From a bacterium (GTDB lineage: Bacteria; Armatimonadota; JACIXR01), in contig JACIXR010000013.1 of NCBI GenBank assembly GCA_014360495.1, positions 1-60,788 on the forward strand: a stretch of 60,788 bases of DNA, written 5' to 3'. How positions within the stretch are numbered: the stretch's first letter is position 1; every line of letters starts with the position of its first letter. Below, piece after piece: positions 1 through 60,788 of the stretch. Made by a program: the position numbers and the translations under genes. Under the pieces are notes generated by a model. The model did no database searches and was not told where the DNA came from. It saw only the letters and a program-made list of their open reading frames with translations.

Positions 1-360
1 CTCTCCGAAGGAGAGCCACCGCCCCCTATTGCCCTAGGAAAGTCTCTCAATCTCAAAGGGATTGCTTCAGACGCAAGTCCGACAAAGGAGAACCTGGCAA
101 TTGCATTCATTCTCTATGATTAAATACGAGATTGCCACGCCTTCTGCGGAGCAGAAGGCGCGCAATGACAATGGGGCTCTTATCCTGCTACGGAAGGAAT
201 TGTCGCTAAAACCTATACCCATAGATGCGAGCCCGCCGGAGGCGGGCGTGGCAATATCAATTTTTAGGGAAAAAACCTCTCATCGCGAGGCTTTCCACCG
301 CAATAACATAAAAGCTCGTCTGCTTACTCCCATCCCTAAAAGCGACTTAACCCCATTATA
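1..360. repeat. REP-like intergenic repeat cluster, copy A
   Basis: This non-coding stretch is built from short perfect hairpins with GAA or GGA triloops (arms CTCTCC/GGAGAG at 1-15, CTTCTGC/GCAGAAG near 150-166, GCCCGCC/GGCGGGC at 231-247) joined by words such as GAGATTGCC and CGCAATGAC. Positions 92-232 match 5688-5828 with about three mismatches in 141 bases. The open frame across it is a by-product of the repeat and has no ribosome binding site. Elements of this look occur between genes in many bacteria; their function is not known here. Confidence 0.75.
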
Positions 361-413
361 ACAGTTGGCTTATTGCATTAATCTTCGCGAAAATTAAAAT
401 TAAAAAAGATAAA

Positions 414-524
414 ATGGAGGATATCATTTTTGCACTTAAGGAAAACTCCGAGAATTTCAAACTACTTCTCTGCAAGGCGCTTCCTCAGGCAATCCTTGAA
501 CTCCTGAAAAAGAAGGAGGGATGA
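414..524 (+). CDS. possible 36-residue small protein or gene remnant
   Basis: ATG at 414 opens a 36-codon frame with helical, Leu/Lys-rich composition, ending KKKEG before TGA at 522-524. A second tiny frame (ten codons) overlaps that stop at 524. No clear Shine-Dalgarno lies before 414, although an A-rich stretch does. I do not recognise a family. It may be the decayed end of an older gene; the rest of 361-644 shows nothing else except the leader of the next gene. Confidence 0.2.
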   Translation: MEDIIFALKENSENFKLLLCKALPQAILELLKKKEG

Positions 525-644
525 TGATAGAAATCGTGGAAAGAATGTATCCTTAATGCTCTTTCTAGTCATAACCCGGAGCGATTCTGAAATTTGATGA
601 CAGCAATTTTTGACGAGTTATAATGAAACCAGGAGGTGAATTTT

Positions 645-2069
645 ATGAGCGAGAGTGAGAGAGAAGGTATGAGGATTAGCCGGAGGGAGTTCCTCGGCTA
701 TTGCGCATCCCTTTTCCTCGGCGGGCTGTTCTTGTTGAACGAGGGGAAGGGGTTCGCCCAGCCTCAGGAGCCCATCAAGAAGGGGGATAAGGCTAATATC
801 CCCCTCATCTTCACCCACACTCCCTCCGAGGTCCCCACTTGGCCCTATAAGGGCTACGATTACAACAAGAGAGCGGATGAGCTCACGGAGAAGCTGAGAA
901 AAGCTATTCCCGATATCAATTTCACTCCCTACCATGTCCAAAATCCCGATGAAGCTAATCGCCTCCTACAGGAGACCAAGGATGTGGATGGATATGTTGT
1001 ATATATCTTGGGAATATGGACGGGAGCGCCCGCCGTCTTCGCGAGAAGCGGACGCCCTACCATAATCGTTGATGACCTCTATGCCGGCTCGGGCGAATAT
1101 CTTGCGGTTATGGAAGGTATAAGAAACGAGACATTTCCCGTCGTCGGCGTTGCCTCCTCCAACTTTGATGATGTCGTGAGGGCGGTTCGCCTCTTTGATG
1201 TCATCAAGAAGCTTGAGCAATCAAAAATATTGGTCGTAACGGATGGTGATATATCGCCCGTTGCCAAGAAGGTGAAGGAGCTTTTCGGGACAATCGTTGA
1301 GGGCGCTACTTCCGATGATGTGAATGCGATTTATCGCAGGGTTAGATTGAGCTCGGCTCAGGAATGGGCTAATAAGTGGATTAAGGAGGCGAAGAAGGTC
1401 GTTGAGCCCACGGAGGAGGATATTCTTAAAGCGGCGAAAATGTATCTCGCGCTCAAATCCTTGATGCATAGAAGGAGAGCCGATGCGGTAACCGTGAATT
1501 GTCTCGGGCTTGTCTACGGTCGTCGGCTTGAAGCCTATCCCTGCCTTGCATTCTTCCAGCTGAATAACGATGGCTCAACTGGATGCTGTGAGGCTGATGT
1601 TGATTCCACGATAACTCAATTGATGATGCGCTATATGACGGGGCGACCCGGCTACATCTCCGACCCCGTATTGGATACCGCAACTAACAGGATAATATAT
1701 GCCCATTGCGTTGCGACGAATAGGGTCTTCGGACCAAATGGTCCCGCCAATCCCTACATAATTCGCTCCCACGCGGAGGATGGAATGGGTGCATCTGTCC
1801 AGTCTCTTATGCCCTTGGGAGAAAAGGTAACGACGCTCAGGATTTCCATCTGGGATAGCACAGTCGTCCTTCACACGGGGAAGACTGTTGCCAACATTGA
1901 TGAGCCGAAAGGATGCAGAACGAAGCTGGCGGCGGAAGTAGATGCGAGGAAAATCCTTAAGAACTGGACCCACACCTGGCATCGGGTTACCTTCTATGGA
2001 GATTGGCGGGAGGATGTGAAGAATTTCGCCAAATTGAAGAATTTGAAGGTTTTGGAGGAGGATGTTTGA
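645..2069 (+). CDS. Tat-exported sugar isomerase-like protein
   Basis: The product has about 474 residues. It begins with a twin-arginine signal (SRREFLG followed by a hydrophobic stretch and a QPQ region), so it should be exported folded through the Tat system. The mature part has an alternating alpha/beta pattern and a C-terminal section resembling the central and C-terminal folds of L-fucose/L-arabinose isomerase-like proteins, with conserved-looking GCCEAD and RSHAEDGMG segments; this family assignment is tentative and no reaction is claimed. I chose ATG 645 because a strong AGGAGGTGA sits at 631-639; a GTG at 636 lies inside that site. ATG 669 would still keep the Tat motif. The gene stands alone and ends in a strong terminator. 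A cofactor or metal requirement would fit Tat export but cannot be read from the sequence. Confidence 0.65.
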   Translation: MSESEREGMRISRREFLGYCASLFLGGLFLLNEGKGFAQPQEPIKKGDKANIPLIFTHTPSEVPTWPYKGYDYNKRADELTEKLRKAIPDINFTPYHVQNPDEANRLLQETKDVDGYVVYILGIWTGAPAVFARSGRPTIIVDDLYAGSGEYLAVMEGIRNETFPVVGVASSNFDDVVRAVRLFDVIKKLEQSKILVVTDGDISPVAKKVKELFGTIVEGATSDDVNAIYRRVRLSSAQEWANKWIKEAKKVVEPTEEDILKAAKMYLALKSLMHRRRADAVTVNCLGLVYGRRLEAYPCLAFFQLNNDGSTGCCEADVDSTITQLMMRYMTGRPGYISDPVLDTATNRIIYAHCVATNRVFGPNGPANPYIIRSHAEDGMGASVQSLMPLGEKVTTLRISIWDSTVVLHTGKTVANIDEPKGCRTKLAAEVDARKILKNWTHTWHRVTFYGDWREDVKNFAKLKNLKVLEEDV

Positions 2070-2075
2070 AATCCA

Positions 2076-2113
2076 CCTTGCCCTCCCCCTTTGGGGGAGG
2101 GCAAGGTTTTTTT
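2076..2113 (+). terminator. intrinsic terminator after the Tat protein gene
   Basis: A perfect 14-bp stem (2076-2089 with 2093-2106) with a TTT loop is followed by seven T residues at 2107-2113. The T run overlaps the stop codon of the convergent gene at 2112. There is no A run on the left side, so it should work mainly for the plus-strand gene. Confidence 0.93.
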
Positions 2114-4499
2114 AAATATTGATGATACCTGCCCCCTTTATGGGAACGCATCGTCCCATCCTCGGCTCCAGCCCTCTCGGTTCATAATATCCCTCTATCA
2201 ACGCCCTCTCCACATCCGCAACCGCTTCTTCCTCAGCCAAAATCATTATTGAGCCTCCCAACCCCGCCCCCAAAATCTGCGCCCCCAAAACTCCCTTAAC
2301 TCTCCTCGCGAGGTCCACCATATAGTCTATCTCAGGGGTGCTACAGGCGTAATCGCCGGGCTGATAGGCGAGAGTGAATTCTTTCCTTTCCGGATATTCA
2401 CCCCTCATTTTTATCAATTTATCAAGATATTCATCCGATACATCGTTCTTATGGGGAACCATCTCTCCCTTTTCGTTAAGTCTCTTCACCCTATCTCCGT
2501 CGTGAGAGATGTTTATGAGCTCGGCGAGGGAATGGATATCGCCATTTTTTAGTAGCTCGGGACAAATCCTGCTTCTTGCACATTCGGCGATGCCGAATAG
2601 ACAAACCCCTCGCACGGGAAATACATCCAAATGGTCAGCGTTACAGCGCTCCAAAACCTCCTCTCCCTCCTCTCCCAGCTCCCTCAACACATCCTCCTTT
2701 CTCATAGATATAGGAAGGGCTTTCAAGAGACGGAATATCTCCTCATCGCTCAATCCCTTCTCCTCAGGGTGGAGGTCCCTTAGATGCTCTATCTCAATCT
2801 CTCTTTTGAGGAGACGAGTCCCGATTTCGTAGGCGGCAATCCTTTGGTTGAAAGTATCCCTTGCCCATCCCGCTTTTTGAGCTTTTTGATGCGAGTAAGC
2901 ATAGAGTATGGCGTAGCCTTTTGGCAAGGGAACGCTTTGGACATAGGAGAAGGGATGGAAGGAGAACTGATTAACGCAGAAGGGGCTGCCGAATTTAATC
3001 CCGGCGTGGTCTCCCATACCTCCCCTTGTCTGAACGAACCATTCCCCTTCACCGCAGAGATGGACGAATCTCTCCTCGGGGATTTTGAGCCCATTTATTA
3101 GGCAGGAAGCCTCAGCGAAGGCGACTACCAGTGCGGAGGAGGAGCTCAAGCCCGAGCCAACCGGTATATCCCCAAAAACGAGGGCATCAAAGCCCTTGAA
3201 AAGCCTATCCCTAAACCTCTCCTGAAGCATTAGGACAGATGCCTTAGCATAATTCACCCAATCGCCTTTGCTTTGGGCGATTTCGTTTTTCAAATCGGGT
3301 AAATTTATCAGCTCAGCCCAATCAAGCCAGCGATATTTGGCGAACTCCTCGCTTATGCTGAAGGAGCGAGGTGGATACGATTCATCTGAATTGACGAGAT
3401 GAACAATATCGTCCTCTCGTGGATGGACCACCATAAGGATTTCCCTATCTATTGATATGCTGTTAATCATCCCGCCCCTATGGTCTATGTGACGCCCAAG
3501 GATGTTGAGCTTGGCGGGAGAGCGAACGAGAAAGACGAGAGCGTCTTCTCCCATAGCCTTAATAAATTCTTCAAGCAGTCTCTGAAAATCCCTGCGTCTT
3601 CTTTCCCAAAGCCAGGCTTCATTCCCGTATATCCCTTTCAAAACGCTTTTTATCTCATCTCCATAAAAGATGGAGAGCCATTCTCTCGCGGGCTTGAGGC
3701 TTCTCTCATTCAATAGGTTCTCTTTTTTCTCTATGAATTGCACCTTCCCAACTTTCCCCTCTATTTCACTTAGCTCCTCGGGAGTATTGAAGGTGAGGAT
3801 TTTCTCCTTATCAACTATGAAAGTCCCTATTGACAGACCTTTCTCATAGAAGAGGGAAACTACATCCGTTACCTGTTCCTCTCCGCTATGGGGGTCTTGT
3901 TTAATCAGTGGAAGTGCTTCGTAGAGTGGAGAAGCTTTGAACATGTAAATGGATTGATTCGTTTCGCCGGTTGGGGGGAAGTCCTTTTCCCTTCCCTTGC
4001 TCTCCAGAATTGCCATGACCTTTCCTGCCTCATCCCGTATTATCCGCCCAAAGCTCTTCCCCTCCGAAAGGCAGGTTGCGAGGAGAAGGTCGTAGCCTCC
4101 TTTTTCAAACTCTTCCCTCATAGCCATTAGCGATTCGCCCTCAACTATCTTGTCCCCGGCGATAATGAGGAGATTTCCCTGGAAATTTATCGTTTGGAGA
4201 TAAGAACAGGCGCATTTCACCGCATGTCCCGTTCCCTTTGGTTCTTCTTGGAGAACGAAGTTGACATCCTTGAATTCCTTCTCAACGGTGGTGATTACCT
4301 CCTTGTATTTATGACCCACGACGACCAAAATGTTGGGGAAACCGCAGTTCTTAAGGGTGGCTATCGTCCTATTTATAACTGGTATTCCACCAACCGAATG
4401 GCAGACCTTGTTTCTTTCAGAACTCATCCTCGTTCCTTTACCGCCGGCGAGGATTACCGCAACCCAACCCTCTTGCGGAAAGGGGGAGTTAATCTTCAT
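2112..4499 (-). CDS. nucleotidyltransferase / GHMP (galactokinase-like) sugar kinase fusion
   Basis: This 795-residue protein joins two enzymes. Residues 1 to about 265 form a sugar-1-phosphate nucleotidyltransferase: LAGGKGTRM near residue 18, the GTGHAV segment and an AGD metal-site motif resemble the GlmU uridylyltransferase domain. Residues from about 320 to 795 form a GHMP kinase close to galactokinase: a substrate motif of the form LNILGRHIDHRGG near 330, the ATP loop PVGSGLSSSSA near 445, and a GLGGS motif near 748. Such a fusion could phosphorylate a free sugar at C1 and convert it to an NDP-sugar, as bacterial fucokinase/GDP-fucose pyrophosphorylase does, but the sugar is unknown. 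ATG 4499 overlaps the arsC-like stop codon (ATGA), so translation is probably coupled. Domain order (transferase first) is seen; substrate is inference. Confidence 0.85.
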   Translation of the reverse strand: MKINSPFPQEGWVAVILAGGKGTRMSSERNKVCHSVGGIPVINRTIATLKNCGFPNILVVVGHKYKEVITTVEKEFKDVNFVLQEEPKGTGHAVKCACSYLQTINFQGNLLIIAGDKIVEGESLMAMREEFEKGGYDLLLATCLSEGKSFGRIIRDEAGKVMAILESKGREKDFPPTGETNQSIYMFKASPLYEALPLIKQDPHSGEEQVTDVVSLFYEKGLSIGTFIVDKEKILTFNTPEELSEIEGKVGKVQFIEKKENLLNERSLKPAREWLSIFYGDEIKSVLKGIYGNEAWLWERRRRDFQRLLEEFIKAMGEDALVFLVRSPAKLNILGRHIDHRGGMINSISIDREILMVVHPREDDIVHLVNSDESYPPRSFSISEEFAKYRWLDWAELINLPDLKNEIAQSKGDWVNYAKASVLMLQERFRDRLFKGFDALVFGDIPVGSGLSSSSALVVAFAEASCLINGLKIPEERFVHLCGEGEWFVQTRGGMGDHAGIKFGSPFCVNQFSFHPFSYVQSVPLPKGYAILYAYSHQKAQKAGWARDTFNQRIAAYEIGTRLLKREIEIEHLRDLHPEEKGLSDEEIFRLLKALPISMRKEDVLRELGEEGEEVLERCNADHLDVFPVRGVCLFGIAECARSRICPELLKNGDIHSLAELINISHDGDRVKRLNEKGEMVPHKNDVSDEYLDKLIKMRGEYPERKEFTLAYQPGDYACSTPEIDYMVDLARRVKGVLGAQILGAGLGGSIMILAEEEAVADVERALIEGYYEPRGLEPRMGRCVPIKGAGIINI

Positions 4500-4936
4500 A
4501 AGCGAAGCTCTATCCCTCCTCCTTTCTCTTGAGAGAAGGTCTCAATGAGCCATTCCTTGATTCCCTCTCTGATTTCCCTGACCTTTTCCATAATCTCCTC
4601 ATCTGAGCCCTGTAAAGAGGCGGGGTCGGGGAAGCTCTTGTGGAGGTATATCCTCCCACCAGGGAAGAAGGGGCAATTCTCCTTTCCCTCTTCGCAGACA
4701 GTTACCACATAATCAAATTCCCAGCCGTTGAATTCCCCCAAGCTTTTGGGGCGATTCTTGGATATATCTATTCCTATTTCCGCCAAAGCTTTAACCACAA
4801 AGGGATTGACCCTTTCGGCGGGCTCAATTCCCGCGCTATAGGCTATGTAATTCTCTGGATAGAGATTATTCAAGAGAGCTTCAGCCATTTGGGAGCGGGC
4901 GGAATTATGAATACAGATGAAAAGGACTTTTTTCAT
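4496..4936 (-). CDS. ArsC-like low-molecular-weight phosphatase / arsenate reductase
   Basis: The 146-residue product matches the low-molecular-weight protein tyrosine phosphatase fold used by thioredoxin-dependent arsenate reductases. The P-loop CIHNSARSQ (Cys8 to Arg14, CX5R) lies at the N terminus, followed by AEALLN and SAGIEP segments typical of the ArsC branch, and a DYVVTVCEE stretch with a second cysteine; a CPFFPGG segment supplies a third. This pattern supports arsenate reduction in the cytoplasm, although a phosphatase role cannot be excluded. ATG 4936 follows a GAGGAATT site and overlaps the upstream TGA by one base; the TTG at 4939 is less likely. No arsenite pump or ArsR is beside it; it sits between an AMMECR1 gene and the kinase fusion in a tightly packed operon. 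Confidence 0.85.
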   Translation of the reverse strand: MKKVLFICIHNSARSQMAEALLNNLYPENYIAYSAGIEPAERVNPFVVKALAEIGIDISKNRPKSLGEFNGWEFDYVVTVCEEGKENCPFFPGGRIYLHKSFPDPASLQGSDEEIMEKVREIREGIKEWLIETFSQEKGGGIELRL

Positions 4937-5493
4937 CAATCTAATTCCTCTTCACTGAACACCTCTGCGGAGAATTTATAGATTTTCGTCTCCGGGTCCT
5001 GCCAGCAATCTATGGGGAGACCTGCTTTTAGGCAGGTGTGTTGAAGGAAGGTTTCCCTATCCCAATTGTTTTCCGTTGCCACTTGAGGAAGAAGCAATCC
5101 TCTATAAAAGCCCCTGATAATATACAGCCCGTGCTTTCCGACCTCTATTTCCTCAATATCTTTCACTTCTTCAAGTGGGGAGAGGACGGAAATCTCTATT
5201 GTTATAAGGGGGAGCTCGTCCAAGGTCAAGGGCGGAAAGCGAGGGTCTTCAATAGCGGCTGCCACAGCCATTTCGGCTACTGTTTGATATAGTGGTTTTA
5301 GGGCTTCTATCATGCCGATACATCCCCGGAGGAATCCCGCTTTCTTGAGGGTAACGAAGGCGCCTTTTCTCTCCAGAAGGGTGGTGGAGGAGGGAGAGAA
5401 AGTAGGGATTCTCCTATTTTTGAGATACTCCTCAATGGAGGTTCTCGCTATATTCAATAGCTCCTTCTTTTCCTCTACTCTCAAGGTATTCAT
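4936..5493 (-). CDS. AMMECR1 family protein (AmmeMemoRadiSam system protein A)
   Basis: The 185-residue protein carries the AMMECR1 core: a GAFVTLKK segment, the family signature LRGCIG, then AAAIEDPRFPPL and a VLLPQVATENNWDRE-like region. Family members are small cytosolic proteins of unclear activity; in many bacteria they are neighbours of a Memo-like dioxygenase and a radical SAM protein. Neither partner is in this window, so this copy is an orphan. ATG 5493 follows AGAGGTG with good spacing; a GTG at 5502 lies within that site and is less likely. The stop codon overlaps the start of the ArsC-like gene by one base, which makes this the first gene of a three-gene coupled operon. Confidence 0.88.
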   Translation of the reverse strand: MNTLRVEEKKELLNIARTSIEEYLKNRRIPTFSPSSTTLLERKGAFVTLKKAGFLRGCIGMIEALKPLYQTVAEMAVAAAIEDPRFPPLTLDELPLITIEISVLSPLEEVKDIEEIEVGKHGLYIIRGFYRGLLLPQVATENNWDRETFLQHTCLKAGLPIDCWQDPETKIYKFSAEVFSEEELD

Positions 5494-5512
5494 TTTCAAC
5501 ACCTCTTTTTAA

Positions 5513-5540
5513 ATTTTATGGAATAAGTGGGCGATTGCAA
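5513..5540 (-). promoter_or_regulatory. candidate promoter of the AMMECR1-arsC-kinase operon
   Basis: On the minus strand TTGCAA (5540-5535) and TAAAAT (5518-5513) are spaced by 16 bases, ending about 20 bases before the chosen ATG. The -35 box is weak (4 of 6). Confidence 0.45.
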
Positions 5541-5569
5541 GGGGAAAGCCCTAATTCCCTTTCATTATA

Positions 5570-5915
5570 AGTGGTGGAGCACTTTCCTCTCATTGCGAGG
5601 GGCGAAGCGACTTTTCTGTCATTGCTGGCATGGGTAAAGGTTTTTGAAAAATAAATAAAAGATGAAGAAACAGATTGAAAAAGGAGGACCTGGCAATTGC
5701 ATTCATTCTCTATGATTAAATACGAGATTGCCACGCCTTCTGCGAAGCAGAAGGCTCGCAATGACAATGGGGCTCTTATCCCGCTACGGAAGGAATTGTC
5801 GCTAAAACCTATACCCATAGATGCGAGCGATAGCGAAGCAATCTCTTTGAGATTGCCGCGGCTTTCCTTCGGAAAGTCTCGCGATGACGGGTTTTTCTCC
5901 CTCAAAGGAGATTAT
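5570..5915. repeat. REP-like intergenic repeat cluster, copy B
   Basis: Second large copy of the repeat at 1-360. Positions 5688-5828 match 92-232 almost exactly, including the CTTCTGC GAA GCAGAAG hairpin; after that point the two copies diverge into different small hairpins (here CTTTCC TTC GGAAAG near 5870). A further unit with ATTGCGAGGGGCGAAGCGAC lies near 5580. Open frames on both strands across this region are repeat artefacts. Confidence 0.8.
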
Positions 5916-5916
5916 C

Positions 5917-8232
5917 TTAATCTATTTTGATTTTCCTTATTGAATTAGGAGGAAGCTTAACGCTCAAGCTCTTTTGGGGAAGAATAAAAGTTTTCTCCAC
6001 TTCCTTGTCGTTGGTGTTGAGAACGAGAAGGTGATTGGGAAAGAGGGTTGCGTAGACGCCGTCCTTTACTCCATCTGGCACGGGACATCCTTCTTCCCTC
6101 AATTTCTCAACTAACAGAGAGAAGAGCTTCTCGCTCTCATTCCAGCCAATTGGAATGTAATGCGTCTTTCCTTTCCCCAATCTCTTGATTCCCCCTTCCC
6201 CATTGAAGAGCTGCTCAAAGAGAGAATAATCTCCCTCAACGGTTGCCATTTTAGCGACCCCGCAGGAGAAGAGGATTCCACCATCCTCCACCCATTTTTT
6301 GATAATTGCTAAATCATCTTTCTCAATGAAATCGCCTGCTATAATGAGGAAGAACTTGTATTTCTTCAATGCACCGTCCCTCAGCATTGTCTCGTCAATG
6401 AAATCGTAATCTATAATATCCCTGAGAAGGGGGGCTCTTGGTGGGAAATCCGCCCAACGGAGGGCAAGTGAGGTTTTGGGATAGAGGACCGCTACATCCA
6501 CCTTCGGTTCAGGCATCTTATCAAGGAAAGGATAATTCTCCCTAAATATCCTCATCCTCTCTTCCGAGCTTATTATGTTGGTATTGTATTCGTGCAGTTG
6601 CCTAGCACCGGCGGCGACCACATTATAAATCCTTGCCACTATACCCTTCTCATTCACGCCTGATGCTGGCTCAAAGCCGTAAAATGCGCCATAGAATTTG
6701 CCAGCGGATGCAACCCAATGGGTGAGATAGAAGTTCGTAGCGTAATCGGAGCCTTCGTTTGTTATCCTAACTCCTGCTTTGTTTTTAGCAGCGACCTTGC
6801 ATTGCTCGGCGAAATCGCTACCGTGGGGCGGGACGGCATCTCCACCGGTGCAGAGATAGACCTCCGTATCGGGGAAATATTTCTTGGTTGTCGCTAGCCA
6901 CCAATCAGCCCATTTCGTCATTTCCCCCCTATACCAGTTGATGAAATCCAGCCATCTCCTTCTATCCTGTGCTGTCTTAGCCTCAAATACGCCGGGAGGA
7001 GTTGGGGCATCTTCCCTTATCTCGGGAGAGACCTTAAGAGGAGGGAATTCAACATCCTCAAAAGAGGGGAAGGAGGTTCCCCAAGCCTCGTTGAGCTTCT
7101 CTATGCTCCCATATTTTTTCTTCATTTCTTCTTTAAAGGATTTCCTCGCGAACTCGTCTCCACACCAATAACCGGGATGGGTGTGGTAGATGCCCGGGAT
7201 TTGGAATGTCCAGCCTCCACCCCAAACGGGAAATATCGCCTCTCCGTAATCTCCCGTTATGCCTATGAGGACAGATTCAATAACGCCCGTTTTCCCATAC
7301 CGTTGAGCAAAGGCGGAGAGAAATCTTTCAATCCATTTCGGGAGATTGGGATTCCAGATTGATTCTATCTTGCTTGATATATTATGCTCCAGGCAGACCG
7401 CTCCGAGATGCTCATCTGATTCCCTGAACCATCTCGGAGTTGAATAAGCTGGTCCCACGATGAGGAAAGGAACCCATTTCAAGCCATATTTCTTCAAAAT
7501 CTCAACTTGTTTATCCCATCTCTCCCAATTCCACTTGTCTTTCTCCGGCTCCACTGTTTCCCAGGTGACATATGATTCAATGCTTGTAACTCCCAAACTC
7601 TTGAAGAGGGCAGCTTGGCTTTCCGTCGCGTCGTTGCCGAAGGTTACCTCTCTTCCCTGAATGCTCTTCGCGGGTTTGAGCTTGCTTTCCTGCATTATCT
7701 TCAAAATCCTCCTTTCAGGGTCATAGTCTTTTGGTCTTTCCTTTGAGACCTCTACCGAATGGATATAGATTTTATTTGAGGGAGAAAAGATGCGGAAATC
7801 AGCCTGCCAGTTTTGTCTATTTGAGAATTGGGCGTCTGTTATATGGAATGTGATTTTCTGCCACTTGTAGCTGCCAAGTCTCGTCTCCATAGGCAAGTCT
7901 TTATAGGGGGTATCTATGGAATCATATTGGAGGGTGAAGGGTCCGAAATCGTCAAAATATTCTATCGTGATGTAAACCTCGTTTTTGCCACCGAAGATGA
8001 AGGAATCGTCAACTTGGAAGTAGATGTAGAATGAGCGGTTTTCTTGGTCATTGTAGCGGGCGGTTTTCCCTCTTAGAGTTGCAGGATAATTCACGCCGTC
8101 CCCACCCGAAGGACAGGATATGCCGAAGGAACGATTTGTTTCCCCAAGGATAATGGAGACAGAAGAAGGGGTATCTTGCCCTGTTAAAAGGAAGGAAAGG
8201 AAGAAGAGCAGACAGAGAAGCCTCCAATTCAT
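5917..8232 (-). CDS. secreted GH42-like glycosidase
   Basis: This 771-residue protein starts with a signal peptide (charged start, LLCLLFFLSFLLTG). About 170 residues of beta-rich sequence follow, then a TIM-barrel region starting near residue 200 (SLGVTSIESYVTWETVEP, a typical clan A opening) with a possible acid/base glutamate in the DYGEA segment. From about residue 590 a VLYPK..LIIAGDFIEKDDL region resembles the glutamine-amidotransferase-like trimerisation domain of GH42 beta-galactosidases. The likely role is cleavage of a plant or microbial glycan outside the cytoplasm; the substrate is unknown, and a GH14-like relationship cannot be excluded. ATG 8232 has no Shine-Dalgarno and lies ten bases after a -10 box, so the message may be leaderless. 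It is flanked by repeats on both sides and is not in an operon. Confidence 0.7.
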   Translation of the reverse strand: MNWRLLCLLFFLSFLLTGQDTPSSVSIILGETNRSFGISCPSGGDGVNYPATLRGKTARYNDQENRSFYIYFQVDDSFIFGGKNEVYITIEYFDDFGPFTLQYDSIDTPYKDLPMETRLGSYKWQKITFHITDAQFSNRQNWQADFRIFSPSNKIYIHSVEVSKERPKDYDPERRILKIMQESKLKPAKSIQGREVTFGNDATESQAALFKSLGVTSIESYVTWETVEPEKDKWNWERWDKQVEILKKYGLKWVPFLIVGPAYSTPRWFRESDEHLGAVCLEHNISSKIESIWNPNLPKWIERFLSAFAQRYGKTGVIESVLIGITGDYGEAIFPVWGGGWTFQIPGIYHTHPGYWCGDEFARKSFKEEMKKKYGSIEKLNEAWGTSFPSFEDVEFPPLKVSPEIREDAPTPPGVFEAKTAQDRRRWLDFINWYRGEMTKWADWWLATTKKYFPDTEVYLCTGGDAVPPHGSDFAEQCKVAAKNKAGVRITNEGSDYATNFYLTHWVASAGKFYGAFYGFEPASGVNEKGIVARIYNVVAAGARQLHEYNTNIISSEERMRIFRENYPFLDKMPEPKVDVAVLYPKTSLALRWADFPPRAPLLRDIIDYDFIDETMLRDGALKKYKFFLIIAGDFIEKDDLAIIKKWVEDGGILFSCGVAKMATVEGDYSLFEQLFNGEGGIKRLGKGKTHYIPIGWNESEKLFSLLVEKLREEGCPVPDGVKDGVYATLFPNHLLVLNTNDKEVEKTFILPQKSLSVKLPPNSIRKIKID

Positions 8233-8242
8233 AATTTGTCAA

Positions 8243-8271
8243 ATATTACCATATTCCTATTTGGAGGTCAA
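8243..8271 (-). promoter_or_regulatory. promoter of the GH42-like gene, probably leaderless
   Basis: TTGACC (8271-8266) and TAATAT (8248-8243) are 17 bases apart on the minus strand. Only ten bases separate the -10 box from ATG 8232, so transcription would start within a few bases of the start codon. Confidence 0.55.
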
Positions 8272-8299
8272 ATTAAAAAAACATAAAAAGAGGAGAAAA

Positions 8300-8430
8300 G
8301 GGTGTTTCTGTTATGGGTGGCGAGATTCTGCAATGATGATATGGTGGATATACACGATTGAGGTTGCGAGGAGCGAGGCGACGAAGCAATCCCTTATAAT
8401 TAGCATCAACATGGGTATAAACCATTAATA
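8300..8430. repeat. REP-like repeat fragment, copy C
   Basis: A diverged member of the same intergenic family: GGCGAGATTCTGCAATGATG near 8320 and GCGAGGAGCGAGGCGACGAA followed by GCAATCCC near 8366-8392. It lies between the divergent GH42-like gene and secG; nothing else is visible here apart from the two promoters. Confidence 0.55.
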
Positions 8431-8442
8431 ACGAGTTTTTAT

Positions 8443-8471
8443 TTGACATTTGTGGAAAAGTAAGACAAAAT
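8443..8471 (+). promoter_or_regulatory. candidate promoter of secG
   Basis: TTGACA at 8443-8448 is followed after 17 bases by CAAAAT (4 of 6) at 8466-8471, about 20 bases before the start codon. Confidence 0.5.
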
Positions 8472-8490
8472 ACTAATGAGGTGAACTTAT

Positions 8491-8727
8491 ATGGTTACAT
8501 TGGTGAATATCCTCCAGATATTATCTGCTATCGTGCTCATCTTCTTGGTTGCCATTCAAACTACGAAGAGGGAGGCGGGAATCTCTGGAACTATAGGAGG
8601 GAAGGTGACCACTCCCTTTAAGCTCAAGCCGGGCTATGAGGAATGGCTTGATAAGCTCACTATGTGGGCGGCTATAATCTTCTTCGCCATTTCCATCGTC
8701 GTCGCCACTATTTATATGAGAAAATAG
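8491..8727 (+). CDS. secG: preprotein translocase subunit SecG
   Basis: The 78-residue protein has the SecG layout: a first membrane helix (about 5-22), a cytoplasmic loop with a small Gly/Thr-rich GISGTIGGK segment, and a second helix (about 54-75). SecG joins SecY and SecE in the inner membrane and helps SecA-driven export. The length is normal. ATG 8491 follows GAGGTG at suitable distance. It is the first gene of a possible operon with the sugar isomerase nine bases downstream. SecG is often found beside core metabolism genes, so context adds little. Confidence 0.9.
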   Translation: MVTLVNILQILSAIVLIFLVAIQTTKREAGISGTIGGKVTTPFKLKPGYEEWLDKLTMWAAIIFFAISIVVATIYMRK

Positions 8728-8736
8728 GAGGACAGG

Positions 8737-9717
8737 ATGAAACTTAAAACCAATCCCCGTTTTGCTTGTGGAATCTGGTATTTCGGCGCCTGCGGAGATA
8801 GATTCAAGAAGGATGGCTATAGAGAGGATATCCCTTTGGAGAAGAGGCTGGAGCTCATCGCCAGCGTTGACGGCTTGGAGGGAGTTGAGTTCCACTACCC
8901 AAGCGAATTAAACGAAGGGAACCTTGAAAGAATTTTGGCGATAATGAAAGATTTGAATCTCAAGGTCGCCAATGTCGGTCCCCATCTTCACGGATACATC
9001 GAATTTCGCTTCGGTTCCCTAACCAATCCTAACCCTGAAATCCGCAGAAAGGCGATTGATTTGGTGAAGGGGGCGGCGGAGATGGCGGAGAAAGCGGGAT
9101 GTAATATGACGATTATGTGGCTTGGTCCCGATGGATTTGACTATCCTTTCCAAACGAATTACGCTGAAGTATGGGATTGGTTGATTGACTCTTTAAAGGA
9201 AATAACCTCTTCAATGCCAAATCACACATTTTGCCTTGAATACAAGCCCTACGAGCCTCGCTGCAAATCATTCGTTGATAGCATAGGGACTTCTCTCAGC
9301 ATAATTGAGGCGGTGGGGGCTAAGAATTTGGGTATAAACATAGACCTTGGACACGCTTTGATGGGAGGGGAGAACCTCGCCGCTTCAGCTTCCCTCGCCC
9401 TGAAGCGAGGACGCCTCTTTCATCTTCACTTGAACGATGCTTGGAAGCGCTTTGATGACGACCTCATCTTCGGATCGGTTCATTTCATAGAACAGCTGGA
9501 ACTGCTTTTCTGGCTGGATTATCTCGGATTCAACGGATGGTATAGCTTTGACCTCTTCCCGTATAGAGAGGACCCCAGGAAGGCGACGGAGGAATCGCTG
9601 AAAAACGTTCGTAAGATGAGGCAGATTCTTGAGAGAATTGACGAGAAAGCCCTCCTTTCCGCAATTGAGGAAAGCGATGCAACCAAGCTGACGGCTATTA
9701 TAAGAGAAGCTCTATAA
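8737..9717 (+). CDS. xylose isomerase-like TIM-barrel sugar isomerase/epimerase
   Basis: The 326-residue protein matches the AP endonuclease 2 / xylose isomerase-like barrel. Metal-binding candidates appear at the ends of strands: Glu in CLEYKPYEP (about 169), Asp and His in NIDLGHAL (about 203-206), and the LHLND motif (about 230). There is no signal peptide, so it acts in the cytoplasm. Related proteins interconvert keto and aldo sugars or epimerise them; the VGPHLHGYIEFRFG segment is like those of L-rhamnose or other sugar isomerases, but the substrate is not certain. ATG 8737 follows AGGAGGACAGG. It may supply sugar phosphates from the glycans handled by the nearby secreted enzymes; that is inference. 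Confidence 0.8.
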   Translation: MKLKTNPRFACGIWYFGACGDRFKKDGYREDIPLEKRLELIASVDGLEGVEFHYPSELNEGNLERILAIMKDLNLKVANVGPHLHGYIEFRFGSLTNPNPEIRRKAIDLVKGAAEMAEKAGCNMTIMWLGPDGFDYPFQTNYAEVWDWLIDSLKEITSSMPNHTFCLEYKPYEPRCKSFVDSIGTSLSIIEAVGAKNLGINIDLGHALMGGENLAASASLALKRGRLFHLHLNDAWKRFDDDLIFGSVHFIEQLELLFWLDYLGFNGWYSFDLFPYREDPRKATEESLKNVRKMRQILERIDEKALLSAIEESDATKLTAIIREAL

Positions 9718-9722
9718 CACGC

Positions 9723-11147
9723 ATGCCTATCTTCATCCACAACACCCTCACTGATAGGAAAGAGGAATTTGTTCCCCAGCAGGAAGGGAAGGTGCGCATC
9801 TATTCCTGTGGCTTAACCGTTCAGAGCTATGCTCATATAGGGCATATAAGGGGAGCAGTTCTTTTTGATGTGATCAGGCGTTTCTTGAGAAAAGAGGGAT
9901 ATGAGGTAATTTATGTGCAGAATTTCACCGATATTGATGACAAAATAATAGCGAGGGCGAACAAGGAGGGCGTGTCTCCGCGAAGATTGGCGGAATACTT
10001 CATAACTGCTTACCTTGAGGATGAGTCAGCAATGGGGATTGCTCCCGCTGATTTCAATCCCCGCGCTACGGAACACATAAAGGAGATAATAGAGGTTGTT
10101 GATGCTTTGATAAGGAAGGGATATGCTTATGTCGTGGATGGGGATGTTTATTTCTCCGTTGAGAAGTTTCCCGAGTATGGCAAATTGTCAAAGCGTTCGG
10201 TGGAGGAGATGCTGGCAGGGGCGAGGGTAGAGGTTGACGAGAGGAAGAGAGCGCCGCAGGATTTTGCTCTCTGGAAATCGGCGAAGGAAGGTGAGCCTTT
10301 CTGGGAAAGCCCTTGGGGGAGGGGTAGACCGGGCTGGCATATAGAGTGTTCCGTTATGTCAATCAAGTATCTGGGAGTGCCATTGGATATACACGCCGGT
10401 GGGCAGGATTTGATATTCCCTCATCACGAAAACGAGATAGCTCAATCTGAGGCATTCACTGGTCAGCCATTCGCCCGCTACTGGATTCATTGGGCGCCAG
10501 TGAATTTGAGAGGGGAGAAGATGGCTAAATCCACGGGAAATGTCTTCATCGTTAGGGAGGCACTGAGGCTTTTCTCCCCTCAAGCGCTGAGATTATATCT
10601 TCTTTCCTCTCATTATAGGTCTCCAGTGGATTTTGATGTTGAGAAGGTGAAGGAGACGGAAAGGGCTTTGGAGAGGGCGAGGGAGGTGGAGGATAAGCTG
10701 GAGATAGCTTTGAAGGGGGAAGCTAATTATCGTGAGGTTGAGGTGGAGGATATAGATTTGGAGGCTTATAGGAGAGAGTTCTATTCAGCACTGGAGGACG
10801 ATTTTAACACTCCGAAGGCTATCGCGACCTACTTCTCCCTCCTTAAGGAGGCGGGGAGGATTGTTGACTCCTTCCTGCCTAACCCACCCGTATGCCTTCT
10901 TTTAAATCTTGTGAGGATAAAGAGCCTTTTGAGGGAATTCAAACAGGTGTTGGGGATAGAGGAGAAGGCGAAGAGAGAAGGGGGGAATGTGGAGGAACTA
11001 ATAGATTTGCTCGTGCGGGTGAGGGACAAATTGAGGAAGCAGAAATTGTTTCAGTTGGCTGACGAGATAAGAAGCGAGCTGGGGAGATTGGGAGTGATTT
11101 TGGAGGACCATCCGGAGGGGACGATTTGGAGGTTTGAGGGAGAATAA
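9723..11147 (+). CDS. cysS: cysteinyl-tRNA synthetase
   Basis: The 474-residue protein charges tRNA-Cys. The class I HIGH signature is HIGH at residues 38-41 (SYAHIGHIRG), the KMSKS loop is KMAKS near 268, and zinc ligands are visible as Cys29, a cysteine in ECSVMS and the HHENE histidines. Length is usual for bacterial CysRS, with a C-terminal helical anticodon-binding domain that contains the DDFNTPKAIA segment. It starts five bases after the isomerase gene and its 3' end overlaps the VanW gene by 14 bases. No sign of disruption. Confidence 0.97.
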   Translation: MPIFIHNTLTDRKEEFVPQQEGKVRIYSCGLTVQSYAHIGHIRGAVLFDVIRRFLRKEGYEVIYVQNFTDIDDKIIARANKEGVSPRRLAEYFITAYLEDESAMGIAPADFNPRATEHIKEIIEVVDALIRKGYAYVVDGDVYFSVEKFPEYGKLSKRSVEEMLAGARVEVDERKRAPQDFALWKSAKEGEPFWESPWGRGRPGWHIECSVMSIKYLGVPLDIHAGGQDLIFPHHENEIAQSEAFTGQPFARYWIHWAPVNLRGEKMAKSTGNVFIVREALRLFSPQALRLYLLSSHYRSPVDFDVEKVKETERALERAREVEDKLEIALKGEANYREVEVEDIDLEAYRREFYSALEDDFNTPKAIATYFSLLKEAGRIVDSFLPNPPVCLLLNLVRIKSLLREFKQVLGIEEKAKREGGNVEELIDLLVRVRDKLRKQKLFQLADEIRSELGRLGVILEDHPEGTIWRFEGE

Positions 11148-12402
11148 AGAAATTTGGTCGAAAATAGTTTTAACTCTTGTTATCATAGGTTTTTCCCTTT
11201 CCTCTTATAGTTTCGGTTTTCTTTCCCATTTCTATATCCATAATCTCATTTTCCCAAATGTAAGAGTTATGGGGGTTAATCTCGGTGGGCTGTCATTGGA
11301 GGAAGCTAAGAGTTATTTAGAGAAGATGGGAGAGGGTAGGAAATTCAAGTTGAGGTGGTTGAATGGGGAGAGGGAATTCCGAATAAAAGAAGTTGGGTTG
11401 GGGATGGATGTTGAGGAGGTTCTTAGGAGGGCATATGAAATTGGGAGGAAAGGATGGGCATCTGCTTTCAGAGAGGCTTGGATTTGCTTAAGGGAAGGGA
11501 TTGATATAAAGGTTGAAATAAGTGTGAAGGATAAGAGAAGGTGGGAGAATTTTCTTTCCTTTTTAAGAAAATCCGTGAATAAACCGCCAAGGGACGCTCG
11601 CCCTATAGTAGAAGGAGGAAGGGTCGTGGAGATAATGCCCGCTGAGAGTGGTTATGAGGTTGATGAGGAAAAGCTTTTAAAGATGTTAGCCGAATGGAGA
11701 GAGAAATCTATAGAGCTTCCGATGAAAGTGCTTTTGCCAAAAGTAAGGGAGGAGGATTTGGAGGGGATGGAGCTTTTAAGTGAGTTCTCAACTTCACTCA
11801 CTGGTTCATCGGTGGGAAGGAGATTGAACATCAAAAAGGCGGTTACAGCGATAGACGGAACCCTTATCAGCCCAGGGGAGAGTTTCAGCTTCAATGAGAA
11901 AGTTGGTCCCAGGGTAAGCGAGCGAGGATACAAAATAGCTCCCGTTATGGTAAGAGGGGAGCTTGTGCCTGGTGTGGGAGGGGGAGTTTGTCAGGTATCA
12001 ACCACTCTTTACAATGCTGTTCTGCTGGCGGGATTAAAGGTTATAAGGCGGGAACATCACGCAAGACCAGTGAAATATGTTTCTCCCGGCAGAGATGCCA
12101 CAGTGGTTTATGGCTATACTGATTTGGTTTTCAAGAACCAGAAGGAAGCTCCAGTTTACATCCAAGGGGAAATTAAAGGAGGGAGGATTAGATTTAGAAT
12201 CTTTGGGAGGCGGGACTTTAAAGATATAAAAGTTTACACTAATGTGGTAAGAAAGGGGGATGGGACGATAATAGCTAAAACTTATAGGGTGATAGATGTG
12301 GGAAGTAAAAAGAGGAGCGAGCTAATATCAACTGATATTTATAAACCCCTTCCTCCCAAGGCTTCTACCCGCAAGGCTGTGCCGGAAGGGGAACATCTCT
12401 AA
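11134..12402 (+). CDS. VanW family cell-envelope protein
   Basis: The 422-residue protein has one N-terminal membrane helix (about 9-31), then a PG-binding-4-like region with the VMGVNLGGLSLEEAK motif, and a VanW domain from about 216 to 335 (SPGESFSFNEKVGPR and PGVGGGVCQVSTTLYNA). VanW proteins are membrane-anchored outer-face proteins related to glycopeptide resistance loci; their exact action is not settled, and this gene stands outside a van cluster. The start is uncertain: TTG 11134 is the only in-frame start codon before the helix, and a GGAGG lies too close (11128-11132). The 14-base overlap with cysS suggests cotranscription. Confidence 0.88.
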   Translation: MRENKEIWSKIVLTLVIIGFSLSSYSFGFLSHFYIHNLIFPNVRVMGVNLGGLSLEEAKSYLEKMGEGRKFKLRWLNGEREFRIKEVGLGMDVEEVLRRAYEIGRKGWASAFREAWICLREGIDIKVEISVKDKRRWENFLSFLRKSVNKPPRDARPIVEGGRVVEIMPAESGYEVDEEKLLKMLAEWREKSIELPMKVLLPKVREEDLEGMELLSEFSTSLTGSSVGRRLNIKKAVTAIDGTLISPGESFSFNEKVGPRVSERGYKIAPVMVRGELVPGVGGGVCQVSTTLYNAVLLAGLKVIRREHHARPVKYVSPGRDATVVYGYTDLVFKNQKEAPVYIQGEIKGGRIRFRIFGRRDFKDIKVYTNVVRKGDGTIIAKTYRVIDVGSKKRSELISTDIYKPLPPKASTRKAVPEGEHL

Positions 12403-12427
12403 AAAGAAGTTTTCACCGATATCCCGG

Positions 12428-13105
12428 TCAGTAAAATCTACGGCTATAAGGGAGGAAGTAGCGGGCGTAGAGGTAGCCGAAGGCGAAGCCGCCGATATGT
12501 GCCCAAAAGGCGATTCCTCCGATATCTCCCGCGAAGGGCAGAACGAAAAGCCCTTCCAATACCTGCCAAGTGAACCAGAAAAATAGGTAGAGGAAGGCGG
12601 GGATTTCCGCTATAGTGAAAAAGAAGAAGATGAAAACGATGGAGGATATGCGGGCGAAGGGGAAGAGGACGAAATAGGCACCCATAACGGCGGAAATCGC
12701 TCCGCTCGCTCCTATCACAGGCACCTTTGAGAATGGTCCTATTATGAATTGACATATATTCGCTATAACCCCGCCAGCGAGATAGAAGAGAAGGAACTTG
12801 AAATGTCCCAATCTGTCCTCAACATTATCACCGAATATCCAGAGGAAGAGCATATTGCCCAAGAGGTGAAGCCATCCACCGTGGAGGAAGAGGGAGGTGA
12901 AGAGGGTTATGAAGAAGGGGAGTCCGGGGTGGACATCGGGATGGAAGAGGCGATAGGGAACCATACCGAGAGCATAAAAAAGCCGGAGCTTTTGCTCCGG
13001 CGTTAGGGCTGCTTCGTAGAGAAATGCGACGACATTGAGGGAAATGAGGGCAACGGTTACAAAGGGATATCTTCGGGAGGGGATATTATCTCTTAGGGGA
13101 ATCAA
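12428..13105 (-). CDS. rhomboid family intramembrane serine protease
   Basis: This 225-residue, six-helix membrane protein carries the catalytic dyad: Ser134 in GASGA and His203 in AHIGG. The HLLGNMLFLWIFG segment near residues 80-92 matches the conserved rhomboid helix 2 region with its histidine and asparagine. Rhomboids cut membrane-spanning segments of client proteins. It lies one base after the clpC stop on the same strand, so it is likely the last gene of the heat-shock operon, which suggests a membrane-protein quality-control role; clients are unknown. Confidence 0.92.
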   Translation of the reverse strand: MIPLRDNIPSRRYPFVTVALISLNVVAFLYEAALTPEQKLRLFYALGMVPYRLFHPDVHPGLPFFITLFTSLFLHGGWLHLLGNMLFLWIFGDNVEDRLGHFKFLLFYLAGGVIANICQFIIGPFSKVPVIGASGAISAVMGAYFVLFPFARISSIVFIFFFFTIAEIPAFLYLFFWFTWQVLEGLFVLPFAGDIGGIAFWAHIGGFAFGYLYARYFLPYSRRFY

Positions 13106-13106
13106 T

Positions 13107-15554
13107 TCACTCTTTCCTTTCTTCTTCTCCTCCTTCTTCTTCTCCCAATTGGGGCTCCAAATAGAGGCTCAAAACGAGGTTGCCATCCTGAACATCGGCG
13201 TAGACGGTGTCTCCGCTCTTGAATTCACCTCGCAGGATAGCGTTTGATAAGGGGTTCTCCAGCAATCTTTGGATTACTCTTCTCAAGGGGCGAGCGCCGA
13301 AGTTGGGGTCATAGCCTTTCTCGGCGAGGAAGTCCTTGGCTTTATCGCTCACGATTAGGGTGATATTGTTCTCTTTCAATTGCTTATTTATACGCGAGAT
13401 GAAGAGGTCAACGATTTGGCGAATGTGCTGATGGCTGAGTGGGCGGAAGACGATTATCTCGTCAATCCGATTCAAGAGCTCGGGACGCAATGTCTTGTGA
13501 AGCTCTTCCATAACCCGTTCCTTAGCTTTGATGAAGAAGTCGTCAACGAGGGGAATTGAGGCGAGATAGGAGCTGCCTATGTTGGAGGTCATTATAATGA
13601 CCGTATTGCGGAAATCCACAGTGCGCCCAGTGGCATCTGTTAGGCGTCCATCATCAAGAATCTGAAGGAGAACATTCAAGACATCGGGATGAGCCTTCTC
13701 TATCTCGTCAAACAGAATCACCCTGTAGGGGCGGCGGCGAACGGGCTCAGTGAGCTGACCCCCTTCTTCATATCCCACATAACCAGGAGGTGCGCCAACG
13801 AGGCGGGATACAGTGTGCTTTTCCTGGTATTCGCTCATATCAATGCGAAGTAGCGCGCTCTCATCGCCGAAGAGGAACTCGGCTAATGTCTTCGCGAGCT
13901 CTGTCTTTCCAACGCCCGTGGGACCGAGGAAAAGGAAGGAACCTATCGGGCGGTTTGGGTCCTTTAAGCCGGCACGGGAGCGCCTTATCGCTTCAGCAAC
14001 AGCCTTAACTGCTTCTTCCTGGTCTATGAGACGCTGGTGAATGATTTCCTCCAGCCTTGCTAATCTATCCCTTTCATCTTCTATAAGGCGCGATAGAGGG
14101 ATTCCCGTCCAGCGAGAGACGACCTCCGCTACATCCTCAGCCTTCACTTCGTTGTTAATCCCCGCTTCTTTCTCCCATTTCTCCTTTTCCTCCGTGAACT
14201 TCTTGAACAGAGCATCGTGCTCATCCCTTATCTTAGCTGCCCTCTCATATTCCCTGCTCGCTACCGCCTCCTGACCATCCCTCGCAAGCTTATCCAGCCT
14301 CTCCTTCATCTCTTTGAGATGGGGAGGCATGGAATAAATTTTCATCCTTACTTTTGAGGCTGCCTCATCCATAACATCAATTGCCTTGTCCGGTAGAAAT
14401 CTATCGGAGATATAGCGCGCGGAAAGCTTCGCTGCTGCTTCCAATGCCTCATCGCTTATCTTCACATTATGATGAGCCTCATATCTATCTCTCAATCCCT
14501 TGAGAATCTCTATCGTATCCTCAACACTTGGCTCGGAAACGAAAACGGGCTGGAACCTTCTCTCCAATGCGGGGTCTTTTTCAATGTATTTTCTGTATTC
14601 ATCAAGAGTTGTTGCCCCTATACAACGAAGTTCACCCCTTGCTAAAGCCGGCTTCATCATATTGCTGGCGTCTATCGCTCCCTCCGCAGCTCCCGCACCC
14701 ACCACGGTGTGAAGCTCATCTATGAAGAGGATTATATCCCCTTGCGAGGCTTTAACCTCATCAAGAACCCCCTTCAACCTCTCCTCAAATTCCCCTCTGA
14801 ACTTGGAGCCAGCCAAGAGGGCACCCATATCAAGTTGAATTATTCTTTTACCTTTGAGAGGTTCTGGGACATCCTCCTTCACAATCCTCTGCGCCAATCC
14901 CTCAACTATAGCTGTCTTACCAACTCCCGCCTCTCCGATGAGAACGGGATTGTTTTTAGTCCTACGACAGAGGATTTCTATCACCCTCTCTATCTCTTCA
15001 TCCCTTCCTATTACGGGGTCTAACTTCCCTTCCCTTGCGAGCTGGGTTATATCCCTTCCGAATCGCTCAAGAGAAGCGTATCTCGCCTCTGCGTGTTCAT
15101 CTGTTACCCTATGACTTCCCCTTATCTCCCTCAGCGCTTGATAGAGCCTCGTTTCATCCAAGCCAGCTTTGCGGAGAATTCTTCCCGCCCCACCCTCCGA
15201 TTCCTTCAATATGCCGATGAGCAGGTGTTCTATCCCTATATACTCGTCTTTTAGTCGCTGCGCCTCCTCCCAGGCTAAATCAAGGGCGTGCTTTGCTTGG
15301 GGAGTGAGGTAGATCTGGGATGAGGCAGGACCATATACCTTGGGAAAGCGGTAAAGCGCTTCCTCCAATTCCCTCTTTATGTACTCGGGATTGAGCCCTG
15401 CCTTGCTTATTATCCTGCTTGCTAATCCCTCCGGATGCTCCAGAAGGGCGAGAAGAAGATGTTCAGTATCCAATTGATTATGGTTATAGCGCTCCATTAT
15501 CCGCTGGGCGGTATAGAGCGCCTCTTTTGCTCTTTCCGTAAATCTATCAATCAT
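13107..15554 (-). CDS. clpC: ClpC-type AAA+ unfoldase
   Basis: The 815-residue protein is the ATP-dependent unfoldase partner of ClpP. It has a double Clp N domain (about 1-145), AAA1 with Walker A GEAGVGKT (207-214), a UVR-like coiled segment in the linker (about 420-455, [20 protein letters not shown]), AAA2 with GPTGVGKT (about 545), and a D2-small domain. The UVR/linker element places it with ClpC rather than ClpA or ClpB. Its ATG overlaps the hspR stop (ATGA), so it belongs to the heat-shock operon. The C terminus is unusually acidic ([10 protein letters not shown]). clpP is not in the window. Confidence 0.96.
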
Positions 15555-15868
15555 TCTTCATCACCTTCCTCAATTGTTTCTGTTAATTTCTCCAATTCTT
15601 GTTCCAATTCTTTCAATTTATTCATCAAGTTGAGAATAATCTCCACTCCGGCAAGGTTCACACCGAAGTCTTGCGTCAAGGTCCTTATCACCTTTATCCT
15701 CGCTATATCTTGTAATGAGTATACCCTTTTCCCGCCTTTACGCAAGGGTTTTACCAACCCCATCTGCTCGTAAAGGCGGAGGGTGTGGGGATGGCATTTG
15801 GTTATCTTCGCTGCCACCCCGATGAAAAAGAGCGGCTCTTCTTTTTCTTTATTCTTATCCCTTTCCAT
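15551..15868 (-). CDS. hspR: HspR heat-shock repressor (MerR family)
   Basis: The 105-residue protein has a MerR-type winged helix-turn-helix ([20 protein letters not shown], then [18 protein letters not shown]) and a C-terminal coiled coil (about 70-100). HspR represses dnaK operons in actinobacteria and other lineages and uses DnaK as corepressor. It lies in the operon right after dnaJ with a 14-base overlap and before clpC with a 4-base overlap, as expected for self-regulation. I did not find its usual inverted repeat (CTTGAGT N7 ACTCAAG) before dnaK, so the operator here may be diverged. Confidence 0.92.
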
Positions 15869-16964
15869 ATCTCATCGCCTGCCTGAAAAGTTCCATACGA
15901 GGATTTTCCGGATGGAGGTTTTTGAATTCCTCAAATAGCTCTCTATCCCTAATCCCCATTTTCTGGGGCAGGACGATTTTCGTTGTCACATACAGGTCTC
16001 CGTAGCCGTGCCCGTGGAGACGGGGCATGCCCTTCCCCGCCAAGCGGAAGACCTGTCCAGTCTGCGTTCCAGCAGGGATGCGAAACTTCACCGTTTTACC
16101 ATCTATTGATGGTATCTCTATCTCCCCACCCAGCCCGGCTTCATAGAAGGCAATCGGCACCTCCATATAAAGGTCATCCCCTTTCCTCTTGAAGATAGGA
16201 TGAGGTTGGACGATGAGATAGAGATAAAGGTCTCCCTTCCTCCCGCTTGGAGATGCATTGCCTTCCCCCCTCAATCTCAATCTGGCACCTGTATCCACAC
16301 CTCTGGGAATTTTCACCTCAATGGTTTTGATTGTCCTGATTAATCCTTTGCCTGCGCAATCCCTGCAAGGGTCAATGACCCTCCGCCCCGAGCCCTTGCA
16401 GTCGGGGCAGATGGTTTCGCTGGAAAAGAAGGAGAAACCCACCCTTACTCTCCCCCGTCCTCCGCAGGTAGGACAGGTGCCGACCCTTCCGTTTGGGCGT
16501 GCACCGCTTCCACCGCAAGTTGGACAAACTTCCTCCCTCTCTACTTGTATTTTTTTCTGCGCCCCCTGATAGGCTTCCTCAAGAGTTATCTCCAGCTGTG
16601 CCTCTATATCAAGCTCTCTTTCCTCGGCGACACTTGTAGTTCGTCCGAAGAAAGTATCAAATAGGTCGCCGATGCCGAGGTCAGCGAAGGGGTCGAAGTC
16701 AAAATCCACTCTTGATGTATATGCTGTCCCTCCACCCCTCTGAAACTCTTGCCAATGCTCGCCATAAGTATCGTAGAGGCGTCTCTTTTCCGGGTCGGAG
16801 AGGACTTGGTAGGCTTCGTTTATCTCCTTGAATTTTTCCTCTGCCTCCTTTGAGGGATTGACATCGGGATGATACTGACGGGCGAGGCGCCTATAAGCCC
16901 TCTTTATTTCCTCATCGGAGGCGTTGCGAGGAACTCCCAGGATTTGGTAATAATCCTTAGCCAT
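15855..16964 (-). CDS. dnaJ: chaperone DnaJ
   Basis: The 369-residue co-chaperone stimulates the ATPase of DnaK and delivers unfolded clients. It has a J domain (1-70) with HPD at 32-34, a short Gly/Phe-poor linker rich in Asp and Phe, four CxxCxGxG zinc motifs (about 140-205; [32 protein letters not shown]), and two C-terminal peptide-binding domains. Length is normal. The start overlaps grpE by eight bases and the end overlaps hspR by 14, so it is inside the operon. Confidence 0.96.
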
Positions 16965-17445
16965 TATTTCCTCCCTTCCTCGCCACCTTCACTCTTGCGG
17001 GACGCAGTAGTTTTCCCTTATAGGTATATCCAGCCTGCACTTCCTCTACAATTATCCCATCCTTATCCTCGCTTTCCACCCAGCCGACTGCTTCATGGAG
17101 GTTGGGGTCGAACTCCTTCCCCACCGTCTCCATTTTCTCCACTCCCTCCTTTTTCAAAAAATCAACCAATTGGCGATAAATCATCTGCATTCCCTCAGCG
17201 TAGGGATTGTTTTCAAAGGAGAGGGCTCTTTCGAAGTCGTCCACGATGGGAAGCATTTTCTTAAGCAACTCGGACTTAGCGAACTCCCCTACCTCCTCGA
17301 AATGGCGGGCTGTTCTTCGCTTATAATTCTCAAAATCAGCCCGCGCTTGAAGGAGAGCTCGCCTATATTCTTCCAATTCTTGTTTCAGTTCTTCCATTTC
17401 TCGCTTCACTTTTCTCGTCCAGTGTTCTTTCCTTTCCATACTCAA
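16957..17445 (-). CDS. grpE: nucleotide exchange factor GrpE
   Basis: The 162-residue protein is the ADP-release factor for DnaK. The N-terminal two-thirds form a long coiled coil (about 10-70, charged heptads, with [14 protein letters not shown]), followed by the family helices ([16 protein letters not shown]) and a beta domain with HEAVGWVES and [19 protein letters not shown]. Length is normal. ATG 17445 sits downstream of the Hsp20 gene with a 51-base gap, and the 3' end overlaps dnaJ by eight bases. Confidence 0.94.
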
Positions 17446-17496
17446 TCACCTCTAAGGAGGGGAAGGGGATGCCCCATAGGTATTGACAAACTGGCT

Positions 17497-17934
17497 TTAC
17501 TTCTCTACCTTTATTTTAATGGGTTTCGGCTTAGCCTCTTCGGCTTTGGGCACCCTGACCTCCAGCACGCCGTCCTTGTAGGTAGCCTTTACCTCGTCAG
17601 CCTTGACGGCGGTGCCGAGAGTGAAGGAGCGTTGGAAGGCGCCGTAGCAGCGCTCAACACGGAGATAGTTCTCCTTCTCCGTGCGCTCCTCCTCCTTCTT
17701 CTCGCCACGGATGGTCAGGGTGTCCCCCGTCAGCGTAATCTCTACATCCTCCGGCTTAACGCCGGGAAGCTCCATCTTAACGATGAACTCGTTCTCCGTC
17801 TCCTTTATGTCGGTGAGAGGATGGAACTCTTCACGGCGGGTAGGTCGGCGCTCAAAGAGCTCGTCGAAGAGGCGGTCCATTTCCCTTCTGAGGGAGAGGA
17901 GCTCCTCAAAGGGTCTCCATCTCATCAGTCCCAT
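17497..17934 (-). CDS. Hsp20 small heat-shock protein
   Basis: The 145-residue holdase has a short N-terminal region (MGLMRWRPFEELLSLRREMD), an alpha-crystallin domain (about 40-130) with VKMELPGVKPEDVEI and the GVLEVRVPK strand, and a C-terminal IKI-like IXI tail motif (KPIKIKVEK). It binds unfolding proteins without ATP and passes them to DnaK. ATG 17934 follows a strong AAAGGAGGTGAG; upstream in-frame starts as far as 17988 have no such site. It lies between dnaK and grpE, an insertion into the usual dnaK-grpE-dnaJ order. Confidence 0.93.
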   Translation of the reverse strand: MGLMRWRPFEELLSLRREMDRLFDELFERRPTRREEFHPLTDIKETENEFIVKMELPGVKPEDVEITLTGDTLTIRGEKKEEERTEKENYLRVERCYGAFQRSFTLGTAVKADEVKATYKDGVLEVRVPKAEEAKPKPIKIKVEK

Positions 17935-17997
17935 ACTTCTCACCTCCTTTCCTTTTAGATTTTCTCTCTTGCGGGGCATCCCCTTCACACCTCGCTT

Positions 17998-19904
17998 TTA
18001 TTCTTCCTTGTAGTCGGCGTCTATGACGCCTTCATCACCTGGTGGAGGTGGGGTTTGTGTTGGACCACCACCAGCTGATTGGGCGCCCGCCTGCGAGGAT
18101 GCCTGCTGGTAGAGGATTTGGGATATCCTGAAGGAAGCCCTTTGAAGAGCGTCCATCTTCTGCCTTATGAGGTTCAAGTCCTGTCCTTTCAGAGCCTCCT
18201 TCAGCTCATCCATCGCCTTCGTAACCTCCGCCTTCTCGGCGGGTGGAACCTTGTCGCCGAGCTGGTCTAATGTCTTCTGAACAGTGTAGAGGAGGCTATC
18301 GGCGCTGTTGCGAAGGTCTATCTCCTCCTTGCGGCGTCTGTCTTCCTCGGCGTGCATCTCCGCCTCCTTTATCATCCTGTCTATCTCCTCCCTCGTGAGG
18401 TTGGTGGAACCGGTGATGGTGATGGACTGTTGATTGCCGGTTGCGAGGTCCTTAGCGGTGACATTAAGGATACCGTTAGCGTCTACATCGAAGGTAACTT
18501 CAATTTGAGGAACCCCACGAGGAGCGGGTGGTATTCCCGTGAGATGGAAGCGACCAAGGGAGCGGTTGTCCTTAGCAAGGGGTCTTTCGCCCTGAAGGAC
18601 ATGGATTTCCACAGTGGTTTGCCCATCAGCAGCGGTTGTGAATATCTCGCTCTTCCTCACGGGAATGGCGGTATTGCGTTCAATGATGGGAGTGAAGACG
18701 CCGCCGAGGGTTTCAACGCCAAGAGTGATGGGGATGACATCTATGAGGACGATGTCCTTTAGTTCACCCTTGAGGACACCGGCTTGGATAGCTGCTCCCA
18801 TAGCCACAACTTCATCGGGGTTGATATCCCTGCGGGGTTCCTTCCCCACAAGGCGTCTAACGAGGTTCTGGATACAGGGCATCCTCGTGGCTCCGCCAAC
18901 CAGGATGACATCGTCAAGGTCTGAGGGTTTCAGCCCCGCATCGGACAACGCTTGATTGAAGGGACCGACGCATCGCTCTACCAAATCAGCGGTGAGCTCC
19001 TCAAACTTAGCCCTCGTCAGCACCATGTCAAGGTGCTTCGGACCGCTTGCGTCAGCGGTGATGAAGGGAAGATTGATGACCGTCTGAGTGAGGGTTGAGA
19101 GCTCTACCTTTGCCTTCTCCGCCGCTTCTATGAGACGCTGAAGGGCTTGGGGGTCTTTGCGGAGGTCTATCCCGTGCTGTTTCATAAACTCATCTGCGAG
19201 GTAGTTGGCGATTCTCTCGTCAAAGTCATCTCCACCGAGGTGGGTATCACCAGCGGTGGCAAGCACTTCATAGACCCCTTCTCCGACCTCAAGGATGGAT
19301 ACATCAAATGTTCCACCCCCGAGGTCCCAGACGAGAATCTTACCGCTCTTGCCCTTACCATAGCCGTATGCCATAGCGGCGGCGGTGGGCTCATTTATTA
19401 TGCGAAGAACTTTGAGCCCTGCGATTTCACCCGCATTTTTAGTTGCCGTGCGCTGGGCATCATTGAAGTAGGCGGGAACGGTTATCACCGCCTCGGTTAT
19501 CTCCTCACCGAGGTAGGCTTCGGCGTCCTGCTTCATTTTCCTTAGAATCATCGCCGAAATCTCCTCGGGAGCAAAATCTCGCCCAGCGGCGGGTATATAC
19601 ACTCTCGCCTCACCCTTAGGTCCCTTCACAACCTTATAGGGGACACGCTGGCGCTCCGTCTCCACCTCCTCGTAGCGCCTTCCCATAAACCTCTTGATAG
19701 AGTAGATTGTATTTTCAGGATTTATAACTGCCTGTCTTTTAGCGGGGATGCCGACGAGCCTCTCCCCGCTCTTGGTGAAGGCGACTACAGAGGGGGTGAG
19801 ACGGCTTCCCTCCGCATTAACGATGACCTCGGGCTCACCACCCTCAAGGATGGCGAGCACGGAGTTGGTAGTGCCTAAATCGATTCCTACTGCCTTTGCC
19901 ATTT
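17998..19904 (-). CDS. dnaK: chaperone DnaK (Hsp70)
   Basis: The 635-residue Hsp70 has an N-terminal ATPase (GIDLGTTNS phosphate loop, [10 protein letters not shown] and VGGATRMP motifs), a linker and substrate-binding beta domain (about 390-500), and a helical lid that ends in a Gly/Pro/Gln-rich tail and the usual EEVD-less acidic end. ATG 19904 follows AAGGAGGTG; a GTG at 19911 is within that site. It is the first gene of the heat-shock operon and is preceded by a vegetative-type promoter. It acts in the cytoplasm with DnaJ and GrpE, which are encoded downstream. Confidence 0.98.
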
Positions 19905-19933
19905 TATGCACCTCCTTTTTAATTCCACTATAT

Positions 19934-19962
19934 ATAATAGCACTTTATAATACCATTGGCAA
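19934..19962 (-). promoter_or_regulatory. promoter of the dnaK operon
   Basis: TTGCCA (19962-19957) and TATTAT (19939-19934) are 17 bases apart on the minus strand, each 5 of 6 to the vegetative consensus. Neither a CIRCE element nor a clear HspR inverted repeat is visible within about 100 bases. Confidence 0.65.
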
Positions 19963-20039
19963 GTTAAGTTTCAAAAATTTTTTAAAATAAAATTTCAAAT
20001 TTCGCCTCTCCTTATGGTCTTTCCACACCCTTGTCTTGC

Positions 20040-20069
20040 TTGTATTTTCTTCCTAAATTGGGGTATAAT
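20040..20069 (+). promoter_or_regulatory. candidate promoter of the metallo-hydrolase operon
   Basis: A perfect TATAAT at 20064-20069 follows a weak TTGTAT at 20040-20045 with an 18-base spacer; the start codon is at 20102 after a strong AAAGGAGGT. Confidence 0.5.
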
Positions 20070-20101
20070 ATCTATAACAAAATAGAAAGGAGGTAAGAAA
20101 A

Positions 20102-20731
20102 ATGCGGATAGATTGGCTGGGACACGCTTGTTTTCTCATAACCTCGTCCTCAGGGCTCCGAATTATCACCGACCCTTATGAGCCCAATATAGGATATTCG
20201 CCGATAAACGAGTCTGCCGACATCGTCACTGTTTCCCACGACCACTTCGACCATAACGCAGTTAATGAGGTGAAAGGAAATCCTGAGGTGGTGAAAAGGT
20301 CTGCGACAGTAAAGGGGATAAATTTCAAAGCGATTGAAACATTCCACGATGAGGCAAGGGGAAGCAAGAGAGGACGCAATACCGTGTTCGTTTTTGAAGT
20401 TGACGGAGTGAAAATCTGTCATATGGGCGATTTGGGACACATCCCATCTCAAGAGCAGTTGAGGGAAATAGGCGAAGTGAACATATTGCTCATCCCAGTG
20501 GGGGGCTTCTATACAATTGACGCGAGAGAAGCCAGCGAGATAGTCTCCCTTCTGAAGCCCAACATCGTCATACCTATGCACTATAAGACGGAGAAGATTG
20601 ATTTTCCCATCAGCGGAGTTGAGGAGTTCCTGAGGGGTAAGGTGGATGTGGAAAGGCTTCCCTACTTGGAAATAGAGAAAGAAAAGCTTCCTACTCCCGT
20701 TAAGGTAGTGGTATTGAAAAATGAGCGGTAG
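20102..20731 (+). CDS. MBL-fold metal-dependent hydrolase (UPF0173-like)
   Basis: The 209-residue protein is a compact metallo-beta-lactamase fold enzyme. Metal ligands are visible in the opening WLGHACFLI histidine, the HDHFDH motif (about 44-49), HMGDLGH (about 103-109) and MHYKTE (about 160). The short form without an extra domain resembles UPF0173 / L-ascorbate-6-phosphate lactonase-like proteins of unknown substrate. ATG 20102 follows AAAGGAGGTAAG. The gene overlaps the KorC-like gene by 11 bases, indicating coexpression. Confidence 0.82.
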   Translation: MRIDWLGHACFLITSSSGLRIITDPYEPNIGYSPINESADIVTVSHDHFDHNAVNEVKGNPEVVKRSATVKGINFKAIETFHDEARGSKRGRNTVFVFEVDGVKICHMGDLGHIPSQEQLREIGEVNILLIPVGGFYTIDAREASEIVSLLKPNIVIPMHYKTEKIDFPISGVEEFLRGKVDVERLPYLEIEKEKLPTPVKVVVLKNER

Positions 20732-21284
20732 AAATTCTTTTTATGAGGAAATATTCATCGCTGGTTTGGGTGGACAGGGGCTAATGCTTATGGGTCAAGT
20801 TTTAGCCTATGCGGCTATGGAGGAGGGGAAGAACTGCCTTTGGTATCCCTCCTATGGTCCCGAGATGAGAGGTGGATTCGCCTACTGCAGGACGATTATT
20901 TCCACTGAAGAGATAGGCTCACCAGTTGGGATAGAGCCCGATACAGTGATAATTATGCACGGAAATTTCTTGGATGTAGCCGAGGAGTTGAAGAGCGGTG
21001 GGAGGCTCTTCCTCAACTCCTCGCTATGCGAGGAAATCCCCCAAAGGGACGATTGGAAAATCTACGCTCTTCCTGCAAACGAGCTTGCGGAGGAAGTTGG
21101 TTCAGCAAGGGTTGCTAACTTCGTTATGCTTGGCGCCTACCTGGAGCTCGTTCCGGTTATTTCGCTCCAGACGGTTATCTCCGTTATGCCGAAGGTCATT
21201 CCTGCCCGCAGGAGGGAAGCCATCCCCTTAAATGAGAAAGCGCTATACAAAGGGCAAGAATACGCAAGAAGATGGAGGGAATAG
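20721..21284 (+). CDS. 2-oxoacid:acceptor oxidoreductase gamma subunit (orphan)
   Basis: The 187-residue protein matches the POR/KOR gamma domain, with the opening FIAGLGGQGLMLMGQVLA, the YPSYGPEMRGG segment and the VANFVMLGAYLE region. In complete enzymes this subunit joins alpha (and beta) subunits that carry thiamine diphosphate and iron-sulphur clusters to oxidise pyruvate or 2-oxoglutarate with ferredoxin. No alpha, beta or delta subunit is in the window, so either partners are elsewhere or the protein has another role. It overlaps both neighbours (11 and 13 bases), so it is in one transcription unit with the MBL enzyme and the histidine kinase. Confidence 0.85.
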   Translation: MSGRNSFYEEIFIAGLGGQGLMLMGQVLAYAAMEEGKNCLWYPSYGPEMRGGFAYCRTIISTEEIGSPVGIEPDTVIIMHGNFLDVAEELKSGGRLFLNSSLCEEIPQRDDWKIYALPANELAEEVGSARVANFVMLGAYLELVPVISLQTVISVMPKVIPARRREAIPLNEKALYKGQEYARRWRE

Positions 21285-22630
21285 AAGATTTTCTGGAGGA
21301 AATATCCCTTTCCCTTCCTCTCCTCGCCGACATAGCCCATGCGGAGCTTCTCTTTCTCCGTCCAACGGAAGAGAATAATCTAAAAGTCATTTTTCACGCA
21401 AAGCCCTCAACTGCTCCCTTTATCTATCGGAGAAGCAGGGAAGGAGAGATACTTTCCCCTCATACTGATTCTCTTCCTTTTCTTGCTCTTGAGAAATTGA
21501 AACTAATTAAGGGGGTTGAGGGTGAGATGGTGAGGGGGATACCAGTTTGGAGGTGGGCGGCGCCGGTTCTAATCGCTGGCGAACTTGTGGGGATAATAGA
21601 GGTAGACCAAAATCTTTTGCAGAGGAGGATGACTCGCACTTACTCTCCTTATCTACGCCTCATAGCCTCTCTTTTAAACCGCTCATTGTTTGCGGGTAAG
21701 ATGGATGAGAGGATATTGTTTCAGATGCTAAAGCAAGGAGATGGCAAGGTCTTAAGGAAGGATGGGGAGATAATATTCGCTGACGAGCGAGCGAGGGCTA
21801 TCTATAGGAAGATAGGCATAGGCTCACCCCTCCATAAGAGATTTGAGGAGCAGGAGTTAGAGGGTGCGGTGAGGCTGATAAGCAGGAGAAAAGAGCTCTA
21901 TAGCGAACAGGAGATTCAATTTGGCTCCACAATAATCCTGAAAAGGGATGTAGAGCTTGTGGATACCTATTCCCTCTCTGTTCTTTGCGACATATCTCTA
22001 TTGCGGCGTCGTCTTCAGGAGAAGATGCTTCGTTCTGAGGTTCTTCAGGAGATGCATCATCAAATAAAGAACATCCTGCAAACAGTGATAAGCATATTGA
22101 GGATGCAAAGAAGGAGAGTGAACGAGGAATCAGCGGGAGCTGCTTTAGACGAGGCGATAGATAGGCTGTCAAGCATAGCCACGGTTCACGAGCTTCTCTC
22201 GGAGGGTGGGATAGAGGGAGTGGATTTTCGGGAGCTTGCAGAAAGGCTTGTATGCACCGCTAAACGCTCTTTAGGGATGGAGAAAGTAGAAGTCCACTTG
22301 GAGGGAATTTCCCCCCTATTTTCTCCTCCTGTAGTTTCACTCATAGCGATAATTTTGAACGAGCTCTTGCAAAACGCCTTTCGCTATGCATTTGGAGAGG
22401 AGGGTGGCAATTTGTGGGTAAAGCTAAGTGAGGAAGGGGATAAACTCGTGCTGGAGGTGATAGATGATGGTAGGGGGCTCCCGAAGGATTTCTGTTATGG
22501 GTTGGGTTTATCTATTGTGAAGGGGTTGGCGGAGGAGCTGGGAGGTAGATTTGAGATTGCTTCCAATTGTGGGACGAGGGCGAAGGTGGTTTTCCCGAAG
22601 GAGATAGCGATATGGGTCTTAGAATATTGA
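21272..22630 (+). CDS. PdtaS-like sensor histidine kinase
   Basis: The 452-residue soluble kinase has an N-terminal GAF-like region (about 1-140), a middle PAS-like region (about 145-250), a HisKA_2 dimerisation helix with the phosphoacceptor in EMHHQIKNILQTV (about 259-272) and a C-terminal ATPase with NELLQNAFRYAF and DDGRGLPKD. The HisKA_2 type pairs with ANTAR response regulators that act on RNA rather than DNA. The next gene encodes exactly such a regulator and overlaps by 19 bases. No membrane helix is seen, so it senses a cytoplasmic signal, possibly redox or a ligand of the GAF domain. Confidence 0.88.
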   Translation: MEGIEDFLEEISLSLPLLADIAHAELLFLRPTEENNLKVIFHAKPSTAPFIYRRSREGEILSPHTDSLPFLALEKLKLIKGVEGEMVRGIPVWRWAAPVLIAGELVGIIEVDQNLLQRRMTRTYSPYLRLIASLLNRSLFAGKMDERILFQMLKQGDGKVLRKDGEIIFADERARAIYRKIGIGSPLHKRFEEQELEGAVRLISRRKELYSEQEIQFGSTIILKRDVELVDTYSLSVLCDISLLRRRLQEKMLRSEVLQEMHHQIKNILQTVISILRMQRRRVNEESAGAALDEAIDRLSSIATVHELLSEGGIEGVDFRELAERLVCTAKRSLGMEKVEVHLEGISPLFSPPVVSLIAIILNELLQNAFRYAFGEEGGNLWVKLSEEGDKLVLEVIDDGRGLPKDFCYGLGLSIVKGLAEELGGRFEIASNCGTRAKVVFPKEIAIWVLEY

Positions 22631-23187
22631 TAGCTGATGATGAGGCAGTTGTAAGGATGGATTTGAGGGAGATGTTGGAAGAGAGTGGATATGAAGTGGT
22701 GGGGGAGGCGGGTGATGGGGAGAGGGCTGTGGAGGTGGGGGAGGAGAAGAAGCCCGATTTAGCCATATTGGATATAAAAATGCCCAAGATGAACGGTCTT
22801 GAGGCGGCGGAGAAACTGATGGAGAAGGGAATAGCGACACTTGTTTTAACAGCTTATGCGGATAGGGAATTCATAGATAGGGCGAAGGAGATAGGAGTGC
22901 TTGCTTACTTGGTGAAGCCTTTCTCCAAAGAAAGTTTAATTGCGGCTATAGAGATGGCTATGGCGAGGTTTAGGGAACTGCAGGAGCTGAGGAAGGAGGT
23001 TTCCTCCTTGAGGGAGGCTTTGGAGGTGAGGAAATTGGTGGAGAGAGCTAAGGGTTTATTGATGAAGCATTTGGGGATAGGCGAGGAGGATGCTTATAGA
23101 TACTTGCAGAGGCGGAGTATGGAATACCGCAAGCCGATGAAAGAAGTGGCGGAAGCAGTAATCATAGCCTTGGAAATCAAGGAATGA
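22612..23187 (+). CDS. PdtaR-like response regulator with ANTAR RNA-binding domain
   Basis: The 191-residue protein has a receiver domain (1-120; acidic DDE pocket in IADDEA, phospho-Asp in AILDIKMP near 54, Lys in YLVKPFS) and, after a coiled linker, an ANTAR domain (about 135-190; VERAKGLLMKHLGIGEEDAYRYLQ-type helices). ANTAR proteins prevent transcription termination by binding paired RNA hexaloops. ATG 22612 follows GAAGGAG; an earlier ATG at 22567 lies inside the kinase and would add a Gly/Glu-rich tail unlike the family. The stop codon abuts the CCA end of a convergent tRNA-Ser. Confidence 0.92.
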   Translation: MGLRILIADDEAVVRMDLREMLEESGYEVVGEAGDGERAVEVGEEKKPDLAILDIKMPKMNGLEAAEKLMEKGIATLVLTAYADREFIDRAKEIGVLAYLVKPFSKESLIAAIEMAMARFRELQELRKEVSSLREALEVRKLVERAKGLLMKHLGIGEEDAYRYLQRRSMEYRKPMKEVAEAVIIALEIKE

Positions 23188-23280
23188 TGGCGGAGAGGGT
23201 GGGATTTGAACCCACGGAGGGCTTCTTAGACCCTCACTCGATTTCGAGTCGAGCGCCTTCGTCCACTCGGCCACCTCTCC
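23188..23280 (-). tRNA. tRNA-Ser (CGA)
   Basis: Folding on the minus strand gives acceptor GGAGAGG/CCTCTCC, anticodon loop CTCGAAA (anticodon CGA), a long variable arm typical of serine, and an encoded CCA. Length is 93 bases including CCA. The CCA directly abuts the stop codon of the ANTAR regulator gene. Confidence 0.95.
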
Positions 23281-23284
23281 GCTT

Positions 23285-23360
23285 TGGCGCCCCCGGCGGG
23301 ATTCGAACCCACGATCCGGGCTCCGGAGGCCCGTGCCTTAATCCGCTTGGCCACGGGGGC
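23285..23360 (-). tRNA. tRNA-Arg (CCG)
   Basis: Acceptor GCCCCCG/CGGGGGC, anticodon loop CTCCGGA (anticodon CCG, reads CGG), T loop TTCGAAT and encoded CCA. Length 76. Confidence 0.93.
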
Positions 23361-23363
23361 CCT

Positions 23364-23636
23364 CTATTCCCTTATTACATCTCCCCCTATCCTAGGGGGA
23401 AGCTTTATCTCTCCGAATTGTGCCTCGTATTTTCCGAGATTTTCCTGTAGGGCGAAAAGGAAGCGTTTGGCGTGCTGAGGTGTCAAATAGATTCTTACCT
23501 TCACTTTTGGCGGGACACCGGGACCGGTTTGAATAAAATCAATGATGAACTCGCTTTCATTATGGGTAATCACCGCCAAATTTGAGAATATGCCCTCCAA
23601 GTCGGGTGGAATTTCTATCTTAACTTCTTTGTTCAT
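23364..23636 (-). CDS. DUF3467 family protein
   Basis: The 90-residue protein matches DUF3467: SNLAVITHNESEFIIDFIQ followed by a VRIYLTPQHAKRFLFALQENL helix. The function of the family is not known; members are small cytoplasmic proteins. ATG 23636 follows AAAGGAG; a longer frame that begins at 23702 runs through the tRNA-Ser gene and is not credible. The gene sits between tRNA genes on the same strand, three bases before tRNA-Arg(CCG) and 15 bases after tRNA-Ser(GGA), so it is probably made from the tRNA transcript. Confidence 0.85.
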   Translation of the reverse strand: MNKEVKIEIPPDLEGIFSNLAVITHNESEFIIDFIQTGPGVPPKVKVRIYLTPQHAKRFLFALQENLGKYEAQFGEIKLPPRIGGDVIRE

Positions 23637-23649
23637 TTTAACACTCCTT

Positions 23650-23745
<96 letters not shown>

Positions 23746-23750
23746 CATTT

Positions 23751-23827
23751 TGGCGCCCCGGGCAGGACTCGAACCTGCAGCCTTGACCTTAGGACGGTCC
23801 CGCTCTATCCTCTTGAGCTACCGGGGC
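23751..23827 (-). tRNA. tRNA-Arg (CCT)
   Basis: Acceptor GCCCCGG/CCGGGGC, anticodon loop GTCCTAA (anticodon CCT, reads AGG), T loop TTCGAGT, encoded CCA. The top anticodon-stem pair is a G/A mismatch. Length 77. AGG is a very common Arg codon in the genes of this window. Confidence 0.9.
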
Positions 23828-23831
23828 ATTT

Positions 23832-23909
23832 TGGCGCGCCCGACAGGATTTGAACCTGTAACCTTTGGCTCCGCAGGCCAACGCTCTATCCGGGTTGAGC
23901 TACGGGCGC
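23832..23909 (-). tRNA. tRNA-Arg (GCG)
   Basis: Acceptor GCGCCCG/CGGGCGC, anticodon stem TTGGC/GCCAA, loop CTGCGGA giving anticodon GCG, encoded CCA. Length 78. Most bacteria use ACG (edited to inosine) for CGU/CGC/CGA; GCG is less usual. The D loop has A after GG, as expected for Arg identity. Confidence 0.88.
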
Positions 23910-23919
23910 CCTCTATTTT

Positions 23920-24018
<99 letters not shown>

Positions 24019-24030
24019 AACCCAAACACA

Positions 24031-24059
24031 ATTATAACAATTCTATTTTACTTTGCCAA
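24031..24059 (-). promoter_or_regulatory. promoter of the tRNA / DUF3467 operon
   Basis: TTGGCA (24059-24054) and a perfect TATAAT (24036-24031) are 17 bases apart on the minus strand, 12 bases before the first tRNA. Confidence 0.8.
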
Positions 24060-24164
24060 TACCTTTGTAGTGAATGAATAATTCCCAAAAGTATAAGGGA
24101 AAAAGGAAGCTTTTGGCATTTCAAAAAAATTATTTTCTATAAGACCTAAAAATCCAGGGTAGAT

Positions 24165-24213
24165 TCTCCTAAGGATTTTATATTCAAGCAATATGGGAAG
24201 TCTCCTAAGGATT
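24165..24213. repeat. paired TCTCCTAAGGATT repeats upstream of rpmH
   Basis: The near-palindromic 13-mer TCTCCTAAGGATT occurs at 24165-24177 and again at 24201-24213, 36 bases apart, in the A+T-rich gap between the tRNA operon and rpmH. Spacing by roughly three and a half helical turns could suit a regulator. No run of DnaA boxes and no dnaA gene is seen, so an origin is not supported. Nothing else is visible in 24060-24240. Confidence 0.45.
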
Positions 24214-24241
24214 CCCAAATGTTATGGAATTATACAGTTTG

Positions 24242-24270
24242 TTGACAATTCAAACATTCCCAATTAAAAT
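24242..24270 (+). promoter_or_regulatory. promoter of rpmH-rnpA-yidD-yidC-jag
   Basis: A perfect TTGACA (24242-24247) with a 17-base spacer and TAAAAT (24265-24270), 36 bases before the rpmH start. The best promoter match of the plus strand in this part. Confidence 0.82.
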
Positions 24271-24306
24271 TTTATAAGAAATGATGTCCTATAGGTAGGT
24301 GAAAGT

Positions 24307-24438
24307 ATGAAGCTGATCAAATTAAAACAAAGGAAGAGATATAGAACGCATGGCTTCCTCGCAAGAATGAGCACTAAGGGAGGAAGAAGAGTTTTAAAGC
24401 GCAGGCGCCAAAAAGGGCGCTGGAGGTTAACCGTTTGA
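24307..24438 (+). CDS. rpmH: 50S ribosomal protein L34
   Basis: The 43-residue protein has the L34 signature [20 protein letters not shown] and an Arg/Lys content near half. L34 binds 23S rRNA in the large subunit. ATG 24307 follows TAGGTAGGTG; the TGA at 24436-24438 overlaps the TTG start of rnpA. Upstream there is no dnaA, unlike the common dnaA-rpmH divergent order. Confidence 0.96.
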
Positions 24439-24782
24439 CCCTCCCTCGTGAAAACCGTCTGCTACATACAAACGATATTAAAGAAGTTTTTGCGAAAGGA
24501 AGAAAAAGGAGGGGCTCATTGTTATCTATTTATTATCTGCCCCTGGAAAACGGTGAATATAGATTGGCTGTTATCATCAGAAAACAGAAGAGGGCTATAG
24601 ATAGAAATCGTATGAGAAGGTTGATAAAGGAGGCTTATCGCCTTCTCCTCCCGCACTTCCGCAAAGGTCATCATATGGTTATTATGCCCCTCCCCGATGC
24701 CATTGAGAGGTTAAAGGAAGCGAAATTGCAGGAAGTGAAGGAGGAAATGGAGAGGATTCTAAGAAAGAGCGGGATTCTATGA
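24435..24782 (+). CDS. rnpA: ribonuclease P protein component
   Basis: The 115-residue basic protein helps the RNase P RNA mature tRNA 5' ends. The RNR motif is visible as [16 protein letters not shown] (about 54-69), and the start [19 protein letters not shown] is typical. TTG 24435 overlaps the rpmH stop, so translation is coupled. rnpB is not in the window. Confidence 0.94.
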
Positions 24783-25000
24783 TGGCTAAGCTTCCAAGAT
24801 ACTTCCTAATCGCTATCATACGCTTCTATCAAATTCTTTCCTCTCCTCTTCCTCCTTCCTGCCGATTTGTCCCCTCTTGTTCCCAATATGCGATTGATGC
24901 CATAGTCAAGCACGGTGCTCTGAAAGGGTTATATTTTTCCGTTAGACGTATTCTTCGGTGTCATCCCTTTAGTCCCGGAGGCTACGACCCCGTTCCCTGA
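24779..25000 (+). CDS. yidD: membrane protein insertion efficiency factor YidD
   Basis: The 73-residue protein has the YidD cysteine pattern ([14 protein letters not shown], then [13 protein letters not shown]) and an amphipathic N-terminal helix. It assists YidC-dependent insertion at the membrane face. ATG 24779 overlaps the rnpA stop; ATG 24782 is the alternative. Placement between rnpA and yidC is the standard order. Confidence 0.95.
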
Positions 25001-25012
25001 GGAGAGAAAACT

Positions 25013-26077
25013 ATGCAGAGACGCCAAAATGTCCTTGCTTCTTTGATTTTCCTCTTACTTATGATGGGTATTTTTCTCCTACCTTGGCTCTTCTATCGTC
25101 CAAAGCCACCACCTCCAGTTCCAGAAGAGAAGGTTGCGAAGATTTTTAAGCAGGCAGAGGAGAAAGAGAAGAATTCACTCACAATTTACGAAGCGATTAA
25201 GCTCTACGAAGAGATAATAAAGAAATACCCATTAAGCGAGAAAACTCCCTATGCCATCCTCCGCTTAGGAGAGATTTACGAGAAAAAATTGATGGACAAG
25301 AAAAAGGCTATTCAGTTCTACTCCCGCTTGGAGCAGGAGCCTTTCAGGAATAAGGAATTGGAAATAGAGGAAAATGGGCGGAAGATAACCCTTCCTGCGA
25401 ATGAAATCGCTCTCCGCAAGTTGGATGAATTGCATAAAAACGACACCCTTTATAAAGTGATGGATTTCCTTGTGAGAGCTTTGGGGAAAAATCGCTCCTA
25501 TAGCTATGTCCTTGCCCTCGTTGTGCTCGTAATTTTGGTGAGATTGCCCCTCTGGCCAATTACAAATGCTCAGTTTAAAAGTATGAAGAAGATGCAGGAA
25601 ATCCAGCCTCGTATAGTGGAGATACAGAAAAAATACAGGAATGACCCTCGCAAGCTTCAGAAGGAAACAGCTCGCCTCTTTAGGGAGGAAAAAGTAAATC
25701 CCTTTTCAGGATGTTTGCTTACTCTAATCCAATGGCCCATCTTTTTCCTTCCCTATTTTATGATTAGGGATTACGCTTACCAATTTAACCAAGTTGGTTT
25801 TCTCTGGATAAAAAGCTTAGCTCAGCCAGACCTCCCTCTCTTCATAATCTACACGATAAGCCTTTTCTTATCAATGTGGTTGACATCTCCCTCCGACCCT
25901 CAGCAGAGGCAGCAGAGTTTGATGATGTCAATTATGATGCTGTTTTTCTTCATAATGTTCTTCCGCTTTCTACCCTCGGCTTTCATTTTCTATTGGCTTC
26001 TTCTCAATATAGCCACGACTGTCCAGCAGTGGCTAATAATGAGGAAGCCAAGGACATCGGTTGAGAAGGTGAGTTGA
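25013..26077 (+). CDS. yidC: membrane protein insertase YidC with a TPR-like outer segment
   Basis: The 354-residue insertase has one N-terminal membrane helix (about 8-28), an outer region of about 110 residues and a conserved five-helix core from about 145 onward (ALVVLVILVRLPLWPIT, MKKMQEIQPRIVEIQKKYRNDPRKLQKE, NPFSGCLLTLIQWPIF). The core inserts membrane proteins with or without SecYEG. The outer region is not the large beta domain of proteobacterial YidC; it reads as helix pairs of TPR type (AIKLYEEIIKKYPLSEKTPYAI, LGEIYEKKLMDKKKAIQFY). ATG 25013 follows GAGGAGAG. Gene order rnpA-yidD-yidC-jag is classical. Confidence 0.92.
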   Translation: MQRRQNVLASLIFLLLMMGIFLLPWLFYRPKPPPPVPEEKVAKIFKQAEEKEKNSLTIYEAIKLYEEIIKKYPLSEKTPYAILRLGEIYEKKLMDKKKAIQFYSRLEQEPFRNKELEIEENGRKITLPANEIALRKLDELHKNDTLYKVMDFLVRALGKNRSYSYVLALVVLVILVRLPLWPITNAQFKSMKKMQEIQPRIVEIQKKYRNDPRKLQKETARLFREEKVNPFSGCLLTLIQWPIFFLPYFMIRDYAYQFNQVGFLWIKSLAQPDLPLFIIYTISLFLSMWLTSPSDPQQRQQSLMMSIMMLFFFIMFFRFLPSAFIFYWLLLNIATTVQQWLIMRKPRTSVEKVS

Positions 26078-26078
26078 G

Positions 26079-26711
26079 ATGAGGACTGTTGAGGCAACGG
26101 GAAAGACGATTGAGGAGGCGATTGAGAAGGCATTGGAGGAGTTAGGAGCGAAAAGGGAGGATGTGGAGGTTGAGATAATCCAGCATCCAAGGTGGGGTGG
26201 TCTTATAGGGCAGGCAAAGGTCAGGGTAACCCTAAAGGAGGGACTGGGGGATAAAGTTAAGGGCTGGATAAGGGCGATAATGGATGCAATTGGCATAAAG
26301 GGAGAAATAGCAGTTAGGGAGAGGGAGGAGCTCATAGAGGTAGAAGTAGCTACGCAAGCAAATGGCGCTTTGTTAATCGGCAAGGGAGGTAGGACGCTGA
26401 AGGCTATAGAGGTGCTTGTTTCCACCATCATAAATAAGGGCAGGGAGAAAAAGAAGTTGGTTAGATTGGATGTAAATGGCTATGTAAGAAGGAAGGAGGA
26501 GAAATTAAGGGATTTAGCCTTGCGAGCGGCGAGGGAGGTCCGGCTTACAGGAAAGCCGATTAAATTTGAGTCCCTTACATCAGCGGAGAGGAAAATCATT
26601 CACAACACCCTCAAGGACGACCCCTATGTCTACACATATAGCGAGGGAGAGGAGCCAAACCGCAGGTTAATCATCGCCCCAAAGGAAGGGAGAGAAAAGC
26701 CAGGGGGTTAG
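26079..26711 (+). CDS. jag: Jag/KhpB RNA-binding protein
   Basis: The 210-residue protein has a Jag-N domain (1-50, ATGKTIEEAIEKALEELG), a KH domain (about 75-150; LLIGKGGRTLKAIEVL is the GxxG region) and a C-terminal R3H domain (about 150-210; SAERKIIHNTLKDDPYV). It binds RNA in the cytoplasm and is linked to cell-envelope growth in other bacteria. It starts one base after the yidC stop codon. The usual mnmE gene does not follow. Confidence 0.93.
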   Translation: MRTVEATGKTIEEAIEKALEELGAKREDVEVEIIQHPRWGGLIGQAKVRVTLKEGLGDKVKGWIRAIMDAIGIKGEIAVREREELIEVEVATQANGALLIGKGGRTLKAIEVLVSTIINKGREKKKLVRLDVNGYVRRKEEKLRDLALRAAREVRLTGKPIKFESLTSAERKIIHNTLKDDPYVYTYSEGEEPNRRLIIAPKEGREKPGG

Positions 26712-26934
26712 AAGAGTAGTCAGACGGAAAAGCGTAATTGACACGGGTGACCACCATCTTCTTCCAAACACAAGGCAAAAGCATCTTCAGCAATTAAGAA
26801 CCAAAGGGCTGGGAGATAAGCTGCATCCCTTCATCCAAATCCAAAGAGAAGAAAATAGAAGCCTATCTAAAAGATAAGGAGCCTTGTATTCCCCTATAAG
26901 GACTCTGCGAACTGAAATGGAGTTATACAGATTT
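26712..26934. other. intergenic stretch between jag and uvrC
   Basis: About 220 bases with no credible gene. An uninterrupted plus frame without a start codon ends at TAA 26875-26877 and reads DTGDHHLLPNTRQKHLQQL in the middle, which may be the end of a decayed gene; I do not recognise it. No terminator hairpin with a T run is evident. Confidence 0.4.
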
Positions 26935-26962
26935 TTGAACAATTTTCCCATTTAGGTATAAT
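26935..26962 (+). promoter_or_regulatory. promoter of uvrC, probably leaderless
   Basis: TTGAAC (26935-26940), 16-base spacer, perfect TATAAT (26957-26962). Ten bases separate the -10 box from ATG 26973, and no Shine-Dalgarno is present. Confidence 0.7.
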
Positions 26963-26972
26963 ATTATATGCT

Positions 26973-28811
26973 ATGGCGCTTGAGGAGAAGTTGAAGCAAG
27001 TTCCCACATCGCCCGGGGTCTATATTTTTAAAGGGAAGAGAGGCAATGTCCTCTATGTGGGGAAAGCTGCCTCCCTAAGGGATAGGGTTCGCTCCTATTT
27101 CGGGCAATACGATGGCTCATTGAAGGTCTCCCTCATCCGCCAGAACATCGCTGATTTGGAATGGATAGTTACTGATTCCGAAACGGAAGCCCTCATACTT
27201 GAGCTCAACCTGATTAAGAAATATAAACCCCCTTACAATATAAGGATGAGGGACGACAAGCATTATCCCTTCGTTAAAATCACCCTAAACGAGCCCTTCC
27301 CGCGCATTGTCATCGTCAGGAGGATTAGACAGGATGGTGCCCGCTATTTCGGACCCTATGCGGATTCCAAATCTTTAAGGGAAGTCCTTCGCCTTTTGAG
27401 AAAGAATTTTCAGATAAGGCAATGCAATCTCCCCCTTACAGGAGGGGAAAACATCCGCCCTTGCCTCTTCTATCACATTGGACAATGTCTCGCCCCCTGC
27501 TCCGGTGCTGTGTCAAGGGAAAGATATATGGAGGCAGTGAACGAGGTTATAACTTTCCTTGAAGGACACAGCGAGGAACTGAGGGAAAAGCTCTGGAATA
27601 GGATGATGGAGGAGGCGGAGAAGCTTAACTTTGAACAAGCTGCCAAATTGAGGGATAGAATTAGAGCGCTTGACAGAGTCATTGATAAGCAGAAGGTCGT
27701 CTTCACAGAGCCTGTTGATGAGGATGTCATCTCCTTTGCTCAAGCGGAGGATGTTATAGGGGCGCAGGTATTCATGATTCGCGCGGGAAGGTTGATTGGG
27801 GGAAGGCATTTCATCCTACAGGGGGCGGAGGGGGAGAGCAGGGAGGAAATCACCTCTTCCTTCATCCGTCAATACTATCAGGGTGAACTTCCACCTCCCC
27901 TCATCATCGTTGAGGATGTGCCCGAAGATGCCCTGCTTATATCCCGATGGCTGAGTGAGAGGAAGCATAGGGAGGTGGTGATAAGGAAGGCTGAGAATGA
28001 AGAGGAGAAGGAGCTCGTGGAGATGGCAAGGAGGAACGCCACTATCGCTCTGCGGGCGAAGTTGGAGGAAGGGGAGATGAAGCGGAGAAGGGCTATGGAG
28101 AGCTTGGAGGCTTTGCGATTGGCTCTCAATCTTGACAAAATACCCCGGAGAATTGAGGGATATGATATATCCCATTTGGGAGGAAATCAGGCGGTCGGTT
28201 CAATGGTAGTTTTTGAGGATGGCGAACCTCAAAAATCTAAATACAGGAAATTCAACATAAAATATACCGAGAAAATACCTGATGATTACGCGATGATGAA
28301 GGAAACTCTAAGAAGAAGGATACTGCGAGGAAAGAAGGGGGACGAGAAATTCCTTCCCTTCCCCGATTTGATTGTGATAGATGGAGGTAAGGGGCATCTC
28401 TCAAGCGCCTTGGAGGTTCTCTTTGAGGAGAACATCCTTCCGCCAACAATAGGCTTGGCGAAAAGGCTGGAGGAAATCTATCTTCCTGATTCACCTCAGC
28501 CCTTGAGATTGCCCGAGGATTCAAAGGCGCTTCATCTCCTTCAAAGGATAAGAAATGAGGCGCATCGCTTCGCTATCACCCAGCACAGGGGAAGGAGGGA
28601 GAAGGCTGCTTTTATGTCTGCCTTGGAGCAAGTTGAGGGGATTGGAAAGAAGCGGAGGAAGATGCTTTTGGATGTCTTCGGCACGCTTGAGGAGCTGAGG
28701 AAAGCCTCTCCGGATAAGATAGCGAGATTGGCGGGAGTTCCCTTGAAGGTTGCGGAGAGGCTTTTGGAGGTTCTCAATAAAGAAGGAGAAAAGGAGGAAG
28801 AGGAAGGTTAA
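26973..28811 (+). CDS. uvrC: excinuclease ABC subunit UvrC
   Basis: The 612-residue nuclease makes both incisions in nucleotide excision repair with UvrA and UvrB. Domains: GIY-YIG nuclease (about 12-92; GVYIFKGKRGNVLYVGKA), a cysteine-containing region (about 150-175), UVR (207-240), RNase H-like endonuclease (about 390-540; GYDISHLGG and VIDGGKGHLSSAL) and tandem helix-hairpin-helix (about 548-605). Length is typical. The start has no ribosome binding site and sits right after a strong -10 box, so the message is likely leaderless. Confidence 0.96.
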   Translation: MALEEKLKQVPTSPGVYIFKGKRGNVLYVGKAASLRDRVRSYFGQYDGSLKVSLIRQNIADLEWIVTDSETEALILELNLIKKYKPPYNIRMRDDKHYPFVKITLNEPFPRIVIVRRIRQDGARYFGPYADSKSLREVLRLLRKNFQIRQCNLPLTGGENIRPCLFYHIGQCLAPCSGAVSRERYMEAVNEVITFLEGHSEELREKLWNRMMEEAEKLNFEQAAKLRDRIRALDRVIDKQKVVFTEPVDEDVISFAQAEDVIGAQVFMIRAGRLIGGRHFILQGAEGESREEITSSFIRQYYQGELPPPLIIVEDVPEDALLISRWLSERKHREVVIRKAENEEEKELVEMARRNATIALRAKLEEGEMKRRRAMESLEALRLALNLDKIPRRIEGYDISHLGGNQAVGSMVVFEDGEPQKSKYRKFNIKYTEKIPDDYAMMKETLRRRILRGKKGDEKFLPFPDLIVIDGGKGHLSSALEVLFEENILPPTIGLAKRLEEIYLPDSPQPLRLPEDSKALHLLQRIRNEAHRFAITQHRGRREKAAFMSALEQVEGIGKKRRKMLLDVFGTLEELRKASPDKIARLAGVPLKVAERLLEVLNKEGEKEEEEG

Positions 28812-29262
28812 TACATTCGCTATAGAAACGAAGTTTGGCTGGATTCAAGTGATGGCGAGCGAGAAGGGGTTAGTTTATCTCGCAAAGCCAGAAAATAAAA
28901 GGGTAGAGGGCGAACGATATCCCGAGTTGGAGGAAGCTTTGGAAAGATATTTCTCCGGAGATGAAGTGGATTTTTCCCATTTCCCAGTTGATTTGTCAAC
29001 GCTTTCCCCTTTCCAGAAAAGGGTTCTTGAGGAGGTGAGGGGAATTAGATGGGGTGAGGTGAAAAGTTATGAGGAGATAGGGGAGAGGTTGGGAGATAGG
29101 AGGAAGGCGAGGGCGGTTGGACAAGCATTAGCGAGGAATCCAATCCCCATCATCATCCCCTGCCATAGAGTGATAAGGAAGGACGGAGGGCTTGGCGGTT
29201 TTTCTTGGGGCTTGGAATGGAAAAGGTTGCTATTAAAATTAGAGGGATGTTCAGCAGTTTAG
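28750..29262 (+). CDS. ogt: methylated-DNA-protein cysteine methyltransferase (Ogt type)
   Basis: This protein removes alkyl groups from O6-alkylguanine by transfer to its own cysteine. The active-site motif is IPCHRVI (Cys near residue 137), with the helix-turn-helix region SPFQKRVLEEVRGIRWGEVKSYEEIGERLG before it and GGFSWGLEWKRLLL after it. The start is uncertain: the only in-frame standard start before the conserved VNTFAIETKFG section is ATG 28750, which overlaps uvrC by 62 bases and adds a basic tail; a non-standard start near 28812 would remove the overlap. Pairing with uvrC makes a small DNA-repair unit. Confidence 0.9.
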   Translation: MRRGFWRFSIKKEKRRKRKVNTFAIETKFGWIQVMASEKGLVYLAKPENKRVEGERYPELEEALERYFSGDEVDFSHFPVDLSTLSPFQKRVLEEVRGIRWGEVKSYEEIGERLGDRRKARAVGQALARNPIPIIIPCHRVIRKDGGLGGFSWGLEWKRLLLKLEGCSAV

Positions 29263-31796
29263 AGAGAGCGACGGTTTTCCTTCTGCTAACAGGTGTCCTT
29301 CTCGCTGATTGGGGGACATTGAGGGGGGCAGTTGATAGAAAAGGATTTGTCAAAGGTGAGTTGCGACCTCCTTTCCACCTCCTTTGGGTCAGGCACTTTG
29401 AAGGCGAGAAAATCAGCTCATGCGTTGAACCCATAATAGGTGAGGGAAAGCTTTTCATTGGCACGCAGAATGGGAACCTTTACGCGCTTGATGCGCAAAA
29501 TGGAGAGCCTCTTTGGCGGTTCAAAGCGAATGGCGCTTTCCTACATTCACCCGCTTTTTCCTCTGGTTTAACAGTTGCTGGCTCAACAGACGGATATATC
29601 TACGCCCTTGATTGCAAGAATGGGAAATTGAAGTGGAGTTTCTTCGTCGGGAGAGGAGGTTTCTCCTCATCGCCTTTGATTGCAGAGGACAAGGTTTTCA
29701 TAGGCTCTCGCAACGGAAAATTCATTGCCCTTGAGCTTCAAAGCGGAAAATTGCTTTGGTCTTTTAACTGCGCTGCCCCCATTCGTCAAACAGCTTCCTT
29801 CTGGAATGGGAGGGTCTTTTTCGTTGCAGAGGATATGAGGGTTCGTTGCCTTGAGGCAGAAAAAGGGAAAATGCTTTGGGAATCGGAGCCTCTAACGGGT
29901 CAGACAGCTCGTGATTACTTCCCCATAATAGCGGAAGCTAATGGGCGTGCCTTTGTCATTATTCGCACAAATCCTGTCTTGAATATGGCGCGTTTGATAG
30001 CGCAGGATAGGCATTTGATATGCGAGAATGCGGGCATAGACGATAGCGATTGGAGAAAATTGGATGATTGGATTAAAAGCGAAAAAGCGATGGGCAATCC
30101 TGAGCTTTGGGAAAAGGAACAGGAGTTGATAGTTCGCTATCTTGATTCTCATCCGGAGGCGCGCAGCTTCTTCATCTTTGACGCTGAAAGTGGAAAGCAG
30201 ATGCCATTTCCGCCCATTCTATGGACGGGTGGTTGTCAGGGCATCGGTAATATGCCTGTAGCTCTAAACGATGGACGACTCATAGTCCTTTACCGCAGCG
30301 CATATGGAAACTGGAACCTTGGCGTCGCTCCCCTTGTCTCATTGGGTATCCTTGATATATTTAAAAACCGCATCACTCCCCTGTTTCACACTAATGGGAT
30401 TCAGCCGCCCTGGAATACTTTCTGGGGAACCGCTGATGAAAGCCAAAATTTTCTCCTTGTCGGCGAAACTCTTTTGATTATCCATCAAGGAACGATTAGT
30501 GGTTTTGATTTTAATTCAAGAAACCTCTTTCCCATTTGGGGCGAAAGGGATAGTTGGGGAGGATTTCGCAATCTTCCTTGGGCGCGCAACGAATGGCATG
30601 GTCCTGCTCGCGGTGGCATTGCTGTAGTGGGGAATCGCATCTATTGGCAAGTGGGAAGCAGGATAATCTGCTTAGAAATGGGCGCCGGAAGAGAACCTGC
30701 AAGGGATTTGGGAATAGAAGAGCAGAGCGTGCCAATAACCTCAAGCTCACCCAAAGTGGATTTCTTCAGCGTGAGCGAACTGAAAAAGCTTCTCAACAGT
30801 GTTGTTGAAGAACTCCTCTCGCAGAGATGGAAGCCCCTGTATGTTGAACCGGGATTAGCGGGCAGGGAATTTTTCTTCAGCCATAGTGGAGAAGTATTTG
30901 AAGCTCTTTCCCTTGCCTACCCCCATCTTTCTGAGAATTTGAAGCGAAAAGTGAGGGAATTCCTCAACAAGGAGTGGTGGGAACATCCTCCCTATTCGCC
31001 TGCCTGTAGATATGATTTAAAAGGTGGTATGGGAAGAGAATGGTATCCTATTCCTCCCCATTTGCGGGAAAATGGTGTTGAAATTCCTCATCCCTTCGGA
31101 AACATCTATTCAATCTATCTTTATGCCGAGCGTTGTGGAGAATGGGAAAAAGTAAAAGAGGGATGGGAGGAGATAAAGGAATGCTTTAGAGCGTTTGAAG
31201 AGAGCGGTTGGAGGATGGAGGAAGGGAAGGGAGATTTATTCGCTAATAAATATCTCTCCTCCTTAATCGCTTTGGAGAGGATGGCGGAGAAAATAGGGGA
31301 TGTCTCCATCCGGGAGGAGGCAAGAGAGAAATTGGAGGAGATTAAAAAGGTATATATAGATTGGTGGAGGAGGTGCGGGGAAAATATCAAGCTCCCAATA
31401 TTTTCTGGCATAGCCGAATGGGATAAATTCATCGGAGAGGGCGACCTGCTCTTTTTTTCCATTCGCCCCCATAAAGCAAAGATAGCCCTTTTCCATAACC
31501 TAACTCCGGATGTTTCAGCTATTGTCAAAGAGGAAGCTTCCGATTCTATTGATAAAGTTTGGCAGACATTTGAGCTTCTCTGCCCCACCTGGCATTTAGT
31601 AGGGGAGGAAAGGCAGGTCCATTATGGTGAAAATTATATTGACCCGCCCGATTTTTCCCTTGATGCCTTTAAGGCTTTTGCCTGGCTCAGAAAAGCAGAT
31701 TTGCAAGAGCTTATCCCAAGAATAGACATCCCCTTTTGCAGCGCTGACCTCTATTTTATAACGAAAATAGCTATAGTTTCAGACCTAGCACAATAG
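29217..31796 (+). CDS. secreted PQQ-type beta-propeller protein with C-terminal helical domain
   Basis: About 859 residues with an N-terminal export signal (about 11-30, ATVFLLLTGVLLA). Residues from about 60 to 500 hold PQQ/BamB-type blades with repeated GxLYALDxxNGxxLW and SSPLIAEDKVFIGS units. From about 530 to the end the sequence is largely helical (VREFLNKEWW, VKEGWEEIKECFRAFEESG, LIALERMAEKIGD) and suggests an alpha/alpha toroid. No quinoprotein cysteines are obvious. The role may be surface binding or glycan recognition; it is not known. The start could be TTG 29205, ATG 29217 or ATG 29247; the overlap with ogt (up to 58 bases) suggests cotranscription. The gap after it (31797-31982) contains an imperfect TCATGAAAA inverted repeat. 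Confidence 0.65.
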   Translation: MEKVAIKIRGMFSSLERATVFLLLTGVLLADWGTLRGAVDRKGFVKGELRPPFHLLWVRHFEGEKISSCVEPIIGEGKLFIGTQNGNLYALDAQNGEPLWRFKANGAFLHSPAFSSGLTVAGSTDGYIYALDCKNGKLKWSFFVGRGGFSSSPLIAEDKVFIGSRNGKFIALELQSGKLLWSFNCAAPIRQTASFWNGRVFFVAEDMRVRCLEAEKGKMLWESEPLTGQTARDYFPIIAEANGRAFVIIRTNPVLNMARLIAQDRHLICENAGIDDSDWRKLDDWIKSEKAMGNPELWEKEQELIVRYLDSHPEARSFFIFDAESGKQMPFPPILWTGGCQGIGNMPVALNDGRLIVLYRSAYGNWNLGVAPLVSLGILDIFKNRITPLFHTNGIQPPWNTFWGTADESQNFLLVGETLLIIHQGTISGFDFNSRNLFPIWGERDSWGGFRNLPWARNEWHGPARGGIAVVGNRIYWQVGSRIICLEMGAGREPARDLGIEEQSVPITSSSPKVDFFSVSELKKLLNSVVEELLSQRWKPLYVEPGLAGREFFFSHSGEVFEALSLAYPHLSENLKRKVREFLNKEWWEHPPYSPACRYDLKGGMGREWYPIPPHLRENGVEIPHPFGNIYSIYLYAERCGEWEKVKEGWEEIKECFRAFEESGWRMEEGKGDLFANKYLSSLIALERMAEKIGDVSIREEAREKLEEIKKVYIDWWRRCGENIKLPIFSGIAEWDKFIGEGDLLFFSIRPHKAKIALFHNLTPDVSAIVKEEASDSIDKVWQTFELLCPTWHLVGEERQVHYGENYIDPPDFSLDAFKAFAWLRKADLQELIPRIDIPFCSADLYFITKIAIVSDLAQ

Positions 31797-31982
31797 AGGA
31801 GGAAATAGGGGTTGGTCTCTTCTCATGAAAATCTTTTTTCATGATTCTGAGTGGTTGTGTAATATCCTGCTTTTCAAGATAGTTATTGATCGAAGCTGAG
31901 ATGGGTTGGGGCATTTCATGAACGTGAACCTAAAAATCCATATTTTCCCCCTTCGGTATCACTCCAATTTTTTAAATTCTTG

Positions 31983-32010
31983 TTGCATTTTTTGAATAGA
32001 TTATTAAAAT
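31983..32010 (+). promoter_or_regulatory. candidate promoter of the DUF996 array
   Basis: TTGCAT (31983-31988), 16-base spacer, TAAAAT (32005-32010), 20 bases before ATG 32031 with GCGGAGGCG between. Confidence 0.5.
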
Positions 32011-32030
32011 TGAAGCGGAGGCGATAAGAT

Positions 32031-32608
32031 ATGGTCAGCAGAGAAGTTAATATAAGAGATGCGAAGTTGATGGGAGGCATTAGGGGCGATTCCTGAGATA
32101 GTGGGAGGTTTTATACCTTATCTTGGCTGGTTGTTGCCCCTTGCTGGGCTTGTCCTTGTGCTCTTAGCTCTCAAGAGGATATCGGATGAAACGGGCAAGC
32201 CGAGGATTTTCAAGGATTTCCTCGTCTCGGTTATCTTTATGGCAATAGGGGATGTCCTTTTTTTCCTGCTGGGAGGAATTACGCTTCTCGGCTCTATCAG
32301 CAAGGGTTTCAAGACCATTCATCTTGGTGCCGCTTTGCTTGCCTTTCTTCTCTCTTGGGTAGTTATTATGATTGGGGCATATTTCTTGCGTATGAGCTTC
32401 AACATAACTGCAGAGGCGACAGGTGTAGGTACGTTTGAGACATCTGCTACCCTCATCTTCTACGGTGCCATATTGATGATAGTTTTTTTTCATAGGGGGG
32501 TTGGTTCTCTTGATTGGAAGAATAATTGGGGTTGTTGCCTTTTTCTCTTTGCCCGATATATTGGAGGTGTCTACCTCTCAATGTGAGATAGGGAAAGAGG
32601 ATATGTAG
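32031..32608 (+). pseudogene. DUF996-type membrane protein gene, two frameshifts
   Basis: First copy of the array. ATG 32031 after GGAGG opens with VSREVNIRDAKLMGGI, like the N termini of intact copies, but an extra base near 32082 leads to TGA 32094. Removing it restores LMGGIGAIPEIVGG and continues into a long frame (from 32101) with GLVLVLLALKRISDE. A second extra base in the T8 run at 32483-32490 breaks the last helix; removing one T gives IVFFIGGLVLLIG and VVAFFSLPD, the family C terminus, ending at TAG 32606-32608. Either the gene is decaying or the assembly has two indel errors (one in a homopolymer). Confidence 0.8.
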
Positions 32609-32618
32609 GAGGTAAAAA

Positions 32619-32867
32619 TTGGTATTCATCCCCGTTAAGCAATTAAGCGATGATATAAAAAGAAAGGACACCTCCCGGGATTTCCTAATGTGCACCCTCA
32701 TCTCCTCTCTATCCATTATCCTTGCTCTTTTTATGATTTCCTTATCAACTTTAGAATCCGGTATCTTCTTATTCTTAGCCTTTCTATCATCTCCTTTTTC
32801 TCCCTTTCGGATGGACTTCACCTCAGAGGGTAGGGGGGATATGCATGATAGAGAGGGAAATCGTTGA
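32619..32867 (+). pseudogene. DUF996-type remnant with internal deletions
   Basis: An 82-codon frame starts at TTG 32619 after a good AGGAGGT. It reads LVFIPVKQLSDD..KDTSRDFLMCTLISS, which aligns to residues about 30-65 of the intact copies (ALKKFTEETKRETIFRDFLVATAI), and its end FRMDFTSEG resembles the C-terminal PDSLAISKTSEGG of the next copy. The first hairpin and the middle helices are missing. Its 3' end overlaps the next gene by 23 bases. It could still make a small membrane peptide. Confidence 0.65.
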
Positions 32868-33387
32868 TATTAAAAACGCTAAGGCTTTGGGTATTGCCGG
32901 TGCCCTCTCTCTATTGGCGAATCCATATATAAGCTTAGCGGGCATAATAATCCTTTACATAGCCCTAAAGAGGTTCTCGGAAGCATTTGGTGAGAAGAGA
33001 ATCGCCAATGATTTCCTCCTCGCCCTAGTCATCTCTTTCGCCGTTTTGCTTCTCGCTCTATTTGCCACTTTAGTCGTTCCCTTTCTTATGGCTATCCTCG
33101 TTGACACGAATTTCCCCTACTGGCTTATAATAGCCTTACCATTTTTGATAATCTGGATTGGTTTATCCCTATCAGCCTACTTCCTGAAGAGGAGCTTTTA
33201 TGCTTTGTCCTCTGCGTCGGGAGAGGACTACTTCCGCATAGCGGGCGATTATATCCTTTTGGGGACGATTTTGAGCATTTTTCTCGTGGGCATAATAATC
33301 TTCTTCATGGGGCAGATTTATGAGACGCTTGCCTTCTTCTCCCTCCCCGATTCATTGGCGATTTCAAAAACATCAGAGGGAGGTTGA
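32845..33387 (+). CDS. DUF996 family membrane protein
   Basis: The 180-residue product has four hydrophobic segments (about 17-45, 60-85, 92-115, 140-170). The layout matches DUF996: short charged N terminus (IEREIVDIKNAKALGIAG), a first hairpin ending in IALKRFSEAFGEKRI, then a helix pair, an ASGEDYFRIAGD segment before the last helix and the closing AFFSLPDSL. The family function is unknown. Copy 3 of the array. ATG 32845; its GTAGGGGGG is a possible ribosome site. The stop overlaps the TTG that precedes the next start. Confidence 0.78.
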   Translation: MIEREIVDIKNAKALGIAGALSLLANPYISLAGIIILYIALKRFSEAFGEKRIANDFLLALVISFAVLLLALFATLVVPFLMAILVDTNFPYWLIIALPFLIIWIGLSLSAYFLKRSFYALSSASGEDYFRIAGDYILLGTILSIFLVGIIIFFMGQIYETLAFFSLPDSLAISKTSEGG

Positions 33388-33392
33388 ATAAA

Positions 33393-33923
33393 ATGCTGGA
33401 GAAAAAAGAGATAGATTTAAGGGAGATAAAGCTTCTCGGAGGGATTGGTTCAGTATCCATGCTCGCTCTGCCCTTTGTGGGTTTGGTTTTGCTCCTTGTA
33501 GCCCTCAAGAAGCTTGCCAATGCCACTGGTAACGAGAAGATTTTCAGGGACTTCTTCGTTGCAACTATTATCTCCTTGGTCTTTCTTTTCACCTTATATA
33601 TCGGATGGATGGCTTTTTTCTTGGCATTCGCACACGTTCCTCCTAAATTCCTAGAGGATTTAGTATTCTCTCTTCCTTTCCTCTTCGTCTGGGTCTTAGC
33701 CTGGATAGGGGGGATTTTCTTCGCAATTTATGCCAGCAGAAGTCTTGAAGCTTTGGCAAAGATAACGGGAGAAAAGATGTTTAATACCGCTGGTCTGCTC
33801 ATATTCATCGGCGCCATTCTCACGATAGCCTTCGTAGGGCTAATCATCTTATTCATCGGTTGGATTTATCTCATCGTCGCTTTCTTCTCCCTCCCAGATA
33901 AGTTGGAGCTGAAGGTGGCATAG
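33393..33923 (+). CDS. DUF996 family membrane protein
   Basis: Copy 4, 176 residues from ATG 33393 (GGGAGG at 33380-33385 region; a TTG at 33384 is the alternative). It shows KKEIDLREIKLLGGIGSVSM, the first hairpin ending in VALKKLANATGNEKIF, an ASRSLEALAKITGEKMFNTAG segment and the final FFSLPDKLELKVA. These are the clearest family motifs in the array. Four membrane segments, no signal peptide. Function unknown. Confidence 0.8.
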   Translation: MLEKKEIDLREIKLLGGIGSVSMLALPFVGLVLLLVALKKLANATGNEKIFRDFFVATIISLVFLFTLYIGWMAFFLAFAHVPPKFLEDLVFSLPFLFVWVLAWIGGIFFAIYASRSLEALAKITGEKMFNTAGLLIFIGAILTIAFVGLIILFIGWIYLIVAFFSLPDKLELKVA

Positions 33924-33931
33924 GGTTGGAA

Positions 33932-34486
33932 ATGAGGGAGATTGATATAAAAAGTGAAAAGCTGATGGCTGGCGTGGGGACTTTATTTTCCCTTTTTTGG
34001 CTAACCCCTTCCCCTGTTGCAATAGCTGGTTGGGTTCTCCTTTTACTTGCACTGAAAAGGTTTTCCCTCCAATTTGAGAGAAGCGAGATATATCGGGCTA
34101 TAAGAGAGGCGATGATATTAGCTATAGCAAGCGGATTCGTTTTCATATTAGTTTGGTGGAGATTTCCCATCAGTTTCATTCGCTCTTACCCGGAAGAAAA
34201 GTTCGTTTTAATCCCTTATATTATTTCCTTTTTGCTGGGTTGTGGTCTCCTAATCGCTTCTTCCTACTTTCTCAGAAGGTGCCTCTTTTCCTTGAAGGAG
34301 ATAACCGGAGATGAATTCTTTTCCAGGGCGGGAGAGCTTTTGTTTTTGGGGTCGCTTCTGAGCATCATATTGGTGGGTTTCCCTATCTACTCAATCGGTC
34401 AAATCTATCAAGCTATCGCATTTTTCCTTTTGCCCGATAAATTAGAATATGGAAAAGAACAAGGAGAGGAGGTCGTTTTAGAATGA
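33932..34486 (+). CDS. DUF996 family membrane protein, more diverged copy
   Basis: Copy 5, 184 residues from ATG 33932 (TTG 33926 is possible). It keeps REIDIKSEKLMAGVGTL, LALKRFSLQFERSEIYR, SLKEITGDEFFSRAGEL and FFLLPDKLEYG, but the central helices differ from those of copies 4 and 6, so it is an older duplicate. The ribosome binding site is weak. Its end overlaps copy 6 by four bases. Confidence 0.76.
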   Translation: MREIDIKSEKLMAGVGTLFSLFWLTPSPVAIAGWVLLLLALKRFSLQFERSEIYRAIREAMILAIASGFVFILVWWRFPISFIRSYPEEKFVLIPYIISFLLGCGLLIASSYFLRRCLFSLKEITGDEFFSRAGELLFLGSLLSIILVGFPIYSIGQIYQAIAFFLLPDKLEYGKEQGEEVVLE

Positions 34487-35034
34487 AAGCGAAAAGGGAG
34501 ATAGACCTAAGGGATATAAAGCTTTTAGGAGGCATTGGCTCTATTTTCCTCTTGTTCTTCCCCTTGGTTGGTTTGGTTCTCATCCTCATAGCGCTCAAGA
34601 AATTCACTGAGGAAACGAAAAGGGAGACCATCTTCCGGGATTTCCTTGTCGCTACAGCCATTGCCTTAGCTTATATGTTTGCGGTGTTCCTATTCTGGCT
34701 TTTATTTCTTTTAATCCATTCAGTCTCTGGTACACAGCCTCCCGAGCAGCCGGCAATAGCCATCTTCTTTCTCATTATTTTCTTCTTGGCTTGGATTGTC
34801 GGCACTATATCAGCCTCCTATGCGAGAAGGAGCTTTGAGGCATTGGCGCAGGTCAGCGGTGAGAGCTTGTTCTCGTCGGCGGGAAAGCTTTTCTTAATCG
34901 GTGCCATTCTCTTAATAATCTTAGTGGGAAGCGTTTTGATTTTCATCGGCGAGATATACTCCATTGTCGCCTTCTTCACCCTTCCCGATAAATTGGAGAT
35001 TGAAGAAGGTGGTGCGGTCACTGAGGGGAATTAG
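34483..35034 (+). CDS. DUF996 family membrane protein
   Basis: Copy 6, 183 residues, closely similar to copy 4: KREIDLRDIKLLGGIGSIFL, a first hairpin with LVLILIALKKFTEETKRETIF, YARRSFEALAQVSGESLFSSAG, and AFFTLPDKLEIEEGG. ATG 34483 overlaps the previous stop (ATGA). It ends the array; the gap to the next gene (35035-35213) has the inverted repeat AATTACA CT TGTAATT at 35061-35076, which may be an operator. Confidence 0.8.
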   Translation: MKAKREIDLRDIKLLGGIGSIFLLFFPLVGLVLILIALKKFTEETKRETIFRDFLVATAIALAYMFAVFLFWLLFLLIHSVSGTQPPEQPAIAIFFLIIFFLAWIVGTISASYARRSFEALAQVSGESLFSSAGKLFLIGAILLIILVGSVLIFIGEIYSIVAFFTLPDKLEIEEGGAVTEGN

Positions 35035-35150
35035 TGTTCACAACCAATTGCGAACTTATAAATTACACTTGTAATTGTGAGCCTTACTGCCTTAGCAGTC
35101 AGGTGCCTTCCCTCGTTTTTATAGGTAAAACCGAGATACCTTCCTCCATA

Positions 35151-35180
35151 TTGACATAAACGCTTATACATCGCAATGAT
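35151..35180 (+). promoter_or_regulatory. candidate promoter of the beta-helix protein gene
   Basis: TTGACA (35151-35156) is followed after 18 bases by AATGAT (35175-35180), about 34 bases before the ATG; the -10 is weak. A palindrome with arms AATTACA/TGTAATT lies about 75 bases upstream. Confidence 0.4.
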
Positions 35181-35213
35181 GAAATTGGTTTTATAGAAGG
35201 AGGTAGAGTTATT

Positions 35214-37070
35214 ATGAAAGCGACTTTTGTGATTTTGCCCTTCCTTATCATCGCGATATTGCCCTTGAGAGGGGAGAACATAATATTCCCCAACGACCCC
35301 GAAACGGTGGTTGATGTTAAGAGGGATTTGGGGGCAAAGGGCGACGGAATTCACGACGATACGGAAGCTCTTCAAAAAGGAATTGATATAAGCTGTGGTC
35401 TCGGCACGAACAAAACAAAAATCCTTTACATTCCCAAGGGGGTTTATAGAGTTACAAAAACCCTCATAGTGAAATCAGGAATAGGTCCATGGATTTACGG
35501 GGAATCAAGGGATGGAGTGATAATAAAATTGGATGATGGGCTGAATATAGAGGCGGTTATTCGCACTCACCCTCGGAAGAAGGACCCCGGCTCGGCGGAT
35601 TGGTTTATGAGGACGATTCGCAATTTAACCATAGATGTAGGAAATAACCCTGAAACAGACGGAATTCGTTTCTTCTCCAATAACTCGGGGGAAATCAAGA
35701 ATGTGAGGATAAAAGGGAATGGGAGGATTGGGATAAATATGGGCTTTATGGAGCTTAACGGTCCCAATCTCGTTCAGGATACGGAGATAGAGGGATTTAA
35801 TAAGGGAATCTTGATTGAAGGACCGGCGATATGGGGAAACACTCTCTCAAGGATAAGCATTAAGAAGTGCAAGGAGGTTGGACTGGAGGTGAGATGTAGC
35901 GCGGTTGGGGTTGAGGATTTGAGAGTGGAGGACACGCCGGTCGCAGTAATAAATGACATTCCACATGATTGGTATTGGTGGGGAGGAGTTATGGCGATAG
36001 TGGGAGGGGAGCTTAAGGCGAATAATCATCAAGGACCCGCGATTGTGAATCGTAGTGTTCTTTATTTAAGGGATATTAAGACGAAGGGGTATAAGATGGC
36101 GCTGAAGAGCTCTACTCCGGGAGGGGATATTGAGGGACCTAATATCTCCGAATATATTTCCCACGAAGTGAGGAAGCTCTTTGAGGAGGCGCCAGCAAAA
36201 ACTATGAGGCTTCCCATTAAGAAAGAGCCTGAATTCCTTTGGGAAAAGGATTTTAGGAAGTGGGTTTGCGCCAATGATTTCGGCGCCATTCCGGGAGATA
36301 ACAAGGACGATACGGAGGCGATTCAGAAGGCGATAGATTTCGCCGCCTCTCAAGGTAAGACGGTTGTCTACCTCCGCGGGATAGGCGGACCGGACCCAAA
36401 TTGGTATACTTTGAATAGGGAAGTGAGAATTCACGGCAGCGTTAGACATATCATCGGGTTGGGCTTTGGGAGGATTGTCGCTGGCGAGGGCGGGAAGTTC
36501 GTTATAGATGATGGGAGCGCTCCGATAGTGAAATTTGAGAACATTCAGGCTTTCGGTGGGCGTCCCCCAATTGTTGAGAATCGCTCCAAAAATTGCGTCC
36601 TCTATTTAGAGAGCTGTGATTTGAAGGTTGTGGGAAATGGCAAGGGTGATATCTTCGTTACGAACTGCCCTTCCCATATAGAGCTTTTAGGCAAGGGGCA
36701 AAATCTCTGGGCTAGGCAACTCAATCCCGAGGGAGATAGCGATTTGGGTTTGGTGAGGAATGAGGGAGGAAACCTCTGGGTTTTGGGGATGAAATTTGAG
36801 GGAAGGGGAATTAGGGTGCGGACGGCAAACGGAGGAAAAACCGAGATTTTCGGCGTTTATATTTACGGTCCGGGGATAGCAGAGGATGACACCCGCCCGA
36901 TGTTTGATATTGATAACGCGAAGATGTGTATTATGGGTGTAAGGGAAATATCGTTTGGCAATACCTATCCAGTTAAAGTGAGGGAGAAGAGGGGGAATGA
37001 TGTGAGGGACTATAGATTGAAGCCGGGAGAGCACGGCTGGATAGGCTGGGCTATATATAGCGGTTGGTAG
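35214..37070 (+). CDS. secreted duplicated beta-helix protein (Pectate_lyase_3 / GH55-like)
   Basis: The 618-residue protein has a signal peptide (MKATFVILPFLIIAILPLRG) and two pectate-lyase-3-type starts, DLGAKGDGIHDDTEALQKGI (about 42-61) and DFGAIPGDNKDDTEAIQKAI (about 353-372), each leading into right-handed beta-helix repeats. Two consecutive beta-helix halves are the layout of GH55 exo-beta-1,3-glucanases and of some phage tailspikes. The catalytic glutamate cannot be assigned by eye. ATG 35214 follows GAAGGAGGTAG. The gene likely acts outside the cell on a polysaccharide and opens the accessory carbohydrate region. Confidence 0.72.
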   Translation: MKATFVILPFLIIAILPLRGENIIFPNDPETVVDVKRDLGAKGDGIHDDTEALQKGIDISCGLGTNKTKILYIPKGVYRVTKTLIVKSGIGPWIYGESRDGVIIKLDDGLNIEAVIRTHPRKKDPGSADWFMRTIRNLTIDVGNNPETDGIRFFSNNSGEIKNVRIKGNGRIGINMGFMELNGPNLVQDTEIEGFNKGILIEGPAIWGNTLSRISIKKCKEVGLEVRCSAVGVEDLRVEDTPVAVINDIPHDWYWWGGVMAIVGGELKANNHQGPAIVNRSVLYLRDIKTKGYKMALKSSTPGGDIEGPNISEYISHEVRKLFEEAPAKTMRLPIKKEPEFLWEKDFRKWVCANDFGAIPGDNKDDTEAIQKAIDFAASQGKTVVYLRGIGGPDPNWYTLNREVRIHGSVRHIIGLGFGRIVAGEGGKFVIDDGSAPIVKFENIQAFGGRPPIVENRSKNCVLYLESCDLKVVGNGKGDIFVTNCPSHIELLGKGQNLWARQLNPEGDSDLGLVRNEGGNLWVLGMKFEGRGIRVRTANGGKTEIFGVYIYGPGIAEDDTRPMFDIDNAKMCIMGVREISFGNTYPVKVREKRGNDVRDYRLKPGEHGWIGWAIYSGW

Positions 37071-37091
37071 GTTAATCCAGCAGAGAGGCCT

Positions 37092-38792
37092 TTATTCAGA
37101 TAGCCTTTCGGTCACGAGATAAAAAGTCGTAGGCTGCCCAACTGATATGTATTCCCCATACATGTTTTGCATAGCCTTGGAATTGCTTAGGGAACAAGCC
37201 AAATAGTGAAATTCCTTTGGAGAATCTATGACCAGCTGGCTTGTTCTCACGATGTTTTTATCTTTTCCTCTTGTCATATAAATAGTGTATTGCTTCCCCT
37301 TTATTTTATCCACGTAGATGATTAAATCGCTGATATTGAAAAAGAAGAATTTGCTCTCAAGGGGATAGATTATGTGTTTACCGTCTGGCGTGAAGGTAAG
37401 CTGTTGTGAATTTATGGAGGCCTTATCGTATTGAGCCCATTCATTGCCATCCACGATTAGGAAGAGCTTGTCTCCTATCCATCCTATATAGGCTATCCTT
37501 TCCCCTTTAGGGCTGAATACAGGATAGGAGAGTCCATCGTATTGTTTCCCTTCTTTGCCGTCAATCACATAAGTGCATTTGTTTCCAAGCTTTACGCTAT
37601 AGATGAAATGTTTGCCAGACGGCGTGAAATAGCTTTTGCCTACCGCTTCATACAATTTTTCCTCTTTCCCATCCACAACATAAGCGAACTTATCCCCTTT
37701 TTGGATGAGATAAGCAATACGACTTCCATCAGGGCTGAAAAGGGGCAAACCCACTGCTTCATATGGTCCAATCTCCTTCCCATCCACAACAATATACCTC
37801 TCATCGCCTCTCTTTGCTGAATAGACGAGATGTTCACCATCCGGACTTAATGCGAAGTGTTCCTTCCAAATTAGGTCGTACGCTTTTCCTTCTTTTCCAT
37901 CCAATACCACCATTTGCTTGTCCCCGTATTTAGCCAAGAACGCTATGTGTTTTCCATTGCCACTAAACTTTACGGCTGAAATTGCATCATAACTCCTGCT
38001 CTTCTGTCCATCTAATACCAAGAAGGCTTTCCCTTCTTTCCGACCAACATAAGCTATATGCTCACTATTTGGACTGAAAGCTAATTCGGAAATTTCATCA
38101 AATTCCTCCTCTTCATTTCCGTCAATTACACACCTCCATTTGCCGTCTGCTTTAGCGATATAGGCAAAGCGCTTGCCATTGGGGCTGAATAAAAGACTCC
38201 CTTTCTTTATACTATCGTACAGCTTGCCTTCCTTTCCATCCAGGACAACAAATCTCTTTCCTTCCGCGCCGGCTATATAGGAATAATGCTTGCTGTCAGG
38301 GCTGAAAATTAGGCTCCCTTTTGTTATGTCATCGTATCTTTTACCTTCTTCACCATCTATAACAACCACCATCTTATCTCCCAATTGGGCTACATAAGCG
38401 TAATGTTCTCCATCTGGACTGAGAGTCAAGTTGATGACAGAATCATATTTCTTACCTTCCTCACCGTCTACTACAAGAAAGTTCTTCTCTCCTATCCGGG
38501 CGATATAGAATAGACGAGATGAATTGGGGCTGAAGATTGGTTGGCTGACGCTGTCATATGCTTCTCCTCTTTTTCCGTCGTAATTCACGAATTGCTTATT
38601 AGGTCCGCTTCCAATCACGGCGAAATGCTTACCATCGGGGCTTATCGTGAAAGTATCAAGTTTCCACCTCAATATCTCCGCTGGTTGAATAGTAGCTATC
38701 ACTTTTTCCTCCTGTATTCTCTTCACTTCTCCACCCTCTGCGAGGGATAAAGCAAAGAGGCAAGACAAAATCAGGCATATAATCTTTCGCAA
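37092..38792 (-). CDS. secreted protein with eleven VDGKEGKxYD propeller repeats
   Basis: The 566-residue protein has a signal peptide (MRKIICLILSCLFALSLAEG) and eleven repeats of 37-39 residues between about 50 and 470. A repeat has SPDGKHxAYxAKxGDKxxVVxDGKEGKxYD, close to WD40-like/PD40 blades, so it should fold as one or two beta-propellers. Residues after about 490 form a different C-terminal part with FFFFNISDLIIYVDK. The function is not known; a binding or scaffold role at the cell surface is plausible. TTG 38792 follows AAGGAGGT at eight bases. It is transcribed against both neighbours, and a TATAAT lies upstream on the minus strand at 38831-38826. Confidence 0.72.
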   Translation of the reverse strand: MRKIICLILSCLFALSLAEGGEVKRIQEEKVIATIQPAEILRWKLDTFTISPDGKHFAVIGSGPNKQFVNYDGKRGEAYDSVSQPIFSPNSSRLFYIARIGEKNFLVVDGEEGKKYDSVINLTLSPDGEHYAYVAQLGDKMVVVIDGEEGKRYDDITKGSLIFSPDSKHYSYIAGAEGKRFVVLDGKEGKLYDSIKKGSLLFSPNGKRFAYIAKADGKWRCVIDGNEEEEFDEISELAFSPNSEHIAYVGRKEGKAFLVLDGQKSRSYDAISAVKFSGNGKHIAFLAKYGDKQMVVLDGKEGKAYDLIWKEHFALSPDGEHLVYSAKRGDERYIVVDGKEIGPYEAVGLPLFSPDGSRIAYLIQKGDKFAYVVDGKEEKLYEAVGKSYFTPSGKHFIYSVKLGNKCTYVIDGKEGKQYDGLSYPVFSPKGERIAYIGWIGDKLFLIVDGNEWAQYDKASINSQQLTFTPDGKHIIYPLESKFFFFNISDLIIYVDKIKGKQYTIYMTRGKDKNIVRTSQLVIDSPKEFHYLACSLSNSKAMQNMYGEYISVGQPTTFYLVTERLSE

Positions 38793-38891
38793 TTTTAAAA
38801 ACCTCCTTGACCGTGGGTTAAAAACATTATAACAAATATTTGGCTATTTTGGAAATTGGAAACTTCCTATCTTTTCAATTAAAAAAATTTC

Positions 38892-38920
38892 TTGACACAA
38901 ATTCTAAAGCGGTTTAAAAA
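38892..38920 (+). promoter_or_regulatory. candidate promoter of the six-hairpin glycosidase cluster
   Basis: A perfect TTGACA (38892-38897), 17-base spacer and TAAAAA (38915-38920, 4 of 6). The start codon follows at 38937 after GAGGTG. Confidence 0.55.
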
Positions 38921-38936
38921 ATTTGAGGTGATTAAT

Positions 38937-41882
38937 ATGGAGAAGGTGATTTGCCTCGTCTTTTGTGCTCTTCTCTTGCTCGCCTCCCCTGATTGGGGGG
39001 GTTATACCCTCTCAAACGGATATTTCTCTTTAAAAGGGAAAAACGGAGATATTGAGGAGCTGAAGATAGACCCTAAAGGAAAGGGAAATTATTCCATCGT
39101 CCTTGCGAAGAGGATTTATCTTGGGGAAATAAACCCTGCGGAGCTTTCCGAGAATATTGAATGGCAGAAGACGAAGGAAGGGATAGTGTTGAAAAATGTT
39201 CCTATTTTCGTTAAGAAGGCAGAAGGTGGGATTGGAATAAACAAGGAGTGGAATGACCCTGTTCAGCTTATAGAAGGACACACTCTTGGGCAAGATTTCG
39301 TTGCTGACATGGATGGCTTTGTCGCAGTCAGCGTGCCTTGCCCAACCTATAGAACGAAATCAGCAGATATGACATTAACTTTGAGAAGAGACGGACCGCA
39401 GGGAGAGATAATCGCCCGTAAAAGGTTCACAAATATACCGGATAATTCCTATCAAACCCTCTTTTTCCCACCCCAACCCAAAGGACGCTATTATCTTGAG
39501 ATGTCTCAGCCTAAAGGAAGGATTGGTTGGTGGGGGAGAAAAGACGATATTTACCCTCAGGGCTCAGCTTATATTGATGGAGAGAAGGTGAGCGGCGATA
39601 GGTTCATTCGCTTGACATATGCGGATGTTAAGAGAACGGATGTAAAGATATGGCTTGATAAGAACATACTTACCCTTCAACCTTTGGAGAATGTTTCCAT
39701 AGGCTTTAAATTCGTTGCTCCCTGGGAGCGAGATAGTTATGATGTCTCCGCCAGTCCCTTTATCGCTTTCATATCCGATAGGGCGCAGTACATTCCCGTT
39801 CACCAGCTGAAGAGAAGGTTTTCCCTTGATTTCGGGATGAATGCGGACGAATGGATGGAGGCGAAGGGGCAGAAGGATTTCCGTATCCTCTTCAAAAAAC
39901 CCTATGGGATAGTAAGATTCACGATGGACGCCCACGAGATGACTCTCCATTTCCCCAAATCTCCCGTGATAGTTGAGGTTAGGGATGGCAAAGGAGATGT
40001 TCCCGATTTCTTCCCACGATTTGCCTCTTCCGATAAAAAGTTTGATGAGGTTATAAATCAATTCCTCTGGGAAAGGGCTTTAAGTTGGCCACCCGGACCC
40101 AATAATCCAGATTGGATGGAATGGCTTTCTCGGGTTTACAATTGGATGGACATACCTCGCTATCTCTCCGCCCAAAGGAATCACCTTCTCACCTACAAGA
40201 TGGACCCAGATGGATATGTTTGGACTTGGGGATATCAGCGCTGTTGGCCTTTCCCACCTTGTCCTCCCTATGATTCTCGTCATTTCACCACTAACTCAAA
40301 TTATATCCTTGCCTGCTGGCGATACTATGCTTGGACGAAGGACATAGATTTCCTCCGCCAGAATATGGGGAGGATTAGAAAGGCGATGGAGTGGCAACTG
40401 GAATATTGTAAGGGGAAGGAGGGGCTCTTTATTGATAACAGTCCTGACCACGATGGCACAACAAAGGGGGTTCACTCCAATTACTGGGATGACATCCCCT
40501 TCGGCTACAAATCCGCTTATGAGAATATTTATTTCTACGCTTCTTTGGAGGCTATGGCTCAGCTTGAGGAGGTTGTCAGAAAGGAGAACATACAAGTAGA
40601 AAGCGATGTTCCCGCTCATCCGCCTGAATATTACAGAGAGTTAGCCAAGGTGGTTAAGAGGAATTATAACGAGACATTTTGGAACGATGAGGCGGGAAGA
40701 TATATAGGATGTGTGGATATCACGGGAGCTAAGCACGATTATGGTTTCACTTATGTGAATTTGGAAGCCTTGACTTACGGATTGGGGGACGAGGAGAAGG
40801 CGAGGCGGATTTTCCATTGGATGGAGACCGACCCCTCAGACACATACAAATACAAGTTTGCTCCAAGGGCAAACACAATAGATTGCAGTGGATGGTGGTA
40901 TTTAGAAGGGAAAGGGGAAATTCCTTCCCAGAAATTTGATACTCATTTAGAAAACGGTGGGGCAATCCTCTATACCTCCTTCTTTGACCTAATGGCAAGG
41001 GCTAAATATCTGGGAGCGGATAACGCTTTCAAGAGGTTGCTTGAGATTTTGGATAGGTATCAGAAGCCGGATAAGCTCTGTGGTGGTCCTCCCCTTTACT
41101 ATGGTGAAAACAACGGCTGGCAAGTTGGCACTGACATCCCCTTCCCGGAAAGTGGACTTGTTCCCTGCTTCTTCCTGTATGGGATAATGGGGATAGATGC
41201 TGATATTGAGGGATTACGCATTCAACCCAATCTCCCTTCCCATTTATCCTATGCAGAGGTAAAGAATTTAATATATCGTGGGCTTCCCTTGGATATAAAG
41301 GTCACTCCCACGAGCGTTGAGATCACCTGCAAGAAAAAGGGATATGAATTCCACATAAAGGAGAAGATAGAGGAGGGAGGCTTTTACTATCTTAAGGAAT
41401 TGCCCAGAGGATTGAAGTTTCCCTCTTTCCCTCCTCCCTCTGATTGGCGAGCCTATTGGATATGGTATCCTGAGGCTAATAGCAAGCGGGAGCAGAATGT
41501 AACATTTTATTTCCGCAAGGAGTTTAAGATATCGGAGGAGGTGAAATCCGCGCGAGTTTGGATAACGGCTGACGATGCTTATAATCTTTATCTAAATGGA
41601 AAGTTTGTGGGGAGCGAAGGGAGATGGGAGGAGGCGGAGCGATATGATGTTGGGAAACTTCTAAAGAAGGGAGAGAATATAATAGAGGTTGAGGTGCATA
41701 ACGGTGAGGGACCGGGAGGGCTCCTTATGGAGATGGAGGTTGTATTGAAATCGGGGAAGACGGTTTGGGTAATAACGGACAAGAGCTGGAAAGTGGGAAG
41801 GGCGAAGGAAGGTGAATGGGAATCGGCTGAGGAGTTAGGAATGCCTCCCTCTGGCTGGGGAGATATTATAAAGAAAAAGTAA
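38937..41882 (+). CDS. secreted six-hairpin glycosidase with C-terminal rhamnosidase-type lectin domain
   Basis: The product has about 981 residues and a signal peptide (MEKVICLVFCALLLLAS). A beta-rich N-terminal half (about 20-370) precedes an (alpha/alpha)6 domain (about 380-760) with DSRHFTTNSNYILACW, YWDDIPFGYKSAYEN and NETFWNDEAGRYIGCVD. A small beta domain follows, then a jelly-roll-like module from about 830 (WRAYWIWYPEA, ITADDAYNLYLNGKFVG, GENIIEVEVHN) that matches the lectin-like domain usually found at the N terminus of GH78 alpha-L-rhamnosidases. Enzyme activity on a rhamnose-containing or similar glycan is inferred. ATG 38937 follows GAGGTGATTAAT. The next gene is a paralogue 16 bases downstream. 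Confidence 0.72.
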   Translation: MEKVICLVFCALLLLASPDWGGYTLSNGYFSLKGKNGDIEELKIDPKGKGNYSIVLAKRIYLGEINPAELSENIEWQKTKEGIVLKNVPIFVKKAEGGIGINKEWNDPVQLIEGHTLGQDFVADMDGFVAVSVPCPTYRTKSADMTLTLRRDGPQGEIIARKRFTNIPDNSYQTLFFPPQPKGRYYLEMSQPKGRIGWWGRKDDIYPQGSAYIDGEKVSGDRFIRLTYADVKRTDVKIWLDKNILTLQPLENVSIGFKFVAPWERDSYDVSASPFIAFISDRAQYIPVHQLKRRFSLDFGMNADEWMEAKGQKDFRILFKKPYGIVRFTMDAHEMTLHFPKSPVIVEVRDGKGDVPDFFPRFASSDKKFDEVINQFLWERALSWPPGPNNPDWMEWLSRVYNWMDIPRYLSAQRNHLLTYKMDPDGYVWTWGYQRCWPFPPCPPYDSRHFTTNSNYILACWRYYAWTKDIDFLRQNMGRIRKAMEWQLEYCKGKEGLFIDNSPDHDGTTKGVHSNYWDDIPFGYKSAYENIYFYASLEAMAQLEEVVRKENIQVESDVPAHPPEYYRELAKVVKRNYNETFWNDEAGRYIGCVDITGAKHDYGFTYVNLEALTYGLGDEEKARRIFHWMETDPSDTYKYKFAPRANTIDCSGWWYLEGKGEIPSQKFDTHLENGGAILYTSFFDLMARAKYLGADNAFKRLLEILDRYQKPDKLCGGPPLYYGENNGWQVGTDIPFPESGLVPCFFLYGIMGIDADIEGLRIQPNLPSHLSYAEVKNLIYRGLPLDIKVTPTSVEITCKKKGYEFHIKEKIEEGGFYYLKELPRGLKFPSFPPPSDWRAYWIWYPEANSKREQNVTFYFRKEFKISEEVKSARVWITADDAYNLYLNGKFVGSEGRWEEAERYDVGKLLKKGENIIEVEVHNGEGPGGLLMEMEVVLKSGKTVWVITDKSWKVGRAKEGEWESAEELGMPPSGWGDIIKKK

Positions 41883-41898
41883 AGGAGAGTGATTGATT

Positions 41899-44127
41899 AT
41901 GAAGATGTTATTTCCTCTCTTGTGTCTCACGGTCTTTGGATTCGCGATGTTTGATGAGAATCTGCTTTTCCCTCCCTTCAAGGACCTTATGGATAATGTT
42001 CCCAAACATTTCTCTCGCTTCTATTTCAAGGATAACGAGGAAAACGCCCAATGGCTGAGTAGGTATCTCTGGTATCATTTCTCAACCCGTATGGGCAATA
42101 ATCCCGTTCTGTTCAATAAGGAATATTTAACGATAGCAGATATGTGGCTCTCCGATGCCATTGATAAGAAAAGGGGAAAACCCATACAGGAAGTTCATAG
42201 GGAAGATATAAATTCTATAAGGATTGATGAGGAGGGCTATGTTCATTCCCATCAGCATTTCTCCCACGCCCACGATTACGGCTGGCCTTTCCCTCACTGG
42301 ACGCAGACTATGCCCCGAATAGATGGATACACTGCAGGATGGCACTTCCAAGAGGATGGATTCGGTTGGGTTTGGGATTGGTTGAGGGCAACGAAGGATA
42401 AAAGATGGTATGGGAAGACAGCGATTGAATCATGGGAGGTGGAGAACGCACGCTCGGAGGGGATAGTGGATGGGAAATGGCGTCTCGTAGCCACGGGTGC
42501 TTCACCTGCCATAATAACTCCCAAGGGCGTAGTGATTGACGCTTATTGTTCCCCCTTCCTCCAGCTTCGCTGGAAGCACACGCCACGCAAGACAAACAAC
42601 TTGCCCTATATTGAATGGATGAGGGAAGAGGATGAGGACTTCGGCGAGGATAGGAGAGTCTACATCCAAAACGAAGACTCCCATTGGTCCTCTATTACGG
42701 GAGTGAATCACAGCATAGTTCCGATGTTCAAGCATCCGAAATGGCGAGGGAAAATCAAGAGGATAAAGATAGTGCTCGCTCCCGGCGAGTCAGAAGGGGA
42801 GTTTTATATAGATTCCTTCTTCACTGTTTATGATACCCGCCATACCTCCAACAATCCCAACTTCATATTCGCTTGTTGGAACTATTTCCGCTGGACAGGA
42901 GATATAGCCTTCCTGAGGCAAAACATCAACAGGATGAGGCTTGCCCTTCGCTATATGCAAACAGAGCTTGGTGGATTGAAATACAAATGTATACGTAATC
43001 CCTGGTGGGGTCATACGGGACGCTCTGGATGGTATCTGACTCCGGATGGAAAGAAGGTATTCCGACCCGGGGAGGGGATAGGGAGCAATTATTGGGATAT
43101 CCTTCCCTTTGGAGGTTATGATATGTTCGCTACAGCTGAATATTATGGTGCTCTCATGACTATGGCTCAGGTTGAGGAAGTTATAAGGAATCATCCTGAG
43201 TGGGATATTCCTCAAGGAGGCTTTTCCTTTGACCCCGAGGAGCTTCGCAGACACGCTGAGGAGGTGAAGAGGGTTGCGAACGAGAAATTCTGGGATAAGG
43301 AAAAGGGGAGATTCGTCGCTTGCATAGACGAGGACGGGATTCCCCACGATTACGGCTACACATTCCTCAACTTGAACGCTATATGGTATGGCATAGCGAC
43401 GGAAGAGCATGCTAAGGAGATAATGGATTGGCTTGATGGCAAAAGGATAATAGAAGGGGACACATCAACGGGGAAGGATATTTATAGATGGCGGTTCGGA
43501 CCAAGGGCTTCCACAAAGCGAAATATAGAGTGGTATGTATTCCCTTGGTGGGCTCCTGAATCTCTACCCTTTGGTTATCAGGTGCAGGATGGAGGAGGGG
43601 TTTTGGGATTCACATTCTATGATTTATGGGGGAGATTGAAGATTTTGGGACCCGATAACGCTTGGCAGAGGCTCTGCGAGATATTGGATTGGGAGAAAGA
43701 AGTATGGAGTGAAGGAGGATATAGGGAATACTACAAGGATGGGAAGAGGGGAACGACTCTGCAGGGAGGAGGGACTTGTGGCGGAATAGGGATAGATTTT
43801 GAATTCTATGAGAGTAGTCTTTTGCCTTCAATAGTAGTATATGGATTTCTGGGGATAAATCCCCAGGGAGACGAGCTTCAAATAAATCCTAGCTTGCCTA
43901 AAGCCTGTCCAGAGATGGGAATAAGCAATTTGCTCTATAATGGAGTGAGGCTGGATGTGAAGGCGAGCGAGGAGAGGATAGCGATTCATCTAAAGGAGAG
44001 ACCGTTGAAGGGGATTAAGGTCGCCCTTGAGGGAGAGTGGAGGCTTTCCCCTGGTGGGCAAAAGGGTTCACGATTTATAATAAACGAACCCGGGGTTTAC
44101 ACTTTTGTCAAAATTACCTCAAAATAG
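41899..44127 (+). CDS. secreted six-hairpin glycosidase, shorter paralogue
   Basis: The 742-residue protein has a signal peptide (MKMLFPLLCLTVFGFA). Its (alpha/alpha)6 domain resembles that of the preceding gene (DTRHTSNNPNFIFACWNYFRW, YWDILPFGGYDMF, NEKFWDKEKGRFVACIDEDG) and it ends with the same beta-sandwich (LGINPQGDELQINPSLP), but lacks the C-terminal lectin module. ATG 41899 follows AAAGGAGAGTG. The two genes and the URO-D gene form an operon with gaps of 16 and 2 bases. The substrate is unknown. Confidence 0.7.
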   Translation: MKMLFPLLCLTVFGFAMFDENLLFPPFKDLMDNVPKHFSRFYFKDNEENAQWLSRYLWYHFSTRMGNNPVLFNKEYLTIADMWLSDAIDKKRGKPIQEVHREDINSIRIDEEGYVHSHQHFSHAHDYGWPFPHWTQTMPRIDGYTAGWHFQEDGFGWVWDWLRATKDKRWYGKTAIESWEVENARSEGIVDGKWRLVATGASPAIITPKGVVIDAYCSPFLQLRWKHTPRKTNNLPYIEWMREEDEDFGEDRRVYIQNEDSHWSSITGVNHSIVPMFKHPKWRGKIKRIKIVLAPGESEGEFYIDSFFTVYDTRHTSNNPNFIFACWNYFRWTGDIAFLRQNINRMRLALRYMQTELGGLKYKCIRNPWWGHTGRSGWYLTPDGKKVFRPGEGIGSNYWDILPFGGYDMFATAEYYGALMTMAQVEEVIRNHPEWDIPQGGFSFDPEELRRHAEEVKRVANEKFWDKEKGRFVACIDEDGIPHDYGYTFLNLNAIWYGIATEEHAKEIMDWLDGKRIIEGDTSTGKDIYRWRFGPRASTKRNIEWYVFPWWAPESLPFGYQVQDGGGVLGFTFYDLWGRLKILGPDNAWQRLCEILDWEKEVWSEGGYREYYKDGKRGTTLQGGGTCGGIGIDFEFYESSLLPSIVVYGFLGINPQGDELQINPSLPKACPEMGISNLLYNGVRLDVKASEERIAIHLKERPLKGIKVALEGEWRLSPGGQKGSRFIINEPGVYTFVKITSK

Positions 44128-44129
44128 CA

Positions 44130-45116
44130 ATGACCTCAAGGGAAAGGGTTCAACTTGTTTTGCAGGGGAAACTGCCTGACCGTCCGCCCTTCAATTTCTG
44201 GATGGACAGGGATAAGATGGCGGAACTTGATGAGAAATGGGGTGCCGATTTCCGTATCACTCATTATGATGCGGATGTGATAGAGGCTTTTCCCATTATC
44301 AATTGGTATCCCGGTTTATCCGCAAAGACATATTTTGATGGAAAAACGGTTTGGCAGTTAGAGCCTATGATTGATTCACTTCATAAGGCTTTAGACTTGT
44401 CCTTGCCCGACCCATCCGACCCAGCCGTTTATTCCGATATAATTGAGAAGAGGAAAAGATATCCAGACAAGGCTATTTTCCCTCTCGTGGGGGCGGGATT
44501 AGCCCTTTTGGAACCCCTTCGTCTTCCTCAAAATCTCTATATTGACCTTTATGACCACCCCGATGTGATTCATAAAATCCTCAAGAGATATCAGCCTATT
44601 CTTTTAGAGCTCACAAAAAGGATTTGCGAGCTTGACATTGATGTCCTTTATATCGCGCATGATATATGTGGAAGGGACGGACCATTGGTTTCGCCGAAGC
44701 ATTTGAGGGAATTTCACTTTGATTACATTGTGGAGATGGTTGAGCTTGCTCATAGGATGGGGAAGAAGGTTTTTTATCATACGGATGGCAGGGTAATGGA
44801 AATAGTGGATTTGTTCTTGGAGTATGGATTTGATGGGATAAATCCTCTTGAATATCGCTTCAACAATCCCAGAAGGTTTAGGGAGATTGAAGGAGGTAAA
44901 TTGATAGTTTACGGTGGCTTGGATAACTCAAACATAATCCCAAATGGGACTGTTGAGGATGTTAAGAAACATGTATACGATGTATTTGAGACGCTTGGAA
45001 AGGAGGGGAAGCTCATATTCTCCACCCACGATATCCCCAGTTATTGCCCTTTGGAGAATTTAGATGCGATGATAGAGGCGATAAAATCCTGTAAATATGA
45101 AGAAAGGAGCGTGTAA
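44130..45116 (+). CDS. URO-D superfamily protein
   Basis: The 328-residue cytoplasmic protein matches the uroporphyrinogen decarboxylase-like barrel: TSRERVQLVLQGKLPDRPPF at the start, GPLVSPKHLREFHFDYI near residue 195, YHTDGRVMEIVDLFLEYGFDGINPLE and a final SYCPLENLDAMIEAIKS. True HemE has an Arg-rich FAGAPFT site that is not seen here, so this belongs to the branch that includes methylcobalamin:CoM methyltransferases (MtaA/MtbA). ATG 44130 is two bases after the previous stop; upstream starts lie in the preceding gene. The 3' end overlaps the GH42-like gene by 20 bases. A role in removing methyl groups from sugars is only a guess. Confidence 0.75.
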   Translation: MTSRERVQLVLQGKLPDRPPFNFWMDRDKMAELDEKWGADFRITHYDADVIEAFPIINWYPGLSAKTYFDGKTVWQLEPMIDSLHKALDLSLPDPSDPAVYSDIIEKRKRYPDKAIFPLVGAGLALLEPLRLPQNLYIDLYDHPDVIHKILKRYQPILLELTKRICELDIDVLYIAHDICGRDGPLVSPKHLREFHFDYIVEMVELAHRMGKKVFYHTDGRVMEIVDLFLEYGFDGINPLEYRFNNPRRFREIEGGKLIVYGGLDNSNIIPNGTVEDVKKHVYDVFETLGKEGKLIFSTHDIPSYCPLENLDAMIEAIKSCKYEERSV

Positions 45117-48093
45117 AATTTTGATTTTCCTTTTACTTGGGATGCTAATGTTAACCTTCGGAAACTGCGAAGGAAAAGACCCAGGTGGGTTTTCATATAT
45201 CCATAGTACATTAGACATAAAATATCAAGTCCTACTGAAAAGACCTTTGGAATATTTTGGTTATGTAGGAACTGGTTGGGAGGATGAGCAAACCCTACAG
45301 GAGATGCTTTCGGATAACGCCAATCTATTAGTTGTGGATTTCGGTTGGCTTGGGGGATTCCTCCTCCCTGATGCTGATACTCCCTTGAAGGCGAAAATAG
45401 ATACAGATAATCTAAGATTCAAGGCATTTGAAGAGTTTCTTCAAAGATGTTCCAGGCTCGGGTTGAGAAATCTCGTTGGCATAATCACTTGCACGAATTT
45501 CCACGAGTATCCCGAGTGGTTCCGCAAGCTCTATCCAGAGATTTACGCTCTGGACGCAGATGGAAATCCCGAGCCCTTGCTTTACGAGATAAATATCCCT
45601 CCCGAAAAAAAGCAGTTCTGGACGAATATTGAACATCCAATCCTAAATGATTTGAGGAAAAAGTTTGCGGAGATAGTTATAAAATCGTTTCACAGCAACC
45701 CCAATATAATCCTTTGGGGCATTGATGGGGAAACCCTCTATCCTCCCGTCCCAGCTGAGAGAGGTTTTGACCAATCCAAGTTCGCTTTACACCATTTTAG
45801 ACGATACCTCAAGTTTAAATATGGGGAAATTGACAAATTGAACAGGGTCTGGGGAACGAAATATAAAGATTTTGAAGAGGTTTTGCCTCCGAGGAAATTC
45901 CTCCTTGATAGGGCTAATTTGGATTGGCATAGCTTTCGGATTATCGCTATAGGGGAATATCTGCGCTATCTTTACGAAACCTATAAGAAAAGCGATAGGG
46001 AGAGATTTGCTTTCAATTGGCTTCACGATATGGGCTTAAGAGATGACGAGTTGAAAATCTCGGGATGTGCTCCTTTCATATACGCTATGATAGGGGATGG
46101 ATTGATAGCTAATCCAATCGTTCGCCCACCGAGAGAGGACCACAATACGAAATATTTTGAGATGATGACATCGTTTGGTAAGCCGGTTTTCAGCTCACAA
46201 CTTGCCTATTTCCCTCGCCCCTGGCCAGGCTATATGATTCGCAGGCAGATATATGAATGTTTGGGCTTGGGTGTTTGGGGTGTTGGTCTCGTCGCTTGGA
46301 CTTGGCCTGAAGGATACTTAATAAACTGGGGGATTAAGGGAACCGAGGGGCAAAAGGAGGCAAGGAGAGTATTTGGAGAATTGAGGAAATTAGCCCCTTA
46401 TCTTGACTTGATGTGGCCAGTAGCTCCTGCGACGAGGATTTTCATATCACAACCAGTTTGGCTTATGGATGGTTGGAAAGGCTCTTGGGATGCCCTTCAT
46501 AGGGATTTCCTGGAAAGGCAGATTCCAAAAAGGTATATAATGGATTGGCAAATCTTGAAAGGAGAACTCAAAAGACCAGAAACCAAGATTTTGATATCCT
46601 TGGATAACGAAATCATAAATGGCGAAGTCCTAAAGAGGATTGAGGAGTTCGTGAAAGCTGGTGGAATTTTCGTCATAATAGGCGAGTTCAACCAATTTGA
46701 CGAAAAGCTGGAAAGAGCACGGGTCCCAAGCTTTTTGAAAGGGAATGCAAAGAAGGAAAAATTCAAAAATTTGAATTGTTATTCCTTCCATTATGGAGCG
46801 GGGGAGGTAATAAGGGTAGAAGGAGGTTACTCTTCCGCGGTTGCCGATTTATTAGAGAGTTTGTTCAAGAATGAGAGGGGATTTCAGCCGGTAAAGATTC
46901 TCAAAGGATTCCCCGCTTCAATTGAGAGGGCGAAGATTTTGGACACTACGGGCGAGAAGCAGGATTTGGCGGAGGATTTTGCCGGACATAGCTCCCTTGG
47001 ACAATTGATAACCGCGCCTTCAGATTTCATACAATCCTTAAGCATTTCCACTCCAACTTATTGGAAGAAAGTTGAAGGATATGGCTTGAGGATGGAGGTT
47101 TTCCTCTCGGGTCCAAATGGGGAGAAGATAGGGGAGAGAACCGTTGCTCCAGAGGAGATAAAGGATAACGGCTGGATAGAAATCGTATTGAATAAGAGGG
47201 TGCGTAAAGGGGCTAAGTTATACCTCAGGATATCTCCGTTACAGCCTTTGCCGCCCGCGACGATAGGTTGGTGGAGCTTGAAGATGGATGCGGAATCTGA
47301 GGCGGGTGCCTTTGTGGATGACAAGCCCGTTAAGGGGGTTTTGAGGAGAGTTGTCATGAAATATAAAGAGAGGGAGGAAACAAGGAGAGGGGTTGAAAGC
47401 TTCTTGCTGTCGGATGGTGTAAATATGGGGGTTGTGCTTGTAAACATAACAGACAAAAAATTTGACATATTCTTAAAGATTGACGAGAACTTAATTCCTG
47501 ATAGGAAAGGTATATACTTGATTAAGGAGCCGATTATTGATAGGGAAATAGGCAAGGTAAAAGGAGAGAAGGCAGAAGTTAAGGTCTCTCTATCTCCCTA
47601 CGGAACAGCTTTCGTTTTTCTTGAGCGAATGACAAGCGAGGTAGATGTAGAGAAATTGTTGAAGAATGTCAATGTAAAAAGAATGGATAGTGATGCCGGA
47701 AAAGCTTTTCTTCGGATGGCAGATGAATTTCTAAATGAAAATAGATACAGCAAGGCCTTAGCATCAGTTTTTCACTTAAAGAATCTTCTTGTCATTAATA
47801 AAGAGGGGGAAGGTAAGGGGAGGATTATAATAAAAATCGTGAATGTGGATGGCGAGCCCATCTCCAACGCCAATCTTTGCGTAGAGATTTCCCCGTTGCC
47901 TGGATCACTGATTCCTTGGAAGGAGATTGCTAAAGGAGTTTACCTTATAGAGTTTGATAGGAAGAAATTGCCCCTTATTTATGATTATCAAAAAGGGGAA
48001 TATGTGCAATATATGGGCGAGTTGAGACTTAAGGTAAAGGCTTGGAAAGGTGAACTGCAAGGATGCGCCGAAATCTCAATAAAAGGAGATTAA
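45097..48093 (+). CDS. secreted GH42-like multidomain glycosidase
   Basis: The 998-residue protein has an N-terminal signal sequence (ILIFLLLGMLMLTFG). From about 40 to 420 it shows a TIM barrel of the beta-galactosidase type (VVDFGWLGG, WGIDGETLYPP with a candidate acid/base Glu near 215, and RYLKFKYGEIDKLNRVWGTKYKDFEE). Residues about 430-590 resemble an amidotransferase-like trimerisation domain, followed by beta domains and a C-terminal Ig-like module (NVDGEPISNANLCVEI). The segment expected to carry the second catalytic Glu reads KPVFSSQLAYFPRP, without an obvious acid. ATG 45097 overlaps the URO-D gene by 20 bases and has no strong ribosome site. Substrate unknown. Confidence 0.68.
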   Translation: MKKGACKILIFLLLGMLMLTFGNCEGKDPGGFSYIHSTLDIKYQVLLKRPLEYFGYVGTGWEDEQTLQEMLSDNANLLVVDFGWLGGFLLPDADTPLKAKIDTDNLRFKAFEEFLQRCSRLGLRNLVGIITCTNFHEYPEWFRKLYPEIYALDADGNPEPLLYEINIPPEKKQFWTNIEHPILNDLRKKFAEIVIKSFHSNPNIILWGIDGETLYPPVPAERGFDQSKFALHHFRRYLKFKYGEIDKLNRVWGTKYKDFEEVLPPRKFLLDRANLDWHSFRIIAIGEYLRYLYETYKKSDRERFAFNWLHDMGLRDDELKISGCAPFIYAMIGDGLIANPIVRPPREDHNTKYFEMMTSFGKPVFSSQLAYFPRPWPGYMIRRQIYECLGLGVWGVGLVAWTWPEGYLINWGIKGTEGQKEARRVFGELRKLAPYLDLMWPVAPATRIFISQPVWLMDGWKGSWDALHRDFLERQIPKRYIMDWQILKGELKRPETKILISLDNEIINGEVLKRIEEFVKAGGIFVIIGEFNQFDEKLERARVPSFLKGNAKKEKFKNLNCYSFHYGAGEVIRVEGGYSSAVADLLESLFKNERGFQPVKILKGFPASIERAKILDTTGEKQDLAEDFAGHSSLGQLITAPSDFIQSLSISTPTYWKKVEGYGLRMEVFLSGPNGEKIGERTVAPEEIKDNGWIEIVLNKRVRKGAKLYLRISPLQPLPPATIGWWSLKMDAESEAGAFVDDKPVKGVLRRVVMKYKEREETRRGVESFLLSDGVNMGVVLVNITDKKFDIFLKIDENLIPDRKGIYLIKEPIIDREIGKVKGEKAEVKVSLSPYGTAFVFLERMTSEVDVEKLLKNVNVKRMDSDAGKAFLRMADEFLNENRYSKALASVFHLKNLLVINKEGEGKGRIIIKIVNVDGEPISNANLCVEISPLPGSLIPWKEIAKGVYLIEFDRKKLPLIYDYQKGEYVQYMGELRLKVKAWKGELQGCAEISIKGD

Positions 48094-48182
48094 AAACTTT
48101 GTAGAACTACACATATTGGCTGAGTGAAAATATAGTTGACCGACTTTAACATACGTCTTATTATTAAAACAATTTAATAATA

Positions 48183-48210
48183 TTGACAGCGATTTTTAAT
48201 ATCTTATAAT
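48183..48210 (+). promoter_or_regulatory. promoter of pseudopilin gene 1
   Basis: Perfect TTGACA (48183-48188), 16-base spacer, perfect TATAAT (48205-48210). The same two hexamers with the same spacer precede pseudopilin gene 2. Confidence 0.85.
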
Positions 48211-48216
48211 TAAAGT

Positions 48217-48358
48217 AGTTTAATACAAGGAGGTGGTTTAGATTTGAGGGTTTTATAAAGGAGGGAGGAGTTCGGTCCCGCTTCTCCCTCGCTGGTTTCC
48301 CCAGAGAGCCGGTTTGGGTCCAAAAAGAAAGTAAAAATAAAAAGGAGGTGTTAAAACA
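48217..48358 (+). promoter_or_regulatory. conserved structured leader of pseudopilin gene 1
   Basis: The 5' leader of about 140 bases contains ACAAGGAGGTGGTTTAGATT followed by a tiny frame TTG AGG GTT TTA TAA (48244-48258), then a hairpin at 48261-48290 with arms GAGGGAGGAG and CTTCTCCCTC (one G-T pair), and finally the gene's own AAAGGAGGTG. The first half is almost identical to the leader at 49353-49486, while the loop and later part differ. The shared structure suggests a common control element. Confidence 0.7.
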
Positions 48359-49201
48359 ATGAGAAAGAGAAGTAGAGGGTTCACCTTGATAGAGCTGCTA
48401 GTGGTGATAGCGATAATCGCTATCCTAGCAGCTATCCTGTTCCCTGTGTTCTCAAGGGCGAGGGAACAGGCTCGTAAGTCCGCCTGCCTGTCCAATCTTA
48501 AGCAGTTGGGACAGGCTATTCTGATGTATGTCCAGGATTGGGACGAGGTTCTGCCGTTTGCTGTTCCCGCTTGCGCTGGACCTAAGCATCCCCAATGGTG
48601 GGCGCAAATCTATCCCTATAGCAAAAACGCTTCCATCCTCCATTGCCCATCCAGCACGACGAATTGGACGATGTTCACTAATCCCGGAGGGAATTGTGGA
48701 GGTGCTCCCTATTGCACTGAACTTTTGCCCGGAATGCCCGCAGAGGGAAATTTCATAAGTTATGGGGCTCCTACGGGACTTTTTGGGGCAGCGAAATGCG
48801 CTTTGGGAAACACAGCATATCCTTGCACTGGTGGTGGACCGGGTAGTGGTTATGGCGGAAAATTAGCGGCGCTAAAGGATGTGCCCAACACGATTATGTT
48901 AGCTGACTCCACGAAAGCTATGTTTGCGTGGGCGGGTTATCTGCAGGATGGTGTAATTGCTCCTATAGTATTTGCAAACTATCAACAAGGTTGTCCCTAC
49001 GGACCTTGTGGTCCTTTCTATGCAACTTTTGACGATGCTCTTCGGGCGGTAGGAAAAAGTGAAGATGCTGTGACTCGCCATACAGGTGGAGCAAATATTG
49101 TGTTTATGGACGGTCACTCTAAGTGGTTACCAGCTAGGCAAATAAGGGCAAAGCACAGGGGTGGCACCTTAATTATGTCGTGGCTTGACGACCAATTTTA
49201 A
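48359..49201 (+). CDS. type II pseudopilin-like protein 1 (DUF1559-like)
   Basis: The 280-residue protein has a class III prepilin signal: a basic tip (MRKRSRG), the peptidase site G/FTLIE, and a hydrophobic helix of about 20 residues ending in [20 protein letters not shown]. The C-terminal part has several cysteines and the DUF1559-type [13 protein letters not shown] motif near residue 243. PilD-type peptidase would cleave after the glycine and methylate the Phe. Such proteins form pseudopili or secretion filaments in the outer envelope. ATG 48359 follows AAAGGAGGTG. Positions 48383-48496 are identical to those of the second gene. Confidence 0.88.
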
Positions 49202-49217
49202 ATAGTTCAAATTTATT

Positions 49218-49244
49218 GGCGGGGATGCCATCGGCATCCCCGCC
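49218..49244. terminator. strong hairpin after pseudopilin gene 1
   Basis: A perfect 12-bp stem with ATC loop (arms GGCGGGGATGCC and GGCATCCCCGCC). It has no T run, so it may act as an RNA-stabilising end or a weak terminator. A near copy follows the next gene. Confidence 0.6.
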
Positions 49245-49318
49245 CATAAATACATCTAAAAGGCTTCTCTTTAAAAATTCGTTGACACACAATAAATAAA
49301 ACGCGACTGAAAAACTTG

Positions 49319-49346
49319 TTGACATATATCTACAACAACTTATAAT
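49319..49346 (+). promoter_or_regulatory. promoter of pseudopilin gene 2
   Basis: Perfect TTGACA (49319-49324), 16-base spacer, perfect TATAAT (49341-49346), the same build as the promoter of gene 1 although the spacer sequence differs. A further TTGACA lies at 49282-49287 without a good -10. Confidence 0.85.
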
Positions 49347-49352
49347 TAAAGT

Positions 49353-49486
49353 AATTTAATACAAGGAGGTGGTTTAGATTTGAGGGTTTTATAAAGGAGG
49401 GAGAAGTTCTTGCTCCCCGCTTCTCCCTCGCCGGAAAGACCGGAAACCATATGGGGGGCAAAGCGAAAAAAGGAGGTGTCAAAAGA
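49353..49486 (+). promoter_or_regulatory. conserved structured leader of pseudopilin gene 2
   Basis: Contains the same ACAAGGAGGTGG box, the tiny TTG AGG GTT TTA TAA frame (49380-49394), and a perfect 10-bp hairpin at 49397-49429 (GAGGGAGAAG with CTTCTCCCTC). One stem position is A-T here and G-T in leader 1, so pairing is kept in both. Confidence 0.7.
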
Positions 49487-50236
49487 ATGTTTTTGAAAAA
49501 GGGAAGAGGAGGTTTTACCTTGATAGAGCTGCTAGTGGTGATAGCGATAATCGCTATCCTAGCAGCTATCCTGTTCCCTGTGTTCTCAAGGGCGAGGGAA
49601 CAGGCTCGTAAGTCCGCCTGCCTGTCCAATCAAAAGCAGATAGGTATGGCGCTGATGATGTATGTGCAAGATTGGGATGAGACTTTTCCCTGGTGGAAGA
49701 TAAAGTGCTTATTCGGAGACCACGATGGACTCTATTGGACGGAGCAATTGATGCCATATCTAAAGAACACCCAAATCCTCTTATGTCCAAGTAGTCGTCG
49801 GCAAGCGAGGGGATGGTCTTGGGCGTCCAATTGTTGGCCAGGACAGCATGGAAGGACGAACATAGAAACGGATTATGGATATGCGAACTGGTTGATGTAT
49901 AACTATGATGGACCGATTAAGCTGGCTAAAATAGAGGACCCTGCAAACACTATAGCGATTGGTGATAGTGGTGGTGGTTCCTTTTTGAATACAGCTGCTA
50001 TTGATACCACGGGGATCATCATCCACGCGGCTTTTGCTGAATGGGATGGAAATCCAGCCGGGATGAGTTGTCTAGGAAACGGAGGGCCATGTCCACCTGT
50101 CATCGTAGACCTTAACTGGATGATAGAAAAAGCAACACGCCATGTTGGAGGTTCCAATCTAATCTTCTGTGATGGACATGCCAAGTGGTTCAAAGCTGAC
50201 CAGATAAAACGCAAGCCATGGGGACAATTTGAGTAA
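49487..50236 (+). CDS. type II pseudopilin-like protein 2 (DUF1559-like)
   Basis: The 249-residue protein has the same prepilin N terminus as the first (basic tip, G/FTLIE, helix, [17 protein letters not shown]), an intervening globular part with [14 protein letters not shown], and a C-terminal [17 protein letters not shown] motif. ATG 49487 follows AAAGGAGGTG; the longer start at 49451 is upstream of that site. The first 114 bases of the conserved region are identical to gene 1, but the rest is different, so the two proteins share the filament-forming part and differ in the exposed domain. Confidence 0.88.
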
Positions 50237-50255
50237 CTAATATCATTTATTGAAG

Positions 50256-50284
50256 GGGCGGGGATGCCATTGGCATCCCCGCCC
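50256..50284. terminator. strong hairpin after pseudopilin gene 2
   Basis: A perfect 13-bp stem with ATT loop (arms GGGCGGGGATGCC and GGCATCCCCGCCC), nearly the same as the hairpin after gene 1. No T run follows directly. Confidence 0.6.
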
Positions 50285-50329
50285 TAAAATCTTCTTAAAA
50301 AGTTCCTCTTTATAAACCACTTCTTGTCC

Positions 50330-50348
50330 CTGGCAATATAATTGCCAG
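50330..50348. promoter_or_regulatory. palindrome before the second URO-D gene
   Basis: A perfect inverted repeat (arms CTGGCAAT and ATTGCCAG, 3-base centre) lies 14 bases upstream of the candidate -35 box. It could be an operator. Confidence 0.4.
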
Positions 50349-50361
50349 AAGGGGATTTTTG

Positions 50362-50390
50362 TTCTAAATTCAGCCATATCTTTTTATAAT
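50362..50390 (+). promoter_or_regulatory. candidate promoter of the second URO-D operon
   Basis: A perfect TATAAT (50385-50390) with a weak TTCTAA (50362-50367) at 17 bases. Start codons lie 12-18 bases after the -10 box. Confidence 0.5.
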
Positions 50391-50402
50391 TCCTTTGAGG
50401 TG

Positions 50403-51491
50403 ATGAATTTGAATGACCTCCAAAGATTTCGCAATCTTTTCGCTTATGAGAAAGTAGATAGATGCGTCTACTGGGGCGCTCCCGCCCCTTGGGCGGAAAC
50501 GATTGAAAGGTGGAAAAGGGAAGGTTATGACCCAACAAAACCCTTTCCCCATCCAGACGATAGAAGAATAGTTCACAGCACTTGGTTCTTCCCCAATCCC
50601 CCCTTTGAGAGAAAAATCATAGCCGAGGACGAGGATACCATCACTTACATCAATCATGAGGGAATAATTATGCGGGAAAGAAAGAACTTCCCCGATTCCT
50701 CTATGCCCCAGTTCATTCGCTTTCCAGTTGAAACGAGGGAGGAATTTCGCCAATTCCGCAAAGAGCGCTTTCAAGCCAACCTTGAGGAGAGAATAGGTCC
50801 AAATTACAAAGAGCTTCTATCTTCCTACAAAGATAGGGATTGCCCTTTAATCATAATCGCCGATAGATGGGGAGGCTTCTTCGGGGGAGTGAGGGCGATG
50901 GTGGGCGTTGAGAGAGCCTGCCTCCTCTTCTACGACGACCCCCTCTTCCTTGAGGAGATGATGGATAGCATCGCTGATTTCCTGATCGAGATGATGGATA
51001 AAATCCTTGAATATACCGATGTTGATGTTTTCGGCTTCTGGGAGGATATGGCTTATAAAACTGGTCCGCTCGTCGGTCCGGAGCTCTATAGGAGGTTCGC
51101 ACTACCGAGATACAAAAGGGTGGTTGATTTTCTCCGTTCAAGGGGGGTCAAATATGTCTCCTTGGATAGCGATGGGAACATCTATTCCCTCATTCCCATT
51201 TGGCTTGATGCGGGGATAAATGTGCTTTATCCATTTGAGGTTCAGGCGGGAATGGATGTGGTGAAAGTGAGGAAGGAGTTCGGGAGGGAGTTGAGGATGT
51301 GGGGTGGAATTGATAAGAGGGCTCTTGCCCAAAGCAGAGAGGCAATAGACGCGGAATTGAGGAGGATTGAGCCCTTAGTCAAGGAAGGAGGATATATCCC
51401 CTGCTTGGACCATAGCATTCCTCCCGATGTTCCCTATGAGAATTATCTTTATTACGCCGAGAGGTTATGGGAGCTAGTGAACTCAGTATAA
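50403..51491 (+). CDS. URO-D superfamily protein 2
   Basis: The 362-residue cytoplasmic protein has the URO-D-like barrel pattern: RFRNLFAYEKVDRCVYWGAP at the start, WEDMAYKTGPLVGPELYRRF near residue 215, YVSLDSDGN near 256, GINVLYPFEVQAGMDVVK and CLDHSIPPDVPYENYLYYAERL at the end. It is only distantly related to the copy at 44130-45116. Family members include HemE and corrinoid methyltransferases; the reaction here is not known. ATG 50403 directly follows GAGGTG, so TTG 50409 is an equally good start. It is ten bases upstream of a DUF6785-type gene, and likely cotranscribed. Confidence 0.75.
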   Translation: MNLNDLQRFRNLFAYEKVDRCVYWGAPAPWAETIERWKREGYDPTKPFPHPDDRRIVHSTWFFPNPPFERKIIAEDEDTITYINHEGIIMRERKNFPDSSMPQFIRFPVETREEFRQFRKERFQANLEERIGPNYKELLSSYKDRDCPLIIIADRWGGFFGGVRAMVGVERACLLFYDDPLFLEEMMDSIADFLIEMMDKILEYTDVDVFGFWEDMAYKTGPLVGPELYRRFALPRYKRVVDFLRSRGVKYVSLDSDGNIYSLIPIWLDAGINVLYPFEVQAGMDVVKVRKEFGRELRMWGGIDKRALAQSREAIDAELRRIEPLVKEGGYIPCLDHSIPPDVPYENYLYYAERLWELVNSV

Positions 51492-51501
51492 GGGGGATGA
51501 A

Positions 51502-53418
51502 TTGAGGAGGAAGTTAAAGTGTAGGGCAATCCTCATAGGTATTTTGCTGATTCCTCCCAATGTCCTGTGGACGGGGTATATGGAGATGGTGGTGGGGAAG
51601 GGTTTTCCCACAACGATGTCCCTATTCTTCAACGCTGTTTTTACCCTTCTCATCCTCGTTCTATACAATCTCCTCGTCGGCAGGATTTCCCCTCGGGTGA
51701 AGCTAACGCAAAGCGAATTGATGCTTATTTATTCAATGGTGGCGATTGGAACTTGTATGGTTGGAGTCGACTTATACGCTGTTTTGATTCCCTGTCTCGT
51801 CCATCCCTTTTGGTTCGCTACTCCTGAAAACAAATGGGAAAGTCTTTTCTTCAAATATCTTCCTAAGTGGTTGATGGTCTCCGATAGGAGGGCTTTGGAG
51901 GGATATTTTCTCGGTTGGTCATCAATTTACTCTAAAGAGAACATCTTAGCTTGGCTTCCTCCCATTCTATACTGGACCCTTTTCTTTATGGTTATGATAT
52001 TCGTTATGCTTTGCATCAATGTCATTTTTCGCAAGCAATGGTCTGAAAACGAGCGTCTAACCTTCCCCATCATTCAGCTTCCCCTGGCGATTACTGATGA
52101 AAGGCTCTCCCTATTCAAAAGCAAGCTTATGTGGGTAGGTTTTGCTATCGCGGCGTTGATTGACATAGTTAATAACATAAACGCAAACTATCCTTTCTTC
52201 CCTCATATTCCAATCAGGGATTACGACCTCTATTCCTTTGTCTATGCTCTTCGCCCTTGGAATGCGATAGGTTGGACGCCAATCTACTTCTTCCCTTGTA
52301 TTATCGGACTCGGTTATTTATTGCCGCTTGACCTTTCCTTTTCCTGTTGGTTCTTCTACTGGTATTGGAAGTTTCAGAGGGTCTTTAGCGTTGCCTTTAA
52401 TTTGCAGGTCGCCAGACCCGATATGCCCTATATCAATGACCAATCAGCAGGCGCCTACATCGGGATAGCTTTTTTCGTGATATGGGTGGGAAGAAGGTAT
52501 CTTCTTGAGGTAATCAAAAGGGCTTTGGGGAAGAAATCGCTTGTCAGCGATGCCGATGAGCCTATGAGTTATCGCACAGCTTTCATCGGCATAATTTTAG
52601 GCTTTGCTTTTCTCCTCTTTTTCATCACAAAAATGGGTGCGAGGTTGATTACCGCTTTCCTATTCCTGTTGATATATTTCATCCTATCCTTAGCGATTGC
52701 GAGGATAAGAGCGGAGCTCGGCTCCCCTGCTCACGACTTGCATTTCGCCGGTCCCGACCAGATGTTACCGAGGGTTGCGGGAGTTGAGAGCTTCTCAAAA
52801 GGGGATTTGGTCTTCTTCACCCTCTCTTGGAGCTTCAATAGGGCTTACAGAGCTCATCCTATGCCTCATCAATTGGAGGGGTTTAAGATTGCTGAAAGGC
52901 TTGGACTTGATTATCGCCAATATACGGTTGCGATGTTGATAGCGAGCTTAATCGGTTCCTTTTCCGCTTTCTGGGCGCTTCTCCATGCTGACTATAAATT
53001 TGGCGCCGCCTCAGCCAAGATGCCGCCTTGGATTGTAGGGTTTGGCTGGGAAGCATATAACAGGCTGGATTCGTGGTTAAAGATGCCCCAAAACAGGGAC
53101 AATTTCTGCGCCATCTTCACATTTTGGGGGTTTTTGTTCTCCGTCTTTCTCGTTTTTATGAAAGGACGGTTCCTCTGGTGGCCTTTCCATCCCGTTGGAT
53201 ATGCGGTGTCATCCTCTTGGGCGATGGGACTTATGTGGTGTCCCATATTTATCGCTTGGCTTTTTAAATTCATCGTCCTAAAAAGCTCCGGGCTTAAGGG
53301 ATTTCGCTACACACTTCCTTTCTTCTTGGGATTGATATTAGGCGAGTTCGTTGTTTCAAGCATAGCGAATATCCTCGGAATCGTTTTCAACTGGCAGATA
53401 TACCGTTTCTGGGGGTGA
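51502..53418 (+). CDS. DUF6785/DUF6784-type multi-pass membrane protein 1
   Basis: The 638-residue protein has about 12-14 hydrophobic segments. Conserved-looking parts are NVIFRKQWSENERLTFPIIQLP, a Trp/Tyr-rich SCWFFYWYWKFQR, RPDMPYINDQSAGAYIG and HDLHFAGPDQMLPRVAG. I take it to be the DUF6785/6784 family seen in Armatimonadota and Planctomycetota; its function is unknown and a transporter is an inference from topology. TTG 51502 follows AAGGGGGATGAA. The gene sits between the URO-D protein and a secreted glycosidase. Its paralogue is at 57521-59434, and a 77-base block is identical between them. Confidence 0.75.
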   Translation: MRRKLKCRAILIGILLIPPNVLWTGYMEMVVGKGFPTTMSLFFNAVFTLLILVLYNLLVGRISPRVKLTQSELMLIYSMVAIGTCMVGVDLYAVLIPCLVHPFWFATPENKWESLFFKYLPKWLMVSDRRALEGYFLGWSSIYSKENILAWLPPILYWTLFFMVMIFVMLCINVIFRKQWSENERLTFPIIQLPLAITDERLSLFKSKLMWVGFAIAALIDIVNNINANYPFFPHIPIRDYDLYSFVYALRPWNAIGWTPIYFFPCIIGLGYLLPLDLSFSCWFFYWYWKFQRVFSVAFNLQVARPDMPYINDQSAGAYIGIAFFVIWVGRRYLLEVIKRALGKKSLVSDADEPMSYRTAFIGIILGFAFLLFFITKMGARLITAFLFLLIYFILSLAIARIRAELGSPAHDLHFAGPDQMLPRVAGVESFSKGDLVFFTLSWSFNRAYRAHPMPHQLEGFKIAERLGLDYRQYTVAMLIASLIGSFSAFWALLHADYKFGAASAKMPPWIVGFGWEAYNRLDSWLKMPQNRDNFCAIFTFWGFLFSVFLVFMKGRFLWWPFHPVGYAVSSSWAMGLMWCPIFIAWLFKFIVLKSSGLKGFRYTLPFFLGLILGEFVVSSIANILGIVFNWQIYRFWG

Positions 53419-53424
53419 TTATTT

Positions 53425-56400
53425 GTGATATTCTTTTTTCTAATCCTTGTATCTCTCAAAGCCTTTCCATTGAATGTAATAGAGGCAGATGGAGGTTATA
53501 CTATTGGCATAGAGGGGAAGGAATTTAGAGCAAGGATAAATAAGAAATTCCCCTCCTTTCTCGGAGTTCTACATGATGCGGGAAGTCCTTCCGACCCATT
53601 TCTTGGCTACTTTTATGGTTGGTGGACAAGCTCTGATTTTTCCCTTGAGGGAAAAGGGTGGGTGGGTTTACATATGCCAATTTTCAAATTAGAGAAGTTG
53701 AAGATTGAGAGAGGGAAAAGAAGCGTAGCAGTTAGCACGGAGGTCTACCTAAAAGACGAACCAGACATCCGTATTCGCTCCCGTTATATCTTTTATGAGG
53801 GCGTGAGTGGTTTTGAGATGGAAAGGGAGTTCATAGGGAGAAAGGGAAAGAGATTTGGACCTCTTGGGCTTTGGTTAGGCGGTGTGCTAAGTGAGTTTCC
53901 CGTCTCAAATGCTTCCTTGCCCGATTCTTATTACTACCAAGGGAAGTGGAGAACTAAAATAGAGCATCACTGGCAAAACCTCTCATCTCAACAGAGCAAA
54001 GAAGGTGGCGAGGTCCAATTTGTGATTTTCTATTGGAACGAAACGAAAAGGTATCTCATAAGCTTAATTGACCCTAAGGGCTTTGGAGGTGGAATCAAAG
54101 CTTTGCACTTCTGTTGGCGAGGTGAATGGAAGGACCCTGCTTGGGGGAATGATACGGGATTATTTAGCTATGGAAAATTTAAGGTAAAATTCCTAATAGG
54201 AAGGGGAAGCAAAGAGGAGGCATTAAAAAAGGCAAAGGAGTTGCAGAAGGGGATTTTTCCTTCTTTAAGTCCAAAGATGAAAGAAGAAATAAGAAAAGGC
54301 AAGATTGAATATATTAAGAATGACTTTTACAGATTAGGGGTAGATATTGATAGGGGTGAGGTGGTTTCTCTTCAGGTAGATACTGGGGGGAAAGGAAAAT
54401 GGGGAGCTAATCTTTTGGCGGGAAGAAGGACGAGAATTTATTTCGGAGGACCTTCCAAGTGGCAAAGGAGCGTCTATCCTTTCGATGCTTACCCCCTTTA
54501 CCTCTCCCCTAAAAGAATGCAGAAATGGGAGATTTCTCCCACTTCCCTTAGCATCCCTTCTCTCTTTCTCCTTTCCCCCGAAAGGGAGCCCCTAATATCC
54601 GCTTCGCTAACTTACTCCCTTGAAAAGGATAAAATCCTTTTAAAGGCGCAATTTGAAAGTTTAAGAGATATCGCGCTCCCCTATTTGGGCTGGCACTTGG
54701 ATTTTCCTTCTAATTCCTGGAAAAGGTTCTATAACTTCGCTGGAGGTTATTTCCATATAAGGATGTTGAGCAATTATAAGATGAGTATGTATGACCTTCA
54801 ACCTTGTTATCGTCCAATAGGCAATGATTTGATAGCTTACGGAGAGGAGGATTCGCTTACTCCTTTCAGGACTATTGCTATGGAGGTAAAAAATGAAGGG
54901 AGCGATATGCCCTTTAACATCCATTTACCAAATCCTCTTTTTGACGAACCAACGGGAATTTCCAAGATAGCGATAACTGGAAGTCAATTTGATTGGACGA
55001 TACATAACTGCAGACCGATGTCATTGAAGCGGGGAAAAGTGTATAGGTTGGAGCTCTCGCTAAGAATAATCCCACCGCCCACTCCTCCTTCCCAATGGAC
55101 ATTCATCCTCCGCTTTCCTCATTCTCCTGAGATTGAAAAAGCTATAAATATGTTTTATCAAGAGCACTGCTATGGCGGACCAATCGCTCCAATTGGATTG
55201 GTTCCCTTCTTTCATATCCTTGCTGGGAAATACAATCCTCGCTTCAGCTTAGAGCTCACGAAGGAAAAGCTAAAAGAATATATCTCAGCTTTAGCTGACG
55301 GTGAAACGACGAGAGATGAGGATGGGAATCTCCTTCCGAAGGGGATGATGCCGATAGCGAAATACGGAGACGGTAGATGGATGTGGCGTTGGAACGGAAC
55401 CGGCTATATATTTGAGACCAACGCCCAATTTATCCTCTCTGTCCTTGAATATTTCATTCTCACAAGGGACCATGAGTTTATCGCAGAAGTTTTCCCAAAT
55501 TTGGAGGATGCATTCGGGTTTTATAAATCTATGGCTGATAATTATATTTTGACCTTGCCTTATCCATACACTGGACTGCCCAACCAAAATCGCCCCGCAA
55601 CTTACTGGGATGGTTGGAATATAGGACATCGTTATTCCCTTTTACAGGTCTACTATGTGGCTTCTGCTCAGGCATTAGCACGTTTAGCGAAAGTTCTAAA
55701 TTATGAAGATAAGGCAAATGAATATAAAAGGATAAGCGAGAAAGCAAGGGAGGCTCTCTTCTCAATCTATTGGAGGGAAAAATATATCAGGGATAACGAA
55801 GGCAGGCTATTGGAGGGAGGAAGGTTCTTGAGTTGGATAGATGTAAACGGAAAGGAGATAGATGTGGGTTTCACAGATATTCCTCTGCTTGCTAATTATC
55901 TTGGGCTTTTGAGCGATGACAAATCACTAAAGGTGAGGCTCTGGCTTAATTCCGACCCGAATGCCTATTCTTGGAGGGATGGAAAGACTGGCAAGCCTTG
56001 TGGAATCCCTAGCATAAACACGATAGATGGGAATAAAGAGGCTTTCCATGCGGGGATTTGGAACAACTTCCAATTTCCTCCTGGATTTGAGAATGGTCAG
56101 ACGATGTTCTGGCAGGGTGGTTTTGATTGGTTTTTGAGGGCAAGGTTCTCGCTTGAAGAGGTTTATGAAAAGGTTAAAAGTTTTTCCGGAAGGGCACTAC
56201 GAGGGGACCTCGCAAGTGGGCATGGACTTCCTCATACTCGTCCCTTGCCTATGTTTGAGGGGACAAGCACATTTAGCGCGGATGATAAGCCCGTTGGTAG
56301 CGACCAAGGTTTGCCGGAGGATGGCGTCCTTATCGCTGTTGGAATAATTGAAGGTATAGGTGGTTTGAGGTTGAATGAGGAGCACCTATATTTTGAGCCA

Positions 56401-56601
56401 GCAATTCCGGAGAAATTGAGGGACTTTTCAATAGAAAATATCAGAGTTGGCGATGTTATTTTAAATATAAAGTTCTCTGGATGGGGAAGAAATGTAAAGT
56501 TAGTTAAGGTAAACGGCGAAGTAATTCCTCAGCCCATACCTCGCTCTTTATTGAAAACGGGCGATGTCGTAGAGGTTGTGTTGGATAAAGAATTTACTTA
56601 A
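53425..56601 (+). CDS. large secreted six-hairpin glycosidase-like protein
   Basis: The 1058-residue protein has a short signal sequence (MIFFFLILVSLKAFP). The first 560 residues are beta-rich without a recognised name. From about 565 to 960 an (alpha/alpha)6 barrel is visible: MFYQEHCYGGPIAPIG, ETNAQFILSVLEYFILTRDH, ATYWDGWNIGHRYS, and an FEGTSTFSADDKPVGSDQG segment. A short beta-sandwich (LYFEPAIPEKLRDF) closes the chain, as in GH65/GH78/GH95-like enzymes. Catalytic residues cannot be fixed by eye. GTG 53425 is six bases after the membrane protein gene and is preceded by GGGGGTGA. The substrate is unknown. Confidence 0.68.
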   Translation: MIFFFLILVSLKAFPLNVIEADGGYTIGIEGKEFRARINKKFPSFLGVLHDAGSPSDPFLGYFYGWWTSSDFSLEGKGWVGLHMPIFKLEKLKIERGKRSVAVSTEVYLKDEPDIRIRSRYIFYEGVSGFEMEREFIGRKGKRFGPLGLWLGGVLSEFPVSNASLPDSYYYQGKWRTKIEHHWQNLSSQQSKEGGEVQFVIFYWNETKRYLISLIDPKGFGGGIKALHFCWRGEWKDPAWGNDTGLFSYGKFKVKFLIGRGSKEEALKKAKELQKGIFPSLSPKMKEEIRKGKIEYIKNDFYRLGVDIDRGEVVSLQVDTGGKGKWGANLLAGRRTRIYFGGPSKWQRSVYPFDAYPLYLSPKRMQKWEISPTSLSIPSLFLLSPEREPLISASLTYSLEKDKILLKAQFESLRDIALPYLGWHLDFPSNSWKRFYNFAGGYFHIRMLSNYKMSMYDLQPCYRPIGNDLIAYGEEDSLTPFRTIAMEVKNEGSDMPFNIHLPNPLFDEPTGISKIAITGSQFDWTIHNCRPMSLKRGKVYRLELSLRIIPPPTPPSQWTFILRFPHSPEIEKAINMFYQEHCYGGPIAPIGLVPFFHILAGKYNPRFSLELTKEKLKEYISALADGETTRDEDGNLLPKGMMPIAKYGDGRWMWRWNGTGYIFETNAQFILSVLEYFILTRDHEFIAEVFPNLEDAFGFYKSMADNYILTLPYPYTGLPNQNRPATYWDGWNIGHRYSLLQVYYVASAQALARLAKVLNYEDKANEYKRISEKAREALFSIYWREKYIRDNEGRLLEGGRFLSWIDVNGKEIDVGFTDIPLLANYLGLLSDDKSLKVRLWLNSDPNAYSWRDGKTGKPCGIPSINTIDGNKEAFHAGIWNNFQFPPGFENGQTMFWQGGFDWFLRARFSLEEVYEKVKSFSGRALRGDLASGHGLPHTRPLPMFEGTSTFSADDKPVGSDQGLPEDGVLIAVGIIEGIGGLRLNEEHLYFEPAIPEKLRDFSIENIRVGDVILNIKFSGWGRNVKLVKVNGEVIPQPIPRSLLKTGDVVEVVLDKEFT

Positions 56602-56663
56602 TTTACAATTGAAGTAATTTTAAAATTTAAATGAAAACGAAAAAGGAAAGGAGGTGAAAAGCG

Positions 56664-57365
56664 ATGAGAAGAGGCTTTACGCTGATTGAGCTACTTGTGG
56701 TCATAGCTATCATTGCCATTCTGGCGGCTATTCTCTTTCCGGTTTTCAGCCGGGCAAGAGAACAGGCAAGAAAAGCAGCGTGCTTATCCAATATGAAGCA
56801 GATAGGACTGGCTTTTGCGATGTATACGCAGGATTGGGACGAGAATCTGCCTCTTTTCGTCTGTGGCTGCGGTGCCGCTCGACCAAATGGAGAAACCGGA
56901 GTATGCCTCTTCTCCAAACTTCAGCCATATATGAAAAATATGTAGGTGTATATTTGTCCGAGCCTTGGAGATGGTCCAACGGGGCAGGAAACTTGTGGTA
57001 AGAATCCTGAAATCGCTCGCTTGCATTATGGAGCGAACAGGGCTATTATCTGGAACCCAAGCTTGGCTCGCTGGCCCAAACCCGCCGATGCTGTCGCTAT
57101 AGCGGAAACCGGTGGAAACATATGGGGTGGAATCTGGAATGTAGGTTATTGTGGCAACTGCAAGGACCTTTCCGTTGAGATAAATGTCAGCGCTGGAGAT
57201 GATTGGGCAGGCAATGAGTGGAGCAATTGTTCATGGACTTGGGTATGGTTCGCGAGAAATCGGCATAGCGAGGGGCTGAATGTCGTCTTTATGGATGGAC
57301 ACGCTAAATGGACGAAGTTGGACTCCCTCGTTAGCAAGCGCTATTGGCAGCCTGAATGGCAATGA
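56664..57365 (+). pseudogene. pseudopilin gene 3, interrupted by an in-frame TAG
   Basis: ATG 56664 follows AAGGAGGTGAAAAG. The first 93 codons give a normal prepilin start ([30 protein letters not shown]) and a part resembling genes 1 and 2. TAG at 56943-56945 stops the frame, and the same frame continues with VYICPSLGDG to RHSEGLNVVFMDGHAKW at the C terminus. Aligned with gene 2 ([10 protein letters not shown] against KNM-stop-VYICPS), the stop falls at a Gln position, so one CAG to TAG change would explain it. GTG 56946 could restart translation. Codon choice differs from genes 1 and 2, so this copy has not shared their recent exchange. It follows the glycosidase gene by 62 bases. Confidence 0.82.
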
Positions 57366-57370
57366 ATAGC

Positions 57371-57399
57371 AAGGGGGGCGAGTTTCACTCGCCCCCCTT
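57371..57399. terminator. strong hairpin after pseudopilin gene 3
   Basis: A perfect 13-bp stem (arms AAGGGGGGCGAGT and ACTCGCCCCCCTT) with a TTC loop, no T run. Read on the other strand it has a GAA loop, like the REP-type hairpins near the start of the window. The following 57400-57500 has A+T-rich sequence and a TAAAAT at 57503-57508, 12 bases before the next start. Confidence 0.6.
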
Positions 57400-57520
57400 A
57401 CCCTTAAAGGAGCTATCCCTCTACTTTCACTTCTCATAAGAAATAAGACAAGATAAGACAAATTGATAGCAATTTTCCCCTTTTTTGAAAGCATATTTTT
57501 TGTAAAATCATAAATAACTT

Positions 57521-59434
57521 ATGAAGGCGAAAATCTCTTTCAAAGCGATTCTCCTCGGGATTATTTTAATCCCCATAAATAACCTCTGGGTCGTTTATAT
57601 GATGGAGGTAAAGGGTGGTGCCTTCCCCACTTCCATGTCTCTCTTCTCCCACGCCGTTTTCTCGCTCCTCATCGTTTTCCTCTTCAACCTCTTCCTAAAA
57701 AGATACCTCCCACGCCTTGCCCTCAATAGAGGCGAAGTCCTTTTGACATATTCAATGGTTGCCCTCGGTTCCTGCTGGCTGGGTATAGATAACTATCCCG
57801 TCCTCGTCTCCTGCGCCACCCACCCCTATTGGTTTGCCACTCCCGAGAACAAATATGAGAAGCTATTTTTCCAATATCTCCCCAAGTGGCTGATTGTTCC
57901 CGATAAGAAGGCTTTGGAGGGATATTTTCTCGGTTGGTCAACGTTCTACACCAAAGAACATATCCTTGCCTGGCTGAAGCCGATTCTCTACTGGACTCTC
58001 TTCTTTATGATAATGGTTTGGGTTATGATGTGTATGAACATAATTTTCCGAAAACAATGGGCGGAAAATGAAAGGCTTACCTTCCCTATCATCCAACTCC
58101 CTCTTGCCATAACTGATGAAAGCCTCTATCTCTTCAAAAGCAAGCTTATGTGGATAGGCTTTGCCATAGCGGCGATAATTGATATCATAAATAACATCAA
58201 CGCAAATTATCCCTTCTTCTTCCACATAGCGATTAGGGATTATGACCTCGGTCAGTTCATAACGACTCCTCCCTGGAACGCAATCGGCTGGACACCCCTT
58301 TACTTCTTCCCTTGCATCATCGGGCTTGGCTATCTCTTGCCGCTTGACCTCGCCTTCTCCTGCTGGTTCTTCTACTGGTATTGGAAGATGCTGAAAGTCA
58401 TGAGCGTTGCCTTTAATCTGCAGGTCGCCAGACCAGATATGCCCTATATCAACGACCAATCCGCTGGCGCCTACATAGGTATAGCTTTTTTCGTTCTTTG
58501 GGTTGGAAGGAAATATCTCTATCAGGTCTTGAAGAGGATTTTCACGGGAAAGTCAGAAGTAAGCGATGAAGGAGAACCTTTATCATATCGTATGGCTTTT
58601 ATTGGGATAATTCTCGGCTATATCGCGCTCATGGTTTTCCTAATGCAGGCAGGGATGCGATTCATCACAGCTTTCCTATTCCTTCTTATCTTCTTCCTTC
58701 TTTCCCTTGCTATAGCGAGGATAAGGGTGGAGCTTGGTTCTCCTGTCCACGACTTGCATTTCGCCGGTCCCGACCAGATGTTACCGAGGGTTGCGGGAGT
58801 TGAGAGCTTCTCAAAAGGGGATTTAGTCTTCTTCACCCTCTCTTGGAGTTTCAATAGGGCTTACAGGGCTCATCCTATGCCCCATCAGATTGAGGGATTG
58901 AAGATAGCGGAGAGAACGGGCGTTAGTGAAAGAGGGTATATGTGGGCGATGTTGCTTGCGAGTTTGGTTGGCTCCTTCGCAAGTTTCTGGGCTTTACTTC
59001 ATACTTACTATAAACTCGGAACTTTGGCTAAGGCAGCGCCTTGGACTACGGGGTATGGATGGGAGGCTTTCAATCGCCTCCATTCTTGGCTGACGATGCC
59101 GCAGGAGAGGGACAATCTCTGTTCCATTTTCACTTTTTGGGGATTTCTGTCAACGATTATTCTTGTCCTCATAAGAGGTAGATATTTCTGGTGGCCGTTC
59201 CATCCCATTGGCTATGCTGTTTCATCTTCTTGGTCAATGAATCTCCTCTGGTTGCCCATATTCATAGCTTGGATGGTCAAATTCTTCGTTTTGAGGGTTG
59301 CGGGATTGAGGGGTTACAGGCAGACGCTCCCCTTCTTTCTTGGTTTAATCTTGGGCGAATTCACGATAGGAAGTTTGACGAATATCTTGGGCATATTCTT
59401 CAATTGGCGGATATATCCCTTCTGGGGTGGCTGA
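57521..59434 (+). CDS. DUF6785/DUF6784-type multi-pass membrane protein 2
   Basis: The 637-residue paralogue of the protein at 51502-53418 keeps the same length, topology and signatures (NIIFRKQWAENERLTFPIIQL, RPDMPYINDQSAGAYIG, HDLHFAGPDQMLPRVAG). Differences are scattered through the membrane segments. ATG 57521 has no clear ribosome binding site and lies 12 bases after a TAAAAT, so the message may have a very short leader. The gene ends five bases before the convergent hisA stop codon. Function unknown; transport is inferred from topology. Confidence 0.75.
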   Translation: MKAKISFKAILLGIILIPINNLWVVYMMEVKGGAFPTSMSLFSHAVFSLLIVFLFNLFLKRYLPRLALNRGEVLLTYSMVALGSCWLGIDNYPVLVSCATHPYWFATPENKYEKLFFQYLPKWLIVPDKKALEGYFLGWSTFYTKEHILAWLKPILYWTLFFMIMVWVMMCMNIIFRKQWAENERLTFPIIQLPLAITDESLYLFKSKLMWIGFAIAAIIDIINNINANYPFFFHIAIRDYDLGQFITTPPWNAIGWTPLYFFPCIIGLGYLLPLDLAFSCWFFYWYWKMLKVMSVAFNLQVARPDMPYINDQSAGAYIGIAFFVLWVGRKYLYQVLKRIFTGKSEVSDEGEPLSYRMAFIGIILGYIALMVFLMQAGMRFITAFLFLLIFFLLSLAIARIRVELGSPVHDLHFAGPDQMLPRVAGVESFSKGDLVFFTLSWSFNRAYRAHPMPHQIEGLKIAERTGVSERGYMWAMLLASLVGSFASFWALLHTYYKLGTLAKAAPWTTGYGWEAFNRLHSWLTMPQERDNLCSIFTFWGFLSTIILVLIRGRYFWWPFHPIGYAVSSSWSMNLLWLPIFIAWMVKFFVLRVAGLRGYRQTLPFFLGLILGEFTIGSLTNILGIFFNWRIYPFWGG

Positions 59435-59439
59435 CGAGG

Positions 59440-60150
59440 TCAAGCTAATTCTAAAAGAGCTTCTTTCAAGTTTATTTTACCTTCGTAAATGGCGCGACCG
59501 ATAATTGCCCCGTTGACGCCTATCTCCTTAAGCCTTCGCAAATCATCTATTGAGCTAATCCCTCCCGAAGCGATTAACAACCCCTGAAAGATTTCCCTCA
59601 CCTTCTTTATCTCCTCAAAATTAGCCCCCTCCAAGCTCCCATCCCTAAGTATGCTGGTGTGTATCAGGCACCTAACCCCCAACTCTCCTAACTCCCGCGC
59701 AAAACTGAGAACATCCTTTTCAGTTTCCTTCAACCATCCTTCCACTGCTATTTTCCCACCTTTGGAATCCAATGCCACCGCTATCCTCTCACCATAGAGT
59801 TCCAAAGCCCTCTCAAGGAATTCCTTTCTCAATGCGAGAGTCCCCAATATCACCCTGTCCACTCCCAACGAGAGAACGCTTCCAATATCATCTAAATTTC
59901 TTATTCCGCCTCCCAACTCAATCTTCAAGCTCGTTTTCTTCCTTATGTCCCTAACTGTATCCAGATTCACCAATCTCCCTTCCTTGGCTCCTTCTAAATC
60001 CACTATGTGAAGCCATTCCGCGCCATCCATCTCAAATGATTTGGCAATTGAAGCGGGGTCATCGTAGGAAAAGAGGAGCTTTTCGTAATTCCCTCTATAT
60101 AAGCGAACGCATTTACCTTGAATGATATCTATCGCTGGGATGATGAGCAT
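59440..60150 (-). CDS. hisA: phosphoribosylformimino-AICAR ribotide isomerase HisA
   Basis: The 236-residue half-barrel enzyme catalyses the fourth step of histidine synthesis. Asp8 (IPAIDI), the ELGGGIRN phosphate site, Asp near 128 (VALDSKGG) and IASGGISS support the call. Length is typical. It overlaps hisH by 22 bases on the same strand. Confidence 0.96.
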   Translation of the reverse strand: MLIIPAIDIIQGKCVRLYRGNYEKLLFSYDDPASIAKSFEMDGAEWLHIVDLEGAKEGRLVNLDTVRDIRKKTSLKIELGGGIRNLDDIGSVLSLGVDRVILGTLALRKEFLERALELYGERIAVALDSKGGKIAVEGWLKETEKDVLSFARELGELGVRCLIHTSILRDGSLEGANFEEIKKVREIFQGLLIASGGISSIDDLRRLKEIGVNGAIIGRAIYEGKINLKEALLELA

Positions 60151-60749
60151 AGCGCTATCTCGGCGAAATTCTTTAGGATTCTCAAACCTGCCGAACTGCT
60201 CTTCTCGGGATGGAATTGCAATCCGAATACATTCCCCTTTTGAATCGCACAGGGGATGAAGTTGGGATATTCCGTTTCCCCTATCACCACATCCTCCTCG
60301 GGCTCAACATAGAAGGAATGGACGAAATAGAACATCTCACCCTCCTTTATCCCCTCAAAAATCGGGGATTTTCTCTTTATTTTCAGGATATTCCAACCCA
60401 TATGGGGAATTCTCACATTTCCTTTTATCTTCACCACTCTTCCCTTTACAACGCACAAACCTTTTACCCCGGGCGATTCCTCGCTCTCCTCAAAGAGGAC
60501 CTGGAGACCGAGGCAGATGCCGAGCAAAGGTTTGCCTTTCTTAATTTCTCTCAGAATCGTTTCCTCTAAATTTAATTCCCTTATATTCTTCATTGCCGAG
60601 CCGAAGGCACCCACGCCTGGCAGAATGATTGCTTGGGCTTTCTCCAAATCCTCTGGTGAGGAAGTGAGGAGGGCTGGGAAGCTCAGTTTCTCCAGCGCCT
60701 TCTGAACGCTTCTGAGGTTACCCATTTTATAGTTGACGATGGCAATCAT
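60129..60749 (-). CDS. hisH: imidazole glycerol phosphate synthase glutaminase subunit HisH
   Basis: The 206-residue glutaminase supplies ammonia to HisF. The nucleophile is the Cys of LLGICLGLQ (near residue 79), with His and Glu of QFHPEKSS near 183-186, and the oxyanion strand LPGVGAFGSA. ATG 60749 is near the window end; hisF is not in view. It is followed by hisA with an overlap, a common gene order. Confidence 0.96.
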   Translation of the reverse strand: MIAIVNYKMGNLRSVQKALEKLSFPALLTSSPEDLEKAQAIILPGVGAFGSAMKNIRELNLEETILREIKKGKPLLGICLGLQVLFEESEESPGVKGLCVVKGRVVKIKGNVRIPHMGWNILKIKRKSPIFEGIKEGEMFYFVHSFYVEPEEDVVIGETEYPNFIPCAIQKGNVFGLQFHPEKSSSAGLRILKNFAEIALCSSSQR

Positions 60750-60765
60750 TTTCAGATGTGGGGCG

Positions 60766-60788
60766 GGTTGGGGACGAAGTCCCCAACC
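60766..60788. repeat. hairpin at the window edge, REP-like
   Basis: A perfect 10-bp stem (GGTTGGGGAC / GTCCCCAACC) with a GAA triloop at the end of the window, upstream of hisH. It matches the build of the hairpins in 1-360 and 5570-5915, although the stem sequence differs. It could instead be the terminator of a gene outside the window. Confidence 0.5.

Follow-up and report, generated by a model that had tools for sequence, protein, structure and literature searches.

A widespread fusion of a GlmU-like nucleotidyltransferase and a galactokinase-like GHMP kinase as a candidate bacterial enzyme for nucleotide-sugar salvage

A minus-strand gene in the window, i.e., the whole stretch of 60,788 nucleotides analyzed here, encodes a protein in which a GlmU-like nucleotidyltransferase is joined to a galactokinase-like GHMP kinase. 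This protein probably converts a free sugar, perhaps an acidic one, directly to a precursor of surface glycans. The C-terminal kinase would use ATP to phosphorylate the anomeric hydroxyl group of a free hexose derivative, and the N-terminal domain would then combine the sugar-1-phosphate with UTP, yielding a UDP-sugar for glycan synthesis. The substrate may carry an acidic group at C6, as in galacturonate, glucuronate or an acetamido-hexuronate. Both activities and the substrate are predicted, with UTP suggested as the donor by the likeness to GlmU. The route from free sugar via sugar-1-phosphate to NDP-sugar, which the initial annotation had likened to that of FKP, is well supported by the anatomy of the protein, in which both domains keep their catalytic residues. 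The explanation as a whole, i.e., a bifunctional salvage enzyme with a UDP-sugar as product and an acidic-C6 substrate, next to AMMECR1 and ArsC-like proteins that have ordinary jobs of their own and are coupled to it at the genus level only, has in our view somewhat less than an even chance of being correct. The features concerned are the following.

2112..4499, minus strand: fusion gene, 795 amino acids, with an N-terminal GlmU-like nucleotidyltransferase and a C-terminal galactokinase-like GHMP kinase (Pfam/NCBIfam, AlphaFold2 model, fold matches)
3750..4463, minus strand: nucleotidyltransferase domain, residues 13-250 (GlmU models, structural match to Mycobacterium tuberculosis GlmU)
4407..4460, minus strand: nucleotide-binding signature AVILAGGKGTRMSSERNK, residues 14-31
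2130..3572, minus strand: GHMP kinase domain, residues 310-790 (PF10509, PF00288, PF08544; nearest solved sequence human GalNAc kinase, 2a2c)
3471..3497, minus strand: kinase motif I, GRHIDHRGG, residues 335-343 (alignments, family columns)
3006..3029, minus strand: kinase motif TRGGMGDH, residues 491-498 (alignments, family columns)
4496..4936, minus strand: ArsC-like gene, low-molecular-weight phosphatase fold (LMWPc, PF01451), with a relative in genome G002 (locus L034)
4936..5493, minus strand: gene for AMMECR1/AmmeMemoRadiSam system protein A (PF01871, TIGR04335)
2075..2107, plus strand only: terminator-like stem (consensus match) between the end of the operon and the convergent gene at 636-2069

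The initial annotation had placed the three genes at 2112-5493 in an operon, and when the overlapping minus-strand genes were re-read from the sequence, these coordinates proved right. The stop codon of the ArsC-like gene overlaps the start of the fusion gene in ATGA, and that of the AMMECR1 gene overlaps the ArsC-like start in TGATG. The list of open reading frames offers alternative starts for the latter two genes, i.e., a TTG at 4939 for the ArsC-like gene, against 4936 used here, and a GTG at 5502 for the AMMECR1 gene, against 5493. Two promoter-like sites precede 5493 on the minus strand, but such sites are not above chance here (six found, 3.6 ± 1.9 expected). The terminator-like stem is strong, but it was scored on the strand of the convergent gene and not on that of the operon.

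The two-domain architecture, already recognized in the initial annotation, was borne out by domain matches, predicted fold and kept catalytic residues. The N-terminal part matches NTP_transf_3 (60 bits; cut-off 27), NTP_transferase (PF00483; 59.3 bits; gathering score 21.2) and, over residues 14-248, the NCBIfam models for GlmU with up to 151 bits. The C-terminal part belongs to the GHMP kinase superfamily (GHMP_kinases_N, 49.4 bits, cut-off 22.3; GHMP_kinases_C, 39.7 bits, cut-off 21) and also matches GalKase_gal_bdg (36.4 bits; cut-off 23.1). The protein scores below the equivalog models for GlmU (TIGR01173; 145.3 bits versus 366.85, covering only model positions 3-236 of 452) and galactokinase (TIGR00131; 125.9 bits versus 226.65). 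The AlphaFold2 model (pLDDT 90.8) contains both folds with the catalytic residues in place, and VIA-align superimposed it on a galactokinase (Z 37.5, 350 residues, 1.8 Å) and on M. tuberculosis GlmU (Z 33.2, 243 residues, 1.7 Å). Human GalNAc kinase was the best match in Foldseek (E 5.2e-28) and also in profile comparison with solved kinases (187.8 bits), followed by the galactokinases of yeast (150.6 bits) and Lactococcus lactis (130.7 bits) and human GALK1 (about 110 bits). The genome has a true GlmU (535 bits; cut-off 366.85), a GalK and a GalT at other sites, so the fusion does something else, and a role as replacement for GlmU or GalK was rejected.

The fusion is widespread. It is present in both other genomes of the genus (66% and 63% identity over the full length), and of 90 family kinases, the one in the window included, 76 are fused, 11 are kinase-only and three are cut by a contig end. 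Thus, it is not an accident of assembly. In this count, a kinase was scored as fused if the same open reading frame was matched by the N-terminal domain of the window protein (BLAST, E 0.001) and as kinase-only if it was not; two loci scored as fused (L076 and L131) are cut by contig ends. The set consists of the window and 89 of 100 loci (L033-L132), after removal of seven duplicates and of four loci in which the simple gene caller missed the core gene (L080, L086, L091 and L106); as related loci, the best 80 of 373 were taken, and a subfamily of 622-670 amino acids with a different motif I (L138-L143) was left out. Phyla with the fusion include Armatimonadota, Planctomycetota, Chloroflexota, Lentisphaerota, Hydrogenedentota and Bacillota, and at least 11 fusions were found in 61 genomes. 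According to record titles, the family also occurs in rumen and gut bacteria and in many uncultured phyla. In a sister form (G029 and G042), the two domains are encoded by neighboring genes in different frames. Among the loci scored as kinase-only, the transferase of L051 is encoded by a gene of its own next to the kinase, and in L127 the kinase is preceded by 268 residues in which no transferase motif was seen.

The operon partners do not travel with the fusion. The AMMECR1 gene adjoins it in all three genomes of the genus and the ArsC-like gene in two, being absent in G001 (tblastn). Outside the genus, neither was found by tblastn beside the fusion in 96 other loci (91 distinct), where at least 1.5 kb of upstream sequence was available for 71 of the 89 distinct loci with a placed core, two of them from the same genus. 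The AMMECR1 protein is a clear AmmeMemoRadiSam system protein A (PF01871, 207.2 bits, cut-off 25; TIGR04335, 204.4 bits versus 99), and the named partners of its family, i.e., Memo and the AmmeMemo radical SAM protein, are encoded elsewhere in the genome. The ArsC-like protein (LMWPc, 71.7 bits; cut-off 23.2) has a P-loop, CIHNSARS, and three cysteines, C8, C81 and C88 (counted from Met), which on this fold we take to be the pattern of thioredoxin-coupled arsenate reductases, even if it scores below the equivalog model for that type (TIGR02691; 98.6 bits versus 174.3). The kept P-loop, the redox-type cysteines and an Acr3 arsenite exporter encoded elsewhere suggest that it is an ordinary arsenate reductase and not a sugar phosphatase, which the initial annotation had raised as a possibility. 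The coupling of all three proteins in one pathway, as initially suggested, would fit their overlapping genes and the constant presence of AMMECR1 in the genus, but in view of the neighbor search and the partners encoded elsewhere it was rejected as very improbable.

Clues to the substrate come from the active sites. Motif I, GEH(T/I)DY with its Glu in galactokinases and GalNAc kinase, reads GRHIDH in the fusion, with Arg336 in place of the Glu that presumably contacts the sugar O6 in galactokinase and His340 in place of Tyr. In TRGGMGDH, Asp497, by homology the presumed catalytic base, is kept, while Arg492 and His498 replace a Glu and a Gln of GalNAc kinase. An acidic substrate is favored because the O6-contacting Glu has become Arg and three more positions in these two sugar-site motifs are now Arg or His. 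In an alignment of 39 sequences, R336, H337, D339, H340, R492, D497 and H498 were all invariant, counts that partly reflect selection, as they lean on loci fetched by the patterns GRHIDH[QR]G and EW[YF]VGTRG. In 20 homologous loci taken by similarity of the whole protein without motif selection, TRGG was found in all, and position 336 was Arg in 16, Met in one (L046), Val in one (L045) and Pro in two (L051 and L052; NPH..D). In the transferase, G20, R24, M25, K31, Q84 and G89 were present in 39/39 sequences and N181, E166 (four gaps) and D116 (four His) in 35/39; the mutated active sites that, according to the initial annotation, would speak against a pathway were thus not seen in the window protein or in nearly all homologs. 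MurNAc, the substrate of an AmgK/MurU-like route, was rejected by inference, since D339, presumably the Asp that binds sugar O3/O4, is kept and would clash with the C3 lactyl ether.

In several loci, the fusion lies amid polysaccharide-synthesis genes, and nucleotide-sugar SDR enzymes are enriched beside it. Relatives of four SDR seeds made up 11 of 281 genes at one or two genes' distance and two of 458 farther away (Fisher p 0.0007), an enrichment favored by the choice of the seeds from the fusion's own neighbors. Of ten classified SDR neighbors, seven fitted best, below its cut-off, the model for the UDP-GlcNAcA C4-epimerase TviC, two were dTDP-glucose dehydratases above cut-off and one was mixed. 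Four loci have a UDP-sugar dehydrogenase no more than two genes away, namely L055, L062 and L113, which are close relatives, and L072. Taken alone, nearness to the fusion was not significant for dehydrogenases (p 0.07), glycosyltransferases (p 0.06), GlmS (p 0.56) or acetyltransferases (p 0.64).

These data leave several readings to be weighed. That the family, its galactokinase sugar site adapted by Arg and His residues, makes UDP-hexuronates or UDP-acetamido-hexuronates in one chain from a free acidic sugar and so bypasses UDP-sugar dehydrogenases is a tentative proposal, which we consider possible but more apt to fail than to hold. The nearest kinase by sequence uses neutral GalNAc and GlmU a neutral HexNAc-1-phosphate, and no uronate-degrading family was found among the commonest 25 of 155 families in 115 operon-neighbor proteins (of 131, after removal by hand of spurious-looking, very long and surplus ones). 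The main rival is salvage of neutral GalNAc or GlcNAc via the 1-phosphate to UDP-GalNAc or UDP-GlcNAc, i.e., GALK2 and a UDP-HexNAc pyrophosphorylase in one chain. This would agree with the similarity to GalNAc kinase and with Phe550-Asn551-x-Arg, shared with that enzyme where the yeast and L. lactis galactokinases have Tyr (position 550 in the 39 sequences: F 33, Y 5, H 1). It would also suit the equivalent of GlmU Asn169, presumably a sugar-site residue, which is kept in 35/39, and the UDP-HexNAc-type neighbors (TviC-like epimerases, TviB/WecC-like dehydrogenases and, in L057 and L058, GlmS). However, these two loci are close relatives and hardly independent, and the basic residues, including Arg where GalNAc kinase has Glu in both GEHIDY and TEGG, would go unexplained. 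We regard neutral HexNAc salvage as rather unlikely.

Basic residues in the sugar-site motifs could also suit a kinase acting on a C6- or C7-phosphorylated sugar, as HddA does on heptose-7-phosphate, with a phosphatase, perhaps the ArsC-like protein, acting between the steps, as in the phosphatase idea of the initial annotation. PTS genes lie directly upstream of the fusion in two Chloroflexota loci (L061 and L079) and would deliver a sugar-6-phosphate, which counts against the main explanation. Yet, dephosphorylation between two fused steps seems unlikely, the ArsC-like gene, with its redox-type cysteines, is absent beside the fusion in G001 and all searched loci outside the genus, and a separate HddA-like kinase is encoded in the genome (205 bits, below the cut-off of 600); a phosphorylated substrate is accordingly improbable. 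Equally doubtful is that the transferase domain is dead or regulatory and only the kinase works. The kinase-only members, the Pro at the position of the GlmU Gln (which we take to be Gln79), variable in the family, and the His at D116 in four sequences would allow this, as would the zebrafish protein GKUP, for which PMC3938481 describes the transferase activity as not demonstrable in a standard in vitro assay. Against it stand the conserved transferase residues and the retention of the fusion across many phyla. The preferred reading remains the bifunctional enzyme with an acidic substrate.

Among known systems, human GALK2 (PDB 2a2c, 2a2d) resembles the kinase most in sequence and fold and shares FNxR, but has the two Glu residues, and its solved chain is a kinase alone. 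The N-terminal domain is like the uridylyltransferase of GlmU in fold, nucleotide-binding signature and, in most members, sugar-site Asn and Glu, but lacks the acetyltransferase domain. The plant galacturonic acid kinase GalAK is a stand-alone kinase, paired with UDP-sugar pyrophosphorylase; presumably, its motif reads HIDHQGG and an Arg precedes its catalytic Asp by five positions, as in the fusion, a resemblance by description that serves as a lead only. The closest described architecture is that of zebrafish DrGKUP, a glucuronokinase/putative UDP-GlcA pyrophosphorylase, likened here by its description: a bacterial-type nucleotidyltransferase domain followed by a GHMP sugar-1-kinase, converting free sugar to UDP-sugar (PMC3938481). 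It was found with a plant glucuronokinase as the query; the same article names GalAK, and the legend to its figure 3 states that bacterial and archaeal versions encode the pyrophosphorylase only (PMC3938481). The Bacteroides L-fucokinase/GDP-fucose pyrophosphorylase FKP (PMC11982464; PMC6468028) also combines kinase and pyrophosphorylase in one chain, but it uses fucose and GDP, and a fucose-pyrophosphorylase domain is absent from the six Pfam matches of the fusion (E 0.001), which places it outside the FKP family.

Neither a description of such a bacterial fusion nor a characterized bacterial member appeared among the top-ranked open-licence matches, and this widespread family is apparently unstudied. 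Among such matches, the GHMP passage of the lipocone paper was about mevalonate, GlmU sugar contacts were represented only by the docking of a natural product, AMMECR1 gave a single unrelated match, and the name AbGHMP (PDB 9ulx) gave none. To our knowledge, bifunctional sugar kinase/pyrophosphorylases are few. Such enzymes allow the reuse of free sugars for surface glycans and are of use in enzymatic nucleotide-sugar synthesis. If the fusion takes acidic sugars, it would offer a one-enzyme route to UDP-uronates and a second way for bacteria to obtain them, and if its products are indeed UDP-hexuronates or UDP-acetamido-hexuronates, it would correspond in bacteria to plant GalAK with UDP-sugar pyrophosphorylase and to zebrafish GKUP.

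The AMMECR1, ArsC-like and fusion genes overlap successively by 1 to 4 bases, and the fusion protein contains two domains:

4936-5493, minus strand: AMMECR1 gene
4496-4936, minus strand: ArsC-like gene
2112-4499, minus strand: fusion gene, 795 aa
Residues 13-250 of the fusion, minus strand: GlmU-like nucleotidyltransferase domain, first in the chain
Residues 310-790 of the fusion, minus strand: galactokinase-like GHMP kinase with galactose-binding signature domain, second in the chain

A 477-aa protein encoded nearby (636-2069, plus strand) weakly matches sulfoquinovose isomerase (46 bits vs. a cut-off of 700) and the central domain of L-arabinose isomerase, shows a twin-arginine-like start by eye, and may be an unusual isomerase relative. 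On either side of the region lies a 152-nt repeat (81-232 and 5677-5828; copies 97% identical). It is a dispersed repeat family: 144 nt of it give 41 matches in the genome, nine of which span all 144 bases at 82-100% identity.

The combination of a GlmU-like transferase and a galactokinase-like kinase in one chain, as initially annotated, is borne out, as both domains were detected and both folds modelled. The AlphaFold2 model, built from 39 sequences, has a mean pLDDT of 90.8 and a pTM of 0.75. Its top Foldseek match is human GalNAc kinase (2a2c, E 5.2e-28), and VIA-align superimposed it on Pyrococcus furiosus galactokinase (Z 37.5, 350 residues, 1.8 Å), GalNAc kinase (Z 35.7, 420 residues, 2.6 Å) and Mycobacterium tuberculosis GlmU (Z 33.2, 243 residues, 1.7 Å). 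Inspection of the active sites showed that the catalytic motifs are kept in the window protein. In the family alignment, the kinase domain retains GLSSSS, the catalytic-base Asp D497 and GAGLGG, and the transferase domain retains the GxGTRM signature, K31, Q84 and G89. Other transferase residues are kept with exceptions, i.e., D116 (35/39), E166 (35/39, with four gaps), N181 (35/39) and N238 (32/39). Since D116 is replaced by His in four of the 39 sequences and one GlmU Gln by Pro in the window protein, some family members may differ.

Full fusions were found in at least 11 of the 61 genomes of a survey that covered the window's own genome and 60 relatives (the window's, G001, G002, G004, G005, G019, G025, G032, G034, G043 and G053). 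In named genomes, a scan detected 373 relatives; the best 80, which were retained, span Planctomycetota, Chloroflexota, Armatimonadota, Lentisphaerota, Hydrogenedentota, Bacillota, Spirochaetota, KSB1 and others. Among 90 kinases including that of the window, 76 belong to fusions and 11 are kinase-only; a contig end truncates the remaining three. The tree requires three changes between the fused and kinase-only states vs. 10.5 with shuffled labels, which suggests an old fusion that was seldom undone or remade. In genomes G029 and G042, a sister kinase form with the motif NPHSDHQG is adjoined by the transferase as a separate gene. The motif NPH(S/C)DHQG, rather than GRHIDHQG, occurs at L051 (G029), L133 (G042), L052 and L134-L137, and the separate GlmU-like gene directly adjoins the kinase at L051 and L133. 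Relatives at L138-L143, with open frames of 622-670 aa and the motif FLEYLDM or FLEYMDI, represent a third kinase form. A 357-aa GHMP kinase with the motif GEHQDF (L030:1324-2397, on contig C3 of G000) scores under the listed galactokinase and mevalonate kinase cut-offs.

The proposed coupling of AMMECR1 and ArsC to a sugar pathway did not hold up. AMMECR1 adjoins the fusion in all three genomes of the genus and ArsC in two of them, and neither was found by tblastn in 96 other loci (91 distinct). The unusual operon is a genus-level arrangement and does not count as evidence of a pathway. Elsewhere, the genome encodes Memo (contig C2) and, on C1 and C9, two AmmeMemo radical SAM proteins that score above the cut-off, so AMMECR1 presumably serves as component A of the set to which it normally belongs. 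The ArsC-like protein most plausibly functions as an arsenate reductase, because C8, C81 and C88 are kept and Acr3 (C1) is likewise encoded elsewhere.

With respect to the sugar substrate, three lines of evidence pull apart. Compared with the aligned kinases, both sugar-site motifs carry more basic residues: Arg336 replaces Glu and His340 replaces Tyr, and, relative to GalNAc kinase, Arg492 replaces Glu and His498 replaces Gln. The galactokinase residue matching position 336, a Glu, presumably touches the sugar O6, and its replacement by Arg therefore points to a carboxylate at C6 of the substrate. In 20 homologue loci picked without the motif, this position is Arg in 16, Met in one, Val in one and Pro in two, and TRGG is present in all 20. 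The second line, kinship, indicates a 2-acetamido sugar, because the closest relative of the kinase domain is GalNAc kinase, with which it shares Phe-Asn-x-Arg, and that of the transferase domain is GlmU. The third line is the neighbours. Up to two genes away from the fusion, SDR enzymes are over-represented (11/281 vs. 2/458 further out, p 0.0007, with seeds drawn from the fusion neighbours themselves). Of ten SDRs classified, seven best match TviC, under its cut-off, two are dTDP-glucose dehydratases and one is mixed; TviC is the C4-epimerase of UDP-GlcNAc-uronate. Dehydrogenases closest to UDP-HexNAc models lie within two genes of the fusion at L055, L062 and L113, which are close relatives, and at L072, and their nearness alone is not significant (p 0.07). 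As a side observation, the fusion at L116 (931-10700, Spirochaetales) is preceded by several genes that look microcompartment-shell-like by eye, together with RpiB and a DeoC-like aldolase (Pfam).

A neutral HexNAc would fit the kinship with GalNAc kinase and GlmU as well as the neighbour evidence, and a plain uronate would fit the basic motifs and part of the neighbour evidence. A 2-acetamido-hexuronate would fit all three lines, and an acidic sugar is the likeliest of the candidate substrates. Counting against an acidic sugar, no uronate-degrading family is among the 25 commonest of the 155 families matched by 115 neighbour proteins, and at two Chloroflexota loci the fusion lies directly 3' of genes for a PTS IIC-IID permease and an HPr/enzyme I-like protein (L061:4620-10442, by Pfam, with families that match two of the 115 neighbour proteins; L079:4313-10682, by eye).

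The predicted salvage logic is shared with FKP, as the initial annotation had recognized, and would be implemented here by other domain families, i.e., a galactokinase-like kinase and a GlmU-like transferase. The nearest described architecture found is zebrafish GKUP (PMC3938481), in which a nucleotidyltransferase of bacterial type forms the N-terminal part and the attached glucuronokinase acts specifically on glucuronate (Km 31 µM). The present family is bacterial, and its kinase part is galactokinase-like. Among the top-ranked matches in the open-licence literature, no description of the fusion family was found. The fusion is real and well conserved, a predicted bifunctional NDP-sugar salvage enzyme, and it belongs to a widespread family for which the literature searched offered no described member.
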